DNA of 64,000 nt from the NCBI GenBank assembly GCA_945957605.1, contig CAMFLR010000003.1, positions 62,001 through 126,000 on the forward strand, given 5' to 3'. Source of the DNA: an uncultured Isosphaeraceae bacterium. GTDB lineage: Bacteria; Planctomycetota; Planctomycetia; Isosphaerales; Isosphaeraceae. Each line of letters starts with the position of its first letter. The first letter of the stretch is position 1. Under the pieces are notes generated by a model. The model did no database searches, was not told the DNA's origin, and saw only the letters and a list, made by a program, of their open reading frames with translations. Shown piece by piece: positions 1 through 64,000 of the stretch. Both the position numbers and the translations under genes were made by a program.

Positions 1-371
1 TTTAGACTTCTTCCCAGCCCGAACCAGAACCACCCCATGAGCACGCCGATTAGCACGGGAACTGCGACATCAGTGAACAGGTTCGCGAACTCATTGTTCG
101 CCGGCGGCAAGACTCTCCCGCGCCACGCACCGCCGAACGGCGAATCACCGCGACCTCGCAGGATTTCGACGACGCCCATCAATCCGATCGCCGCGGATAA
201 GATCGCCAGCCCCTGAAAAAGCGTTCCAACCAATTGGATCAACGTATGACGAAGCGCCAGCGAGCGATCACTTCGGCCATCCGAGATGATAAACAACTCG
301 CCGTCGCCCGGCTTCGATCCCTCAACGGGCTTGGCTGTGAACTCTGGATCGTCGGCCCCAGACACCCACAT
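1..371 (-). CDS. Hypothetical membrane protein, C-terminus cut by window edge
   Basis: An open frame runs on the minus strand from an ATG at 371 to the left edge without a stop, so at least 123 residues are present and the C-terminus is missing. A strong Shine-Dalgarno (AGGAGG) lies about 5 nt upstream of the ATG, which fixes the start. The N-terminal 43 residues are polar and soluble. Two hydrophobic segments follow, at about residues 44-71 (rich in L, I, G, A) and 100-120, with an arginine-rich loop between them. I recognise no family. The gene is divergent from the hypothetical protein beginning at 559. The intact reading frame, clean ribosome site and two well-formed membrane spans make it a likely real gene. 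Confidence 0.7.
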   Translation of the reverse strand, partial: MWVSGADDPEFTAKPVEGSKPGDGELFIISDGRSDRSLALRHTLIQLVGTLFQGLAILSAAIGLMGVVEILRGRGDSPFGGAWRGRVLPPANNEFANLFTDVAVPVLIGVLMGWFWFGLGRSL

Positions 372-558
372 GGTGCCTCCTGTTTATCCAGGACCTTAAA
401 CATCGAATTGCATTGATGCTACCACTGGTGACGATTACCCGCAACCTTGGCTCATCTACCGACTTGCCTTCGCCAACACACGACTTCGTCAGAATTCCCA
501 ACATAAGAGTCGATTGAGAGGGCAAAATACGTGACTGAGATCAATCTGCAAAGCAATT

Positions 559-1302
559 TTGATCGCCCCGGCGCAGAGGAAAGCGAAGACGTGCCGCACA
601 TCGTCGAAACATGCGATTGTCTTGACGTCTGCGCTTGTTTCGGCGGTGTGGTGTTTTGCAACCTCGACCGCGGGACAACCAGGCAAGCCGATCGACCAGG
701 AAACGATCGAGCGAGAGACAATCATCATGCCTGGCGATGCCCAGCTACGTGGGGCTGTGGAATTCTTTAAATTCGAAGCCAGGTCGCATCATGAACAGTA
801 CGACGCGGCTGTGCGCCTCGGGTACGTTCACATTGCCGAGTTGCTCAAATACTCGTATGAAACGACGCTCTGCTACGCCGGTTGGTGGTACTACCGGAAT
901 TCAGATTCACACCGTGCAGAATCGTTTTGGGATGATGCGGTTGCAAATGGAACGGTCGTTGCCGATCGATGCGAATTAATCGCGCGAGATATACGATGGT
1001 TAAGATTCATCGCAGGGCAAGCGCGCCTTGCCGAACATTTGGTCAGCCATTACAGCGCGCTCGACGAGCAGCGAATCAAGAGCTGGCCGCTCATTCTTCC
1101 GGCCGATCTTGAATGCGAGTGGCGGTTCCTGGACTGGGCCAAGGACGAATTCTACGAAAAGGCATACATCTACATTTGGCCCATCCATTTGGGGGCAAAG
1201 AAGATGCAGCGATTTCGCGACCTGCGAACGCAACTACTCACGGAAAAGCACAGACGTTGCTCTACTTCGAGAATTAGGGAGAACGCCGCCGGCTTGACGT
1301 AA
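559..1302 (+). CDS. Hypothetical exported protein
   Basis: This 247-residue frame has no family I recognise. The only upstream in-frame start is a TTG at 559 with no clear Shine-Dalgarno; a stop at 532-534 closes the frame just before it. The N-terminus is basic (QRKAK..R..SK) and is followed by a hydrophobic stretch at about residues 19-38 ending in TSTAG, which resembles a Sec signal peptide. The mature part is rich in Trp, Tyr and His (for example GWWYYRN and YIYIWPIH) and looks like a compact helical domain. The last 15 residues are Arg/Ser/Thr-rich and look less protein-like, so a frameshift near 1250 is possible. The gene stands alone between the divergent membrane protein and the esterase. 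Confidence 0.5.
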   Translation: MIAPAQRKAKTCRTSSKHAIVLTSALVSAVWCFATSTAGQPGKPIDQETIERETIIMPGDAQLRGAVEFFKFEARSHHEQYDAAVRLGYVHIAELLKYSYETTLCYAGWWYYRNSDSHRAESFWDDAVANGTVVADRCELIARDIRWLRFIAGQARLAEHLVSHYSALDEQRIKSWPLILPADLECEWRFLDWAKDEFYEKAYIYIWPIHLGAKKMQRFRDLRTQLLTEKHRRCSTSRIRENAAGLT

Positions 1303-1446
1303 TCGCGATAATCGCCACAATTCGCTCGCTTTGCCGGCCTAAACCCAAAAACATGGCATCATGATGCGTTTTTATGACTCAGAATAGTTCTCGACCGCAC
1401 GGTCTGATCGCTTCGCCGCGCTCGAAATCATCCCTTGAGCCATAAA

Positions 1447-2478
1447 ATGAGCCGAACATCGCGGAGCTACGCGAGCCGTCGATTGCGCGCATTTGTGCCT
1501 GACGAGGTCGAGTCGCTCGACCAACGGCAGCTACCATCATCTGGCCTGGCTAATCCTGTTCCCGCTGATTCCCGAGTCATCGAGCAACTCTCGCCCGACC
1601 GCGCCAATCTGGGCGAGCGCGTGATCAAGAACATCACCTACACGCACCACGGCAGACGGGTGGAAAAGCTCGACCTCTACTTGCCGGTCGGACAGGCTCC
1701 AGAGGGGGGCTGGCCGATCATCCTTGCGTTTCCCGGTGGCGGTTGGCGCTGGGCGAGCCGGGCTGATTACGGTGGACGCGTCTCGGTCTTCACGCATCTG
1801 GGCTACGCAGTTGCTGGCGTCGATTACACTTACGCGTCGAGTTCGGGCGGCCACACCTGGCCCGCCAACCTTCAAGATGCGCGTGCGGCCGTCGGCTGGG
1901 TTCACCGCAACGCCGACAAGTTCAATCTCGACACGAGCAAGATCGTGGCGATGGGAGAATCGGCAGGCGCCCACATCGCGCTACTTTTAGGTACTTATCC
2001 GCCAACCAAGGTCATCAGCGGCGTGCCCAACACCAACGCGCCCGTCGATCCCAAGCAGGCCGCCGCGACGCACATTGCGGCCGTCGTCGACTTCTACGGC
2101 CCGACCGATCTGACTGCCCTCTACAATGAAAGCCGCGCCTCGGTCATTCCCTATTTTACGACATTCCTCGGTGGCCCGCCCTCGCAATATCCCGACCGCT
2201 ACACCGCCGCATCGCCCATAACTTACGTCAACGCTAATACGCCGCCCATTTTCATCGCCCAAGGGCTCGACGACCCGACCGTCCTCCCATCGCAGTCGTA
2301 CGAACTTGATAGCGCACTCACAAAAGCAGGGGTTCCGCACACGCTTGTCACAATCTCCTGGGCCGCCCACGGATTTCCGTTTCAGCTCGGCAATGTGAAC
2401 CTTGTGCCCGCGATCAAGCAATTCCTTAACGGCGCCCTGAACGGCACGCCGCTTCCTCCGTCGCAACAGATTGGTTGA
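1447..2478 (+). CDS. Alpha/beta hydrolase, esterase/lipase-like
   Basis: A 343-residue protein of the carboxylesterase/BD-FAE-like alpha/beta hydrolase group. The oxyanion-hole segment reads FPGGGW. The nucleophile elbow is GESAG with Ser172, the acid is probably Asp275 or Asp276 (QGLDDPT), and the base is His308 (AAHGF). All three triad positions are present and in the expected order, so it should be active. Substrate is unknown; an ester of a plant or microbial polysaccharide is plausible. I start at ATG 1447, not the in-frame TTG at 1435; neither has a good ribosome site. The N-terminus is basic without a classical signal peptide, and residues about 18-31 contain VESLDQRQLPSS, close to the LEDRRLPA motif of the large Ig-repeat protein at 12-17 kb. 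It stands alone. Confidence 0.85.
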   Translation: MSRTSRSYASRRLRAFVPDEVESLDQRQLPSSGLANPVPADSRVIEQLSPDRANLGERVIKNITYTHHGRRVEKLDLYLPVGQAPEGGWPIILAFPGGGWRWASRADYGGRVSVFTHLGYAVAGVDYTYASSSGGHTWPANLQDARAAVGWVHRNADKFNLDTSKIVAMGESAGAHIALLLGTYPPTKVISGVPNTNAPVDPKQAAATHIAAVVDFYGPTDLTALYNESRASVIPYFTTFLGGPPSQYPDRYTAASPITYVNANTPPIFIAQGLDDPTVLPSQSYELDSALTKAGVPHTLVTISWAAHGFPFQLGNVNLVPAIKQFLNGALNGTPLPPSQQIG

Positions 2479-2530
2479 TTTGTACTTACGACACGAATCC
2501 GACATTCTGGTCCACGCTGTTCCTTCGGTT

Positions 2531-2560
2531 TGACGTGACGGGGGCGATTAAGGTACGATA
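2531..2560 (+). promoter_or_regulatory. Probable sigma70-type promoter for rpsB-tsf
   Basis: TTGACG at 2531-2536 and TACGAT at 2555-2560 are separated by 18 bp, close to the consensus housekeeping promoter. The site lies about 110 nt upstream of the rpsB start, leaving a leader long enough for autogenous control, though I see no defined S2-binding structure. This is a consensus match only. Confidence 0.5.
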
Positions 2561-2669
2561 TTCCTTCGCAAATTGTCCGCCCCACTGACTTTTGGAACAG
2601 CCGCCCGGGGCAAGTCGCCTTGGGATCGCGGCTCGGAATCGTCCTGTTTCGACCTGGGAGGTCGGCCTC

Positions 2670-3641
2670 GTGTCCATCGCGGTAAAAGACTTGATCGACG
2701 CTGGAGTGCATTTCGGTCACCGGGCCAGCCGGTGGAACCCCAAGATGAAGCCGTATATTTACGGCAAGCGCAACCTGATTCATATCATTGACTTGAAAGA
2801 GACCGTCCGCGGTCTCCTCCGCGCGACCAAGTTCTTCCACCGCGTTGCGGCGAACAACGGTCTCATCCTGTTCGTCGGCACGAAGCGCCAGGCCGCCGAG
2901 ACGCTCGTCGAAGAGTGCAACCGCTGCCAGATGCCGTACGTCACCGAGCGCTGGCTGGGTGGTACGCTCACGAACTTCCGTACGATTCGCAGCCGGCTCG
3001 AACGCCTTGAAGAGCTCGAGGAAACCCTCGACGGCGAACAGGCGCTTAGCTACTCGAAGAAGATGATCTCGACGCTCACTCGTGAGCGCCAGAAGATCGA
3101 CCGCAACCTGTCGGGCATCCGGCACATGACCCGCCTGCCCGAAGCCCTCTTCATCATTGACCCGCACCGTGAGCACATCGCGGTTTCGGAAGCCAAGAAG
3201 CTGGGAATCAAGGTCGTTTCGCTCCTCGACACCGACTGCGACCCCGATGACGTCGATTTGCCAATTCCCGGCAACGACGACAGCATGCGGTCGATCGAGC
3301 TGATCGTGAAGCGCCTTGTCGACGCGATCATCGAAGGCAAGGCCTCGGCCCCGACCGAGCCCCCCGCCCGCGAAGGCGACCAGCAGGGCCAGCGTCGTGA
3401 CGATCGCGATCGTCGTGACCGTGGCGGCAACCAGGGTGGTGGACGTCCTGGTGGTAACCAGGGTGGCGGCCGCGGCCCGGCCATCGCTCGCTCGGCCGTT
3501 CGCGCTGCGGCTCCGGCCGAAGGTGGCGAAGCTCCTGCTGCCGACGCTCCGGCTCCGGTCGAATCGAGCGCACCGGCCGAGACCCCGGCTCCGGCCCCGG
3601 AAGCGACTCCCGCTCCCGAAGCTCCGTCCGCCGGCGAATAA
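2670..3641 (+). CDS. rpsB: 30S ribosomal protein S2 with long low-complexity C-terminal tail
   Basis: Ribosomal protein S2, which sits at the head-body junction of the 30S subunit and helps dock S1. The GTG at 2670 is preceded by GGGAGG with 8 nt spacing and gives the typical N-terminus [17 protein letters not shown]; upstream in-frame codons are not needed. The core (residues 1 to about 224) carries hallmark segments such as [31 protein letters not shown] and the [10 protein letters not shown] region. Unusually, about 100 further residues follow: a Gln/Gly/Arg stretch with GNQGGGR repeats and alternating D/R, then an Ala/Pro/Glu-rich acidic tail. Most S2 proteins end soon after the core. It heads the canonical rpsB-tsf-pyrH-frr order. 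Confidence 0.97.
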
Positions 3642-3833
3642 GCGGCACGGGCACGAATTACGATCGAACGAACCGTTACGCGTGGCGCGGGGTCTTGTCT
3701 TCGGAACGACCTCGCGCCATTCTGTGTCGATGCATCGGACCGCCTTCAGGTCTCGCACTGGCGGGATCGGACGCGGAACATCCGGCCGAGAGAATTCCAC
3801 GACCTAACGGACTGCCAAGAAGGAGACCCTGCG

Positions 3834-4448
3834 ATGGCCGAGATCACGGCCCAGATGGTGAACGACTTCCGGAAAACAACCGGCCTCGGCCTGATGGAGT
3901 GCAAAACTCTCTTGAAAGAGGCCGACGGTGATCCCAAGAAGGCCATCGAACTCGCGAAGGCGAAGCACGGCAAGAACGCGGAAAACCGCGCCGGCCGCGC
4001 CACGAACGCCGGCCGCGTCGAAGTTTACATTCATCACGACGCCAAGCAGGGCGCGATGGTCGAGCTGAACTGCGAGACCGACTTCGTCGCCCGCAACGAT
4101 GAGTTCCGTCAGCTTTCGAAGGATCTCGCGGTCCACATCCTTGGGGCCAACCCCAAGTACATCAACCGCGACGACATGCCGGCCGAAGCGCTCGCCGCCC
4201 AGAAGGCCGCGCTCGAAGCCGCTGCCGCCAACAAGCCGGAAAACATTCGCGAGAAGATCGTCGAAGGCCAGCTTTCCCGCTGGGCCGGCGAACAGCGCGT
4301 CCTGATGGACCAGCCGTTCGTGAAGGACGACGCCAAGACGATCCGCCAGATCGTTCAGGAAGTCAACGCGCGTACGGGTGAGAATATCACCATCGGCCGG
4401 TTCGCCCGCTTCATCGTCGGCGAAGCCGCGACGACCGAAGAAGCCTGA
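3834..4448 (+). CDS. tsf: Translation elongation factor Ts
   Basis: EF-Ts, the nucleotide exchange factor for EF-Tu. It is 204 residues, the short form with a single core subdomain, as in Thermus, not the roughly 280-residue E. coli type. The N-terminal UBA-like domain contains TGLGLMECKTLLKEADGD, and the core contains the highly conserved CETDFVARNDEF. The ATG at 3834 has an AAGGAGA ribosome site 8-9 nt upstream. It lies 192 nt after rpsB and is likely co-transcribed. The last codons (ACCGAAGAAGCCTGA) are partly duplicated about 110 bp downstream, flanking an inverted repeat. Confidence 0.96.
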   Translation: MAEITAQMVNDFRKTTGLGLMECKTLLKEADGDPKKAIELAKAKHGKNAENRAGRATNAGRVEVYIHHDAKQGAMVELNCETDFVARNDEFRQLSKDLAVHILGANPKYINRDDMPAEALAAQKAALEAAAANKPENIREKIVEGQLSRWAGEQRVLMDQPFVKDDAKTIRQIVQEVNARTGENITIGRFARFIVGEAATTEEA

Positions 4449-4567
4449 TCGACTGTAAGGCATTCGACTGGGTGGCTGGGATTTGGGTTGAGCGAAGCGA
4501 AAGAAGCCTCAGGGTTTCAAACTTCGCGTCATAATCTCAGCCACCTGACACCGAAGCCTGATCGACC
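4434..4567 (+). repeat. Inverted-repeat element flanked by a duplication of the tsf 3' end
   Basis: The arms GGTGGCTGGGATT (4471-4483) and AATCTCAGCCACC (4534-4546) are complementary at 12 of 13 positions. They are flanked by direct repeats: ACCGAAGAAGCCTGATCGAC at 4434-4453 (overlapping the end of tsf) and the same sequence lacking AAG at 4551-4567. This could be a small palindromic intergenic element that inserted with duplication of its target, or a local tandem duplication. The transcript would form a hairpin between tsf and pyrH. Confidence 0.6.
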
Positions 4568-4668
4568 GGTTTACTGCAAGAACTCGCATCGCGGATCGGC
4601 GGAATCGTCCTATTTCCTGGCATGAGCATTTGCCGGTCAACGACAGATCCGCCCCAGGAGACTCTTCA

Positions 4669-5436
4669 TTGGACGCCATTCACGCTGGTCCGCCTGTGTT
4701 CAAGCGAGTTCTACTCAAGCTCTCCGGTGAGAGCTTTTGCCGCCCCGGCCAGGGGGGAATCGACGTCGAAGAAGTAAGCCGGATCGCCCGGCAAGCCTCA
4801 CGCGTCGCCGCGCGCGGAGTTGAAGTCGCCATCGTCGTCGGCGGTGGCAACATCCTCCGAGGTGCATCGCTCCGCGGTTCGCAAGTGATCAAAGAAGCGA
4901 CAGCCCATTATATGGGAATGACTGCAACGGTCATCAACGGCCTCGCGCTTCAGGATGCACTTGAATCGGTCGGCTGCGCAACGCGGCTCATGACGACGAT
5001 TCATATGGCCGAGATCGCCGAACCATTCATTCGCCGCCGTGCATTGAGCCATCTCGCCAAGGGACGGGTGATCATCCTTGCCACGGGAACCGGCAGCCCG
5101 TTCGTTACGACCGACACCGCCGCCGCCCTTCGCGGTAAGGAACTCGGCGTCGACGTGATCTTGAAGGCGACGCGCGTCGAAGGTGTTTACTCGGCCGACC
5201 CCGAGAAGAACCCGCACGCCGTTCTCTACGATACACTGACCTATCAGCGTATGATTCAGGAAAGCCTGAAGGTCATGGATATGACGGCCATCGGCATGTG
5301 TCTCGAGAACAACGTGCCGATCATGGTGTTCAACTTCAAGAAGGAAGGGAACATCGAGCGGGCGATTGCCGGCGAGCCAATTGGCACCTGGATTTCGACC
5401 TCCCCGCGCCCCCGGCCCGGTAGTGCTACCGAGTGA
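4669..5436 (+). CDS. pyrH: Uridylate kinase (UMP kinase)
   Basis: Bacterial UMP kinase of the amino-acid-kinase fold, converting UMP and ATP to UDP; usually a hexamer regulated by GTP and UTP. The sequence [12 protein letters not shown] marks the phosphate-binding start, followed by [10 protein letters not shown], the [18 protein letters not shown] segment and the C-terminal NNVPIMVFN. The start is TTG at 4669: AGGAG lies 8 nt upstream and the product length (255 residues) fits the family. A TTG at 4630 would add 13 residues but has no ribosome site. A short extra C-terminal tail ([11 protein letters not shown]) is present. It is third in the rpsB-tsf-pyrH-frr order. Confidence 0.96.
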
Positions 5437-5549
5437 TCGAGCTTCCTCTTTTGAGGAGCCCGGTGTCGGCTGCGCCTGATCTCGCTAGAATGATGAAAAG
5501 ATGAAAACGGCCGCGATCGCGACCGCTGCTTGCTCCGCGAGGTGATTTC

Positions 5550-6110
5550 ATGAGCATCGAAGAAATAGCTCTCGAAGCTGAAGAACGGATGGAAAAGAGC
5601 ATCGCCCTGCTGAGCGATCAGCTCAAGGGTGTCCGCACCGGCCGGGCAAACGTCGGCCTGGTCGATTCGATTCGCGTCGAATACTACGGCTCGTTCACTC
5701 CGCTCAAACAGCTCGCGAACCTGAGCACCCCCGAGCCGCAGCAGATTCTGATCCGCCCGTTCGACCAGCAAGTCCTCGGCGACATCGTCAAGGCGATCCA
5801 GGCGTCCGACCTCGGCCTCACGCCGAACTCCGACAACAAGGTGATCCGCCTGAACGTCCCCTCGCTGTCGGTCGAACAGCGTAAGAAGCTCGTTGCCCGC
5901 ACGAAGGACCTCGCCGAAGAAGCCCGCGTCGCGATCCGCAACATCAGGCGCGACGCGAACAAGCAGGCCGACAAAGAGCTCGAGGACAAGATCCTCACCG
6001 AGGACGATCTCGAAACGTGCAAGGAAGAGATCCAGAGCCTGACGAAGAAGTTCGAGGCGAAGGTGAATGACCTTGCCGAGAAGAAGTCGAACGAAATCCT
6101 CGAAGTATGA
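5550..6110 (+). CDS. frr: Ribosome recycling factor
   Basis: Ribosome recycling factor, 186 residues as expected, which splits post-termination ribosomes together with EF-G. The segments LKGVRTGRANVGLVD, the VEYYGSFTPLKQLANL start of domain II, and the C-terminal helix NIRRDANK are typical. The ATG at 5550 follows GAGGTG with 8 nt spacing. It lies 113 nt after pyrH; a small imperfect hairpin (about 5441-5459) sits in that gap. It is the last protein gene of the translation cluster, followed by tRNA-Val. Confidence 0.96.
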   Translation: MSIEEIALEAEERMEKSIALLSDQLKGVRTGRANVGLVDSIRVEYYGSFTPLKQLANLSTPEPQQILIRPFDQQVLGDIVKAIQASDLGLTPNSDNKVIRLNVPSLSVEQRKKLVARTKDLAEEARVAIRNIRRDANKQADKELEDKILTEDDLETCKEEIQSLTKKFEAKVNDLAEKKSNEILEV

Positions 6111-6142
6111 GCAAAAACCAGGGCGAACGCGGTTGTGGCCGC

Positions 6143-6171
6143 TTGACTCCGCCCGCCTTCGCCGCTATGTT
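6143..6171 (+). promoter_or_regulatory. Probable promoter of tRNA-Val
   Basis: TTGACT (6143-6148), a 17-bp spacer and TATGTT (6166-6171) make a good housekeeping promoter whose start point would fall about 7 nt before the tRNA. The overlapping TATAAG at 6171-6176 is a less well spaced alternative. Consensus match only. Confidence 0.5.
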
Positions 6172-6184
6172 ATAAGCTCACGCA

Positions 6185-6258
6185 GGGCGTTTAGCTCAGT
6201 TGGCTAGAGCACCAGCTCGACACGCTGGGGGTCGTAGGTTCAAGTCCTACAACGCCCA
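6185..6258 (+). tRNA. tRNA-Val, anticodon GAC
   Basis: A 74-nt cloverleaf folds perfectly: acceptor GGGCGTT/AACGCCC, D stem GCTC/GAGC, anticodon stem CCAGC/GCTGG, T stem GTAGG/CCTAC with loop TTCAAGT, discriminator A, and no encoded CCA. The seven-base anticodon loop TCGACAC gives anticodon GAC (6219-6221), reading GUC and GUU. Position 33, almost always U, is C here (6218). A rho-independent terminator follows about 40 nt downstream. Confidence 0.93.
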
Positions 6259-6295
6259 TTAATCAAGGACGACTCCTAACGTCGCTCCTGAAAAT

Positions 6296-6345
6296 ATCCT
6301 CGGCAACTCTGCCAGAATCTTCTGACAGGCTGCCGAGGATTTTTT
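6296..6345 (+). terminator. Rho-independent terminator after tRNA-Val
   Basis: ATCCTCGGCA (6296-6305) pairs perfectly with TGCCGAGGAT (6331-6340) and is followed by a run of six T. It ends the tRNA transcript. On the other strand it lies just beyond the stop of the convergent permease gene, where the T tract is weaker, so it may act in both directions. Confidence 0.85.
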
Positions 6346-6393
6346 GCGCGTAGTGAAACCAGAGATTTCACGGTCGTTCGGAAGCGGTGGCGA

Positions 6394-7674
6394 CTACTCC
6401 GAACGCAGCGCTTCGACTGGGTCCATCATCGACGCCCGTCGCGCGGGGTAGACGCCGAAGATCACGCCGATCATCAGTGCGATCACGAACGCAACGATCG
6501 GCGAGAAGGGCCGAATCACAGCGGGGATGCCCGAGAAGTGTGAGACGAACGGCGGAATCGCCAGTCCGAGCCCAACGCCAAGAATTCCGCCAGTCGCTGA
6601 GATGACGGACGTTTCGACCAGGAATTGCGTGATGATGTCGCGACGCTTCGCTCCCAGCGCCCGGCGAATACCGATCTCGCGCGTTCGCTCGGAAACCGTG
6701 GCGAGCATGATGTTCATGATCCCAATGCCGCCGACCACCAACGAAATGCCCGCAATCGACCCCAGCACCAGGTTGAAAATGCGTTTGGTGGCCTCGGCCT
6801 TTTCCAGCAGTTCGAGCGGTACGGTGACGCTGTAGTCCTTCTTGGGATGAGACTGAAGCAACAAGCTTTCGAGTGCCATCGCAGTTCGCTTGACGTCTTC
6901 CATGGATCCCACTGTCACGGTGATTTGGCTCAGTTCGATCTTTTCGGCCGAAAGCTGCCCCTGTTTCTCCCCGATGATCAAATCGCCGAACCGCGCACGA
7001 TCGGTGCTCAGCGGAATATAAACATCCTTGTTCAGATCCTGTGCCGAGAGACTGCTACCGGTCCCACCTGACGGTGCCTTGTATTTTGTCACGCCCACAA
7101 TCATGTAGTAGTGGTTTTCGCCGATACGAATCGACTGCCCGACGGGGCCGCCGAACGGAAAGAGTTTTGAAGCAATCTCGGAGCCGAGAATGGCGATATT
7201 GGACGCCTGTTCGATGTCGCGGTCGGTCAAGAATCGTCCTTCGGCGATCGACTGACCCGTGACCGCGAGGCAGTCGGGATTGGCGCCGACGATTCGCCCT
7301 TCCATCTCGAACTCATGATGTCGGACGTTTTTGCGGAACTCGCGCATGGGAGTCGCATTAACAACGGTGGGTACATTCTTGATGATGCGTTCAAAGTCGA
7401 GGTTGGTGAGTCCATATTTGAAGATGAGGCTTTGAGTCGATTCCTTCGACGGGTTCAACTCCTCAACCGGCTTCTTGCTCTGAATGATGACATTCGTCGC
7501 ACCCAGCTCGGCGATCTGCCGCTGCGCCTCGACGCTCGCCCCTTCAGCGATCGCCAGCATCGCGATCACTGATGATACGCCGAAAATCAGACCGAGCGCG
7601 GTGAGCAAAAAACGCAATTTGTGCAGCGTGAGGTTGCGAACGGCCAGCCTGACGATATTCCAGAGCTTGTACAT
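6394..7674 (-). CDS. MacB-like ABC transporter permease
   Basis: A 426-residue permease of the MacB/FtsX family. The N-terminus (RLAVRNLTLHKLRFLLTALGLIFGVSSVIAML) is membrane span 1. A periplasmic MacB_PCD-type domain of roughly 230 residues follows. Three C-terminal spans come next, with the conserved cytoplasmic loop MLATVSERTREIGIRRALGAKRRDI and the end PARRASMMDPVEALRSE. ATG 7674 gives the usual N-terminus; a GTG at 7719 would add 15 atypical residues. No nucleotide-binding domain is encoded here or next door, so a separate ATPase must be recruited. It is the last gene of a minus-strand operon after the TolC-like protein and the adaptor, 212 nt from the adaptor stop. Confidence 0.9.
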   Translation of the reverse strand: MYKLWNIVRLAVRNLTLHKLRFLLTALGLIFGVSSVIAMLAIAEGASVEAQRQIAELGATNVIIQSKKPVEELNPSKESTQSLIFKYGLTNLDFERIIKNVPTVVNATPMREFRKNVRHHEFEMEGRIVGANPDCLAVTGQSIAEGRFLTDRDIEQASNIAILGSEIASKLFPFGGPVGQSIRIGENHYYMIVGVTKYKAPSGGTGSSLSAQDLNKDVYIPLSTDRARFGDLIIGEKQGQLSAEKIELSQITVTVGSMEDVKRTAMALESLLLQSHPKKDYSVTVPLELLEKAEATKRIFNLVLGSIAGISLVVGGIGIMNIMLATVSERTREIGIRRALGAKRRDIITQFLVETSVISATGGILGVGLGLAIPPFVSHFSGIPAVIRPFSPIVAFVIALMIGVIFGVYPARRASMMDPVEALRSE

Positions 7675-7886
7675 AAGACTGGCCGTATGAATGAGATGCG
7701 AACCCGTAACGCGACGCACTTCGAATCGTGGCTCAAGCTGAGATTTCAGGGTGATGCCCTAACCGAGTCCTCGCTCCCATGCTCCGCGTGGGAGCGTCTC
7801 CGCGACCGCTCGGCGGTCATGAATTACCGCACATGCTTACAGATCGCAAATGGCCACGGAGCATTGTCACGAGGGTGGTCCTTTAG

Positions 7887-9617
7887 CTAACGCGGCGGTG
7901 GGCTCGCCGTGCTTGCCTTCTTCTCCGTAGGAGCAACTGCCTCGCTCTTCTCATCCTTGAATTCCTCGGCAATGCGCGAACGAGCGTCAAGCGCCACCAC
8001 CTCACCTTCCTTCAAACCTTCGCGCACAGAAACCTGGAATTCATTCGAGTCGCCCACCGTCACTTCTCTACGTTCAATCGATTTAGGCATGAGCACAAAG
8101 GCATAGAATTTCCCCTTATGCTGGGCGACGGCCTGAATTGGAACCATCAGGGTGTCGGGCACTTCGCCTGCGAGAATCTTGGCCTCGGCCGACATTCCCG
8201 GGCGAATCTCTTCCTTGGGCATTTGCTCGATCGAGATCACGGTGCCGTATTCTTTCACACCGCCGCTCAACCAGCCTCGGTTCGAGTCCGCAAGCTGTGA
8301 AACTGTTTTCACGCGACCCCTGATAACCACGCTCGGAAACGCGTCGACACGAATCTCCGCATCCTGGCCGATCTTGATCTTCTTGATCAGCGACTCGTGA
8401 ATGCTCACCTTCACTTGCATGCTGTTCATGTCGGGAAGGCTGAAGATCTTCTGTCGCGCATAAACGGTTGCCCCTTCGCGAATCTGCCGGCTCGAGTCGT
8501 AGTAATAGTCGTTCGCGTAGGCAACGATTCCAGAAAGCCCAGCTTTGATAACGGTCTTTTCTTTCTGCCGCTGGTAGTCTTTGAGCTGCTGATCCTCAAT
8601 CGCAAACGTTGCCTTGGCCGACTCAAACTCGCTTACGGCCTTTGCAACCGAAGCCTTCGCCGTCGCTTTTGCCTGGTCAACTTTGGCACGCGACTGGTCG
8701 ACTTTCGACTTGTATTCAGTCGATTTCAATTTGTACTCAAACTTTTCCTTGACCATGAGCTTCGACTTCGCACCTTCCAGTTCGAGCGCAGTGCCCTCAT
8801 AGTTACTCTCCTTGGTGCGCAAGTCGCTCGGTGATTTGAAACCCTTGCGGACGAGGCCTTGAAACTGGTCGAGTTCGTTCTTGGCTTCGTTCAGCGACTT
8901 TGTTTTCAGGGCGATCGATCCCTTGATCTCGGCCGATTCGGCCACATAATCACCCTTTTGATATTTTTCGAGTGTCAGCTCACCAAGTTCGAGCTCAACC
9001 GTCGCCGCGATGATCTCACTTTCGCCCTTGTTTTTGGCGATTTCCAGCTCTTGTTGACTCGTCTCGATGCGCGTGGATGCTTGCTTTGACTTGATCTCTT
9101 GTTGAGCGATGTTCTTGTCGATTTCGGCTGAATCGAAGCGGCAAACGATCTCACCTTCCTCGACCTTGCTCCCTTCAGGCGTGAGTTGGATGATCTTATT
9201 TTGAAATCCACTCAATTCACAAACGCCATCGACCGTCTTGACGCTCTCCAGGTTGCCGCGCTCGGTCACGATGATCCGCAATGTGCCTCGCGTGACGAGC
9301 GAAGTCACCGGTTTGTCGCGGCTCGACGCTGCGCTTCCCCACGAATTGAACGCGTAGTACCCCACACCTACGACCGCCGTTGTGCAAACAAGTAGCACAA
9401 CGAGTCGCGTTAAGACACGGCGTTTACGGCCTCGCGAATGGGCTTGCACCACCGGCCGCTGGGGGTGGAGAGAGGGGACCAATGACATCTCCGGCGCCGG
9501 CGTCGACGGGGTCGGGCTGGACGGCTGGTCCGGGGAGGATCCGTTCGTCGCGGGCTCCGACGGGGTCGGGCGTTGAAGGGACGGGTTGTCCGTTGAAGGA
9601 TGGGATTCTTGCGTCAT
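7887..9617 (-). CDS. Periplasmic adaptor (membrane fusion) protein, MacA/HlyD-like
   Basis: A 576-residue adaptor linking an inner-membrane permease to an outer-membrane channel. Residues 1-67 are a Pro/Ser/Thr-rich, presumably cytosolic tail ending in a basic patch (SRGRKRR). One membrane span lies at about 68-90. Lipoyl-like half motifs surround a long coiled-coil hairpin (about 165-345, rich in K, E, A, Q), and beta-barrel and membrane-proximal domains follow (for example IRPGMSAEAKILAGEVPDTL). The start at 9617 has a GGGGT ribosome-like site. It lies 194 nt inside the end of the upstream TolC-like gene in another frame. An internal ATG at 9488 would shorten, but not remove, the overlap. 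Confidence 0.88.
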   Translation of the reverse strand: MTQESHPSTDNPSLQRPTPSEPATNGSSPDQPSSPTPSTPAPEMSLVPSLHPQRPVVQAHSRGRKRRVLTRLVVLLVCTTAVVGVGYYAFNSWGSAASSRDKPVTSLVTRGTLRIIVTERGNLESVKTVDGVCELSGFQNKIIQLTPEGSKVEEGEIVCRFDSAEIDKNIAQQEIKSKQASTRIETSQQELEIAKNKGESEIIAATVELELGELTLEKYQKGDYVAESAEIKGSIALKTKSLNEAKNELDQFQGLVRKGFKSPSDLRTKESNYEGTALELEGAKSKLMVKEKFEYKLKSTEYKSKVDQSRAKVDQAKATAKASVAKAVSEFESAKATFAIEDQQLKDYQRQKEKTVIKAGLSGIVAYANDYYYDSSRQIREGATVYARQKIFSLPDMNSMQVKVSIHESLIKKIKIGQDAEIRVDAFPSVVIRGRVKTVSQLADSNRGWLSGGVKEYGTVISIEQMPKEEIRPGMSAEAKILAGEVPDTLMVPIQAVAQHKGKFYAFVLMPKSIERREVTVGDSNEFQVSVREGLKEGEVVALDARSRIAEEFKDEKSEAVAPTEKKASTASPPPR

Positions 9618-11853
9618 TTGTCCATACCCCGTCGACGTCGATGTTCATAATGTCGAGATCGGCAAATAGATCAATGCGTTGCGACTCGTACAAGATCCAG
9701 TTGCCAATGAGCTGGTTCTTGGCGGACAGCAAGTTATTAAGCGCGTTAGCAAGATTCAAACCTGCACTGCCGCTCGCGTTCCCGCCGACGTTCGTCCGCG
9801 CTTGGTATTCCACGTTGTCGAGCTGCCGCGCCGCGATGAGCAACTGTTCGCGGTTGATATCAAACTGTCGACGTGCAAGGTTGAGTTGTCGCATGTCGAG
9901 TCGAATGGTCTGCACAATCTGGTCGTGAACCAGCATGTAGTTTCGCCGGGACCTTTGGAACAGAATCTGGTTCTGCCGATAACCGTTGCGCTGAGCCCGG
10001 CGATTGATCGGGGCATCAAAGCGCAAACCAATGACGTTTGCGCTTTGATGAGCAGAGAAAGCGAAGATTCCCAGGTGGTTTGGCGGCGTAGCCAGGGTTC
10101 CATTGTCGTACACGCTAAGGCCGGCAAGCAACTGGTTGCCGGCGACCTCGACGTTTCGCCACGCGTCTGTCGCTTGTCCCTTGGCGTTCATCAGATCGAG
10201 ACGATTCGCCAGAGCGATCGAGATCGCCTGTTCGACCGTAATGTCGACCATTTTTAACTCGATCAAGTAGACACGCACCTGTGTCTGGATAACAAATAAT
10301 TCGGAAAGGCGGGCACGAAATTCACGGCCGACGAAATCTTGCTGCAGAGTTACCCAGGCCGCTTCGTGATCCGCGGTGTCGAGTTTTGCGATATATTCTT
10401 CGACCTTTTTAATATTCGAATCCAATAATGTTAATGCATTCTTGTAATCTTTCTCGAGCACATCGGCCAGAGCACCTTGTCTCTGATCGCTTGCTTTTTC
10501 GTCGTCCTCAAGCAGACCGACCCCGTCCTTGTCGCGAGCCTTGCGCTCTTGTAACTGCGTCTTCCAGCGACCGAGTTCATCGTTTAACGTCGTCGCGACT
10601 TCACGAAGCTGCTGAAACTGATCGCGCAACTTCTTGGCCGCTTCGGCCATTACCGGCTTCTCGGGCTTTCCTTCGTATTGCAGCAGCGCGAGATATAGCT
10701 TGTCGCTTTCAGTTCGCAACGTATCGAGTCGCGGATCGTTCAGCACAAACTGGTCGAGAATCTTTTCATCAACCTTGACGGGGAAGTCGGCAGGAAGGCC
10801 AAGCGAACCAATACGGTAAAGGTCGAGCTGAGTTTGATAGGACGCTTCCAAGCCGAGCATTGAATTGCGAGCGACCTGATACGTTTGGGCTGCGACATCG
10901 CGGTCAATCGGATTATAAATTCCCGCTTGTACGAGTGCGTTGTACTCATCGAGATTGCGCTTGGCTGAATCAATCTGATTTTGCTGGTTACGAATTTGCT
11001 GGAGTTGGCTGAGCAGTTGGAGATAACTCGTCACCGTGCTCGTGTAAAACGTGCGGCGGTAATGCGCAAAGATGCGGACCGTGTACAGCGTGGCGCGTTC
11101 TACGAGCGAGAGCGGTTGCGTGAAGTTGCGAGCCCAGGCGCCTTGCAGGAGCGGTTGAGTGAAGCTGTATGATAGTCCCGAAGTGACCGTCTGAAACCCT
11201 TTGCCGCTGTACTCGAAGACGAGCGAGTTCGCGAAGTTCACCACCAGATTCGCGCCGGTGTAGAACGTCCAATTTACGCCGTCTGTTGTCAACAGTTGTA
11301 ACTGTGTACTCGCGTTTTTGTTTGCACCGAAGTTGCGATACTGCGTCGACTGATTACCGAAAAATTGCGGGAAGAACTGGAAGCGCGATAGCGTGAGCGA
11401 GAGCGCCTGAAGGTAGACGTTCTCGACCTGCGTTTGATAGTCGCGATTGTTTTTGAGTGCCAGCGTCATCGCCATCGGCACGTCGAGCTTCACCTGGCCG
11501 TCGCTGTCACGCGGAATCGAATCCATCCATTTGAGATTCTCGATTTGCGCCGTGCCGCGCTTTTTCCAGCCGTGGAACTCAAACGGACTTATCGCAGAAA
11601 CCTGAAAATTTCGGGAAGCCGGGTCGTCGGGAATGAGCGGATAATGATTGGGATCGTTGACGTCGCCGATACGCGAGTTCGGGTCGGCCTCGACGGCGCG
11701 CTGAGGCACACGCCACCGCCAATCGAGGTCGCGTTCAGCCTCGATTCGGTACACATCGCGGTCGGCGAAGTTACGATAATACTTACGCGTACAACCGCAA
11801 AACGCGACTAGCAACGCAGTAATGATCGTGGCATTACGCAGCAGCGTTCGCAT
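9424..11853 (-). CDS. TolC-family outer-membrane efflux lipoprotein
   Basis: An 809-residue TolC-like channel, far longer than the usual 450-500. The N-terminus is a lipoprotein-type signal (LLRNATIITALLVAFCGC) with Cys21 as likely lipid site. Typical OEP features are the long helices rich in Q, N, R and L, repeated S/A-x-x-Q-L segments, and strands such as NFANSLVFEYSGKGFQTV and YSFTQPLLQGAWARNF. An inserted, charged helical region of roughly residues 370-500 accounts for part of the extra length. The C-terminal 60 residues are Pro/Gly/Asp-rich and overlap the start of the adaptor gene. It heads the efflux operon, which continues into the adaptor and the permease. Confidence 0.88.
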   Translation of the reverse strand: MRTLLRNATIITALLVAFCGCTRKYYRNFADRDVYRIEAERDLDWRWRVPQRAVEADPNSRIGDVNDPNHYPLIPDDPASRNFQVSAISPFEFHGWKKRGTAQIENLKWMDSIPRDSDGQVKLDVPMAMTLALKNNRDYQTQVENVYLQALSLTLSRFQFFPQFFGNQSTQYRNFGANKNASTQLQLLTTDGVNWTFYTGANLVVNFANSLVFEYSGKGFQTVTSGLSYSFTQPLLQGAWARNFTQPLSLVERATLYTVRIFAHYRRTFYTSTVTSYLQLLSQLQQIRNQQNQIDSAKRNLDEYNALVQAGIYNPIDRDVAAQTYQVARNSMLGLEASYQTQLDLYRIGSLGLPADFPVKVDEKILDQFVLNDPRLDTLRTESDKLYLALLQYEGKPEKPVMAEAAKKLRDQFQQLREVATTLNDELGRWKTQLQERKARDKDGVGLLEDDEKASDQRQGALADVLEKDYKNALTLLDSNIKKVEEYIAKLDTADHEAAWVTLQQDFVGREFRARLSELFVIQTQVRVYLIELKMVDITVEQAISIALANRLDLMNAKGQATDAWRNVEVAGNQLLAGLSVYDNGTLATPPNHLGIFAFSAHQSANVIGLRFDAPINRRAQRNGYRQNQILFQRSRRNYMLVHDQIVQTIRLDMRQLNLARRQFDINREQLLIAARQLDNVEYQARTNVGGNASGSAGLNLANALNNLLSAKNQLIGNWILYESQRIDLFADLDIMNIDVDGVWTNDARIPSFNGQPVPSTPDPVGARDERILPGPAVQPDPVDAGAGDVIGPLSPPPAAGGASPFARP

Positions 11854-12157
11854 TCACCTGGCTCCGACCCCAGACAGACCCGCCATAGGCGAAGTCGCCG
11901 ATGTCGCAAAGACCATCCTTGGTCTAATGACATCTGTCTGACGGCGGAGTATATCAGTCAGGCGATTGCCGACCTAGCCCAATTCATTAGGGGTTTATCA
12001 CAAAATTGTTGGGCAGAAGTCTAATCTTGACGCATCTGGCTCGATTGATCGCGATCCAAACAAAGAGCCCTTCAGAAGCGGCCGTCGCGTCCGTGTCAAA
12101 TACAGGGCGCGGCGACTGCTGAACTGAAGGGCAACCAAGACTTACGACGATTGACTA
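11854..12157. other. Intergenic region upstream of the efflux operon
   Basis: About 300 nt between the start of the TolC-like gene and the hairpin after the Ig-repeat gene. It must carry the efflux promoter on the minus strand. A TATACT (minus strand, 11949-11954) could be a -10 box, but no convincing -35 is spaced correctly. A 9-bp inverted repeat (12067-12075 with 12124-12132) has a 48-nt loop. I see no gene. Confidence 0.4.
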
Positions 12158-12186
12158 CGCGGCGCACCTTGCGAGCGTGCGCCGCG
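12158..12186 (-). terminator. Hairpin downstream of the Ig-repeat gene
   Basis: CGCGGCGCAC (12158-12167) and GTGCGCCGCG (12177-12186) form a perfect 10-bp stem with a 9-nt loop, 7 nt beyond the stop codon at 12194. There is no T tract, so it may stabilise the 3' end or assist termination and is not a classic rho-independent terminator. Confidence 0.4.
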
Positions 12187-12193
12187 AGATCGA

Positions 12194-15100
12194 TCAGGCA
12201 CCGACGATGACCTGGCTCACGGCCGTCGAGGTGCTGGTGACATAGTCGGTGTTACCGACATAGACCGCTGTGATCGAGTGCGGCGATCCGAGCGCAGTCA
12301 GCGAGGAGGTGCTGAAGGTCGCCACGCCCGAACCGTCGAGCGTGCCGGTACCGATCACGGTCGCACCGTCAAGGAAGTTCACGGTACCCGTCGCAACCCC
12401 GCCGCCGGGCGCCGTGACCGCGACGGTCGCGGTGAACGTGACCGACTGGCCTTCGTTCGCTGGGTTCAGGCTCGAAACGAGAGACGTCGTGGTATCGGCG
12501 GCGTTCACAACCTGCGAAACAGCCGTCGAGGTGCTGGTGGCGAAGTTCGTATCACCGACATACACCGCGGTGATCGAATGCGGCGAGGCACCCGCGGTCA
12601 GCGAAGTCGTGGAGAAGGTGGCGACGCCCGAACCGTCGAGCGTTCCGGTACCGATCACGGTCGCACCATCAAGGAAGTTGACGGTGCCGGTCGCGGTTCC
12701 GGTGCCCGGCGAAGTCGTGGAGACAGTCGCGGTGAACGTGACAGACTGACCCGTCACGCTCGGGTTAACGCTCGACTCGACCGCGGTGCTCGTGGCGGCC
12801 TGATTCACAGTCTGCGACACAGCGGTCGAGGTGCTGGTCGTGAAATCGGTGTCGCCGACATACACCGCGGTGATCGAATGCGGCGAGCCTGCAACATCAA
12901 GCGCGCCCGTGGTGAAGGTGGCGACACCCGAACCATCGAGCGTTCCGGTACCGATCACCGTCGCGCCGTCGAGGAAGTTGACGGTGCCCGTCGGCGTTCC
13001 GGAACCGGGTGAGGTTGCGGTGACGGTCGCGGTGAAGGTGACCGATTCACCCGAAACGCTCGGGTTGACGCTGGAGACGAGCGCGGTGCTCGTCGCCGCC
13101 TGATTGACGACCTGCGACACGGCGGTCGAGGTGCTGGTGGTGAAGTTGGCGTCGCCAACGTACTCAGCCGTAATCGAGTGCGGCGAGCCGGAGACACTCA
13201 GCGTGCTCGTGGTAAGGGTTGCGACGCCCGAGCCGTCGAGCGTGCCGACGCCGATGACGGTACCGCCGTCAAGGAAGTCGACAGTGCCCGTCGGCGTGCC
13301 CGCACCCGGCGCACTCGCGGTGACGGTCGCAGTGAAGGTGACCGACTCACCCGAAACGCTCGGGTTAGTGCCAGAGACCAGAGCCGTGCTGGTGGCGGCC
13401 TGGTTGACGACCTGCGACACAGCGGTCGAGGTGCTGGTGGCGAAGTTGGTGTCACCGACATACACAGCCGTGATCGAGTGCGGCGAGCCGGCGATGTCGA
13501 GCGAGCTGGTGCTGAAGGTTGCCACACCCGTCCCGTCGAGCGTGCCGGTGCCAATCACCGTGGCGCCGTCGAGGAAGTTGACGGTGCCTGTCGCTGTGCC
13601 AGTGCCCGGCGCGGTGGTCGTGACGGTCGCTGTGAACGTGACCGACTGACCCACAACGCTCGGATTGGCGCTGGAGACGAGCGCGGTGCTCGTCGCGGCC
13701 TGGTTGACGACCTGCGACACGGCGGTCGAGGTGCTGGTGGTGAAGTCGGTGTCACCGACATACACCGCGGTGATCGAGTGCGGCGAACCAGCAACGTCGA
13801 GCGAGCTGGTGCTGAAGGTCGCGTTACCCGTCCCGTCGAGCGTGCCCGTGCCGATCACGGTGGCGCCGTCCAGGAAGTTGACCGTGCCGGTCGGCGTTCC
13901 GGTGCCCGGAGTGGTCGCACTGACGGTCGCGGTGAAGGTGACCGATTCACCAGACACACTCGGGTTGGCGCTGGAAATCAACTGCGTGCTGGTGGCAGCC
14001 TGGTTGACAGCCTGCGAAACAGCGGTCGAGGTGCTGGTGGCGAAGTCGGTATCACCGACATACACCGCGGTGATCGAGTGCGGCGAGCCAGCAACATCGA
14101 GCGCGCTCGTGCTGAAGGTCGCAACACCCGTCCCGTCAAGCGTTCCCGTGCCGAGCACGGTCGCACCGTCGAGGAAGTTCACCGTACCGGTGGGCGTACC
14201 AGTTCCGGGCGACGTGGCGGCAACGGTCGCAGTGAACGTCACGGTCTCACCCGAAACGCTCGGGTTCGTATCCGACGTCAGGGTCGTCGTGGTGCTGGCC
14301 TGATTCACCACTTGCGACACGGCCGGCGAGGTGCTGGTCGTGAAGTTTGTGTCACCGACGTAGACCGCGGTGATCGAGTGCGGCGAGCCAGCAACGTCGA
14401 GCGAGCTCGTGCTGAAGGTTGCGACGCCCGTTCCATCGAGCGTGCCGGTGCCGATCACCGTCGCGCCGTCGAGGAAGTTCACCGTGCCGGTGGGAATACC
14501 GGTTGCCGGCGAAGCTGCCGTGACCGTGGCGGTGAAGGTGACCGATTCACCCGAAACGCTGGGATTGGCGCTCGAGACGAGTGCGGTGCTCGAAGAGGCT
14601 TGGTTCACGACCTGCGACACAGCGGTCGAGGTGCTCGTGGCGAAGCCAGTGTCGCCAACGTACACGGCCGTGATCGAGTGCGGCGAGCCGGCGATGTCGA
14701 GCGCGTCAGTCGTGAACGTTGCTGCGCCAGTGGCGTCGAGCGTACCCGTACCGATGATCATCGCGCCGTCGAGGAAGTTCACGCTCCCCGTCGGCGTTCC
14801 CGCGCCAGGAGCCGTTGCCGTAACCGTCGCGGTGAAGGTCACAGGCTGGCCCGAGACGCTCGGGTTCGCGTCGGCGACCAGGGCGGTCGAGGTCGCAGCC
14901 TGGTTGACGGTCTGCGAGATTGCCGGCGAGGTGCTCGTGCTGTAGTTCGCGTCACCCACGTAGACCGCGGTGATCGAATGCGGCGAGCCCGCCACGTCGA
15001 GCGTGCTGATGGTCAAGGTCGCGACGCCCGTGCCGTTGAGCGTGCCCGTGCCGATGTTCGTGCTACCGTCGAAGAAGTTCACCGTGCCCGTCGGGACAGG

Positions 15101-17275
15101 GCCCGTGAGGACCGGAATCACCGTCGCCGTGAAGGTGACGGGCTGGCCCGTAACGCTCGGGTTGGCGTCCGCAGTCACCGTGGTGTTGGTGGCGGCGGTT
15201 TGATTCACGACCTGCGAAACAGCCGGCGACGTGCTGGTGGTGAAGTTGGTATCGCCCACGTAAACCGCGGTGATCGAGTGCGGCGAACCGGCGATGTCGA
15301 GCGTGCTGACGGTCAAGGTCGCGACACCCGTACCGTCGAGCGTGCCGCTGCCGAGGCTCGTGCTGCCGTCAAAGAAGTTCACCGTACCCGTCGGCGTTCC
15401 ACCGCCAGGCGTGGTCGCAGTCACGGTCGCCGTGAAGATGACCGGCTGATTCACGCCGCTCGGATTGGCGCTCGACGTCAGCGCTGTGCTGGTCGCAGCC
15501 TGGCCGACCGTTTGCGAAACCGGCGTCGAGGCGCTCGTGGCGAAATTCGTATCACCCGTGTAAACCGCGGTGATCGAATGCGGCGAACCGCTCACGCTCA
15601 ACGATCCGATGCTCAACGTCGCGATACCCGAGGCATCAAGTGCGACCGTGCCGAGGTTGGTATCGCCGTCGAAGAAGTTCACCGATCCCGTGGGCGTGCC
15701 TGTGCCTGGCGATGTCGCGGTGACGGTCGCCGTGAAGGTGACCGACTGTCCCGACACGCTCGGGTTGGCGCTCGACGTCAACGCGGTTGCGGTCGACGCC
15801 TGATTGACGGCCTGCGAAAGCGCGGTCGAAGTGCTGGGAGCGTAGTTCGAGTTGCCCGCATAAACCGCGGTGATCGAGTGCGGCGAGCCCGTGACTCCGA
15901 GTGAGTCGAGCGTCAACGTCGCGACGCCCGTGGCGCTGAGAGTTCCGGTGCCGAGGTTCGTGCTGCCGTCGAAGAAGTTCACCGTACCCGTCGGCGTTCC
16001 ACCGCCAGGCGTAACTGCCGCAACGGTCGCCGTGAAGGTCACCGGCTGACCAGAGACGCTCGGGTTCGCGCTCGACGTGAGCGAGGTCATGGTTGCGGAC
16101 TGATTAACCGCAAGGCTGCCCTGTGCGTTCGACGGGAAGAACGAACGGTCGCCGGTGAAGAACGCGAAGACCGATCCGGTCTGACCAACCGACTCAGAAA
16201 GCGTGATGCCCGTCAGCGACGCCACGCCGGTCGAATCGGTGAAGGCCGAGCCGACGAACGCGCCATCGACGATGAAGCTCACTTCACGACCGGCCACAGC
16301 ACCCTTCGGGCTGGTCAGCGTCGCGACCACAGTGGCGATTCCGCCAAACGTGTTCGACGCCGCGACATTGCTCAGCGTTGATGCGCTCCGGGTGATCGTC
16401 AGGTTGGGAGGAACGAGGCCAATCGAATTGGCGTTCTTCGCGACGACTCCCTGAGGACCGAACAGGCCGTCGGAATCGAGAATGGCCTGGTCGAAGGTGT
16501 CGATTGCCGCGTTGAGGCTCGTCAGCGCTGTGGCGCTGTCTTGACCCTGAATCGCCGCGGCCGCGAACTCGAGACCCGTCACCGCCTGATCCATCTTGTT
16601 CGAGATGTTCGGGTGAATGACGTAGAGACCAGCGTAAACCGCGCTGCGGTATGCCTGCGCTTCAGCGTCGAGTGTGGCGGCGGCTTGCGTCGAGTTGATC
16701 GTCGACGAGTTGAGGCCGTTCGACAGGTCCGTCAGGCTTTGCTGGAAGATCTTGGTGACGTTCACATAAGCACTTAATGTCGTGCCCAGTGAGTAGATCG
16801 GACCACTGACCAGCGAGTCGATTCCCGCGGCCGCCTGCGATTGGAACGTGGAATTATCGATCAACCCAACCGTGTTCTGCTGGTTGAGCGACGACATCTG
16901 CGCGATCATCCGCTGTCCCTGCAGCTTGAGCAGCATGTCGATGTTCTTGTAGCGGGGCAGAAGCTGCTGATCGACGTTCTGGTAGTAGCTCACAACCAGA
17001 CTCTCGACTTCGCTGACGAAGCCGTTGCCATTGACGGCGCCTGATTGAAGATCGGCGAGCGGCCCAGAGGTGAGCTGCGCGTCGAGCGCGTTGACCATCG
17101 TGTTGATCACCGCCTTCGACGTGTCCTTGCCGTGAGCCATCTGGTTGAGCAGACCCGAAAGCGACGGCCCAACGAAAGTCGCGGCCGGCAAGCGGCGATC
17201 TTCGAGGCAGTCGACATGGAACAGCGGACCACGCCGCATGGACTTGCGCCTGCTCTTGCTTCGCTCGAACTTCAT
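12194..17275 (-). CDS. Giant Ig-like repeat surface protein
   Basis: A 1693-residue protein, probably secreted or cell-surface. The first 20 residues are strongly basic, then VDCLEDRRLPAATF appears at about residue 22-35, a motif recurring near the N-terminus of planctomycete extracellular proteins; no classical signal peptide is seen. Residues about 35-290 are helical and rich in Asn, Gln, Ser and Ala. One divergent Ig-like domain (about 290-390) is followed by 13 near-identical domains of about 100 residues. Each contains PSVSGxxVTFTATV, GTPTGTVNFLDG, TGTLDGTGVATF and SPHSITAVYVGD, as in the bacterial Ig-like group 3 family (Big_3_5). The protein ends soon after the last repeat (SQVIVGA), with no visible PEP-CTERM, LPXTG or membrane anchor. 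Function is probably adhesion or a structural stalk. Confidence 0.9.
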   Translation of the reverse strand: MKFERSKSRRKSMRRGPLFHVDCLEDRRLPAATFVGPSLSGLLNQMAHGKDTSKAVINTMVNALDAQLTSGPLADLQSGAVNGNGFVSEVESLVVSYYQNVDQQLLPRYKNIDMLLKLQGQRMIAQMSSLNQQNTVGLIDNSTFQSQAAAGIDSLVSGPIYSLGTTLSAYVNVTKIFQQSLTDLSNGLNSSTINSTQAAATLDAEAQAYRSAVYAGLYVIHPNISNKMDQAVTGLEFAAAAIQGQDSATALTSLNAAIDTFDQAILDSDGLFGPQGVVAKNANSIGLVPPNLTITRSASTLSNVAASNTFGGIATVVATLTSPKGAVAGREVSFIVDGAFVGSAFTDSTGVASLTGITLSESVGQTGSVFAFFTGDRSFFPSNAQGSLAVNQSATMTSLTSSANPSVSGQPVTFTATVAAVTPGGGTPTGTVNFFDGSTNLGTGTLSATGVATLTLDSLGVTGSPHSITAVYAGNSNYAPSTSTALSQAVNQASTATALTSSANPSVSGQSVTFTATVTATSPGTGTPTGSVNFFDGDTNLGTVALDASGIATLSIGSLSVSGSPHSITAVYTGDTNFATSASTPVSQTVGQAATSTALTSSANPSGVNQPVIFTATVTATTPGGGTPTGTVNFFDGSTSLGSGTLDGTGVATLTVSTLDIAGSPHSITAVYVGDTNFTTSTSPAVSQVVNQTAATNTTVTADANPSVTGQPVTFTATVIPVLTGPVPTGTVNFFDGSTNIGTGTLNGTGVATLTISTLDVAGSPHSITAVYVGDANYSTSTSPAISQTVNQAATSTALVADANPSVSGQPVTFTATVTATAPGAGTPTGSVNFLDGAMIIGTGTLDATGAATFTTDALDIAGSPHSITAVYVGDTGFATSTSTAVSQVVNQASSSTALVSSANPSVSGESVTFTATVTAASPATGIPTGTVNFLDGATVIGTGTLDGTGVATFSTSSLDVAGSPHSITAVYVGDTNFTTSTSPAVSQVVNQASTTTTLTSDTNPSVSGETVTFTATVAATSPGTGTPTGTVNFLDGATVLGTGTLDGTGVATFSTSALDVAGSPHSITAVYVGDTDFATSTSTAVSQAVNQAATSTQLISSANPSVSGESVTFTATVSATTPGTGTPTGTVNFLDGATVIGTGTLDGTGNATFSTSSLDVAGSPHSITAVYVGDTDFTTSTSTAVSQVVNQAATSTALVSSANPSVVGQSVTFTATVTTTAPGTGTATGTVNFLDGATVIGTGTLDGTGVATFSTSSLDIAGSPHSITAVYVGDTNFATSTSTAVSQVVNQAATSTALVSGTNPSVSGESVTFTATVTASAPGAGTPTGTVDFLDGGTVIGVGTLDGSGVATLTTSTLSVSGSPHSITAEYVGDANFTTSTSTAVSQVVNQAATSTALVSSVNPSVSGESVTFTATVTATSPGSGTPTGTVNFLDGATVIGTGTLDGSGVATFTTGALDVAGSPHSITAVYVGDTDFTTSTSTAVSQTVNQAATSTAVESSVNPSVTGQSVTFTATVSTTSPGTGTATGTVNFLDGATVIGTGTLDGSGVATFSTTSLTAGASPHSITAVYVGDTNFATSTSTAVSQVVNAADTTTSLVSSLNPANEGQSVTFTATVAVTAPGGGVATGTVNFLDGATVIGTGTLDGSGVATFSTSSLTALGSPHSITAVYVGNTDYVTSTSTAVSQVIVGA
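12200..16095 (-). repeat. Thirteen tandem 300-bp coding repeats
   Basis: The landmark GTGATCGAGTGCGGCGA, with a few base changes, begins at 12270 and recurs every 300 bp up to 15870, thirteen copies with no drift. One unit (around 15000-15250) has an extra residue and a missing residue that cancel out. The copies encode the Ig-like domains of the surrounding gene and are similar at DNA level, most strongly in the middle and C-terminal units. Confidence 0.95.
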
Positions 17276-18492
17276 GGAGTCACCCTGGTTGCGTCGTGGT
17301 GGGGGAAGTCAATTTGGGTTAGCGGCTGCGCGAGGCGGACTAAAAAAAGAAAAAATGGTGCCAGAATTCAGCAAACTTGGCCTAAATTCGCTGTCCGCCC
17401 TGAACTCCCGTCGCCGGCCTCAGCCCCTCTCGGCTCGGATCCAAGCCAGATTTCTCAGTGAAACCCTAAGAAACATGATTTCCGCGACTGGTTGCATGCG
17501 TTGCCAAGGAGTAGCAACGGACCCAATGACTCAGTTCGCGCGCGGTTTCTTTTCCGAAACATGGGGGCGTCAAAACTGTCAGTATTCGTATTCGGACATT
17601 TCTACGCGCAACCAACGATTCACCTGAATTGAGTAGCAAACTGCCCACTCCTGGGAAATGAATATCCTGCTCATTCTACCTAACTTCTCAAAATGCGATC
17701 AAATTCATATGTGTCGAGAGCAACGCAGTGTAAGCGTGAGATTCAGTATTTGTGATGAACTGAATAAGTAAATGATTGTAGATTTGCCGGCGGATTAATC
17801 CGCACGACCGTTGTGACAATCAGATGGCAGTCACACTTGGGAAGATCGCTCTGGTTCGATGCGCCTTTGTGACCTTGGGTAGCGCGAACCTTCGCTAAGT
17901 GTGCTGGGTATCGCCAGCTCGTTCTCGTGCGAATGTTGATTGGAAGCGACAGATGTTGCCAGTGTTTCCGTAACTCAAGCAAATCGCCTGCCTTTTTGGA
18001 CCGCGTAAAGATTCGATTGTAGGGATTGTGTCGATTTCTCGGCGTGGCAACGCCTTTTGTCGCGTCTGATTAGGATCAAAGCAGGCTCACGTAAGGCTCG
18101 AAACGTTCATCGCGCTTGCCAGTTTACGCAAGAAGAGCGGAACCGCAGATCGGCGGTTTCTGACCGATCGTCGTTCGATCATGTGGGCACCTCGAATTAT
18201 TCAAGGCAGACCCATTGACGATGTACGTCCGTTCCGGCATCATACGGCCTGCGACGATGCAACCACGCTGCAGAAATTCCGCAGCGCCTTAAAGGAAGAG
18301 CCGCGCACCTATAAAGAGGATTCGCGCGGCTCGGACGAACCGGAATAGCTCTCAACCCCTCGCGCCGACGGGTTTCCGATATTGCACGCCGATTCACTGA
18401 CCCGCGTCATCGATCCGTGTGGTCGAAGATCTGTGCAATTGTGCGGTTCATGACGAGTTCAAACCAGAATAGGTAAGGAGCGGTTGCAGGCC
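17276..18492. other. Long non-coding interval between divergent genes
   Basis: About 1.2 kb separates the minus-strand Ig-repeat gene from the plus-strand GTPase operon. No frame here has a ribosome site, consistent codon use or protein-like composition; the short frames are Arg/Ser-rich. The stretch 17640-17800 is AT-rich compared with its surroundings. Nine-base arms GAGCCGCGC (18298-18306) and GCGCGGCTC (18324-18332) form a hairpin about 160 nt before the GTPase gene and could lie in its leader. The interval must hold promoters in both directions, but none is obvious. Confidence 0.5.
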
Positions 18493-19788
18493 ATGTCGTC
18501 CCTCCAGGCACAACCGACAGCGTCCGCCTCGTCCCTGTTGAATCATCTCGTCTGCCCGCATTGCTGGGAACGCTACCCAACCGACGAGGTGCTCTGGGTT
18601 TCCGAGCACACCGAACTCCGCGGCGACGACAAACTCGGCCCCGACGCCCCCAGGCGCTTTCTGCCCGACCGCTTCACCGCCGAAGGCGACGCGATCGATT
18701 CAAAAGGTCGTACCTGCCACAAACTCGCGTGCGGCCGCTGCCATCTCGGCATCCCTAGGCCCGTCACCGAACTCGAAGCGCTCTTCATGTCGGTTCTGGG
18801 CACGCCAGGAAGCGGCAAGTCATACTTCCTCACGACCGCGATGTGGAAGCTCCGCGAGGTGCTGCCCTCGGCATTTGGGGTGTCGATTGCCGACGCCGAA
18901 CCCGCGATCAATCAATCGCTCGTCGACGCCGAGGAAACGCTCTTTCTCAACGCCGATCCGGATAAACCGGTTTGGCTGGGAAGCCTGATCGACAAGACCG
19001 ACGCCGTGGGCGCCGACCAGAAGCTATACAACGGCGTGAGCTATGGCACTCACGGCGTAACCTACTTGCGCCCTTACCTGTTCACGCTCAAGCGCATGAA
19101 AAATCCGGCGACCGATGCTTGGGCGACGCGCGGGCGCTTGCTCTGCCTTTACGACAACGCGGGCGAGCATTTTCTTCCCGGCCAGGATAGCGCGGCGATG
19201 CCGGTCGCGCGACACATGGCCCTCTCGCGCGCCTTGCTCTTCCTCTACGACCCAACGCAGGATCCTCGCTTTCGCGACGCCTGCACCCGCGCGGGTCTGA
19301 AGGTTCCCAAGGTCGAGCGCGACCGCCTCTATCGCCAGGAAACCACGCTCACCGAAGCCGCCGCGCGTGTGAAGAAGTACGCGGGAATGGCGGGCGGACA
19401 CGTGGCCGATCGCATGCTAACCGTCGTGGTCTCGAAGTACGACACATGGGAACCGTTGCTCGGCCTCCCCAAGGATTCCGACCCTTGGCGGATGTCGGCG
19501 AATGGCATCGGCGTGCTCGACGTCGATCGCGTGATGGCTCTCTCAACGGCGCTTCGAGGTCTGCTGGCGAAGCTCTGCCCCGAGATCGTCTACGCAGCAG
19601 AGGGATTTTCGCAAGACGTGACCTACCTTCCGGTCTCGTCGCTCGGTCCCAACACCGAGATCGAACAGCAAACCGGCAAGCTGGCGATTCGGCCGAAAAA
19701 TGTCGAGCCCATTGGCGTCACGCTTCCCTTCCTTTATGCGATTCACCGCTCAGCGCCGGGCTTGATTCCGCGAATGCGCCGCAAGTAA
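18493..19788 (+). CDS. Zinc-ribbon GTPase, DO-GTPase2-like
   Basis: A 431-residue soluble protein. Cys21/Cys24 and Cys80/Cys83 (with Cys75 nearby) form a probable zinc ribbon around a 55-residue insert. A P-loop GTPase domain follows: G1 is GTPGSGKS (103-110), G3 is DNAGE (Asp221-Glu225), and the G4-like motif is SKYD (314-317), which favours a GTPase over a general ATPase. It resembles the double-GTPase (DO-GTPase2) proteins that comparative genomics links to GAP1-type partners. AAGGAG at 18475-18480 serves either the TTG at 18484 or the ATG at 18493; spacing favours neither clearly, so I take the ATG. It is the first gene of the five-gene system; the GAP1-N2-like gene starts 59 nt later. 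Confidence 0.8.
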   Translation: MSSLQAQPTASASSLLNHLVCPHCWERYPTDEVLWVSEHTELRGDDKLGPDAPRRFLPDRFTAEGDAIDSKGRTCHKLACGRCHLGIPRPVTELEALFMSVLGTPGSGKSYFLTTAMWKLREVLPSAFGVSIADAEPAINQSLVDAEETLFLNADPDKPVWLGSLIDKTDAVGADQKLYNGVSYGTHGVTYLRPYLFTLKRMKNPATDAWATRGRLLCLYDNAGEHFLPGQDSAAMPVARHMALSRALLFLYDPTQDPRFRDACTRAGLKVPKVERDRLYRQETTLTEAAARVKKYAGMAGGHVADRMLTVVVSKYDTWEPLLGLPKDSDPWRMSANGIGVLDVDRVMALSTALRGLLAKLCPEIVYAAEGFSQDVTYLPVSSLGPNTEIEQQTGKLAIRPKNVEPIGVTLPFLYAIHRSAPGLIPRMRRK

Positions 19789-19847
19789 GGCCCAATTTGT
19801 CGCGTGGCCGCCGGCTTCCCCCTCAAGTCCTCGTTTGGACCTCCGCC

Positions 19848-22262
19848 ATGAGTCAAGAGCTGCACTACACGTCAGTTGCGCGTGGTTTGAAGCCGGGAGC
19901 ACGTGGTTTTTGCACAGTCGCGGCAACAGTCGGCCTCTCACCCAGCCTGGCGGAACGTCTCGAAAGCCTGAGCGGCTATCGCGCATGCTTTCCGCCAGAC
20001 CATCCACACGCTGCGCACAACCCAGTGGCTTGGTCACACCTGCGCATCAGCTCGCTCGGCCAGACCCATTCAGTCGTTTCGCGCATCGGTCCCGCCGGAC
20101 TCGACTATACCGAGCGTCCCAACAAATACGCACATCATGTTGTGCTTGAATCTGGCGAGCGTCCCACTGGCGGACCGGCCTGGCTTCTCGAACAGCCGGG
20201 CTTCATGGCATCGGAATGGACCGGCGCGCCGCAGGAAATTCCGACCGGTCGACGCGTGCTAACAGGAGACCGTGCCGGCGGGCTTTGTCGCGCATGGGGC
20301 AGGGCAGCGGGTGATCCTGGATGGGCCGGCGTAATAGCCGAGGCATTTCTCGCCGATCCGCGACGACAGGTGGTTGTCATCTTCGACCCCGGCGTCGATT
20401 TGCTACCTCTATTCGCGGAAGCCCTCGCATTGATCCCCGTCGACCGGCGCTGGGAGGTGACATTTCAAACCTACTTCACCGGCCTGCCGCCGGGAGTGAC
20501 GTGCCACTGGCGCGGAGTGGTCCGCGACTCGGCCGAAGCACGCCAGGCACAATCGAATCCTGAGTCGCTCGTAATCGATCTTGCCGAAGCCGGCGAGGCC
20601 GTCGGCGGTGCGCTCGTGCACTGGGCCAAAACCGGCCAGGTGCCAAGTTCAGGAATGGTGCTAACATCGGCCGTCAACGATCGTCCCAAACCGGTGCCAG
20701 CGGAGCCGACGTCAGGAGCGCGCAAAACCGATCGGTCCGGCGCTCGCGAACATGCCCAGCACGATCCCTACACACTCGGTCCACCACCGGCGCCGGTGAA
20801 CTTAGTCGATGGTTCACGCAAGCCGCGCAAGCAAAAGTCCAAGGAGAAGGGCGGATCTCCCTGGCCGGTGATCGTCGCGTTGCTCGTGGCATTTGTGCTG
20901 GGGACGACGTTTGGAGGCGGCGGGGTTTATTTACTGCTTCGTCCCAAGTTGACAGTCGACACCAATACCGCAAACTCTTCGAAGACGGAGCCTCTAGTGC
21001 CGCCGACCAAAGCGGCTTCGGCACCAATCGAAGCGACACCAAAGGTCGCGCTGATGCAGCCTCGGTCAGACGAGGTGAAACCGCCCTCTCTGGCGCCCGA
21101 AGTTGCGGTAGCAAAGGTCGACGTGCCAGCACCCACAGGAACGGTAGCACCGCAGGTTCCAAACACGCGTGACGGTGACGGAACCCCCAAGCTTCCGATT
21201 ACCCAGTCATCGGTTGCGCGTCCGCAATTGCCGTCGATGGATGGGAAGCCAGAGGAAGAAAAGAAGAAGACGCCGGCACCGAATGAAAAGACAACGGCCA
21301 AGCCTGCGGAAAAATCCGAAGCCCCGCCGGTTGAGAGTCCCAAAGTGACTGCGACTGATAAGGAGCCGCCCCCGAAACTCATCCAATTCGATATTGCGGC
21401 TCAATACTCTGTGGAAGCGGAAGCGAAGAAGATTACCTCGATCTCGCTGATCGGCGGTGACGACGAACGATGGAATCCCTATCGATTTGCACCTGCGGCA
21501 GAGAATTCCGGCGCAGAGTACGAGGTTCTGGTCCGACCTGATGACGGCAAGGGGCCACCAAGAAAGCTCGGACATTTCCGCTGGAACGAAAAACAGATCG
21601 AAGCATTCGATTGGGAAAAGGGAGTAGCGGAAAAGGATTCGGCAAAAGAGGCGTTTCGAGATTGCGCCTTGAAGGTCAACTTCAGCGATGGCTCTGAAGA
21701 GTATTTGCTCTTACGAGATCCGAAAGAATTCGTAAATCCTCCTGACAAGTCGCGTCATATACCAAGCAAAAAAGGTCGTTTAATCCAGTGGTTTCCTACA
21801 TCGTCTAAGCTGAGTTACCGCCTTGAAAAGTCGGCGGTCCTTTATGCGTTTGCCGGTGGCGCAAAGAAAGAAGAGATAAAGCCGTTTGCTCCCAACTCGA
21901 AGTCTGGCGGCAAAAAAACAAAAGAATTCAATGACACTCGCGGCGAATTCTTAATATCTTTCGCCGAAAAGGCGCCGGAGATCATTACGATCAACCGAAT
22001 CAATTCCCCACCAGCTCGCGGCGAAATCGCCCAATTGGAACTCGAATATCGACATTTATCCGACATCGCTGGTCAAAAAGATTCGCAAACAACGGTGAAT
22101 CCAGCGCAGCTCAAGAAAATGCAAGACACGCTGATCCAAAAGAAGAATTGGGTGAAGTACGTCGAGGAACTGGCGAAATACAAATTCGTCGCCACAATCG
22201 CCGTCGAGATCGGTGGCAAACTGTTCGTGTTGACCGAGATTGAATCGGAGCCGGGCAAATGA
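19848..22262 (+). CDS. GAP1-N2-like GTPase-associated membrane protein
   Basis: An 804-residue protein. The N-terminal half begins SQELHYTSVARGLKPGARGFCTVAAT and continues through NPVAWSHLRI and FDPGVDLLPLFAEAL, which fits the GTPase-associated protein 1 N-terminal domain type 2 as I remember it. A basic Pro-rich linker then leads to one membrane span at about residues 339-364 (PVIVALLVAFVLGTTFGGGG). The outer part is a long Pro/Ala/Lys/Glu-rich linker (to about 505) and a C-terminal globular region with beta-strand character. So the GAP1 part should face the cytosol with the GTPase while the C-terminus is extracytoplasmic. ATG 19848 is chosen because the conserved domain starts there; the ribosome site is weak. 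Its stop overlaps the next start by ATGA. Confidence 0.75.
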   Translation: MSQELHYTSVARGLKPGARGFCTVAATVGLSPSLAERLESLSGYRACFPPDHPHAAHNPVAWSHLRISSLGQTHSVVSRIGPAGLDYTERPNKYAHHVVLESGERPTGGPAWLLEQPGFMASEWTGAPQEIPTGRRVLTGDRAGGLCRAWGRAAGDPGWAGVIAEAFLADPRRQVVVIFDPGVDLLPLFAEALALIPVDRRWEVTFQTYFTGLPPGVTCHWRGVVRDSAEARQAQSNPESLVIDLAEAGEAVGGALVHWAKTGQVPSSGMVLTSAVNDRPKPVPAEPTSGARKTDRSGAREHAQHDPYTLGPPPAPVNLVDGSRKPRKQKSKEKGGSPWPVIVALLVAFVLGTTFGGGGVYLLLRPKLTVDTNTANSSKTEPLVPPTKAASAPIEATPKVALMQPRSDEVKPPSLAPEVAVAKVDVPAPTGTVAPQVPNTRDGDGTPKLPITQSSVARPQLPSMDGKPEEEKKKTPAPNEKTTAKPAEKSEAPPVESPKVTATDKEPPPKLIQFDIAAQYSVEAEAKKITSISLIGGDDERWNPYRFAPAAENSGAEYEVLVRPDDGKGPPRKLGHFRWNEKQIEAFDWEKGVAEKDSAKEAFRDCALKVNFSDGSEEYLLLRDPKEFVNPPDKSRHIPSKKGRLIQWFPTSSKLSYRLEKSAVLYAFAGGAKKEEIKPFAPNSKSGGKKTKEFNDTRGEFLISFAEKAPEIITINRINSPPARGEIAQLELEYRHLSDIAGQKDSQTTVNPAQLKKMQDTLIQKKNWVKYVEELAKYKFVATIAVEIGGKLFVLTEIESEPGK

Positions 22263-25200
22263 GAGACCCACAACGCATCGTTGAAGAGGTTCAGGCCTTT
22301 TTGATGGCCAACGATCAAACCCTCAACGATCGCCTTGCCGAGCTCGCGAAAGAATATAAAGAAGCGTGCGAAGAAATCAATAAGCGATTGGCTCGCTGCG
22401 CTCAATTGCTCAGGCAAGGGCTGCGCGCGGAGGCGATTCACTCCGCCGAGGCCGAGCCAAATTTGCTCACCTCGCTGCACACGCTCGATTTCCCTGATCG
22501 TATCGCCTGGCTCGACGCGGTCGGCATCTTTCAACTCGCTGCTCCGCCTGACTTCGAGCACGGCATCGCCGAGCATCTTTCTGCCGCGTACACCGAGGTC
22601 GATCCTCATCGCCAACTCCTGCGCAAGCATCGCCGCCTCGCCCTTGCGCGAGCCCCCTTGCGCGAGCGATTGGGCGTCATTCGGGAACTCGCCCGACTCG
22701 ACGCTACTAATCCCATCTGGGACGAAGATCGCCGGTCGTACGAGCTCGCCCGGTTCAAGCAAATTCAAAACGAAGCCGTCGAGGCCGCGCGGCGAAAGGA
22801 TGCCAAAATCATTCTTGCGCTCGAAGCCGAAGTGCTCAACGACCCTTGGGCCATACGCCCGACGAGTTCGTTGGTCCAGGCGATAAAAAAAGCCGCCGAC
22901 ACGCTTCGTCAGGAATCCGCGCTCCGCGAGCTACCCGACGTCGAAGCTCGCCTGAATGATGCATTCTCAGCACTCGATCTCGGCCGAGCGCGCGACGAGC
23001 GTGCACGCTGGATCGCCCTGGCCGAATCCGCCCGTTTGCCGCAAACCCATACCTTGCGCGAACGTGCCGAGCCCGCGCTCGTGTGGATCGATAAGGAAGA
23101 AGAAAAAGCGCGGAAATATGCGAACTACAATCAAGCGGTCGCCGATCTCGAAGCCGCGCTCGATGATTCCAAATCAACGGCCGATAAGCTGGAACCGCTG
23201 CACGCCGCACTCGTTCGCGCCGAGCGAGAACTCGTCGATCCGCCCGGTCATCAGGCGCTGACCGAACGCTACCACCGTCGCATCGCGCATTTTGCGAGCG
23301 CGAACTCGCGCAAGCGGGTAATGGCCATTGGTGGAAGCCTCGCCGCTGCATTGGCCATCGGCGTCACAGCCTGGCTCGCATTTCATGCCCTTGATGAAGC
23401 AGGAGCGCGTCAGACGGCTGCACAGGCGCTCGACTCGGCAATTGCCGCGAGTCAGATCGACGAGGTCGAAAACCTCTTGCTGCGATACGAGCAAACACGC
23501 CCGAGCCTGCTGGCAAGCACCGAAGTCGCCACGCGCATGCCGGCGGTGCAAAAGCTGCGCGAAGCCGAAACGGCCAGAAAGCAAACGCTTGCGAATCATC
23601 TTCAAGAAGCCGAGAACACGCCTTCAAACGGCAAAGAGCCAGCGGGTCTCGAAGCCGCGCGGAAGCTGGCGCGAACGAGCGACGAGAAGCAGTCAATCGA
23701 GGAACTCGCCAAGAAGATCGAACTGCGCGACCACGAACTGGCCGGCGGACTCGACCGGCAATTACTCCCCGACCTAGATGCGATTCTTAAACTAGTCGCC
23801 GCAATTCAATCCGACGCCGGAGACGTGTCGGTTGCTCCTTCAGATCTGAGCAAGCGTCTGACCGCGGCAAGAAAACGCGTCGATGCGATGGTCCCCGCAG
23901 ATGGTCCGGTAAGCGCGACCGCACGCCAGCGAATCGAGTTGGTGATGGATCGGCTCAATGCGGCGCAGGCCGAGATCGATCGCCTCGAAAAACGGGCCCC
24001 AACGATCGAACGCGTTACATCGGCAATTCGCCAACTTCCTGAAGAACCGCAAGTCTTTCTCACGGCGATCAAGGATCGCGCAACAGCGTTCGCGGGTGAT
24101 GTACGGGAGGCTGACATCAAGCGCATGATGGCCGATCCGGAACGATCAACCTGGGAGGCCGCGCTCGCGTGGTCGCGTCAGTGCCGCGAATGGCAAGCCG
24201 ACGCGAAACGACTGAATCCCGATACCTCGCGCCAACGGCTCGACTACTGCCGCGGCCACATGAAGGAATACCGGCTCTCGCCCGACACCGCCGACGTTGA
24301 ACGATATGTCGCTTACCTCGAACCGATCAGCAAGCGCGCGGGGGCGAAAGAGAGTCTCGGCGATCGCTTGCAAGCGGTGTTTACTGATCCATCGATCGAC
24401 CCGCTCTTCACCATTCACACGAAGTCCAAGCCAGCCGACGCCGAATGGAGCAGCCGCCACTACTGCTCGGCGAATGTGTCGGTCGCCGGATCGGTTAGCA
24501 CCCTCTTTCGTATCTCGAGCGACGGCGGCACGCGTTTGAAAACTCTGTCTGCGTCATTGATCCACGGAAATTGTGATGTTTCGTCTCAGACGAAATTCGC
24601 CCAAGCTGCGCGACAGCAGATCGTCCTCGGCGACCTCGATAAGGATTGGGACGGAACGTTCGTCGGCTGGGGAAAGAGCATCGCGACATATTATGATATG
24701 GATCCAATTTGCAAGCTCTTTCTGATGCGCAACCTGTTCGAGATTGGCGCTGAAGGGAGCCAGTCGCTGCGTGAAGTGCTCAAGCCGTCAATCGAAGAAT
24801 TGAAGAGTGCCGAGGGGCTGGTTCGCCTGGAATGGCTCGACGGCGATCTCGACCTCACCAAGGAACGTCAGGAAGCCGAGCGGTTGATCGCAAAGCTCCC
24901 CAAGGGCCTGGCCGGCTGGCAAGACGCGATCATGGTCGCGAAAACGAGCGACGAACGGCTCCGCAAGGGGGCTCTGTCGCCCCCGCGAGCCATTGGCTGG
25001 CTCGAGCGTCTGCAAGAAGGATGGCGCGTGCGATTCTCCGAAACCGAGTCGCTCACCAAGGTGCAATCGGGCGCGTGGGAACTGGTCGTTAGCATCCCCG
25101 AAGGCAAGCAAGCGATCTGGCTCCCACTCGGCCCGCTTGTGGGTAAGGTCGATGGCGGGGTCGTGCTCGATCGTCCCGAGTTCGGCAGCGATGGCCGCCT

Positions 25201-25264
25201 GATTTTCGCGCGGCAGTCCGGGGGGTCCCGGGCTGACGCGGAAGGGCAGGGGGCGAGTCGATGA
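22259..25264 (+). CDS. Large helical single-span membrane protein of the GTPase system
   Basis: A 1001-residue protein with no family I recognise. Residues 1-350 are almost entirely helical and charged, with repeated E/K/A/L patterns suggestive of coiled coil or TPR-like stacks. A membrane span lies at about 353-375 (AIGGSLAAALAIGVTAWLAF). After it come further long helices (about 380-700) and a mixed C-terminal region (about 700-1001) with Cys, Trp and strand-like segments. By topology it parallels the GAP1 partner: helical cytosolic part, one span, large outer part. The start ATG overlaps the previous stop and the stop overlaps the next ATG, so translation is coupled on both sides. A structural or scaffold role is likely. 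Confidence 0.75.
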   Translation: MRDPQRIVEEVQAFLMANDQTLNDRLAELAKEYKEACEEINKRLARCAQLLRQGLRAEAIHSAEAEPNLLTSLHTLDFPDRIAWLDAVGIFQLAAPPDFEHGIAEHLSAAYTEVDPHRQLLRKHRRLALARAPLRERLGVIRELARLDATNPIWDEDRRSYELARFKQIQNEAVEAARRKDAKIILALEAEVLNDPWAIRPTSSLVQAIKKAADTLRQESALRELPDVEARLNDAFSALDLGRARDERARWIALAESARLPQTHTLRERAEPALVWIDKEEEKARKYANYNQAVADLEAALDDSKSTADKLEPLHAALVRAERELVDPPGHQALTERYHRRIAHFASANSRKRVMAIGGSLAAALAIGVTAWLAFHALDEAGARQTAAQALDSAIAASQIDEVENLLLRYEQTRPSLLASTEVATRMPAVQKLREAETARKQTLANHLQEAENTPSNGKEPAGLEAARKLARTSDEKQSIEELAKKIELRDHELAGGLDRQLLPDLDAILKLVAAIQSDAGDVSVAPSDLSKRLTAARKRVDAMVPADGPVSATARQRIELVMDRLNAAQAEIDRLEKRAPTIERVTSAIRQLPEEPQVFLTAIKDRATAFAGDVREADIKRMMADPERSTWEAALAWSRQCREWQADAKRLNPDTSRQRLDYCRGHMKEYRLSPDTADVERYVAYLEPISKRAGAKESLGDRLQAVFTDPSIDPLFTIHTKSKPADAEWSSRHYCSANVSVAGSVSTLFRISSDGGTRLKTLSASLIHGNCDVSSQTKFAQAARQQIVLGDLDKDWDGTFVGWGKSIATYYDMDPICKLFLMRNLFEIGAEGSQSLREVLKPSIEELKSAEGLVRLEWLDGDLDLTKERQEAERLIAKLPKGLAGWQDAIMVAKTSDERLRKGALSPPRAIGWLERLQEGWRVRFSETESLTKVQSGAWELVVSIPEGKQAIWLPLGPLVGKVDGGVVLDRPEFGSDGRLIFARQSGGSRADAEGQGASR

Positions 25265-26085
25265 GCGGCACGCAGGTTGATACCTGGTTCGTTCGCAGCC
25301 GAGGCAAGATCCTTGGCCCGTTCGCATTTCGCCAGCTCGAAACTCTGCGCGACCAAGGACGACTCGCCAAGTTCGACGAGATCTCGCACGGCGGCAAGCA
25401 GAGCTGGGTTCGCGCATCAACACATCCGGAGCTATTCCCGCCCGCTCATACCGGCGATATCGATTTCAACATCGATCTCGAAGAGATCACCGCGGTTGAG
25501 GCGGCCGATTCGCCTGTCTGGCATTATATGAACGGCCCTATCGCCTTCGGACCGGTGCCGTTGGCCGAGCTGCTTCAACTCGCGAATACAGGCGTCCTTC
25601 AGGCAGAAACGCTCGTATGGACGACCGGCATGGCCGACTGGGTAGCGGCGAAGACCGTTCCTGCCCTCCAACTCGACCGGCCCATTATCGTCGTCGATCC
25701 GTTTGATGATTCAAAACGCAACTCCAAAAAAGCAATCACTGCGCCCGAGGGGCGTTCAGGGTTTTCCATCGCGGGATTTGTGCTGGGAATCGTCGGGCTC
25801 TTCAGTGCGTTCTTCGCCGTCCTGAGCGCGGTTAGCACCGCACACCGACAGGCCGATGCGGAATTGCTGGCGATCATCTCGCTCGTTTCCATCGTCGCTT
25901 GGCCGGCGACCTCTCTGTTTGCCGTGATCTTCGGTTCGGTTGGCATGTCAAAAGCCTTGCGCGACGACAAGCGCAGGGGGCTCGGGCTTGGTATCACCGC
26001 GCTCGTGCTGGGAGTACTCGAACTCGTGACGTTCGCCGTTTTGATGCTCATCGTCATGCTCGGGATCGCGGCACTTCGTCGCTAA
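25261..26085 (+). CDS. Double GYF_2-domain membrane protein
   Basis: A 274-residue protein with two GYF_2-type (DUF4339) domains at about residues 9-58 and 87-136. Each has the pattern W(F/H)Y/V..G...GPF/V...L..L...G.L, then a Trp about 40 residues later. GYF domains usually bind proline-rich peptides; the Pro-rich linkers of the GAP1-like and protease proteins in this operon are candidate partners. The C-terminal 105 residues hold three hydrophobic spans (from about 167, 205 and 245) resembling DUF4190. The GYF domains should be cytosolic. The start overlaps the preceding stop by ATGA. The next gene begins 119 nt later with its own strong ribosome site. Confidence 0.85.
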   Translation: MSGTQVDTWFVRSRGKILGPFAFRQLETLRDQGRLAKFDEISHGGKQSWVRASTHPELFPPAHTGDIDFNIDLEEITAVEAADSPVWHYMNGPIAFGPVPLAELLQLANTGVLQAETLVWTTGMADWVAAKTVPALQLDRPIIVVDPFDDSKRNSKKAITAPEGRSGFSIAGFVLGIVGLFSAFFAVLSAVSTAHRQADAELLAIISLVSIVAWPATSLFAVIFGSVGMSKALRDDKRRGLGLGITALVLGVLELVTFAVLMLIVMLGIAALRR

Positions 26086-26204
26086 GCGGCGTCGTTGAAC
26101 GGTGCCGATTCGCGTCGCTACAATCGATTGATCCACGTTCGATTCACGGGTGCTGGCGACTGCCGCCGGAATGCGTTCAGCGACGAAAAACAGGAGACTG
26201 GACC

Positions 26205-27848
26205 ATGTCTCGGCTCGTGCAGTGTTCGTGCGGCAAGCTTGTGAAAATCGTCTCGGCCCAACCCGGTGCCGCGGTCCACTGTCCGAAATGCGGCCAGGCC
26301 GTGCGAGTACCTACATCGCCGGCAAGGCCTGCTGCCCCATCGTCTGCGAGTTATCCTGCCGCGCCAAGCCAGCCAGCGCCGCGCGCAGCCGATGGCCCAC
26401 CACCTCAGCCCCAAACAACCGCCGCTCCCGGACGGACGAAAGACATCGGTAACTCCGGCGAATCCGCGCGACCAATCAGGTGGGTCGTGGGCACAACCAT
26501 TGCGCTCACGGCCGTCGTGATCATCGGCCTAGGTGTGGTTCTCGTCATTGCGCTCCGCCCACAACCCAATGGACCGCCGGGGCAAAACCTTGTCGCGACC
26601 GCAACCGAGCCCGAAAAGAAACCGCCTGTGCCTCCCGCGGTCGCGGAAGTCGAAAGCCCTGCACCGGCGGTTGATCCCAAACCTGAGCCGACGACTAAGT
26701 CGGCCAAAGAGCCGGCAACCGCACCCCCCGCGGAGGAAAAAAAACCAGCGGCGGATTCCGCGCCACCAGCAAAGGCTCCCGAGCCCGAGAATCGTGGCGC
26801 GACGAGTGGTCCCCGCTCGACGCGAGAGATCGTCACTCAGTGCGAACGCGGGGTCGCCAAGATTGAAGGCAAGCTCGGAACAGGAACCGGCTTTGTCGCT
26901 GCGCCTGGCATCATTGCGACGAATGCACACGTGATCCGTCAAGAACTTGTAGGGAACTTGAAGGCGACATTTCCGTCAGAAAACAAGAACGCCGCCGGGC
27001 CGTTCCCAGTTCGGTTGATTTACAAGGACTCCGAGCGCGACCTCGCGCTGCTTCAGGTCGAATCTGCTGCGGCTCCGCTCGAACTCGCCCGCCTCAGTGA
27101 GTTCCCAAAAGGTGAAGACATCATCATTATCGGAAATCCCGGCGGCCTTGGCGGGATGGTTAATCTGGAAAATGCAGTAACGCGCGGGGTGTTGAGTGCC
27201 GAGGCCGATTTCCGTGGTCAGCGCTGGTATCAACTCAGCATGTCGGTGAACCCGGGGAATTCGGGGGGACCGGTCCTCGACTCACGGGGGCGCGTGATCG
27301 GCATCGTCACGCTGAAGGCCCGCAAGGAAGAGGGACACGGCTACTGCATCCCTGTGGATGCACTACTAACCGCGCTCGAGCGAGTCGACGGCATCACGGC
27401 GAAGCAGCGTTTGCGTGTTGAGGACCGGCATGCGGCGCAGTCGGTCTTCGAGGTTTACCGCGACCTTGGCGGAGCGCTAATCACAGTTTCGGCGCTGCAC
27501 GTAGTGGTCAAGTCGCGCGACGCCCGCACCATTACTCCCGACGACGCAAAGAAGCTCGCCGCGGCCTATGAGCAGAATCGCAAGATGGTCGAGTTGCTGG
27601 ATGGACTCACAACCACCTATTACGCGCCGGCACTCGTTCGCGTCGCCGAGGGCAACGACGTCGATACCACGATCCGCTCTGACCTGACGAAACTCCGCAA
27701 GCTCGTCGAAAAACTGGGTGATGCGTTCGAACACTCCGAGGGATTCAAGGGCAAGGAACTCGCAAAAACGGTCGAGTCGAGCACGAAGGAATTCGAGCGG
27801 CTTTGTGATCGTCTCGGAAAAGCGCTCGACCTACCCAACGAAAACTGA
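26205..27848 (+). CDS. Membrane-anchored trypsin-like serine protease with zinc ribbon
   Basis: A 547-residue protein. An N-terminal zinc ribbon (Cys7, Cys9, Cys26, Cys29) is followed by a Pro/Ala linker, one membrane span at about 93-117, a second Pro/Ala/Lys/Glu linker, and a trypsin-like (HtrA/DegP clan) domain from about 205. The catalytic triad is His242 (TNAHV), Asp279 (ERDLALL) and Ser353 (GNSGGP), all intact. No PDZ domain is visible; the last 150 residues are helical. The zinc ribbon should be cytosolic and the protease extracytoplasmic. AGGAG with 8 nt spacing fixes ATG 26205. It closes the GTPase operon and is a likely effector or regulator acting across the membrane. Confidence 0.85.
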   Translation: MSRLVQCSCGKLVKIVSAQPGAAVHCPKCGQAVRVPTSPARPAAPSSASYPAAPSQPAPRAADGPPPQPQTTAAPGRTKDIGNSGESARPIRWVVGTTIALTAVVIIGLGVVLVIALRPQPNGPPGQNLVATATEPEKKPPVPPAVAEVESPAPAVDPKPEPTTKSAKEPATAPPAEEKKPAADSAPPAKAPEPENRGATSGPRSTREIVTQCERGVAKIEGKLGTGTGFVAAPGIIATNAHVIRQELVGNLKATFPSENKNAAGPFPVRLIYKDSERDLALLQVESAAAPLELARLSEFPKGEDIIIIGNPGGLGGMVNLENAVTRGVLSAEADFRGQRWYQLSMSVNPGNSGGPVLDSRGRVIGIVTLKARKEEGHGYCIPVDALLTALERVDGITAKQRLRVEDRHAAQSVFEVYRDLGGALITVSALHVVVKSRDARTITPDDAKKLAAAYEQNRKMVELLDGLTTTYYAPALVRVAEGNDVDTTIRSDLTKLRKLVEKLGDAFEHSEGFKGKELAKTVESSTKEFERLCDRLGKALDLPNEN

Positions 27849-28238
27849 TCCTGGCTGCACTCTCTCTATGATGGGAAAACTGGGGTCCGTCGGAACTTCG
27901 GGGGGAGGGCCGGCGGATCGCAGTTCCTTTTGTGAACATCGTTCAGAATCGTCGACGGTCTTAAACCCGTGCGATAAGCGGGCGTCGTACGCCCTGAGCG
28001 AATCAGATAAAGCATTGGTAAGCGCACGAATTGCGTTGATCAATTTGGCCGAGGTCGAGGGATAGGCCTTCTTTTCATCGAAGCGCACGAGATGCATCAG
28101 CATCCCGGGCGTTTTTTTTGTTGCGCACACCCGTCATCTCCATTTTATTGGCGCGCGATTTGCCTTTGTCCATTGGCAGTGAGAGACGAGTGGTCTCTCG
28201 AACAGCTTAAAGACCTGCTTCGTTACGAGGTGTGAACC
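27849..28238. other. Intergenic region
   Basis: About 390 nt without a convincing gene. A short stem GATGC/GCATC (28091-28104) lies just before eight T (28112-28119) and could be a weak terminator for the protease operon. A 99-codon minus-strand frame (27831-28130) has no ribosome site and overlaps the protease 3' end, so I do not call it. Confidence 0.35.
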
Positions 28239-28379
28239 ATGTTGGAAATCCTTGACGTTGACCTGACTCTCTTCGCGGTTTCGGCCTGGCGGTACTCGGC
28301 AGCTTACATGCTTTGCGGCGGCGGAATCTTCGGCGCGATCGTGGTTTTCCTGGGCGCCAAGATGCTCGGCAAGCCCTGA
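28239..28379 (+). CDS. Small membrane peptide, 46 residues
   Basis: ATG 28239 is preceded by GAGGTG with 6 nt spacing and opens a 46-residue frame ending in TGA at 28377-28379. The N-terminal 20 residues are mixed and acidic (LEILDVDLTLFAVS); residues about 19-42 form one hydrophobic, glycine-rich span (AAYMLCGGGIFGAIVVFLGA) followed by KMLGKP. The strong ribosome site and single clean span argue for a real small protein. It precedes the small lipoprotein gene by 66 nt and may share its transcript and terminator. Function unknown. Confidence 0.6.
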   Translation: MLEILDVDLTLFAVSAWRYSAAYMLCGGGIFGAIVVFLGAKMLGKP

Positions 28380-28445
28380 GTTGAATCCCAGTCAGATTCG
28401 AGTTTTGTGACGGAATTCCAGAACCAAACGGTGAGATGAATCGAC

Positions 28446-28652
28446 ATGAACGGAAAGCTGATGAAGACCTGGATGCACGCGGCTTGCCTGGCGACTGTTG
28501 TCACGCTTGGCGTGGGATGCGAAGAAAAAGGCCCCGCCGCAAAGACGGGTGAGAAGGTCGATCAGGCGGTTCAAAGTGCGAAGGATGCAGTGGTTCCTCC
28601 GGGACCCGCTGAAAAGGCTGGGCGGGCGATTGATAAAGGCTTGAAAAACTAA
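28446..28652 (+). CDS. Small lipoprotein
   Basis: A 68-residue protein with a type II signal: basic start (MNGKLMKTW), hydrophobic core, then the lipobox LGVGC, so Cys25 becomes the lipidated N-terminus. The mature 44 residues are Lys/Ala/Glu-rich and contain two similar helical segments, KTGEKVDQAVQSAKDAV and AEKAGRAIDKGL. This resembles small periplasmic or outer-membrane lipoproteins of unknown function. A GGTGAG ribosome site lies about 10 nt upstream. A strong terminator follows about 95 nt later. Confidence 0.7.
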   Translation: MNGKLMKTWMHAACLATVVTLGVGCEEKGPAAKTGEKVDQAVQSAKDAVVPPGPAEKAGRAIDKGLKN

Positions 28653-28745
28653 AGAACCAACACAAGAGAATCTGGCCACTCTGTCAAAACATCATCGTAC
28701 GAATGACCAGGCCCAACAAGACGACAAGTCTTGATTTTCATAGAA

Positions 28746-28794
28746 CCCAGAGGCGAGCGCCTTGTCAAAAGGCGCTCGCCTCTGGGCGTTTTTT
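28746..28794 (+). terminator. Strong rho-independent terminator
   Basis: CCCAGAGGCGAGCGCCTT (28746-28763) and AAGGCGCTCGCCTCTGGG (28769-28786) form a perfect 18-bp stem with loop GTCAA, followed by CG and six T. It ends the transcript of the two small genes upstream. Confidence 0.92.
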
Positions 28795-29071
28795 CTTGCG
28801 CCGCACAACGCAAGTTTTCGCGTTTATGACCGGTGCGCACAGTGAGGCAATTTCGTGCCTCTTGCTGTATGCATTGGTGTTGAGTCGAGCGATGGAATCG
28901 AAAAACAATTCATGGATCTGCAATGGTTGAGCAATCGTTGAAAAAGGCCAATTCGGCTTAACTTGCGACCGAAAACGGGAGGCAATTGCCCCCTGCGAAG
29001 TCCGTTGCGCTATAATTGTTGAGAAGGCGTCTGGGAACTCCCTGAACTGGCGGTGTGGGGTGACAGGCCAG
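28795..29071 (+). promoter_or_regulatory. Intergenic region with putative putA promoter
   Basis: No gene is seen. A perfect TATAAT at 29011-29016 lies about 56 nt before the putA start; TTGCCC at 28986-28991 could be its -35 with a longish 19-bp spacer. I see no obvious operator. Confidence 0.4.
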
Positions 29072-32000
29072 ATGACGGCGCATGGCACGACAAGCCCGGC
29101 AATCGATGCGGCGAGTGTTGAAGCGAGAACGCGGCAAATCGGTCGCGAAATCTTTCACGCCATCGCCAACGATCGCTCGGGGCAGCATTCGCAATTCGAC
29201 GATCGCCTCATGCGCATGACGATGGACAACCCGCGCATCAAGGTGCAACTCTTTCGCTTCGTCGATGCGCTACCCTCGCTGCGCGGCGATTCCTCGGTCC
29301 GTCGCCATCTCGACGAATATCTTGCGGAAGCTGAAGATCATCTGCCGGGCTGGATGAAAATGCTGCTTGCCCTCGCGCCGTCGGCCACGCTCGGCGATGC
29401 GCTTGTGAGCCGGCTTGCGCGTTCGAGCGCAGCCAAAATGGCAAGAAGGTTCATCGCCGGCGCCAGCCCACGCGAGGCTCTCACCTCGATCCTCGCGCTT
29501 CGTTCGCGCAACATCACGTTTACCGCAGATCTGCTGGGCGAGGCGATCATCGGGCCTTCCGAGGCCGATAGCTATCAGGCGCGTTGCCTCGAACTCCTGC
29601 AAACACTGGCGCCCGCGCTCGCGGATGTGCCACTCATTCCGCTCATCGATACCGATCACCTTGGTCCGCTGGCGCGCGTCAATCTTTCGCTGAAACTTAC
29701 CGGACTAACGCCGCGGTTCGACGCGATTCATCCCGAAACCACGACCGCCGACGTGCTCGATCGCCTCAGACCGATTCTCATCATGGCGAGAGCACTTGGA
29801 GCGTTCGTCAATGTCGATATGGAGCAATACTCACACAAGCAGCTCACATACGACATCTTCAAGCAGGTGATGAGTGAGCCCGAATTTCGAGACTGGGCGA
29901 ACGTAGGGATCGTTTGCCAGGCCTATCTCCGCGATGCTGAGAACGACCTGCGCGACCTGCTTGAATGGGCCAAAGAACGAGGCACGCCGGTCTCGGTTCG
30001 CCTCGTTAAAGGAGCGTACTGGGATTACGAAGTGCTGCACGCTCAACAGTCTGGCTGGGGCGTTCCAGTCTATGAACATAAGTGGGAAACCGACGCAAAC
30101 TACGAGCGTTGCTCGACATTCCTGCTGGAAAATCACGAATGGCTCGAGCCGGCGTTTGCAAGTCACAACGTGCGCAGCCTGGCGCATGCGATCGCCACGG
30201 CCGAGGCGCTTGGCGTTGCCACGCCAGCGTACGAAATTCAAATGCTCTACGGCATGGGCGACGCAATTCAGCGAGCAATTGTCGATCGCGGACTGCGGCT
30301 GCGAGTTTACACACCCTATGGTGCGATGCTGCCGGGGATGGCGTACCTCGTGCGCAGGCTGCTGGAAAACACATCAAACGAGTCGTTCCTCAAGGCGAGT
30401 CTTGTCGATCACGCACAGGTTGACGAACTGCTGCAAAACCCGGAGGAAACTGGCGCCATGTGGCGAAGGAAGCACGCGCGAACCGCAGGGCCTGCGACAC
30501 CGTTGCCACCATTCACAAACGAGCCAGCGACAGATTTCAATCAGGCCGATGCACGCGACGCAATGCGTGCCGCGCTCGAAAACGTGCGCGGCCAGCTTGG
30601 TCAGGCACGTCCCATGTCGCTCGCCGGGCGCTGGGTCGATGTAGCGGGTGATCGGACGATTCGTTCAACCGATCCCGGCGATCATTCGCGTCTGGTCGGT
30701 ATGGTTCCTCGCGCGACGGTTGATGACGCGAATCGCGCGGTCGAACATGCCGCCGAACAGTTTCGCGCATGGTCGCAGACACCTCCGCGCGAACGCGCCG
30801 ACGTCTTGATCCGTGCGGCGGCAATCATGCGCACGCGTAAGCTCGAACTTGCCGCCTGGGAGGTGTTCGAGTGCGCCAAGCCCTGGCGTGAAGCCGACGC
30901 AGACGTCGCCGAAGCGATCGACTTCTGCGAATTCTACGCACGTGAAATGATTCGCATCGCAACACCCGCACATCGCGACGTCCCCGGTGAAACGAACGCC
31001 ATCGTGCCGATAAGCCGAGGCGTTGCCGTGGTGATTCCCCCTTGGAATTTCCCGCTGGCGATTCCCACGGGAATGACGGTCGCCGCCCTCGTCGCCGGCA
31101 ATACGGTCATACTCAAGCCGGCCGAACAATCGCCCATTATTACCTATCATCTCGCGCGGATTCTTGAAGAAGCAGGACTGCCGGCAGGCGTCTTGCAATA
31201 TGTGCCCGGCACTGGCGAGGAAGTCGGCCAGGCGCTCGTGAATCATCCCAAGGTCAACCTCATCGCGTTCACAGGCTCACGCGAAGTTGGCCTGCTCATC
31301 TATCGGCAGGCCGCCGAAAACAAGCCAGGGCAAGATCACGTCAAACGGGTGATCGCCGAGATGGGCGGCAAGAATGCGATCATCGTCACCGATGATGCCG
31401 ATCTCGATGAAGCGATTGTGGGCGTGCTCAAAAGCGCCTTCAGCTACGCGGGGCAAAAGTGTTCGGCTTGCTCGCGGGCGATCGTTTTGCAAGGCGTTTA
31501 CGACGCATTCACCGGCCGGTTGCGTGATGCCTTCAGTACGCTGCATGTTGGCCCAGCGGAAGACCCGGATACCGACGTTCCGCCCGTCATCGACACCGAG
31601 GCACGTGAACGTATTTTGCAATACCAGCAACTGGCGGCGAGAGAAGGGACAATTCTTGGTCAAATGGATGTCGTGCAACTGGCCGCACGAGGGAACTACG
31701 TGGGGCCGATGATTGTGAGCGATGTCGCTCCATCATCGAAGCTCGCGCAGGAAGAAATCTTCGGGCCAGTGCTCGCGGTGATTCGCGCGAATGATCTCGA
31801 CGAGGCGCTGCAAATCGCCAATGGCACGCCGTACGCGCTGACGGGCGGCCTCTATTCCCGAAGTCCTGCCGATATCGACCGCGTGAAGCGAGAATTCCGC
31901 GTGGGTAATCTTTATATCAACCGAGGAATCACCGGCGCACTTGTTGATCGCCAGCCCTTCGGCGGCTTCAAGCTTTCGGGCATCGGCACAAAGGCCGGCG

Positions 32001-32122
32001 GCAGCCATTATTTGCATGAATTCCTGCTGACGCAGACGATCACCGAGAACACCGCCAGGCGCGGTTTTGCGCCCGAACCAGAACCGGTCGCCGAGGCCGA
32101 GGCGATTCCGCACGGCATTTAA
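29072..32122 (+). CDS. putA: Bifunctional proline dehydrogenase / pyrroline-5-carboxylate dehydrogenase
   Basis: Converts proline to glutamate in two steps with FAD and NAD. About 1016 residues. The proline dehydrogenase barrel (about 40-440) includes VRLVKGAYWDYE and the substrate-binding RRLLENTSNESF. The aldehyde dehydrogenase part (about 500-985) includes IPPWNFPLAIP, EMGGKN (general-base Glu) and GQKCSACSR with catalytic Cys797, then EEIFGPVLAV. There is no N-terminal ribbon-helix-helix DNA-binding domain and no extra C-terminal domain, so this is a short, non-repressor PutA. The start could be ATG 29072 or GTG 29060, four codons upstream; neither has a decisive ribosome site. It stands alone, with no proline transporter gene beside it. 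Confidence 0.95.
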   Translation: MTAHGTTSPAIDAASVEARTRQIGREIFHAIANDRSGQHSQFDDRLMRMTMDNPRIKVQLFRFVDALPSLRGDSSVRRHLDEYLAEAEDHLPGWMKMLLALAPSATLGDALVSRLARSSAAKMARRFIAGASPREALTSILALRSRNITFTADLLGEAIIGPSEADSYQARCLELLQTLAPALADVPLIPLIDTDHLGPLARVNLSLKLTGLTPRFDAIHPETTTADVLDRLRPILIMARALGAFVNVDMEQYSHKQLTYDIFKQVMSEPEFRDWANVGIVCQAYLRDAENDLRDLLEWAKERGTPVSVRLVKGAYWDYEVLHAQQSGWGVPVYEHKWETDANYERCSTFLLENHEWLEPAFASHNVRSLAHAIATAEALGVATPAYEIQMLYGMGDAIQRAIVDRGLRLRVYTPYGAMLPGMAYLVRRLLENTSNESFLKASLVDHAQVDELLQNPEETGAMWRRKHARTAGPATPLPPFTNEPATDFNQADARDAMRAALENVRGQLGQARPMSLAGRWVDVAGDRTIRSTDPGDHSRLVGMVPRATVDDANRAVEHAAEQFRAWSQTPPRERADVLIRAAAIMRTRKLELAAWEVFECAKPWREADADVAEAIDFCEFYAREMIRIATPAHRDVPGETNAIVPISRGVAVVIPPWNFPLAIPTGMTVAALVAGNTVILKPAEQSPIITYHLARILEEAGLPAGVLQYVPGTGEEVGQALVNHPKVNLIAFTGSREVGLLIYRQAAENKPGQDHVKRVIAEMGGKNAIIVTDDADLDEAIVGVLKSAFSYAGQKCSACSRAIVLQGVYDAFTGRLRDAFSTLHVGPAEDPDTDVPPVIDTEARERILQYQQLAAREGTILGQMDVVQLAARGNYVGPMIVSDVAPSSKLAQEEIFGPVLAVIRANDLDEALQIANGTPYALTGGLYSRSPADIDRVKREFRVGNLYINRGITGALVDRQPFGGFKLSGIGTKAGGSHYLHEFLLTQTITENTARRGFAPEPEPVAEAEAIPHGI

Positions 32123-32243
32123 CGAATTCCTCATAGATCGTTCGCAACGCACACACCGGTCGAGTATCATCCGGTTCAACCTACCGAACTCGACCGAGGC
32201 TGGCTCACCGCGCCAGACTCGACCCACCTTCGAGGCTTGGCCG

Positions 32244-33674
32244 ATGTTGCGCCCGCTCCTTTCCTTGGCATTCGTGTGCCTTGCCATCGTTCCCGTCCAG
32301 GCAGCCGGGCCGTTTCGCGCGGGCGCGGCGACGAGCAACGTCACGCCCTGGCTCGGACTGTCAATGAACGGCGGGATGACCGATAATCCTGCGAAATATG
32401 TTCACGATCAACTGCACGCGCGGGCGATCGTGCTCGACGATGGCACAACGAAGCTGGCGTTCGTGGTTGTTGATAGCTGCATGATTCCGCGCAGTGTTGT
32501 GCTGGAAGCGAAGGGCTTCATCAAAGAGCGCTGCGGCATCGCGCCCGATCATGTTCTGATTTCGGCAACTCACACGCATTCGGCACCGACGTCGGGTTCC
32601 GTATTTCAGAGCGATCCCGACGACGCGTATTTGAGGTTTTTGCCCAAGCGAATCAACGAGGCGGTCGAATGCGCGGTGGCCAATCTCGCGCCGGCGAAAA
32701 TCGGCTGGGGGATGGGGAAGAATGCGGACCAGATCTTCAACCGGCGCTGGCGGAAGAAGCCAGGAACGATTCCCGCCGATCCGTTTGGTAACAAGAACGA
32801 TCAGGTGCAAATGAACCCACCGCCGGGTAGCCCAGACCTGATCGAACCCGCGGGACCGATCGATCCTGAAGTCGGCGTGGTTGCCGTGCAGTCGCTCGAC
32901 GGCGTGCCGATCGCCGTGCTCTCTGCGTATGGCCTGCACTATGTCGGCGGCGTGGGGGCAGGGCACGCCTCGGCCGACTATTACGGAGCATTTGCCGCGA
33001 AAATGGTCGCGCAGCTCGGCGTTGGCAAGCCGCATCCGCCGTTCGTCGCGGCGATGGCGAACGGCACAAGTGGTGATATCAACAATATCAATTTTCGCAC
33101 GCCGCGACCTGCCTCACCGCCTTACGTGCAAATCGATCGCGTGGCCGACGACCTCGCTCGCGAAGTGGTGCGCGTGGTGAAGTCGATGACGTATCACGAT
33201 CACGTCAAGCTCGATGGCCGCACGGCGGATCTTCATCTCGGCGTTCGCAAACCGAAGCCCGACGAAGTGACTCGCGCAGAGGCGATTCTTAATGCCGCGA
33301 AAGGGAAGGCGCTTGTTACGCTGCCGCAAGTCTATGCGCGAGAGACAATCATGTTGGCGAAGCACTTCCCCGACGAGGTTGACGTGACAATTCAGGCGCT
33401 TCAAGTTGGACCATTGGGAATCGTGGCGATTCCGTGTGAAGTGTTCGCAGAGATCGGCCTGGAAATCAAAGCCAAGAGTCCGCTCAAGCCAGCGTTCACG
33501 ATCGAACTGGCGAACGGCTACAACGGTTACCTGCCGACAAAGGCGCAGCACACTCTCGGCGGTTATGAAACATGGCGGGCGCGGTCGAGCTATCTCGAAA
33601 TCGATGCGGCGTCGAAGATCACCGAAACCGCGCTCGGTCTGCTAGGTGAGTTGAGCAAAACCGCGGCGAAGTAA
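32244..33674 (+). CDS. Neutral/alkaline ceramidase-like secreted protein
   Basis: A 476-residue protein with a Sec signal peptide (MLRPLLSLAFVCLAIVPVQAAG) and the neutral/alkaline non-lysosomal ceramidase N-terminal fold. It shows the family start AGAATSNVTPWLGLSMNG, the metal-binding-like HTHSAPTSG, and ANGTSGDINNINF. It lacks the full length of true ceramidases (about 650 residues), so amidase activity on ceramide is uncertain; such shortened versions are frequent in planctomycetes. ATG 32244 is chosen for the signal peptide; the frame is open further upstream into putA. Its stop lies 2 nt from the stop of the convergent M19 gene. Confidence 0.85.
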   Translation: MLRPLLSLAFVCLAIVPVQAAGPFRAGAATSNVTPWLGLSMNGGMTDNPAKYVHDQLHARAIVLDDGTTKLAFVVVDSCMIPRSVVLEAKGFIKERCGIAPDHVLISATHTHSAPTSGSVFQSDPDDAYLRFLPKRINEAVECAVANLAPAKIGWGMGKNADQIFNRRWRKKPGTIPADPFGNKNDQVQMNPPPGSPDLIEPAGPIDPEVGVVAVQSLDGVPIAVLSAYGLHYVGGVGAGHASADYYGAFAAKMVAQLGVGKPHPPFVAAMANGTSGDINNINFRTPRPASPPYVQIDRVADDLAREVVRVVKSMTYHDHVKLDGRTADLHLGVRKPKPDEVTRAEAILNAAKGKALVTLPQVYARETIMLAKHFPDEVDVTIQALQVGPLGIVAIPCEVFAEIGLEIKAKSPLKPAFTIELANGYNGYLPTKAQHTLGGYETWRARSSYLEIDAASKITETALGLLGELSKTAAK

Positions 33675-33676
33675 GA

Positions 33677-34963
33677 TCAACGCGTCTTTCGCGCGGCGAA
33701 AACCGCGCGACTGACGCGAAGCATGTTGCCGCCCAGGATTTTTTCGATCGCTTCGTCGCTATAACCGCGCTGGACGAGGCCGACGGTGAAGAGCGGCCAG
33801 TTCGTCCAGGCCAGCGTGAGGGTATCGGCCGGATTGCTATCGAGTGCCCCTTTGGGCCAGAGTGCTTCGAACCGTGTTCGCGTCCGGCGCGATCCGGTAT
33901 TGACGCGTCCCGGGCGAGCTGGAGCTGAATACGCGGTGTCAGTTCCGATTGCGACATGATCAACGCCAAACTTCTTCACGACATAATCAATATGGTCGAG
34001 AAAGGCCGTGATTCCGCCGCCAAGGAACGACGGAATGCAGCAGATGCCGACGAGCCCACCTTTATCGACGATGGCACGAATCACGTTGTCGGGCTTGCAG
34101 CGGATGTGATGATGCACAGCGTCGCAGCCGGTGTGGCTCGCGACCATTGGCGCATTCGAGACCTTCGCCGCTTCAAGGCTCGTTTGCCAGCCTGAATGCG
34201 CCACGTCGACAATCATACCAACGCGATTCATCTCGGCGATGGCCGCGCGTCCCAGGTCGCTCAGACCGCCGTTCGCCGTTTCGGCGCAGCCGTCACCGAG
34301 CATGTTGCGACGATTATATGTGACGTGCATCATGCGAATGCCAAGCTGGAAAAACAGCTTCACGTACGCCAGCTCGTCATCGACAGAAACCCAGCGCTGT
34401 GGCAGCGGCACTCCGTTTCCTGTGAAGTAAAGACAACGACGGCCCTCGCGCTTGGCCGCGACGATCTCCTCGGGCGTCGCCGCCTTGCCGATGAAGCCGC
34501 GGAGCATATCGGTGACATACGTGAACCGCGCCAGCCGCTTCATCAGGCGGAGCGGATCTTGCCCTTCTTCGCCGGCGTTTTGAAAGATACAAGTCACGCC
34601 CGCCGCCTGCCACGCGGCCTTGTAGGTCGCAAGCTCGGCGGCATCGTCGACGTGCCGGGTCATCGATATATCTTCGCGCAGATCTTCCAGTTCGGCGTCA
34701 GACGCGCCGGCGTCGATCTTGCTTTGAAGCATCGCGGGATCAAGTGCAGCCCGAGGCGAGAAACCGTAGACGTCCCAGACGAGTGCCCGCTCGTGAAGCG
34801 CCAGGCCGTGTTCGAGGTCGCGCGTTGAGGGCTTGAGTGCGGCTAGCGCGGCCTCGCGCGCTTTGTTGATCGCTTCGTCGGCGAATCGCGGCACATCGGC
34901 CGCGAGCGTGCCGGCAGCGATGGCTCCGCCGGCGGTTGTGGAGAGGAAACCTCGGCGATTCAT
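33677..34963 (-). CDS. Membrane-dipeptidase (peptidase M19)-like protein
   Basis: A 428-residue exported protein of the renal dipeptidase (M19) family. A twin-arginine-like leader (MNRRGFLSTTAGGAIAAG) starts at ATG 34963, with GAGGA 7 nt upstream. Metal-site segments later in the chain are recognisable: VDVAHSGW and MVASHTGCDAVHHHIRC (metal and substrate histidines) and AIGTDTA (Asp). The first ligand motif, usually HxD near the N-terminus, reads LVWDVYGF: the Asp seems kept but the His is not evident. Catalysis may therefore differ. It lies 23 nt after the DUF1501 gene and likely shares its transcript. Confidence 0.8.
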   Translation of the reverse strand: MNRRGFLSTTAGGAIAAGTLAADVPRFADEAINKAREAALAALKPSTRDLEHGLALHERALVWDVYGFSPRAALDPAMLQSKIDAGASDAELEDLREDISMTRHVDDAAELATYKAAWQAAGVTCIFQNAGEEGQDPLRLMKRLARFTYVTDMLRGFIGKAATPEEIVAAKREGRRCLYFTGNGVPLPQRWVSVDDELAYVKLFFQLGIRMMHVTYNRRNMLGDGCAETANGGLSDLGRAAIAEMNRVGMIVDVAHSGWQTSLEAAKVSNAPMVASHTGCDAVHHHIRCKPDNVIRAIVDKGGLVGICCIPSFLGGGITAFLDHIDYVVKKFGVDHVAIGTDTAYSAPARPGRVNTGSRRTRTRFEALWPKGALDSNPADTLTLAWTNWPLFTVGLVQRGYSDEAIEKILGGNMLRVSRAVFAARKTR

Positions 34964-34986
34964 CGCAGTTCCTCGCGTTGTGCGGC

Positions 34987-36417
34987 TCAAACGATCTCGC
35001 GGATCACCTTGCCTTCAACGAACGTCAGCCGCTCGTTGCGGCCAAGGTGCGGGTAGGTGAGCTTGTGCTGGTCGAGCCCAAGTTGATTGAGGATCGTCGT
35101 GTGAACGTCTCGGAGGTGATAAGGACTTTCGATCGCCCGCAAACCAATTGCGTCTGTCGCGCCGACGACCTTGCCGCCCTTGATTCCACCACCGGCCATC
35201 CACATCGTGAACCCCAGATTGTGGTGGTCGCGACCGCGGCCCGACTCAGCTTCGGGCGAGCGGCCGAATTCGCCGCCCCAAACGACGAGCGTGCTGTCGA
35301 GCAACCCACGACGCTTGAGATCCTTGAGCAGCCCAGCAACCGGCTTGTCGGTTTCAGCGGCTTTGCGCAGGTGATTTTCTTCGATGTCGCTATGCGCGTC
35401 CCACTGCTGATTTCCGGTACCGCCTCCGGAAACCACGCAAACGAACCGTACGCCTTTTTCCACCAGCTTGCGGGCGAGCAAGCAGCGTCGGGCGTAGTCA
35501 TTGGTTACGGCATCGCCGACGCCGTAAAGCTCAAGCGTTTCGCGTGGCTCGTGAGAGATGTCGAGTACGTCGGGCGCTTCCGATTGCATCTTGAATGCGA
35601 GATCGTACGCGTTGATTCGCGCGGAGAATTCCTGATCGCCGGGGTCGAGCGTCGCGCGATTGAGGTTGCGAATCAGGTCGAGCGTTTTGCGGCGATCGGC
35701 ATCAGATACTCCCGCCGTCCGTTCGAGGTTCAGCACCGGCCTGGATCCGGGACGGAACATCGTCGGCTGATAAATTGCCGGCAGGAAGCCGTTGGTGTAC
35801 ATCGGCTGGCCAGCTTCGAGCGCACCTTTGGGGTCGGGCATGACGACGTACGCGGGGAGCGATTGGCTCTCGGAGCCGAGGCCGTAAATCACCCAAGAAC
35901 CGACGCTGGGAAACCCGGGCGTGACGCGGCCTGTGAAGAGTTCATACTGCGCCGCCGAATGCACAACCATATCGCCGTGGCACGAGCGAAGAATCGCCAT
36001 GTCGTCGACGCATTCGGCCGTGTGCGGGAAGAGGTCGGAGACTTCGATGCCGCTCTGGCCGTACTTTTTGAAGGTGCGCTTGGTGCCGAGCAGCTTGGCG
36101 TCGCGCTGAACGAATTGATACTTTGCCTCACCAAACTCATTCGGCCGTTTCTGGCCGTGGAGTTTGTTCAGCAGCGGTTTGGGATCATAGGTTTCGAGAT
36201 GGCTCGGTCCGCCCGCCATGAAAAGGAAGATGACGGACTTCGCCTTGGGCTGGAAGTGCGCGGGCTTGGAACTGAGTGGGGTGGCAGTTCCCGCACGCGC
36301 CGCTTCCTCTTGCAATAACGATGCGAGCGCCAGCCCGCCGAAGCCGCAGCAGGCATCGCGCATGAACTCGCGACGGGTTCGTGTCGGTTGCGAGTGAGGG
36401 AAGAGATTAATTGACAT
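34987..36417 (-). CDS. DUF1501 family protein
   Basis: A 476-residue member of DUF1501, a sulfatase-like alkaline-phosphatase-superfamily fold abundant in planctomycetes, probably exported by the Tat route (TRTRREFMRDACCGFGGLALASLL). Typical segments are FLFMAGGPSHLETYDPKP, LFPHTAECVDDMAILRSCH, VVWGGEFGRSPEAESGRGRDHH and GFTMWMAGGGIKGG. The biochemical role of the family is not established. ATG 36417 overlaps the end of the DUF1549/DUF1553 gene by 11 nt; ATG 36429 is an alternative. Order on this strand: DUF1549/DUF1553, DUF1501, M19. Confidence 0.9.
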   Translation of the reverse strand: MSINLFPHSQPTRTRREFMRDACCGFGGLALASLLQEEAARAGTATPLSSKPAHFQPKAKSVIFLFMAGGPSHLETYDPKPLLNKLHGQKRPNEFGEAKYQFVQRDAKLLGTKRTFKKYGQSGIEVSDLFPHTAECVDDMAILRSCHGDMVVHSAAQYELFTGRVTPGFPSVGSWVIYGLGSESQSLPAYVVMPDPKGALEAGQPMYTNGFLPAIYQPTMFRPGSRPVLNLERTAGVSDADRRKTLDLIRNLNRATLDPGDQEFSARINAYDLAFKMQSEAPDVLDISHEPRETLELYGVGDAVTNDYARRCLLARKLVEKGVRFVCVVSGGGTGNQQWDAHSDIEENHLRKAAETDKPVAGLLKDLKRRGLLDSTLVVWGGEFGRSPEAESGRGRDHHNLGFTMWMAGGGIKGGKVVGATDAIGLRAIESPYHLRDVHTTILNQLGLDQHKLTYPHLGRNERLTFVEGKVIREIV

Positions 36418-38704
36418 AAAGGAACCCATTTGTGTTCAAGACGGCAAGAGCAAATTCCTTGAGCGATTGGTCACGAAGGAATTCAAGCGAAAGCCGGCGT
36501 TCTTCGGCGGTCGCGGATCTTCCGTGGGCAAGCTGGAACGCACGTTCGACTATCTTATCCTTCTGGTCGCCTACCTCATGTTCAAGCCGTTTTGCAAATG
36601 CGTCGGCGAGATCATTCGCGAGCTTGCCGTTCAATAGTTCGAGTGCTTGCGGCGCGTGGGTACTCGTTTCGCGACGTGCGCAGCTTGTCAGCAGTGGCGG
36701 GGCGTCGAATGTTTCAAGAAATGGCAGGCGCAGGTTGCGCTTGGCGAAGAGATAAATCGACCGCCGGTCGTACTCGTTTACGTCGCGGGCCGGCTTCCAT
36801 TGCGAGGGCTTATACAACAGCGCAACCATCTCGGCATCGACCGGAATCATCACGCTTGGTCCGCTGCGTTTCGGATTCAATCGGCCCGAGACCATGAGCA
36901 TTCCGTCGCGAATTTCTTCGGCCGAAAGTCGGCGGCGATTGAACCTCCAAAGCAGGCGATTCTCAGGATCAGCCACTTCGGCCCGGGCCGCGATTGGCGA
37001 ATGAACCGACTGCCGATACGTCTGGCTCAGCACCATCATTTTGTGCAACGGCTTGAGCTGCCAGCCGTTCTCGACGAATGTTGATGCCAGCCAGTCGAGC
37101 AGTTCGCGATGGCTCGGTGCGTCGCCCTTGGTGCCGAAGTCGTTCACGGTTTTGACCAGCCCTGCGCCGAAGTGATGCAGCCAAACGCGATTGACCATCA
37201 CGCGAGCTGTGAGCGGATGCGATGGCGACGTGATCCACTTTGCGAGCTGCGTGCGCGGGTTGGTCAGATTTGCAGGCGACTCGGGTTCGCTCTCGGCGAT
37301 CAAAACGCCGAGCGGCCGCGGGCCGACTGGCTCCCCCTTGTTTTCCCAGACGCCGCGCTTCAAGACGTGAATTTCCGTGCGATGGCTCATATCGTTCCAC
37401 GTCGCCGGAATTGTCGCGAGCGGCGCGGGCATTTTGTCTTCGAGTGATTCCAGTTCGGTTTCGAGCTTCGCCCGTTCCGGGCCGGTCGTCAGCTTCATTC
37501 GTTTCTTGAGTGCGGCGATCTCGTCCTTGAAGCGATTTGATTCTGCTTCGGATGTTTTCCGCTCGGCTTCCGAGGCTAGCACGATGTTGTGCTCGTCGGT
37601 CGCGGCGAGGTAGGCCTGTAGGCGGTAATAATCCTTTTGCGAAATCGGCTCGAGCTTGTGGTTGTGACAGCGGGCACAGCCGATTGTCAGTCCCAGAAAC
37701 GCTGTGCCGATGATGTCGGTGCGTTCGGTCAGCACCTCGTTACGGCTTAGCGCGATCTCGGGATTTCCCGCGTTTCTGCGCACCGGACCGAGGCGATGAA
37801 ACGTCGTGGCAATCATGCATTCCTGATCGGCGGGCGAGATCTCATCACCTGCGATTTGCTCGGTGAGGAAGCGGTCGAACGGCTTGTCACGATTGAATGA
37901 GTCGATGACATAGTCGCGATAGCGCCAGGCATCAGGAATCTCGCGATCGTATTCGTATCCCTCGGTCTCGGCGAAGCGCACAACGTCGAGCCAGTGCTGT
38001 CCCCAGCGCTCGCCGTATGCAGGACTTGCGAGCAACCGATCGACCACGCGTTCATCCGCATTGGCGTCATGATCGGCGAGATAATGATCGACCTCGTCTG
38101 GAGTCGGCGGCAGTCCGGTAAGGTCGAACGTGACGCGGCGAATCCACTCGGCGCGAGTCGCGGGCGGGGCGATCGTCCAACCGCGTTCTTCGAGCTTCGC
38201 GAAAATGAAGGCATCAATCGCGTTAGCGGGTTGCTTGGCGTTTCTAACAGCCGGGATCGCCGGTCGCTTTACCGGTTGAAACGCCCAGTGCTGCCGGGGG
38301 TCTCCCTTCTTCTCGGCTGTATTTGCTGAAGCAGTTGGCCCAGGAGCGCCGTCGGTAATCCAACGCTCGAAGTCGGCGATGATGTTCGCCGCGAGCTTCG
38401 GCTTCTTGGGCGGCATCGCGAGATCGCCCTCGTGCCGCAACGCCTGAATCAGCAAGCTTTCAGCGGGTTTGCCAGCGACAATCGCTGGGCCAGCGTCGCC
38501 GCCTTGCAGCATTGCTTCGCGCGAATCGAGCCGCAAACCGCCTTTGAGTTTGGCCGCATCGGGCGAGTGGCAACTATAGCATTCGCGCGCGAGGACCGGT
38601 TGAATTCGCGCGTTATAGAACGTCGCATCTCTCGCCTCATCGGCATGAGCGAACGATGCCAGGGTGATGATGAGCGGGACGAGCCGCGTCGCGGGACGAT
38701 TCAT
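36407..38704 (-). CDS. Planctomycete cytochrome c / DUF1549 / DUF1553 protein
   Basis: A 765-residue exported protein. A short signal peptide (to about residue 21) precedes a PSCyt1-type heme domain with CYSCH and a distal Met in MPPKKPKL. DUF1549 follows ([49 protein letters not shown]), with the conserved GCARCHNHKLEPI, a second CxxCH. DUF1553 comes last (LTARVMVNRVWLHHFGAGLV, HRELLDWLAS, SQTYRQS, NRRRLSAEEIRDGML). It probably takes part in extracytoplasmic redox chemistry, but the substrate is unknown. It is first in its minus-strand operon; a weak GAGGA lies about 13 nt before ATG 38704. Confidence 0.92.
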   Translation of the reverse strand: MNRPATRLVPLIITLASFAHADEARDATFYNARIQPVLARECYSCHSPDAAKLKGGLRLDSREAMLQGGDAGPAIVAGKPAESLLIQALRHEGDLAMPPKKPKLAANIIADFERWITDGAPGPTASANTAEKKGDPRQHWAFQPVKRPAIPAVRNAKQPANAIDAFIFAKLEERGWTIAPPATRAEWIRRVTFDLTGLPPTPDEVDHYLADHDANADERVVDRLLASPAYGERWGQHWLDVVRFAETEGYEYDREIPDAWRYRDYVIDSFNRDKPFDRFLTEQIAGDEISPADQECMIATTFHRLGPVRRNAGNPEIALSRNEVLTERTDIIGTAFLGLTIGCARCHNHKLEPISQKDYYRLQAYLAATDEHNIVLASEAERKTSEAESNRFKDEIAALKKRMKLTTGPERAKLETELESLEDKMPAPLATIPATWNDMSHRTEIHVLKRGVWENKGEPVGPRPLGVLIAESEPESPANLTNPRTQLAKWITSPSHPLTARVMVNRVWLHHFGAGLVKTVNDFGTKGDAPSHRELLDWLASTFVENGWQLKPLHKMMVLSQTYRQSVHSPIAARAEVADPENRLLWRFNRRRLSAEEIRDGMLMVSGRLNPKRSGPSVMIPVDAEMVALLYKPSQWKPARDVNEYDRRSIYLFAKRNLRLPFLETFDAPPLLTSCARRETSTHAPQALELLNGKLANDLADAFAKRLEHEVGDQKDKIVERAFQLAHGRSATAEERRLSLEFLRDQSLKEFALAVLNTNGFLYVN

Positions 38705-38909
38705 GGGAATGATCGGTCCTCTTCAGGTCGTCGACAGCGTTCTGCCGTTCCTGCGGTCTTTAACAAAAATATAACAGGAATGCGAAGACGAAGTCAGTTG
38801 TCGTGAAGCGAATTTTGCGGGCTCCGGCATTCGGTTGCCGCGCGCGATTGCGCCGAGTAGCCTGTGGGGACGTGCCGCATCAGGACGCATCCGCCAGGGA
38901 GTGAGACTG

Positions 38910-40310
38910 ATGACCGATCCTGCAAGTCGACAAAGCCGCCGCGCCATACTTCGCGGGGCAACCGTTGCCACGGCGCTTTCCGCCGCGAGCTATCGCCGTG
39001 TTCTTGGTGCGAATGAGCGTGTGGGAATCGGCTTCATTGGGTTCGGCCTGATCGGCAAACGGCACGTGCTCGATTTCAAAGCTCAGCCCGATGCACGGAT
39101 GGCGGCGATTGCGGAGGTCCATCAAGGGCGGCTCGACGAAGGGGCTGCAACGATGGGCGGCTCGCCTGCGAAATACGGAGATTTTCGCAAGCTGCTCGAT
39201 GATAAAAACGTCGATGCGGTAGTTGTTTCCACGCCCGACCACTGGCACGCGTTGATGACGATCATGGCCTGCGCGGCGGGCAAAGATGTGTACGTCGAGA
39301 AGCCGCTTAGCCTGTTCGTGCGCGAAGGGCGATGGATGATCGACGCGGCGCGAAGGCATAAGCGCGTGGTGCAGGTTGGCACGCAGCAACGTTCTGGCCC
39401 GCACTATCAAAAGGCGCGCGAGCTCATTCGAAACGGGGCGATTGGGCAGGTTGTGTCGGTACGAATGTGGTCGTATCGCAATGTGATGCCGGGATTTGGC
39501 AACCCGCCTGACAGCGATCCGCCGCGCGATTTGAATTACGACCTCTGGCTGGGGCCGGCACCCAAACGTCCCTACAACCCGAACCGGGCGATCTATCACT
39601 TTCGCTGGTTCTGGGATTACTCCGGCGGGCAGATGACGAACCTGGGGCAGCATTCGCTCGACATCGCGCACTGGTATCTCGGCACCGAGGCCCCTCGCGC
39701 GGCGACGAGTGCCGGCGGCCGAATTGCACTGAAAGACAACGGCGAAACTCCTGACACGCAGGACGCGATTCTGGAATATCCCGGCTGGACCGCGAACTGG
39801 TCGCATCGTGAGGCGAGCCGCGGAACAGCGCCACCGCACGGCCTTGAATTCTGCGGGTCGAAGGGAAGTCTCACAATCTCGCGCAAGGGATTTGACCTGA
39901 CTCCTGATCCCAAAGTCGCACCTGAACGTGCCGTGCCACAGTTTGGTAGTGCCCATCCTGTGGGTGGGCCATCGCGGGCCGGTGCTGAGGTCGATCCACG
40001 TTCGCTTTGGACTGAGGCTCGCGCAGATCACACCGGCGATGAGTACGATCAATTCCGTCGCCACGCCGGCAATTTCCTCGACTGCGTTCGCACGCGAAGC
40101 CAGCCGATTTCGAGTCTGGAGGAAAGTCATCAGGTAGCGATTGCCTGCCACCTGGCGAACCTGTCGTTGCGTCTTGGCCGCAAACTGGTTTGGGACGCAG
40201 CGAATGAGACAATCGCCAACGATTCCGAAGCGGCACGCATGCTCGAACGGCCTTATCGCGCACCGTGGGATGGCGTGCTTCATTCCTTGATTTCGGGGAC
40301 ACACTCATGA
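38910..40310 (+). CDS. Gfo/Idh/MocA family oxidoreductase, exported
   Basis: A 466-residue NAD(P)-dependent oxidoreductase acting on sugars or polyols. ATG 38910 has GGGAG 8 nt upstream and begins a twin-arginine leader (SRRAILRGATVATALSAASY). The Rossmann start is GIGFIGFGLIGKRHV, the acid-containing loop is VVSTPDHWHA, and the conserved EKPLS motif occurs about residue 133. HYQKARELI and NLGQHSLDIAHWYLG are typical of the planctomycete subgroup. Export by Tat would carry a bound cofactor. The stop overlaps the epimerase start by ATGA, suggesting a joint pathway. Confidence 0.92.
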   Translation: MTDPASRQSRRAILRGATVATALSAASYRRVLGANERVGIGFIGFGLIGKRHVLDFKAQPDARMAAIAEVHQGRLDEGAATMGGSPAKYGDFRKLLDDKNVDAVVVSTPDHWHALMTIMACAAGKDVYVEKPLSLFVREGRWMIDAARRHKRVVQVGTQQRSGPHYQKARELIRNGAIGQVVSVRMWSYRNVMPGFGNPPDSDPPRDLNYDLWLGPAPKRPYNPNRAIYHFRWFWDYSGGQMTNLGQHSLDIAHWYLGTEAPRAATSAGGRIALKDNGETPDTQDAILEYPGWTANWSHREASRGTAPPHGLEFCGSKGSLTISRKGFDLTPDPKVAPERAVPQFGSAHPVGGPSRAGAEVDPRSLWTEARADHTGDEYDQFRRHAGNFLDCVRTRSQPISSLEESHQVAIACHLANLSLRLGRKLVWDAANETIANDSEAARMLERPYRAPWDGVLHSLISGTHS

Positions 40311-41377
40311 CGATCTCGCGACGCACCATGCTCGCCGCAACCTGCGCGGGATTGCTGCCCCGATTGAGCGAAACTCCCGCCCGCGGTCAAGACAAAGCGA
40401 CCAAAGCTTGTCTCGGTGTCGTGATCCATTCGTTTCCGGTTCGAGCGAGTGGCGAGAAAGGTCCGGACAAGAAGGCGAAGATTGCCGACGCGCTGACGTT
40501 GCTCGAGCATGCGAAGGGATTGGGATTATCGGCGATTCAGGTCGATATCGGTGCGCGCGATGACGCATATACTGACCGCCTCCGTGCGGCGTGCGAAGCA
40601 TCTTCAATTGCGCTGGAAGGGATTGCTTCGTTGCCGAAGGACGAGAGCGACGTCGCGCGTTTCGAAGCCGAGTTGCGTGCTGCAAAACGTGCAGGCGCGG
40701 CGATTGTTCGCACGGTCATGTTTACGGGACGGCGGTATGAGACGTTCAACTCGCTCGAAGCTTTTCGCAAGGCCGCCGATCGCGCTTTGAATTCGCTGAA
40801 ACTCGCCGCGCCGGTCGCTGTGAAAACGGGTGTGTGGCTGGCGGTGGAAAATCACAAGGACTGGCGGGCCGATGAGCTCGTGAGCTTGCTCAAAAAGCTC
40901 GGCAGCGATCGCGTTGGTGTATGCCTCGACACCGGGAACAGCATCGCTTTATTGGAAGATCCGAATGTCGTGGTTGAAACGCTTGCGCCGCTCACGATCA
41001 CCACGCATTTGAAGGACATGGCGGTCGAGGAATATGCCGACGGCTTCCTTCTCGCCGAAGTGCCGTTCGGAACCGGCTATCTCGACCTGCCACGCGTCGC
41101 CAAAACGATTCGGGCCGCGCGCCCGGAAACGCGGCTCATCATCGAAATGATCACGCGCGATCCGCTCAAAATCCCGTGTTTGACCGACCGCTACTGGACC
41201 ACGTTCCCGACGCTCCCGGCACGCGAGCTGGCGCGAACGCTCGCCTCAGTGAAAAAGCATCATCCGTCGACGGCCTTACCCCGAATCAGTGAACTTGCGT
41301 ATCCTACACGATTGAAAACAGAGGACGACAACATCCGGCGCTGTATCGAATACGCTCACGCAAACCTTGGCTGCTGA
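40307..41377 (+). CDS. Sugar phosphate isomerase/epimerase-like TIM barrel protein, exported
   Basis: A 356-residue AP-endonuclease-2 / xylose-isomerase-like TIM barrel. The leader MTISRRTMLAATCAGLLPRL is twin-arginine-like. Barrel segments with likely metal ligands are LAVENHKDW (Glu, His), VGVCLDTGNS (Asp), ITTHLKDM (His, Asp) and LIIEMITRDP (Glu). It is translationally coupled to the oxidoreductase before it (ATGA), and the two probably act in turn on an exported sugar or inositol-like substrate. I cannot name the substrate. Confidence 0.88.
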   Translation: MTISRRTMLAATCAGLLPRLSETPARGQDKATKACLGVVIHSFPVRASGEKGPDKKAKIADALTLLEHAKGLGLSAIQVDIGARDDAYTDRLRAACEASSIALEGIASLPKDESDVARFEAELRAAKRAGAAIVRTVMFTGRRYETFNSLEAFRKAADRALNSLKLAAPVAVKTGVWLAVENHKDWRADELVSLLKKLGSDRVGVCLDTGNSIALLEDPNVVVETLAPLTITTHLKDMAVEEYADGFLLAEVPFGTGYLDLPRVAKTIRAARPETRLIIEMITRDPLKIPCLTDRYWTTFPTLPARELARTLASVKKHHPSTALPRISELAYPTRLKTEDDNIRRCIEYAHANLGC

Positions 41378-41581
41378 GCAATCACCGCTCATCGATCAAT
41401 ATTCTGAACGTTTGATCACAATCGCACCGTATTTTTCTTTTCCAGAGCATAGTGATTCATGGCATTCGTCGTGTGGGTCTGATACAAAATTGGGGCGATC
41501 GAAGTCACGGGCGAGCGACCGTTTCCGCGCCGCGAATTCCGCCAAGACTCTACGAAGATTGTCGTAAATCACGAGGCCGTC

Positions 41582-43519
41582 ATGTTGAACGAACGTCAGC
41601 TCCTGCGCGCACAGCGCCGCTCTGCCCAGGGGAACGCGCCGACCGCCGAATCCTGCATCCTCGTGATCTTCGGCGCCTCGGGCGACCTGACCAAACGCTT
41701 GCTCATGCCGGCCCTGTATAACCTGGCGTGCGACGGCCTGCTGCCGGAGCGGTTTGCCATCGTCGGTATCGCGCTCGACGAGATGACGACCGATCAGTTC
41801 CGCGCCAAGATGAGCGAGGATATCAAGAAGTTTTCAACCCGTAATGAGTTCAATCAGGAAGTTTGGGACCAGTTCGTTCTGAAGCTGCATTACACGTCAG
41901 GCAACTTCGGCGATCCCGCAGCCTACCAGCGACTGGCGCAGGTCGTGAACGGGCTCGATACCGAGTTGCAGGTCGGCGGCAACATCATTTTCTACATGGC
42001 CACGCCGCCAAGCATCTTCGGCATGATTTCTGGCCACCTTGATGGCGCTGGCTTCAAGAGCCGAGAAAAAGGTTGGATTCGCATCATCGTCGAAAAGCCG
42101 TTCGGCCACGACCTGCAATCGGCAATCGAGCTGAACAAGCAACTGCTCACCCACTGGCGCGAAGAACAGCTTTATCGGATTGACCACTACCTCGGCAAAG
42201 AAACGGTCCAGAACCTCCTCTCGTTCCGCTTCTCGAACGGTATTTTCGAGCCGCTCTGGAACAACAAATACATCGACCACATCCAGTTCAGCGTGGCTGA
42301 AACTGTCGGTGTTGAAGGACGCGGAAAGTACTACGACACCTCAGGCGTGCTCCGGGACATGATTCAAAATCACATGTTCCAGATGCTCGCCTATTTGTGC
42401 ATGGAGCCGCCTGGTTCGTTCAAGTCGGATGCGATTCGTAACGAGAAGTCGAAATTGCTCGACGCCGTACGAGTCTACAGCACCGAGGAAGTGCAGAAGC
42501 ACACGGTGCGCGGCCAGTATTCGGCCGGGAAGAAGCCGGACGGATCGCCGACGGTCGGCTACCGCCAAGAGCCCGACGTGAATCCTGAGTCGCGCACCGA
42601 AACGTACGCGGCACTCGAGTTGTTCATCGACAACTGGCGTTGGGCGGGCGTGCCGATTTATCTGCGATCGGGCAAGGCGCTCTGGAAGCGCGGTACTGAA
42701 ATCGTGGTGCAGTTCAAGAAGGCGCCCGAAGTCATTTTCCGCGACACGCCGATTGAAGACCTCTCGGCCAACGTCCTTCTCTTCCACATCCAGCCCGACC
42801 AAGGGATCGAAATTCGCTTCCAGGCCAAGACGCCGGGGCCGATCCTCAATCTTCAGCCTGTGAACATGCGTTTCAATTACAATGACACGTTCGACGTCTC
42901 CCGCGCGACGGGGTACGAGGTGCTGCTGTTCAATTGCATGATCGGCGACGCAACGCTGTTTTCGCGTACCGACCTCGTCGAAACGGCCTGGCGTGTCGCG
43001 CAGCCGATGCTCGACCACTGGGCCGCGACGCCGATGGACGACTCGACGAGCTATCCCGCCGGATCGTGGGGGCCTAAGGCGGCGTTCGACCTGATCAACG
43101 ATTCGGGGCGGCACTGGAAGGAAGTGATCAACCGCGACATCCTTTCGCACATTCCGCTGTTCAAGTCGGCCGACCCGATTTGCCTGCACAACATGGCAAT
43201 GTCGCTGACCCCCGAAGTCTTCAAGGCGGGCGAAGAGGTTGTCAGTCACGGTGAAGTGGGCGACGAAATGTTCTTCATCTGCCGCGGGCAGGTGGAGATT
43301 ATCGACAAGGCCGGCAAGCAGCTTGCCGTGCTCGGCGAAGGTGAATACTTCGGCGAAATGAGCTTGCTCACCTCGCAGCCTCGCACTGCGACCGTTCGCG
43401 CGATCACTCCGTGCAACCTGTTCGTGCTCGACAAAGATAGTTTCAATCGTGTCGCGCACGATCATCCAAAGTTCCGCACGGCCATTGCTCAGCTTGCGCA
43501 AGAACGTGCGGGGCAATAA
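41582..43519 (+). CDS. zwf: Glucose-6-phosphate dehydrogenase fused to a cyclic-nucleotide-binding domain
   Basis: First enzyme of the oxidative pentose phosphate and Entner-Doudoroff routes, oxidising glucose 6-phosphate with NADP. Residues 1 to about 505 are complete G6PD: GASGDLTKR (dinucleotide site), EKPFG, and RIDHYLGKE with catalytic His202. Residues about 525-645 form a CNMP-binding (CAP-ED) domain: IPLFKSADP, VVSHGEVGDEMFFICRGQVEI, and the phosphate-binding cassette FGEMSLLTSQPRTATVRA with Glu592 and Arg601, the residues that normally hold the cyclic nucleotide. This suggests allosteric control by cAMP or a related ligand. ATG 41582 has GAGG 5 nt upstream. After the stop, a GC-rich imperfect hairpin (43532-43567) lacks a T tract. 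Confidence 0.95.
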   Translation: MLNERQLLRAQRRSAQGNAPTAESCILVIFGASGDLTKRLLMPALYNLACDGLLPERFAIVGIALDEMTTDQFRAKMSEDIKKFSTRNEFNQEVWDQFVLKLHYTSGNFGDPAAYQRLAQVVNGLDTELQVGGNIIFYMATPPSIFGMISGHLDGAGFKSREKGWIRIIVEKPFGHDLQSAIELNKQLLTHWREEQLYRIDHYLGKETVQNLLSFRFSNGIFEPLWNNKYIDHIQFSVAETVGVEGRGKYYDTSGVLRDMIQNHMFQMLAYLCMEPPGSFKSDAIRNEKSKLLDAVRVYSTEEVQKHTVRGQYSAGKKPDGSPTVGYRQEPDVNPESRTETYAALELFIDNWRWAGVPIYLRSGKALWKRGTEIVVQFKKAPEVIFRDTPIEDLSANVLLFHIQPDQGIEIRFQAKTPGPILNLQPVNMRFNYNDTFDVSRATGYEVLLFNCMIGDATLFSRTDLVETAWRVAQPMLDHWAATPMDDSTSYPAGSWGPKAAFDLINDSGRHWKEVINRDILSHIPLFKSADPICLHNMAMSLTPEVFKAGEEVVSHGEVGDEMFFICRGQVEIIDKAGKQLAVLGEGEYFGEMSLLTSQPRTATVRAITPCNLFVLDKDSFNRVAHDHPKFRTAIAQLAQERAGQ

Positions 43520-43654
43520 GCACTGAGCCGTACCGCGGGCGCCTCGTCAATCGGGGCGCCGGGCGGTATCATGGAGGGGTGTGAAGTGAGGCCGGCCCAG
43601 TCGTGCGGCCGGCCGGGCGGGGTCGCCCAATGGGACCCGACAACGAGCGATCCA

Positions 43655-44233
43655 ATGCAGACCTGGCTTTCGAATTACATCGACGCGCAGAAACGCGCGC
43701 TCGAATCCGTACCGCTCGACGCTGTTTCCGCGATGGTCGAAACCTTGCGGGAAGCCTGGAACAACGACAAGCACATCTTCGCGATCGGCAACGGCGGCAA
43801 TTCGGCCAGCGCCTCGCACTTCACGACCGACCTGGGCAAGGGCGCCAGCGACGCCCTGGGCAAACGGTTTCGCATCATGACCCTGGGTGATAACGTCGCC
43901 TGGCTGACCGCGATCGGCAATGACTACTCATACGATGACGTGTTCCTTCGTCCCTTGCAGAACTTCGGCAAGGCCGGCGACGTGGTGATTGCCGGGAGCG
44001 TGAGCGGCAACTCGCCTAACCTGGTGCGGGCGTTCGAATGGGCCCGTGAAAACGGCCTCAAAACAATCGCTCTCGTCGGTGCCAAGCGAGGCAAGATGGC
44101 CGAGTTGGCCGATCAGACGATCGTGATCAACGACACGCACTATGGCCGCGTGGAAGATGTGCAGATGACTATCTTGCATATGCTCTGCTATGCATTCATG
44201 GAAGAAACGGCCGAGCCGGGAGCTGCGCGATGA
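43655..44233 (+). CDS. SIS-domain phosphoheptose isomerase-like protein
   Basis: A 192-residue SIS protein, the length of GmhA (sedoheptulose 7-phosphate isomerase). AIGNGGNSASASHFTTDLGKG is the sugar-phosphate-binding loop, and SGNSPNLVRAFEWARENG and LVGAKRGKMAELAD follow as in GmhA. ATG 43655 is the best start; a weak GAG-type site precedes it. It is the first gene of a run with a HAD phosphatase, an unknown protein and a PfkB kinase, the last two resembling or accompanying heptose-activation functions. The ATGA overlap with the HAD gene indicates coupling. Confidence 0.88.
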   Translation: MQTWLSNYIDAQKRALESVPLDAVSAMVETLREAWNNDKHIFAIGNGGNSASASHFTTDLGKGASDALGKRFRIMTLGDNVAWLTAIGNDYSYDDVFLRPLQNFGKAGDVVIAGSVSGNSPNLVRAFEWARENGLKTIALVGAKRGKMAELADQTIVINDTHYGRVEDVQMTILHMLCYAFMEETAEPGAAR

Positions 44234-45060
44234 CGGCAGGATTCGTCGGCGATGTCATTCTTCGCCCGTCGTTCGCACCCAGGCCGGAAATCTCGCACGT
44301 TGTCTTCGACTTCGACGGCACGCTTTCACTCGTCCGCCAAGGGTGGCCCGAGGTGATGGTGCCGATGTTCACCGAAGTGCTGCCCTTGCGCGACGGTGAA
44401 ACGCCGGAAGATCTGTACAAGCTTGCGTTCGACGACATCATGAAGTTGAACGGCAAGCAGACGATCTACCAGATGATTCAACTTGCCGAGCGAATTCGCG
44501 AGCGCGGCGGCGAGCCGCAAGAACCGCTCTGGTACAAGCACGAATATCTTCGTCGCCTCGAACAACGGATCGGCGAACGAATCCAGGGGCTGAACGACGG
44601 CTCGATCAAGCGTGAAGACCTTGTGGTTTACGGCTCGGTCGAGTTGCTCGAAGGACTCAAGGCGCGCGGCCTGCACCTCTATCTGGCGAGCGGCACCGAC
44701 GAGCCGTTCGTGAAGCGCGAGGCCGAATTGCTGGGGCTCACCCACTATTTCGGCAAGCACATTTATGGCGCGCAGGACGATTACAAGACATTCTCGAAGA
44801 AGATGGTGATCGAGCGGATCTTGCGTGAAAACGAGATCCCGGGCGACAAGTTGCTTGCCTTTGGCGACGGTTACGTCGAAATCGAGAATACGAAAGATGT
44901 CGGCGGACTGGCGGTCGCGGTGGCGAGCGACGAGGCCAACAACGGCTCGGGCCGGATGGACGAGTGGAAGCGCGAGCGCCTTTCGGGCGTCGGTGCCGAC
45001 ATCGTCATTCCCGACTATCGCGACGCCGACGCGCTTCTCAAATTGATTCTGGGACGATGA
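44230..45060 (+). CDS. HAD family hydrolase
   Basis: A 276-residue haloacid-dehalogenase phosphatase. Motif I is VVFDFDGTLS (nucleophile and acid Asp pair), motif II is LYLASGTDEP, the Lys of motif III lies in the KTFSKKMVIE region, and motif IV reads AFGDGYVEIENTKDVG. A helical cap of about 110 residues lies between motifs I and II, as in phosphoglycolate-phosphatase relatives. In context it may remove the 7-phosphate from a heptose bisphosphate, the role GmhB plays elsewhere, but it is not GmhB-like in length or cap. It overlaps both neighbours by ATGA. Confidence 0.9.
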   Translation: MTAGFVGDVILRPSFAPRPEISHVVFDFDGTLSLVRQGWPEVMVPMFTEVLPLRDGETPEDLYKLAFDDIMKLNGKQTIYQMIQLAERIRERGGEPQEPLWYKHEYLRRLEQRIGERIQGLNDGSIKREDLVVYGSVELLEGLKARGLHLYLASGTDEPFVKREAELLGLTHYFGKHIYGAQDDYKTFSKKMVIERILRENEIPGDKLLAFGDGYVEIENTKDVGGLAVAVASDEANNGSGRMDEWKRERLSGVGADIVIPDYRDADALLKLILGR

Positions 45061-46169
45061 TCACACCCATCGACCTCAAAAAGCTCCGCGTCTTTCCGCT
45101 CGACGAACGCAAGAGCCTGACGCGTGCCGACGAGATTTTGCTCGACCCTGTTGGCAAGCCTGCGCCGCTTGACGCTTCGCAAGCGGCAGGCGTGGCGCGG
45201 TGCGTTGCCGACATTCAGGCATCGCGCGAAAAAGGGGCGGGCGTCATCCTCTTTTATGGCGCACACTTGCTCCGCAACGGCACGGCTGCGATTCTCGGGC
45301 GATTGATGGAGCGTGGGCTGCTCACGCACCTCGCAACAAACGGCGCCGGGACGATTCACGACTGGGAATACGCCTGGCTGGGCCGGTCGACCGAAAGCGT
45401 GAAGGCCAACGTCGCCACTGGCACGTTCGGCACCTGGGACGAAACTGGCCGCAACATTCACATCGCGCTTCTCATTGGTGCCCTGCGAAACGAAGGCTAC
45501 GGCGTCGCACTCGGTCGTTTCATCGCCGAGGATGGTACGACGATCCCCACGGTCGAAGAGCTGGAATCGCAGATTCGCGCCGAGCCATCGCACCCGCTCA
45601 CTGGCGCTCGTGCCGAAGTTTTGCAAGCGATTCGTGAGAATGGTTTGCCGACCGGACGGATTCACGTCGAGCACAAGTGGAAACATGCGTCGATCTTGTG
45701 TCGTGCTTTCCAGGCGGGCGTACTGGTGACGGTGCATCCGGGTATTGGGTACGACATCATTACAAATCATCCGATGTTCACGGGATCGTCGATCGGCCGC
45801 GCGGCGGGTCTCGACTTCAAGCTTCTGGGTGGATCAGTCGAATCGCTCGACGGCGGCGTGGTGCTCTCTGTGGGCTCGGCCATCATGGGACCGCAGGTGT
45901 TCGAGAAGATTCTCAGTTGCGTGAACAACCTGCGCATTCAGGCTGGACGGCCGATTGTCTCGGGCCACACCATTCACGTCGTCGACCTGCAAGACGGTGG
46001 CGGCTGGGACTGGTCGGCACAGGGCGAGCCTCCCAAAACGAACCCGGCGTATTACTTGCGGTTCTGCAAGAGTTATTCGCGCATGGGGGCGACGATGCAT
46101 TACCACCAGTGCGACAACGCCGCATTTGTGCATAACCTGCTCCACCAGCTTTCTGACGTTTCGAGCTGA
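45057..46169 (+). CDS. Unknown conserved protein, weakly deoxyhypusine-synthase-like
   Basis: A 370-residue cytosolic protein. I cannot assign it firmly. The region GVILFYGAHLLRNGTAAILGRLMERGLLTHLATNGAGTIHDWEYAWLG follows the layout of deoxyhypusine synthase (a glycine-rich strand then a TTAGG-like turn), and GGSVESLDGGVVLSVGSAIMGPQVFEKIL could be the second nucleotide-binding half, but no catalytic Lys context is clear. It is coupled to the HAD gene (ATGA) and lies 10 nt before the PfkB kinase, so it is likely an enzyme of the same sugar pathway, with NAD as a possible cofactor. Confidence 0.65.
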   Translation: MITPIDLKKLRVFPLDERKSLTRADEILLDPVGKPAPLDASQAAGVARCVADIQASREKGAGVILFYGAHLLRNGTAAILGRLMERGLLTHLATNGAGTIHDWEYAWLGRSTESVKANVATGTFGTWDETGRNIHIALLIGALRNEGYGVALGRFIAEDGTTIPTVEELESQIRAEPSHPLTGARAEVLQAIRENGLPTGRIHVEHKWKHASILCRAFQAGVLVTVHPGIGYDIITNHPMFTGSSIGRAAGLDFKLLGGSVESLDGGVVLSVGSAIMGPQVFEKILSCVNNLRIQAGRPIVSGHTIHVVDLQDGGGWDWSAQGEPPKTNPAYYLRFCKSYSRMGATMHYHQCDNAAFVHNLLHQLSDVSS

Positions 46170-46179
46170 TCGAGATATC

Positions 46180-47208
46180 ATGAATTCCGACCGCTTTCAT
46201 GCGATCACATCGCGGTATTCGAGCCTTCGCCTCGTTGTCATTGGCGACTTTTGCCTCGACCGCTATTTTGAGATTGATCCCGCCCGCGCTGAAACGTCAA
46301 TCGAAACGGGGTTGCAGGTGCACAACGTGGTGCGCGTTCGCGCGCAACCTGGCGGTGCTGGGACGATTCTGAATAACCTCGTCGCGCTGGGCGTGGGACA
46401 GATTATTCCGGTCGGTTTTTGCGGCGACGATGGCGAAGGGTTTGAACTTCGTCGTGGCCTGAGCGCGATGCCAGGCGTTTCGCTCGACCATTTCGTGACG
46501 AGCAGCGAACGCAGGACATTCACTTATGGTAAGCCGTTAATTGTTGATCCGGGCAAGCCGCCGGTTGAGTTGAACCGGCTCGATTCGAAGAACTGGACGC
46601 CCACGCCAGATAGCCTGGTGGCGCAACTCGCGCAGAGTGTTCGAACGCTGGCGCGCGAGGCTGATGGTCTGATCGTTCTCGAGCAAGTCGACATGCCTGA
46701 CACGGGAGTCGTCACGCGCAGCCTGCTCGACACAATCGGCGAGATCGCGGCCGAGTATCCCAACCTGCCGATTCTCGCCGATTCGCGGCAAGGGTTATCA
46801 GGCTGGCCGCCGCTCAGCTTCAAAACGAACGCCGCCGAACTCGCCGTGATGCTCGGCCGCGAAGGTGTTTCGTTGAACGAAGCACATGAGGCAGCCCAGA
46901 CTCTGGCGGCGAAGAATCGCCGGCCGGTCTTCGTGACGCTCGCCGAAAACGGAATCCTGGGCGCGGTGGCCGACGGCCAGGTCGATCACGTGAAGGCTCT
47001 GCCGCTACGTGGGCCGATCGACATCGTCGGCGCAGGCGATTCGGTGACCGCTAATCTCACCACCGCCCTGGCCGCTGGGGCGAATGTGCGCGAGGCGATC
47101 GAAATCGCGATTGTCGCATCATCGCTTGTGATTCATCAGCTTGGCACCACGGGCACGGCGAGCGTTCCAGAACTTGCAAGCCTGATGCAGACGTTGCCCA
47201 CGCAATAG
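46180..47208 (+). CDS. PfkB-family carbohydrate kinase, HldE/RfaE kinase-domain-like
   Basis: A 342-residue ribokinase-fold kinase. The start LVVIGDFCLDRYFEID and the following GGAGTILNNLVALGV match the heptose kinase domain of HldE (RfaE-I); GAGDSVTANLTTAL is the PfkB signature 2 with the catalytic Asp. There is no C-terminal cytidylyltransferase domain, so an adenylyl transfer step would need another gene. ATG 46180 is 10 nt after the preceding stop. With the GmhA-like isomerase it suggests a heptose-type sugar-phosphate route. A perfect 31-bp inverted repeat lies just after the stop. Confidence 0.88.
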   Translation: MNSDRFHAITSRYSSLRLVVIGDFCLDRYFEIDPARAETSIETGLQVHNVVRVRAQPGGAGTILNNLVALGVGQIIPVGFCGDDGEGFELRRGLSAMPGVSLDHFVTSSERRTFTYGKPLIVDPGKPPVELNRLDSKNWTPTPDSLVAQLAQSVRTLAREADGLIVLEQVDMPDTGVVTRSLLDTIGEIAAEYPNLPILADSRQGLSGWPPLSFKTNAAELAVMLGREGVSLNEAHEAAQTLAAKNRRPVFVTLAENGILGAVADGQVDHVKALPLRGPIDIVGAGDSVTANLTTALAAGANVREAIEIAIVASSLVIHQLGTTGTASVPELASLMQTLPTQ

Positions 47209-47228
47209 CTTTTCGTGCTTTGTCGCCA

Positions 47229-47311
47229 ATTTGGGTGCCACTGGCTGTGCCAGTGCTCTGGATTGCATGCGGAAAGGCCAAGAGCACTGGCACAGCCAGT
47301 GGCACCCAAAT
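47229..47311. repeat. Perfect 31-bp inverted repeat between convergent genes
   Basis: Arms at 47229-47259 and 47281-47311 are perfectly complementary over 31 bp, with a 21-nt loop. Each arm is itself partly palindromic: CACTGGCTGTGCCAGTG. The core GTGCCACTGG/CCAGTGGCAC also occurs at 57273-57345. It lies between the stops of the PfkB kinase and anmK and may terminate both transcripts, but its composition suggests a dispersed palindromic intergenic repeat. Confidence 0.9.
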
Positions 47312-47334
47312 CCAGATGCTCGCTGAGTCATGTG

Positions 47335-48510
47335 CTAATGGCCGAATGAAAGCTTGCCTAGCACCGCGGCACGCTTTGCACCGGTGACGCTGGGCAAGTT
47401 CGACGTCTCACCACGCAAGGCAAGGTCGGCGAGAATCGCAAATCCCATTGCCTCGCGTGCGCCCGAAGGAACGCCCAATTCCTCCGAACGCCTCACTCTG
47501 CACGGAGCGAGCCGCGCGGCGAGGCGTTCCATGAGGAACGGATTCGAGGCACCGCCCCCGGCGACGACAACCTCGTCGACGGCAGGAGTCGTCCGCACGA
47601 ATTGCTGTAAGGCAAGCGCGACGCTAAGTGCAGAGAATTCGGTAAGCGTGGCCAGCAAATCGGCATCGACCCTGCCAAACCGCTGAATTACCTGATCGAG
47701 AAACGCGTCGCCATACATCTCAAAGCCGGTCGATTTCGGCGGAGGCTGACGCAGGAACGTGTCGGATGTAATGAGTTGATCGAGCAAGCGACGATGGACT
47801 TCGCCTGACCGTGCAATGGCACCGTCGACGTCGCACTTCAACTTACCGCCACTGATGCGTTGCGCGGCCCGATCAATTAATGCATTCGCCGGTCCGGTGT
47901 CGAACCCCAGCACGTTTGCGGGATCGGCATCGAGGACGGTGATGTTAGCGATTCCGCCGAGATTTAAAATCGCCCGGCGACCGTTCTCAGTCGCGTGGCC
48001 GAACAGCAGAACATCGGCTCGCGGCGTGAGCGGCGCACCTTCGCCACCCGCTGCGACGTCTCGCGCGCGGAAATCAGAAATCACGGGAATTCCCAGCCGT
48101 TCGGCGATGATATCGCCGTCGCCAACTTGCAGCGTCGCGACAAGCGCACCGGGAACCCGGCTGTGATGGTAGATCGTTTGGCCATGCGAGCCGACGAGGT
48201 CGACCTCGCTAGGCTCAATTCCCACTTCGGCAAGAACCTCACGCGCGGCAGTCGCAAACGACTCACCCACACGCACATGGAGTTCAGCGACGTCGCGGAC
48301 ATCAAGGATTTCAAGCCGCGTCAGACTTGCACGCAGATCGTCGGGGTAGGGGCGGTCGCCGAAATGGATAAGTTGCGTCGGTGAACCGCCAGGACCGATC
48401 CGGCATACTGCAACGTCGATCGCGTCGACGCTCGTCCCCGAAATCATCCCAACCACCAGGCGTTCGGGCTTGCTGGCGGCGACAATCAGGCGTTCCAAGT
48501 GCTGTGTCAT
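47335..48510 (-). CDS. anmK: Anhydro-N-acetylmuramic acid kinase
   Basis: A 391-residue sugar kinase that phosphorylates and hydrolyses anhydro-MurNAc to MurNAc 6-phosphate in peptidoglycan recycling. The signature GMISGTSVDAIDVAV, the SHGQTIYHHS motif, ILNLGGIANIT, and GFDTGPANALID are characteristic, and VVAGGGASNPFLM lies at the C-terminal ATP site. ATG 48510 gives the usual N-terminus; an upstream in-frame start would add 28 atypical residues. It converges on the PfkB gene and diverges from the DUF1501 gene. No murQ-like gene is next to it. Confidence 0.94.
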   Translation of the reverse strand: MTQHLERLIVAASKPERLVVGMISGTSVDAIDVAVCRIGPGGSPTQLIHFGDRPYPDDLRASLTRLEILDVRDVAELHVRVGESFATAAREVLAEVGIEPSEVDLVGSHGQTIYHHSRVPGALVATLQVGDGDIIAERLGIPVISDFRARDVAAGGEGAPLTPRADVLLFGHATENGRRAILNLGGIANITVLDADPANVLGFDTGPANALIDRAAQRISGGKLKCDVDGAIARSGEVHRRLLDQLITSDTFLRQPPPKSTGFEMYGDAFLDQVIQRFGRVDADLLATLTEFSALSVALALQQFVRTTPAVDEVVVAGGGASNPFLMERLAARLAPCRVRRSEELGVPSGAREAMGFAILADLALRGETSNLPSVTGAKRAAVLGKLSFGH

Positions 48511-48660
48511 GGTGAGTATTTTCCGCGATTTGTCCTTGTGCGCGAAGCCTGTTGAGAATTCGCCGCCACAGCCGCGCGAGGTCGACGAAAACACAGTATA
48601 ATAATTGTTGGATGTTGGGGGCGAGCAGCCGTGCGCGGCGACGACCTATGGCTGATGGGA

Positions 48661-50085
48661 ATGAACGCCATGAACAGGCCAGCGTGGTTTCAAGGAGCTC
48701 CGAACGCGCGAGGATGCGCGGGATTCCGAGCGATGTCGCGGCGGCAGGCAATTCAGGCCGGCGTGTTTGGTGCGCTAGGGCTTTCGCTCGGCGATGTGTT
48801 AAGGCTCGAAGCCCGCGCGCAATCGCCAGGGACTCAGGCATTCAACGCGGCGGCCGGCACGCGCGGTAAACAAGCTCGTGCGTTGAGCGTGATCCAGCTT
48901 CACCTGGGCGGCGGCGTGCCTCAGCAGGAGTCGTTCGACCCCAAGCCCGAGGCGCCGGTCGAGTATCGCGGATCGTTCAGTGTCACGAAGACGAAACACG
49001 GCGACGTCTTCAGCGAGAACTTCCCGCACACCGCTGCGATTGCCGACAAGGTGACGATTGTTCGTTCAATGGTCGGCCGCATTCCCGACCACGGACAGGC
49101 AACCTATCACCTGTTCACCGGTTACACGCCAACCGCTGTGATTGATTACCCGCAGATGGGAGCCGTTGTTTCGCACGAACTGGGCGGACGAGGAGAACTG
49201 CCGCCGTACATTGCGATTCCCAATAACAACAGCTTCGCCGGCAGCACAGGGTTTCTCAGCAGCACCTATGGTGCGTTCGAGCTGGGGGCCGACCCTGGTC
49301 AGCCGGGCTTCAAAGTTCGCGATTTCTCAATTCCCGACGGAGTTTCATCGAAGCGATTCGATCGCCGTCGCACAGCGCGGCAAATCGTCGAGAAGAAGAT
49401 TCGAGACCTCGAAGCCGACCCGACGACGCTCGACACGATGGACGACTTTTACAAGCGGGCCTATACGCTGCTGACGTCGCCCAAAGCTCAGGCTGCGTTC
49501 ACGCTGAACGGCGAGACCGAAGAGACGATGCAGCTATACGGGCGAGACGTTGTCGGACTGCGAGGGCCTGACAACAAGTTTCATCCCAAGGGGCTGGCCG
49601 AGCGGCTCATCATGGCCCGCCGGCTCGTCGAAGCCGGAACGCGGTTCGTCACGGTCACCTACGGCGAGTGGGATTCGCACGTCGATACGCGGAAGAGTTG
49701 CCTCGACCAGATGCCAGCCCTCGACGCCGCGATTGCCGGCCTGGTGACAGACCTCGATCGTCGTGGCTTGCTCGACACCACGCTCTTCTGGGTGACGACC
49801 GAATTCGGCCGCACGCCCAAGGTGAACGGCACGAGCGGCCGCGACCACTGGGCGCGGTGTTATTCAATGTTGCTGGCCGGCGGCGGCTTTGCGCGCGGTC
49901 TGATTTATGGCGCGAGCGATTCAACCGCCGCCGAGCCTGCGCGCGACGCCGTACCGCTCGAACACTTGCTGTTCACGATCTATCACCAGCTTGGAATTGA
50001 TGCCGACAAGGAACTCGTCGCGTTCGGGACCCGGCCCATTGAGATCGTCAAGGACGGCAAGCTCGTGAAGGGATTGCTGGCTTAA
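48661..50085 (+). CDS. DUF1501 family protein
   Basis: A 474-residue DUF1501 protein with an internal twin-arginine-like leader ([19 protein letters not shown]) starting about 25 residues in. Family marks: [61 protein letters not shown] and [17 protein letters not shown]. The start is unclear: GTG 48631 and ATGs 48655, 48661, 48670 and 48733 are in frame, and the true start may be at the twin-arginine leader. It leads a five-gene run; the PPC-type protein begins 3 nt after its stop. A TATAAT-like box at 48597 lies in the divergent anmK promoter region. Confidence 0.9.
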
Positions 50086-50088
50086 GCA

Positions 50089-52575
50089 ATGAATTATCTT
50101 CACGCGAGAATACAGAGTTTTATTGTCATCTGTACGATGATGTTGGCAGCGTTGGGGCTGACGCGAAACGCCGACGCTGCGATGCTGCTGCATATCGAAG
50201 CAGTTTCGCCGCGCGTCGCCCAGCGCGGGACGACCGTTGAAGTCCTGATTCAAGGAAGCTGTCTCAAAGATCCGCGAGAAATCGTTTTTTATCGTCCTGG
50301 CATTCGGGCAATCAGCATCGAAAGCCTACCCCGTCTGCAAAATCCGATTGGCCTGGCGCATGGTGGACGCATCGAGGATCAGGTGCGGTGCAAATTCGTG
50401 ATCGCGCCGGATTGTCCGCTTGGTGAGCATCCGTTTCGCTTGCGAACCGCGACCGAGCTAACCTCGTTGGGTACGTTTCACATCACGCCGTTTCGCGCGA
50501 TCGACGAAAACGAAGCAGGCTACAACACGAACGATACACTTGAGACCGCGCTCGCCGTGACGCCGAATGTCTCGGTTCGTGGCAAGATGGGGCCGAGCGC
50601 GCGGGGTGATGTCGATCTCTATAAAATTCCCGTCGTCGCAGGCCAGCGAATTTCGGTTGAGGTCGATTCGGTTCGCATCGCCGACATTCATTACGGCGGT
50701 TCCGAATACGATTTGGCCGCGCGCATTCTCGACGAAAACGGCAAGGAACTCGCTTCGAACGATGACAATCCGCTCCATCTGCAGGATCCTGTCTTATCTG
50801 CTAAAGCCTCGCACAATGGCTTCGCGTTTGTTGAAGTGAAGCGATCGGTCTTCGTACCGTACGACCGCGATTATGTCGTGCATATTGGTACGAATCGTCG
50901 TCCGCTCGTTGCGTTTCCTCTGGGCGGACAAAGCGGCAGTCATCTGCCTTTTCGTTTCCTGGGTGATTCGCAAGGCGACTATGAAGAGACTATCGAAATT
51001 CCCAGCACGCCCGGAATGTTCGAAGTGATTGGCGATGCACCGTCGCCATTGTTGCTGCGATCGAGCCCGTTTCCGAATGTGAATGAAAATCGGTCGAGCG
51101 ATGTAACGCGTGTCGAGCAAATTCCCGTTGGCCTCAATGGTGTGATCGAGAAGCGCGGGGATGTTGATGCTTATCGCGTCTCCGTGAAAAAGGGGGATCG
51201 CCTGCGCGTGCGAGTATTCGCGGCTTCGCTGGCTTCGCCCATCGATCCGAGCTTGCGCATCAGGGCAATTGATGCGTCTGGCAAACCTGGTGCGATCGAA
51301 CTCCAGGCCGATGATGCACAGCTTCCCGATCGCGATATCTTTGGCACTTCGTTTCGCAGCCAGGGTGGACTCAAAGACATTCTCGATCCGTCGGTGATCT
51401 GGGAACCAAAAAACAGCGGCGATTATTTGATCGAGATTGAAGATTCCAGCGGTGCGGCTGGCGCGCTTGCCGTCTATCGGATCGAGATCGAACCAACACG
51501 CGACTCGGTTTTCCCGCTGCTCACAAGCACGGCGTTCGATTGGATGGAGTGCGTACGGACGAGTGGGTTAGCCGTGCCGCAGGGGAATCGGTGGACTGTG
51601 AATCTGAACCTGCCGCAAGGGCAGGGGAGCGAGTTTCGCGGTGCGTTCGATGTCGTAGCGCACGGCCTTCCGAAAGGTGTGCGGTTGATTGCCGATCGCG
51701 TACCCCCGGGCCAGAAACAGTGGCCGGTGCAGTTCGTGAGCGATGGGACATCATCGCAAGGCACAGCACTGATCACGCTCGAGGCTCGACCGATCGATTC
51801 GTCGAAACCGCTCGAAAGTCATTCGCAGCAGAACATCCCGTTCATCAATCATCCCGGCGGCGACGCCTGGCGCACGGTACGGCTCGATCGCTTTGTTTTG
51901 GCGGTCACAGAGCCGTCGCCATTTTCTGTGATCGTCGCTCAGCCTCCGGTTGCGTTGGTGCGTGGCGGCGAGTTGGCGATACCGGTCAAAATCATCCGGC
52001 GCAATGGTTTCAACGAACCCGTCGAATTTCAGTGTGATTGGGTTCCGCAAGGTGTCGCGGTTCAGCCGACGGCTATCATTCCCGCCGGTGCGAGTGAAGG
52101 TGTCCTCAAAATCACCGGTGAAGCAAACGCGCCGCTCGGCCGCGTTCCACTGGTTGTTACCGCGAGTACAACGCGAGAAGATCTCGATGCCTATCTCGGC
52201 ACCGGGCGGGTTCGCGTGTCTTCCGAGATTGTGCCGCTTGTCATCGCTGAGCCGTTTGTCGAACTCGCGAGCCAGCCCACGAGCGTGCGCAGGGGCGAGC
52301 GAAAGCAATATGTATGGAACGTGCGACAGAAGAGCCCGTTTGAAGGTAAAGCGACTGTGAAATTGCTGGGCCTGCCCAAGGGTGTGACGGTACAAACTCC
52401 GTTGCCGGTGCTGACGCGCGACTCGAAGGACGTGGCGTTTGAAATCGTTGCGACGGATGAAGCGCTGCTGGGGAGTGTGAGCGGTTTGTCGTGCGAGGTG
52501 ATTGTGCAGGCTGGTGGGCAGGAGATTCGCCAGCGGTCGGGCAGCGGCACGTTGCGAATCGATCCCAAGCTTTGA
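50089..52575 (+). CDS. Exported PPC-domain (pre-peptidase C-terminal) protein
   Basis: An 828-residue protein with a Sec signal peptide (ending about residue 30, RNADA). Beta-sandwich modules follow: an IPT-like region near residues 35-140 ([18 protein letters not shown]), then two PPC-type domains with the hallmark [20 protein letters not shown] (about 165-275) and [20 protein letters not shown] (about 355-465). Later segments with [11 protein letters not shown]-like and PSGSVR-like strands suggest Ig-like folds. No catalytic motif is visible; such proteins accompany DUF1501/DUF1549 proteins in planctomycetes. It is probably a periplasmic or surface binding protein. Confidence 0.82.
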
Positions 52576-52585
52576 GATTTCTGCG

Positions 52586-54808
52586 ATGTTCATTCGAGCT
52601 ATATTTATAGTCGCCTTGTTCGCGAGTTTCGCAATGGGCGATGCGCGAATTCTGGCGGCCGAGCCCGTAGTTCCAAGCTTTCGACGCGATGTCATGCCGG
52701 TCTTTTTTCGTGCGGGCTGTAACGCCGGAACGTGCCACGGTTCGGCGCGCGGGAAAGACGGTTTCATGCTTTCCCTGTTCGGATACGACCCACGCGGCGA
52801 CTATGAGCGCGTTGTGAACGAGATGGTCGGCCGTCGCGTGAATACGGCCGTGCCGAGCCAGAGCCTGTTACTGCTCAAGGCGACGGGCGCTGTGTCGCAC
52901 ACCGGCGGCAAGCTGTTCGGGCGCGAGAGCGAATATTACCGCACGTTATTGAGCTGGATTGAGGCGAGCGCTCCTGATGACGTGGGGCAGGTGCCGTCGA
53001 CGGTTGAAGTGTCGTTGTCGACGAATCGTTTGCTCTTTGAGACGCAGGGCAAGCCGGTTGAGCTGAAGGTGACTGCGCGGGCGAGTGATGGAACGTCACG
53101 CGATGTCACGAAGCTGGCACGGTTTTTCTCGAATAACGAAAGCGTCGCGAAGATTGATGCCGATGGGCGAGTGACAGCCGTTGGGTCCGGCGATACGCAT
53201 GTTTTCGCAAGGTTCAGCCGATTCACCGTTGGCGCGGAAGTGATCGTGCTGCCTCCCGAGAAGGGCTTTGTGTGGCCCAATCCGCCGGCGATCAATTATA
53301 TCGACACGCTCGTCTTCGACCGTTTGCAGAAGCTCCGCATTGCTCCTTCGAAGTTATGCGACGACGAGACATTTCTTCGGCGCGTGACGCTCGACCTTGT
53401 CGCGCGACCGCCAACGGTCGCCGAATATCGCGCGTTCATGAGCGACACGCGATCAAACAAACGCACGCTCAAAATCGACGCGCTTCTGGCTGACGATGCG
53501 TTCGCTGATTACTGGGCTGCACTTTGGGCCGAGCAATTGCGTGTCATCGGCGGAAATTACGCGCCAGTCGCGACGCACGTGAAGGCAGCGGATGCGTTTT
53601 ATCAGTGGATTCGTCGACAGATGAGGTTGAACCGGCCCCTCAACGAATTCGTGGCCGAGATGGTCGATGCGTCGGGCAGCAACCTGACGAACGGGCCGGC
53701 GAATTTGTACACGATGCTCGTGCATAAGCCGCAGTTCGAGCCCAAGGCATTCGCGGCCGATTTTTCGCAGCTCTTTCTGGGCGTACAAATCCAGTGTGCG
53801 GAGTGCCACAACCACCCGTTCGATCGCTGGACGCAGGACGATTACTACGGGTTCGTCAGCTTTTTTACAGGCATGAAACGCAAGCCAGGCGTCGAGCCGC
53901 GCGAACGGCGAATTTATTATGATATGAGTGCGGCCCCCGCGAAGCATGTTGTCGACGGCCGGCCGATGCCCGCGAAAGTGCTGGGGGCCATTGACCCGGT
54001 GCCAGGCGGCGGCGACCCGCGCACGGCGCTCGCCCAGTGGCTCACCGCTCCCGAAAATGCGATGTTCAGCCGCAACCTGGCGAATCGCATCTGGGCACAG
54101 CTCATGGGGCGAGGTGTGATCGAACCGGTCGACGACGTGCGCGCGACGAATCCACCAGTGAACGAGCCCTTGCTTGATGCTCTGTCGCATCATCTCGTCG
54201 ATTCCCGGTTCCACCTGCGCAGCCTGGTCCGCGAAATCTGCAACTCGCGCGTCTATCAGTTGAGCGCGAAGCCGAATGCTTCAAACCGCGGTGATACGCG
54301 GCAATTCTCACACGCACATCTCCGGCGACTTCGAGCAGACGTGTTGCTTGACTCCGTGGTCACGGTTACCGGAGTTCCGCGGCGATTTAGCGGTTTTCCT
54401 GATGGAACGCGCGCAATTGAGTATTACCCCCGCGAGTCGGGCGACACTGAAGGACCGCATTTCGGCGAACCGTTTTTTGCGACATTCGGCCGGTCGAGCC
54501 GGGCGACCGTTTGCGCCAGCGAAACCAAACGCGAGCCCACGCTCTCGCAAACGTTGCATATGGCCGTGGGCGATACTGTGCGCGAGCGATTGGGGCAGAG
54601 TGGCGAGCTCAAGAAACGGCTCGACGCCAAATTGAAGCCCGACGCGATGATTGAAGAACTCTACATTCTTGTCCTGGCTCGAAAGCCGAGCGCCGACGAG
54701 GTGGCGTACCTTCGAGCGCTTGTCGGCAAGGATGAGAATGACGCCGGCGCTTATGAAGATATTTTTTGGAGCCTGCTCAACTCCACCGAGTTTGGTTTCA
54801 ACCATTGA
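52586..54808 (+). CDS. DUF1549/DUF1553 cytochrome-type protein with CX4CH heme motif
   Basis: A 740-residue exported protein. The signal peptide runs to about residue 25. The first cytochrome-like motif is GCNAGTCHG, spaced CX4CH instead of the usual CX2CH. A BIG2-like domain (about 145-225) follows, then DUF1549 ([36 protein letters not shown] with CxxCH) and DUF1553 ([44 protein letters not shown]). ATG 52586 gives the signal peptide. It lies 10 nt after the PPC gene and 1 nt before the WD40 gene, so the group is one operon. Confidence 0.9.
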
Positions 54809-54809
54809 G

Positions 54810-56261
54810 ATGGATGTTGCGATGTCGCTTGCGGGATTAAAGATGCGATGCGTCGTGGCTGTGTTTCTAATTTGCGCCGGTCTGGCACAAGCGGCCGATC
54901 CGGCGAAGCCGGTCAACTTCGAGCAACATGTCGCGCCGATTTTCAAGCGTCACTGCGTGCAGTGTCACGGTGAATCCAAGCAAAAGGCGGGGCTCGATCT
55001 TTCGAGCTTCGCATCGGTATCAAAAGGCGGGACCGGCGGCGCGGTGGTGGTTGCGGGACGGTCGAGTGCGAGCCGGATTGTCGAAGTGATTTCGGCATCG
55101 GATCCCGCCGAACGCATGCCACCTGAGAATGATGCGATTCCCAACGATCAAATCGCGACGATTCGCGCGTGGATCGACGGCGGTTTGCGACAGAATGCGG
55201 GAAGCACTGTAGCGCCCCCCGAAGCGAACGCAATGACTTTCACACCTGCGGCGAACGCGACGAAGCTGGATGGTCCCCCGCCGATGCCCGAGCATTTACC
55301 GGCGATTGGACGTGCGAAAACCATGCGGCCGTTTCCTGTGCTGGCGCTGGCGAGCAGTCCTCGCGCGCCATTGGTTGCGGCGGCCTCTTTCGAGTGCATT
55401 GATTTTGTCGATCCCGCATCTCGGAATATCGTTGGCACCATTGCGTTTCCTCAAGGCGAGCCGCATGTGCTGCGATTCAGCCGGTCGGGCCGGATTCTCT
55501 TGGCGGCGGGCGGTCGTCCGGTGCAATCGGGCGCTGCGGTGTTGTTTGATGTGACGTCGGGTAAACACTTGGCCGAATTTGGGGACGAAACTGATGCCGT
55601 GCTTGCCGCCGATCTCTCGCCCGACGAACGCAAGGTTGCGCTTGGTGGCAGCGGACGAGTTGTGAAACTGTACTCGACGGAAAAAGGCAAGCTCGAACAT
55701 ACGCTCATCAAGCATACCGACTGGATCACGTCCGTCGCGTTCAGCCCGGATGGCAAGCTGCTTGCGACGGGCGACCGTATCGGCAACATTCATCTCTGGG
55801 ACGCGCAGAGTGGTGGTGTCGTGCTGCCGCTCGCCGAACACAAAGGCGCGATACGTTCATTGACGTGGCGTTCGGATAGTCATGTGCTCGCGTCGTGCGG
55901 TGAAGATGGGTTAATCGTCTGGTGGGATGTGGCCAAAGGGTGGCCTGCAACTTCGCGAGCCGATGCACACCCGCCCGCGCGTCCCGAAGGCTATTACGGC
56001 AAGATCGCCAATGGTGTGCTCGATGCGTCGTTCGGGCCCACTGGTGAACTCGTCACCTGCGGACGAGATCAGGCCGTGCGAGTTTGGTCGAACGACGGGC
56101 GCGAATTGCATCGGTTCTCGATTGCGAATGGCTCGACGACAGGTATAAAAGTGTTTCCGACACGAGTGGCGATGAGCTTTGATGGTACAACTGTTATCGC
56201 CGGTGATTCCGCCGGGCGGTTGCATAGCTGGCAAGTGAAAAAGCCCGGAAAATCGAAGTAA
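54810..56261 (+). CDS. Cytochrome c and WD40-repeat protein
   Basis: A 483-residue exported protein. The signal peptide (about residues 12-30) is followed by a PSCyt1-type domain with CVQCHG and a possible distal Met in [10 protein letters not shown]40-like repeats fill the rest: strand sets near [103 protein letters not shown] and [23 protein letters not shown]. This is about six to seven blades, enough for a propeller. ATG 54810 lies 1 nt after the preceding stop. It likely forms a complex with the DUF1549/DUF1553 and DUF1501 proteins. Confidence 0.9.
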
Positions 56262-56275
56262 ACGGAGCGACACCG

Positions 56276-57223
56276 ATGCTGAACCGCCGCGCCTGGATCG
56301 CCGCAAATTTGCTTGGACTTGCCGGTGCCGCACGAGCCGATGATCCAGTAAATCTGGATATCATCGATTGTCATACGCACTTTTATGATCCTGAGCGGCC
56401 GGAAGGAATTCCCTGGCCCGAGAAAGGCTCATCGCTTTATCGCCAGGTTTTGCCGAAACATTTGAAGGCGCTCAAGCAATATCGCCGCGTGACCGGCACG
56501 GTGATCGTTGAGGCGAGTCCGCGCGTGGAAGACAACGCGTGGCTACTCGAAATCGCCAAGAACGATCCATTCATTGTGGGAATTGTGGGCAATCTTAAGC
56601 CCGGCTCGCCTGGTTTTGCTGCGCAGGTTGAACGGTTCGCAGCAAATCAACTGTTCCGCGGCATTCGTGTCGACGTGTCGCTCGTCGGGGATCATTTGAA
56701 GAAGGACGAGCTGCGAGATTATGTTCGCCTCGCCGATCACGACCTCGTGCTCGACGTGAATGGCGGTCCGGAAACGCCGGCGGTCATCGCTCAGCTTGCG
56801 CCGCGGGTTCCGAATCTGCGGATCGTGCTCAATCACATTGGCAACGTGGCAATCACCGCCGAACCGCCGCCGCGCGACTGGCAAGACGGCATTCGCGCCG
56901 CAGCGAATCATCCCAACGTGTTCAGCAAGATTTCCGCGCTCGTTGAAGGAGCAGGCCGCGACGGCAAGAAGCCCCCCGCCGACCTTGCGTTTTATAAGCC
57001 CTACGTTGACATCGTGTGGAACGCGTTTGGCGATGACCGCGTGATCTACGGCAGCAACTGGCCGGTTTCAGAATTGGCCGCGAGTTATGAACTGCTTCAG
57101 CGCATCGTGATGGAATACGCCGAAAGTCGCGGCGCGGAGGCGATGAAGAAATTCTGCTCGCTTAACGCAAAGCACGCGTACAAATGGGTCGATCGGCCGG
57201 GGCGATCAAAACTGGGCTCATAG
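56276..57223 (+). CDS. Amidohydrolase-2 family protein, lactonase-like
   Basis: A 315-residue TIM-barrel hydrolase (amidohydrolase_2, COG3618-like). The leader MLNRRAWIAANLLGLAGAARA is twin-arginine-like. Metal-site motifs are IDCHTHFYDP (HxH), VLNHIGN (His) and VIYGSNWPVSE, where the usual Asp is Asn. ATG 56276 has GGAG 8 nt upstream, 14 nt after the WD40 stop, so it ends the operon. Substrate is unknown; lactones are plausible. Confidence 0.88.
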   Translation: MLNRRAWIAANLLGLAGAARADDPVNLDIIDCHTHFYDPERPEGIPWPEKGSSLYRQVLPKHLKALKQYRRVTGTVIVEASPRVEDNAWLLEIAKNDPFIVGIVGNLKPGSPGFAAQVERFAANQLFRGIRVDVSLVGDHLKKDELRDYVRLADHDLVLDVNGGPETPAVIAQLAPRVPNLRIVLNHIGNVAITAEPPPRDWQDGIRAAANHPNVFSKISALVEGAGRDGKKPPADLAFYKPYVDIVWNAFGDDRVIYGSNWPVSELAASYELLQRIVMEYAESRGAEAMKKFCSLNAKHAYKWVDRPGRSKLGS

Positions 57224-57272
57224 TGGATTCCGGGGTGATGGCCTTAGTCCGCGTTGAGTCAGGTTTTTCTGT

Positions 57273-57345
57273 GTGCCACTGGTCGTACTCAACCAGTGAT
57301 TTGGGTGCTACTTACGGCGCACTGGTGGGGTACCACCAGTGGCAC
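57273..57345. repeat. Nested palindromic repeat related to the 47.2 kb element
   Basis: GTGCCACTGGT (57273-57283) pairs with ACCAGTGGCAC (57335-57345). Inside are two more hairpins: CACTGGT with ACCAGTG (57278-57299) and CACTGGTGG with CCACCAGTG (57320-57341). TTTGGGTGC (near 57300) also matches the 47.2 kb element. It lies between the convergent amidohydrolase and Gfo/Idh/MocA genes. Confidence 0.8.
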
Positions 57346-57453
57346 CCGATGACTGGATTTCGACCACCACCCCGCAATCAGCCAAGAGCCAAGAATTGAT
57401 GTGAGCGTAAAGGGCTCAATTTCACGCTCACAAACTTGCATTTGTTCACGCTC

Positions 57454-58458
57454 TCACTTCGCGCTGGCTTTCTTGAGAACGCTTTCGATCGAAACGGGAG
57501 CGCCGCCTTGGCGCTTACTCTCATCGGCTGCTTCCATGAAGGCGAAAAGTTCGATCGTTTCCTTGGCCTCAATCGGCGGCTTGCCACTGCGAAAGAACTT
57601 GCAGATTTCGACGAGCAGCGGTTCGTAACCGCCCGAACCTTCCGCGCGGCCGATTCCCTTGGTGCCAAACACCGTCACGCCATAGTCGGCCTTGCCTCGT
57701 CGGATACCGCGGAACGTGCCGACGCGGTCGCCTTGCCAGATGCCGGTCACAACGTCGCCGCCATCGGTGTGTGCACGCGTAACTGTGACGCATCCCGGTC
57801 CCATGATCGTATAAAGCGTTTCTACGCCGTGTACGCCGTACCAGAAGAGGTCCGGGTGATGTTCTTCGAGTGGACTCGGGCTGAAGGCGTAGGCACCGAC
57901 GATATCGCCCACTTTTTGATCATTCTTCAGAGCGCGAACGCCGGGGTGATAACGAAGCGACGAGGCAGAGAAGCAAGGAGTGCCGTATTTTTCGGCCAGT
58001 TCAAAGATTTTCACGACGTCGGCAAGGCTGCCGCCGCAGGGTTTATCGACGAACACGGGCTTCTTTGCCTTGAGTACCGGTTCGACCTGCGCGAGATGCT
58101 TGCGGCCGTCGACGCTTTCGAGCAGCACGACATCAACGCGCGAAAGAAGATCGTCGATCGAGTCGACAATTTCTACCTTGTAGGTGTCGCGAAGTTGCTT
58201 GGTAAAGCCCTCGACACGGTCGCGGCTCGAGGCAACATCGGGGCTGCCGCCGGGATAGGCGGCGACGACGCGAATTCCCGCGAGATCGCCCTTCGCCTTG
58301 GGATCGTTAAGCACCTTCGTGAAGGCGACAACGTGCGACGTGTCGAGGCCGATGATTCCCGCACGTAGCGACTTGGGTCCGTCCTGCGCGAAGGCGCGAG
58401 ACGCCGAACTGATCAGCCCAAATGCGACGCAAGCCAGCAAAAGATGACGTCGAATCAT
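57454..58458 (-). CDS. Gfo/Idh/MocA family oxidoreductase, exported
   Basis: A 334-residue dehydrogenase-fold protein with a Sec-like signal (LLLACVAFGLISSASRAFA). The nucleotide-binding start is LRAGIIGLDTSHVVAFT, in which the usual GxGxxG is replaced by GLDTSH, and the conserved EKP motif reads FVDKPCG, with Asp for Glu. These changes are common in the secreted planctomycete subgroup but leave the cofactor use uncertain. YGVHGVETLYTIMGPGC is characteristic. It is divergent from the beta-helix gene, and converges on the amidohydrolase across a palindromic repeat. Confidence 0.87.
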   Translation of the reverse strand: MIRRHLLLACVAFGLISSASRAFAQDGPKSLRAGIIGLDTSHVVAFTKVLNDPKAKGDLAGIRVVAAYPGGSPDVASSRDRVEGFTKQLRDTYKVEIVDSIDDLLSRVDVVLLESVDGRKHLAQVEPVLKAKKPVFVDKPCGGSLADVVKIFELAEKYGTPCFSASSLRYHPGVRALKNDQKVGDIVGAYAFSPSPLEEHHPDLFWYGVHGVETLYTIMGPGCVTVTRAHTDGGDVVTGIWQGDRVGTFRGIRRGKADYGVTVFGTKGIGRAEGSGGYEPLLVEICKFFRSGKPPIEAKETIELFAFMEAADESKRQGGAPVSIESVLKKASAK

Positions 58459-58606
58459 ATGAAGGCTCGTTCCCGGATGCAGGTGATGGCGATTTCCCGC
58501 GAGAGTTGCGGCACGCGCTTGTTTCGAGCAGGCGTTTAAACAATAATTTTACTCATGCGCCCACGCAAGGGACGAGTTGGCTCACAATGGACGAGGGCCT
58601 CACGCC

Positions 58607-59974
58607 ATGGCGTCAGCCGCTTTTTCGCGTCGCGGATTTTTGGGTATTGCGACGGCTGGATTGACAGCCGCAACGCGCGGGTTTGCAGGTGATGACCCAC
58701 GGCCTCCTGTGACCGACCCGCGCGCCACCGACGGCGACGATCGCTTCGAGCCGAACTGGGACGAACGGCTGACGCTGACCGTCGGCCCCGATGCCGCGAA
58801 GGCCGATCTGGCGGGTCGTGATGACAAGGTGATTCAGGCCGCTTTGATGCATGTTGCAAGGCTGGGCGGCGGTACGGTGAAGCTGCTGCCTGGTGTTTAC
58901 GCGTTGCGGAGCGCGGTGGTTTTGCCATCGCGCGTCCGGCTGTTGGGCAGTGGTGCAGATTCGATCATCACCAAGATTCCTTCTCGGATGGTGACGCTGA
59001 GCGAAGATTCCGACTGGTACGACCGCGAAATCACGTTGAGCGACCCGAAGGGTTTCAACGTGGGAGACGGGATTGTGCTTCGCGCGGCGAATGCGCATAA
59101 CAACTCGCCCGTCATCATCAAGCGGACGATTGTGGCGAAGTCGGGCAATCGGTTCAAACTTGATAGCGGACTGCGCGAGAATCTCTGGTTGGCAGGCAAA
59201 CCGACGTGCTCGGCGATGTTTCCATTGCTGACTTCGGAGCGGACGGCGGACGTGGTGATCGAGAATCTCACGCTCGACGGCGACAAAGCGAACAACGAAC
59301 ATCTCGATGGCAATTACGCGGGTTGCATTTTCCTTCAAGATTGCAACCGGTTCACATTTCGCGCCGTTGAAGCGCGGAACTACAACGGCGATGGTATCAG
59401 CTTTCAAATATGTCACGACGTGATTGTGGAAAACTGCCACTCGCACGATAATGCCGATCTGGGCGTGCATCCGGGTTCGGGTTCGCAACGTCCGCTCATT
59501 CGCGGAAACAAACTCGAACGCAATGGAATCGGTCTGTTCTGGTGCTGGGGAGTGCGCTATGGTCTGGCAGAAAAGAACAGGATCGATGGGAATCACAATT
59601 ACGGCGTGTCGATCGGCCATAACGACACCGATAACGTGATTCGCGACAATGAAATTCGCGATAGTGGGAAGGTGGGAATTCTGTTTCGCGACGAGTCGCG
59701 CGGCAAGGATTTCTGGCCGAATCGCAACCGTGTTGAATCCAATGTGGTTACGAACAGCGGCGGAGTCGATGGCTTCGCGATCGATGTTCAGGGGAAGACG
59801 CACGACGTCGTGATTGCGGGGAATACGCTGCGCGAATCGCGTGGCACAAAGCGCGGAACAGGCGTGCGGATCGCGGCCGATGCACGCTCAATTACGCTAC
59901 GCGAAAATCGGTTTGAAGGCTTCGCCGTGGATGTGGTCGATCAGTCGAAGGGCCTGGCATTTCACAAGGCGTGA
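58607..59974 (+). CDS. Exported right-handed beta-helix protein
   Basis: A 455-residue protein with a twin-arginine leader (FSRRGFLGIATAGLTAA). Residues about 90-455 form parallel beta-helix coils typical of pectate-lyase-like folds: repeated N-x-I/V-x-x-N turns such as RNYNGDGISFQICHDVIVENCHSHDN, GNKLERNGIGLF, NRIDGNHNYGVSIGHNDTDNVIRDNEIRD and GNTLRES. No pectate-lyase catalytic motif is obvious, so it may be a polysaccharide lyase, epimerase or binding protein. ATG 58607 has GAGGG 9 nt upstream. The next gene begins 14 nt after its stop. Confidence 0.88.
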   Translation: MASAAFSRRGFLGIATAGLTAATRGFAGDDPRPPVTDPRATDGDDRFEPNWDERLTLTVGPDAAKADLAGRDDKVIQAALMHVARLGGGTVKLLPGVYALRSAVVLPSRVRLLGSGADSIITKIPSRMVTLSEDSDWYDREITLSDPKGFNVGDGIVLRAANAHNNSPVIIKRTIVAKSGNRFKLDSGLRENLWLAGKPTCSAMFPLLTSERTADVVIENLTLDGDKANNEHLDGNYAGCIFLQDCNRFTFRAVEARNYNGDGISFQICHDVIVENCHSHDNADLGVHPGSGSQRPLIRGNKLERNGIGLFWCWGVRYGLAEKNRIDGNHNYGVSIGHNDTDNVIRDNEIRDSGKVGILFRDESRGKDFWPNRNRVESNVVTNSGGVDGFAIDVQGKTHDVVIAGNTLRESRGTKRGTGVRIAADARSITLRENRFEGFAVDVVDQSKGLAFHKA

Positions 59975-59988
59975 AGAAGGAAGAGGAT

Positions 59989-61350
59989 ATGAAGCACGGC
60001 TTTGTGATTCGCCTGCTGTCATGCGCGATTCTGTTGTTCACAACGACCGTTCACGCGGCGGATGCGCTCAAGGTTGGCGTGTTCGCGGTAGACGCGTCGC
60101 CGCCTGTTGGAAGCCCGCTCGCGTACGATCCGACCAAGTCGGTATTGCTGCCGCTGAGTTGTCGAGGTGTCGTGATCGTCGGTGCGGGCGAGCCGATTGT
60201 GCTGTGCGCCATCGACTGGATTGGTGTCGCCAATGACGGGCATCGAGAATTTCGTGCGAAGCTCGCGAAGGCAGCGGGGACGATTCCGAGTCGCGTATGC
60301 GTTCATGCCTTGCATCAACATGATGCGCCTGTTTGCGACTTCTCGGTCGATCGTGTGCTTGAGCCGCTCAAGATCAATCGCGAAGTGATGGACGCCGCGT
60401 TCGCGCGTGATGTGATGAATCGCGCAGCCAAGGCTGTACATCTTGCAGTCGAAAACCCGAAGCAAGTGACGCATCTCGGATTGGGCGAGGCCGAAGTCGA
60501 AAAGGTCGCGTCGAATCGCCGCATTCTTGGGCCGAATGGCAAGGTCATTCATGTGCGGTTCACCGCCACGACCGATCCTAAGATTCGCGACCAGCCGGTG
60601 GGCACGATCGACCCGATGCTCAAGATGATTAGCTTCTGGAATGGTGATGAGCCCGTTGTGGCGCTCACGTATTACGCCACGCATCCACAGAGTTACTATC
60701 GCACTGGTGACGCCAATCCTGATTTTCCTGGGATGGCACGCGATCAGCGTCAGGCTGCGACGAAGATCCTTCACATCCATTTCAATGGCGCTGGTGGGAA
60801 TATTGGCGCGGGGAAATGGAACGATGGCTCGCATGAGAACAGGCAGATTTTGGCCGATCGCGTAGCGGCAGGGATGACGAAGGCGCTCGCAGCGACCAAG
60901 AAGACACCGATCGGCGCGAATGATGTTGGCTGGGATGTTGTGGCTGCAGCTCTGCCAGCGGCGCCTCATCTCGATGAAACGAAATTGCAGGCGATTGTCA
61001 ACGACGCGTCGAAACCGCCACGCATGCGGAGCGAGATGGCGAGCGAGTTGGTCTGGCTGAAACGATGCCAGGCGGGAGACACTATTGAGGTTCCGTGCTT
61101 GCGATTGGGCGATGCGCGAATTGTGCACATGCCGGGTGAGCTGTTCGTCGAGTATCAACTCGCCGCCCAGAAGCTTCGGCCCGACCTTTTTGTGGCGATG
61201 GCCGCTTACGGCGACTATGGGCCGGGGTATATTGGAACCGAGATCGCCTATTCTGAAGGCGGGTATGAAACCGGGCCGCATGCGTCGCTGGTTTCGCCCA
61301 AGGTTGAAGGTGTTCTCATGAATGTGCTTGAGCGTTTGCTCAAGAAATGA
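59989..61350 (+). CDS. Second neutral-ceramidase-like secreted protein
   Basis: A 453-residue protein with signal peptide MKHGFVIRLLSCAILLFTTTVHAA. It has the same fold as the protein at 32244, by motif: KVGVFAVDASPPVGSPL, HALHQHDAPVCD in place of HTHSAP, and IHFNGAGGNIGAG in place of NGTSGDINN. The two are clearly divergent. ATG 59989 has AAGG 8 nt upstream; a GTG at 59971, overlapping the preceding stop, is an alternative. It is coupled with the beta-helix gene, so the two may act together on a secreted glycolipid or polysaccharide. Confidence 0.82.
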   Translation: MKHGFVIRLLSCAILLFTTTVHAADALKVGVFAVDASPPVGSPLAYDPTKSVLLPLSCRGVVIVGAGEPIVLCAIDWIGVANDGHREFRAKLAKAAGTIPSRVCVHALHQHDAPVCDFSVDRVLEPLKINREVMDAAFARDVMNRAAKAVHLAVENPKQVTHLGLGEAEVEKVASNRRILGPNGKVIHVRFTATTDPKIRDQPVGTIDPMLKMISFWNGDEPVVALTYYATHPQSYYRTGDANPDFPGMARDQRQAATKILHIHFNGAGGNIGAGKWNDGSHENRQILADRVAAGMTKALAATKKTPIGANDVGWDVVAAALPAAPHLDETKLQAIVNDASKPPRMRSEMASELVWLKRCQAGDTIEVPCLRLGDARIVHMPGELFVEYQLAAQKLRPDLFVAMAAYGDYGPGYIGTEIAYSEGGYETGPHASLVSPKVEGVLMNVLERLLKK

Positions 61351-61456
61351 GCTTAATCGGCCGGGAATTGCGCGGAATGATTGCGAACGACGCGTGGTGC
61401 CAGATATGAATCAAATGCGAAATCAATTGAGCGTATATTTGTCCTTTTGCAGCGTC

Positions 61457-63895
61457 ATGCGAATCATTGCGATCGTGCTGGGAATTGCACCGTCGCTGAC
61501 GCACGCCGCGGATAAAGCCGAGGGTGAGGCGTACTTCGAGAAGCACGTTCGGCCGATTCTGGTTGAACGATGCTACGAGTGCCACGCGAAACGTACGGGC
61601 AAGCTGCGTGGCGGGCTGACGCTGGAATCGCCCAGCGGTTGGAGGAAGGGGGGAGATCGCGGCGCGGCACTTGTGCCGGGTAAGCCCGACGACAGTTTGC
61701 TGATTCAGGCGGTGCGCTATCATGACGAAGAGATGCGCATGCCGCCGAAGAGCAAGCTCTCGGACCGTGAGATTGTGACGCTCACGGAATGGGTGAAGAT
61801 GGGAGCGCCTGACCCTCGAAGCGACGACCCACAACCAACTGCTGCGCGACGAACAATCGATATTGAAGTCGGTCGTAAGTTCTGGGCGTTCCAGGCACCT
61901 ATCAAGCCGTCGCTTCCGAAGGTGAAAGATGAAGCCTGGATCAAGAATCCGATTGACCGATTTATTCTTGCGACGCTTGAATCGAAGGGGCTGAAGCCGG
62001 CGACACCGGCCGACAAACGAACGCTGATTCGCCGTGCCACGCTCGACTTGACCGGTCTCCCGCCGACGGTGGCGGAGATTGAAACGTTTCTTTCGGACTC
62101 GTCGCCTAATGCTTACGCGAAGTTAATTGATCGACTACTGGCGTCGCCACGGTATGGGGAGCGCTGGGGGCGTCACTGGCTCGATGTGGCGCGTTATGCC
62201 GATTCGAATGGGCTGGATGAGAACGTCGCCTATGGCAATGCATGGCGGTATCGCGACTATGTGATCGCGTCGCTCAATCTGGACAAGCCGTTCGATCAGT
62301 TTCTTACCGAACAACTCGCGGGCGATCTTTTGCCACCACTGGCGAATGGTTCGCGCGAGCGGCAAATCGCCACTGGATTTCTTTCGCTTGGGCCCAAGGT
62401 GCTCGCGGAAGTCGACGAGACGAAGATGGAGATGGATATCGTCGACGAGCAGATCGAGACGGTTGGCCGCGCGTTTTTGGGGCTGACTTTGGGCTGCGTG
62501 CGGTGCCACGACCATAAGTTTGATCCGTTCCCGCAAACCGATTACTACGCTCTGGCCGGCATTTTCCGCAGCACGAAGACGATGGAGAATTTTAAGAAGC
62601 TGGCGAAGTGGTACGAGATACCGCTCGACACGGCTGAGGATCGCCAGAAGATTGCCGACCATGACGCGAAGCTCAAGAAGCAAAAAGCCGAGATTGCGGC
62701 CGAGGTTGCGAACGCGAATGAACAATTAAAGAAAAAAGCGACGACCGATGGTGTGAAAAACTTCACGCTGCCGAAGGAACCTGAGCCGCAATACTCGGCT
62801 GAAGCGCGTGCGAAGTTGAAAACACTTCGCGAGGCATTAGCGAAGCTTGAGGAAGTCGCTCCTGAATTGCCGAGCGCAATGGGAGTGACCGAAGGCAAGA
62901 CGGCGAACGTGCGAGTGCATGTGCGTGGAAGTCATCTGACGCTGGCTGATGAAGTCCCGCGGCGAGTGCCGCTGGTGCTTGTCTCGCGCAAGACGACCAC
63001 GTTTCCCGCCGCCCAGAGTGGTCGTCTCGAACTGGCACGGTGGCTGACGGGGCCGGATCATCCGCTCACGAGCCGCGTCATCGTCAATCGGCTTTGGCGC
63101 TGGCATTTTGGCCGAGGGATCGTTGCGTCGACGGATAACTTCGGCATGCTTGGCGAGCGGCCATCGCATCCGGAATTGCTCGACTGGCTCGCATTGCAAA
63201 TGATCGAGTCGGGATGGTCGATCAAAGGAATGCATCGGCTGATCATGCTTTCGAGCACGTACCAGATGAGTGCCCGACATGATGAGAAGGCGGCGAGCAT
63301 CGATCCTGAAGACCGTCTTTACTGGCGGTTCAACCCGCGGCGGCTCGAGGCTGAGGCAATTCGCGACGAGTTGCTCGCCGTCGGCGGTAAGCTCGATGCG
63401 ACGATGGGCGGATCATTATTGCAGGTCAAAAACCGGGCGTACTTTTTCGATCATACGTCAAAGGATATGACGAAGTATGATACAAACCGCCGATCAGTCT
63501 ATTTGCCGATCGTGCGTAATCATTTGTTCGATCAATTTGATCTTTTTGATTATGCCGATGCGAGCGTGTCGAACGGAAATCGGGCGACGACCACGGTTGC
63601 TCCGCAGGCTCTCTTCATGATGAATAGCGAACTCGTCGCCGATGCGGCGCATGGTCTAACGGCAAGTCTGCTGGCTGAGAAGAAAGATGACAAAGAGCGT
63701 GTCGATCAGCTTTACATGCGCACGCTTGGGCGCCTACCTCGTGCGGAGGAGGCGGCAGCGGTGGGGAAATTCCTCGACAGGGTCGAACGCGAGTCGACAG
63801 CAACAAAGGCGAATGCTTCCGAACGCCGAGTGCTTGCGTGGGAATCGCTTTGCCGCACGATCATGGCGTCGAACGAGTTCATCTATCTCCAATAA
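61457..63895 (+). CDS. Planctomycete cytochrome c / DUF1549 / DUF1553 protein
   Basis: An 812-residue exported protein. From ATG 61457 the leader [19 protein letters not shown] is a clean signal peptide; ATG 61406 is in frame and possible. The PSCyt1 heme motif is CYECH, with distal Met in [12 protein letters not shown]1549 has [37 protein letters not shown] and [14 protein letters not shown] charged, Lys-rich coiled insert (about residues 405-480) precedes DUF1553 ([49 protein letters not shown]). A DUF1501 gene follows at 12 nt. Confidence 0.92.
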
Positions 63896-63906
63896 AGGAC
63901 GTGAGC

Positions 63907-64000
63907 ATGAACCAGTTCGATTGGGGACTGACAAATCGCCGCAAGATGCTCAAACAGACGGCCGGTGGATTTGGTGCGCTGGCGGCTTCGGCGTTTCTTG
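63907..64000 (+). CDS. DUF1501 family protein, N-terminal fragment at window edge
   Basis: ATG 63907 has AAGGA 7 nt upstream. The 31 visible residues begin MNQFDWGLTNRRKMLKQTAGG and form a twin-arginine-like leader (NRRKMLKQTAGGFGALAASAFL) typical of DUF1501 proteins; no more is visible. Its position 12 nt after the DUF1549/DUF1553 gene matches the pairing seen at 34987-38704, which supports the assignment. Confidence 0.7.
   Translation, partial: MNQFDWGLTNRRKMLKQTAGGFGALAASAFL

What the first reader, a model, noticed from the sequence alone, without database searches (positions are those of the whole stretch)
6217..6223. tRNA-Val with C33 in the anticodon loop
The cloverleaf is perfect, but the loop reads TCGACAC, putting C at position 33 where U is nearly universal in elongator tRNAs because it forms the U-turn. 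Either the tRNA works with a changed turn, or this copy is specialised or inactive.
Basis: seen in the sequence. Interest (0 to 1): 0.55.

Follow-up and report, generated by a model that had tools for sequence, protein, structure and literature searches.

The report
Valine tRNA lacking the universal U33
The valine transfer RNA in this bacterium really carries C instead of the near-universal U just before its anticodon; the same change recurs in this one tRNA in many kinds of bacteria, so it most likely works, and it raises the question of why this tRNA alone can drop that base.

Summary
The tRNA-Val(GAC) at 6185-6258 has loop T32 C33 G A C A37 C38 (6217-6223). It is the only GAC tRNA found in its genome, where 49 of 50 distinct non-array tRNAs have U33. 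C33 is inherited: 31 of 33 family genomes with a detectable GAC tRNA have it, so sequencing error and a one-off dead gene are out. Of genomes with a detectable GAC tRNA, 68 of 118 Planctomycetota and 31 of 67 Actinomycetota have C33, 4 of 88 Bacteroidota, and in Pseudomonadota and Bacillota only the chosen centre genome. In cellular genomes C33 is almost confined to this anticodon: 42 of 44 non-U33 hits in 118 class genomes. C33 tRNAs often pair U32 with A38; U33 ones almost never do, which argues that C33 is used as C, not edited to U. Best reading: a working elongator turning its loop with C33. Tuning of decoding is inferred. No description was found in the open-access library, but the key 2007 survey was not readable.

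The parts
6185..6258 (+). tRNA-Val(GAC), 74 bases, CCA not encoded
   Evidence: ARAGORN; Rfam RF00005, 68.3 bits
6212..6216 (+). anticodon stem, 5' side (CCAGC)
   Evidence: sequence and script
6217..6223 (+). anticodon loop TCGACAC
6218..6218 (+). C33, where U is near-universal
   Evidence: conserved in relatives
6219..6221 (+). anticodon GAC
6224..6228 (+). anticodon stem, 3' side (GCTGG)
   Evidence: translation; found upstream of the tRNA in 14 of 30 loci searched, own included
6298..6346 (+). inverted repeat followed by a T run downstream, likely terminator
   Evidence: read directly in the sequence, not scored

Best explanation
This is a functional elongator tRNA-Val, the GUC/GUU decoder of a planctomycete, that uses C33 unedited. 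Shown: C33 is real, conserved in the family, recurs in many bacterial phyla, and in cellular genomes is almost confined to the GAC valine tRNA. Inferred: the loop turns without the bond from U33 N3-H to phosphate 36, helped by the 2'-OH of residue 33 touching N7 of the purine A35; C33 cannot pair with A37, so the loop stays open even where U32 faces A38; the net effect is an anticodon-specific tuning of how the tRNA holds its codon.
For: Specificity: 42 of 44 non-U33 rows in 118 class genomes are Val(GAC). U32 with A38 in 59 of 173 distinct C33 sequences and 0 of 79 U33 ones, which fits C33 acting as C. Bacterial ValRS determinants A73, A35, C36 (PMC9976931) are present.
Against: No expression, modification or decoding data. 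The loop-opening idea has exceptions: UUGACAG with U33 exists and folds to a three-base loop in the model, G897 has UUGACAA, and the window's own loop has C38. C33 is rare in Pseudomonadota, Bacillota and Bacteroidota, so it is not generally favoured. In yeast tRNA-Gln, a U33C mutant has a phenotype that the authors take as poor CAG decoding (PMC3664417, passages).
Confidence: 0.72

Rival explanations
1. C33 is tolerated, not selected: a near-neutral state that the GAC valine tRNA can bear because A35 is a purine, inherited by clades and now and then gained or lost.
For: Distribution follows clades (whole families all C33 or all U33); both states occur at the frr site in one family (L047 against the rest); 32 and 38 vary with C33.
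Against: Other tRNAs with a purine at 35 that fit the pattern (Val UAC and CAC, Ile) do not show C33 in the same genomes; recurrence in many phyla in one anticodon only.
Confidence: 0.35
2. The C is edited to U after transcription, so the mature tRNA has an ordinary U33.
For: tRNA C-to-U editing exists elsewhere (recalled: position 8 in Methanopyrus, position 32 in trypanosomes). No RNA data here exclude it.
Against: 59 of 173 distinct C33 genes would become U32 U33 ... A37 A38, a loop absent from 79 distinct U33 genes and seen in 1 of 461 U33 genomes of the listings (G897). No such bacterial editing is known to me.
Confidence: 0.07
3. C33 protects this tRNA from an anticodon-loop nuclease or toxin that needs U33.
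For: tRNAs on viral contigs carry C33 with many anticodons; phage anticodon-loop changes are proposed to evade nucleases (PMC10264068, passages, which do not mention position 33).
Against: No nuclease specific for this tRNA is known to me; the restriction to one anticodon in cellular genomes across phyla is not obviously explained.
Confidence: 0.07
4. Inactive or specialised copy.
For: The changed base alone.
Against: Sole GAC gene found, conserved, all stems intact, sometimes in three tandem copies.
Confidence: 0.03

Closest known systems
Eukaryotic initiator tRNA-Met with C33
   Same: A natural, working cytosolic tRNA with C33 in place of U33 (PMC9023262, passages)
   Different: An initiator with CAU anticodon, not an elongator
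tRNA-Cys(GCA) with C33 in Sulfolobales
   Same: A clade-wide C33 in one elongator tRNA (PMC7668247, passages)
   Different: Archaeal, one clade, another anticodon; that paper could not isolate it
Natural A33/G33 mistranslating tRNAs (bacterial tRNA-ProX, a tRNA-Ser with G33)
   Same: Natural loss of U33 (PMC11415595, passages)
   Different: Dual-identity or ambiguous tRNAs; here anticodon and valine identity agree and the base is C
tRNA-Ala(GGC) with tuned 32-38
   Same: An anticodon-linked loop feature that sets accuracy; a change at 32:38 lets tRNA-Ala read GUC (PMC11415595, passages)
   Different: Tuning there is at 32-38, here proposed at 33 and untested

Membership tests
bacterial tRNA-Val(GAC) | complete tRNA cloverleaf | tested here: met
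   Rfam 68.3 bits, full length; ARAGORN
bacterial tRNA-Val(GAC) | anticodon GAC in a 7-base loop | tested here: met
bacterial tRNA-Val(GAC) | ValRS identity: A73, A35, C36, G3-C70 and U4-A69 (listed in PMC9976931) | tested here: met
   A73, A35, C36 and G3-C70 present; position 4-69 is C-G, not U-A, read from the sequence
canonical U33 elongator tRNA | U at position 33 | tested here: not met
   C at 6218
eukaryote-like initiator tRNA with C33 | CAU anticodon | tested here: not met
   anticodon is GAC
edited tRNA (C33 to U33) | U at 33 in the mature RNA | not testable with these tools
   no RNA data; indirect evidence against

The most novel reading that the evidence does not exclude
Across Bacteria, tRNA-Val(GAC) follows its own loop rule: C33 is a selected, repeatedly evolved tuning base that gives a U33-independent turn with altered decoding of GUC/GUU, so 'universal' U33 is broken systematically for a single anticodon.
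Probability: 0.4. Interest if true: 0.68.

Novelty: new variant of a known kind. Interest (0 to 1): 0.5.

Why it matters
U33 is taught as near-invariant in elongator tRNAs because it makes the U-turn. A common sense codon read by a C33 tRNA in more than half of sampled Planctomycetota and nearly half of sampled Actinomycetota with a detectable GAC tRNA gives a natural experiment, with near-identical C33/U33 pairs, on what U33 is for and why only one anticodon can do without it. It also bears on annotation rules and tRNA design that fix U33.

Tried and rejected
Sequencing or assembly error: rejected, independent genomes agree. A second, U33 GAC gene in the genome: none found, though about 5% of the genome may be missing. 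A simple 'avoid the three-base loop' rule: fits most sequences but has exceptions (UUGACAG; G897 and G894), so it is kept only as part of the story. Order of change from an frr tree: unresolved, so I do not say whether U33 in G020 is a reversal. Twelve of 45 family genomes gave no GAC match; for eight of these twelve I read the best or next-best tRNA hits and found Val(TAC), Ile or Arg genes, so whether GAC is lost or unassembled there is unknown; this includes G001, the only other genome of the genus in the sample. Literature: eight searches listed no paper that I recognised as describing C33 in bacterial tRNA-Val(GAC); I read passages of eight papers (and the listings). Saks and Conery 2007, the likeliest place, is not held. 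An early frr translation was in the wrong frame and was redone.

Full report
ARAGORN finds one tRNA in the window, tRNA-Val(GAC) at 6185-6258 on the + strand, and Rfam matches it end to end at 68.3 bits. The loop at 6217-6223 is T32 C33 G34 A35 C36 A37 C38. Acceptor stem, A73 and the 5-bp anticodon stem are intact; CCA is not encoded (read).

In its own genome (G000, 8.8 Mb, 95% complete) RF00005 gave 71 matches. From the loci around them I read 75 distinct tRNA sequences: 73 have U33. Of 50 outside a tRNA array, 49 have U33 and the exception is this one. Of 25 in a dense array on contig C2, one, Val(TAC) with loop CCTACAA, has C33. The other two non-array valine tRNAs, TAC and CAC, have U33. 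No other GAC gene was found. GTC is the commonest valine codon in 30 long ORFs of the window: 527, against GTG 470, GTT 283 and GTA 78 (the ORFs are mechanical).

Relatives show that it is inherited. Of 29 relatives' loci with a GAC gene that I read, 25 have C33 and 4 have U33. In the class sample 45 genomes belong to the window's family: 31 have C33, 2 have U33 (G012, G020, both with A32), and 12 gave no match. The family is probably Isosphaeraceae, because the frr piece of G015 is identical to that of Paludisphaera soli. frr is found by tblastn in 14 of the 30 loci searched, own included, always near the tRNA; among them is L047 (G020), whose tRNA has U33, so both states occur at the same site. 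The frr tree is too poorly resolved to order them.

Prevalence was taken with one pattern that fixes or frees position 33. Class: 97 of 297 genomes with C33 and 136 with another base, all of them T; I saw no genome in both lists. Planctomycetota: 149 genomes, 118 with a match, 68 C33 including the window's, 50 U33; one genome (G884) has both and is counted as C33. Actinomycetota: 129 genomes, 67 with a match, 31 C33 including the centre. Bacteroidota: 128 genomes, 88 with a match, 4 C33 including the centre. Pseudomonadota: 140 genomes, 99 with a match; Bacillota: 129 genomes, 65 with a match; in both, C33 only in the centre genome, which was picked for having it. C33/U33 splits within listings were read by eye and agree with the tallies. 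Genomes whose GAC tRNA does not fit the pattern are missed.

ARAGORN calls all 118 tRNA-Val(gac) with C33, and all 53 other tRNAs in those stretches have U33. Titles place 110 of the 118 in 24 named phyla. Many are metagenome-assembled contigs, so single odd placements, such as a 'Chlamydiae' contig (L086) whose tRNA equals one from Conexibacter (L124), should not be trusted.

Specificity: a pattern for any anticodon with A, C or G at 33 gave 44 rows in 118 class genomes: 42 are Val(GAC) with C33, one is no tRNA by eye (G099) and one is a broken-looking Lys-like sequence (G076). In 50 genomes chosen because they have C33 Val(GAC), the same pattern gave 51 rows, all of them that tRNA. The pattern covers only tRNAs with a GAGYR D-stem end and an RGGTC variable loop; other tRNA classes were tested only in the window's own genome and in the tRNAs that happened to lie in fetched loci. 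Viral contigs differ: there C33 turns up with many anticodons.

Neighbouring bases: among 253 distinct GAC sequences held, U32 with A38 occurs in 59 of 173 with C33 and in none of 79 with U33; one further row is a miscalled G33. Fisher p is about 8e-12, not corrected for common descent. In the pattern listings, 2 of 461 genomes with U33 alone have A38: G894 with G32 and G897 with U32 (read by eye, seven genomes shared counted once). ViennaRNA extends the stem of UUGACAA by two pairs to a three-base loop, while UCGACAA keeps a five-base loop. So C33 and A38 go together as if C33 keeps the loop open. Against this, UUGACAG, which folds the same way in the model, is found with U33 in Bacteroidota, Bacillota and viral contigs, and the window's own loop has C38, which pairs with nothing. 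The pairing also speaks against C-to-U editing, since editing would create the avoided loop.

Reading: a working GUC/GUU decoder with an unusual turn. That C33 is selected for tuning is inference from anticodon specificity and recurrence; tolerated drift is the main rival. The U-turn details (N3-H of U33 to phosphate 36, 2'-OH to N7 of residue 35) are recalled. Natural exceptions to U33 in print are the eukaryotic initiator (PMC9023262), Sulfolobales tRNA-Cys (PMC7668247), and rare A33 or G33 tRNAs (PMC11415595), all seen as passages. Eight searches did not list a paper describing the bacterial valine case, but the library is open-access only and the 2007 survey of anticodon-dependent conservation was not readable. 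It may be visible to anyone who tabulates a tRNA database. I therefore call it a new variant of a known kind.

Noticed in passing
L383 7131-10297 (own genome C2:265130-268296): An array of about 25 tRNA genes with an HNH-like ORF overlapping its region (L383 7757-8584, minus; HNH by eye). It holds the genome's only other C33 tRNA, Val(TAC), and the only Lys tRNAs I found; not all tRNA candidates of the genome were scored.
   Followed up: partly
L178-L361 (viral contigs): tRNAs on viral contigs carry C33 with many anticodons (Thr, Glu, Val UAC and CAC, Gly, Cys and others), often with C32, unlike the cellular genomes read here.
   Followed up: partly
L037 and L043 (G027, G010): Three tandem copies of the C33 tRNA-Val(GAC) within about 420 bases in two relatives.
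   Followed up: no
G520 and G598: A near-identical natural pair of actinobacterial Val(GAC) genes: in the 40 bases shown they differ at position 33 (C or T) and at one D-stem base. Good material for a test of C33.
   Followed up: no
G884: The one genome in the phylum sample with both a C33 and a U33 GAC tRNA, on different contigs; a second gene or contamination.
   Followed up: no
G001 (same genus) and eleven other family genomes: No GAC tRNA was detected in 12 of 45 sampled family genomes; mostly fragmented drafts, loss or missing sequence not decided.
   Followed up: partly
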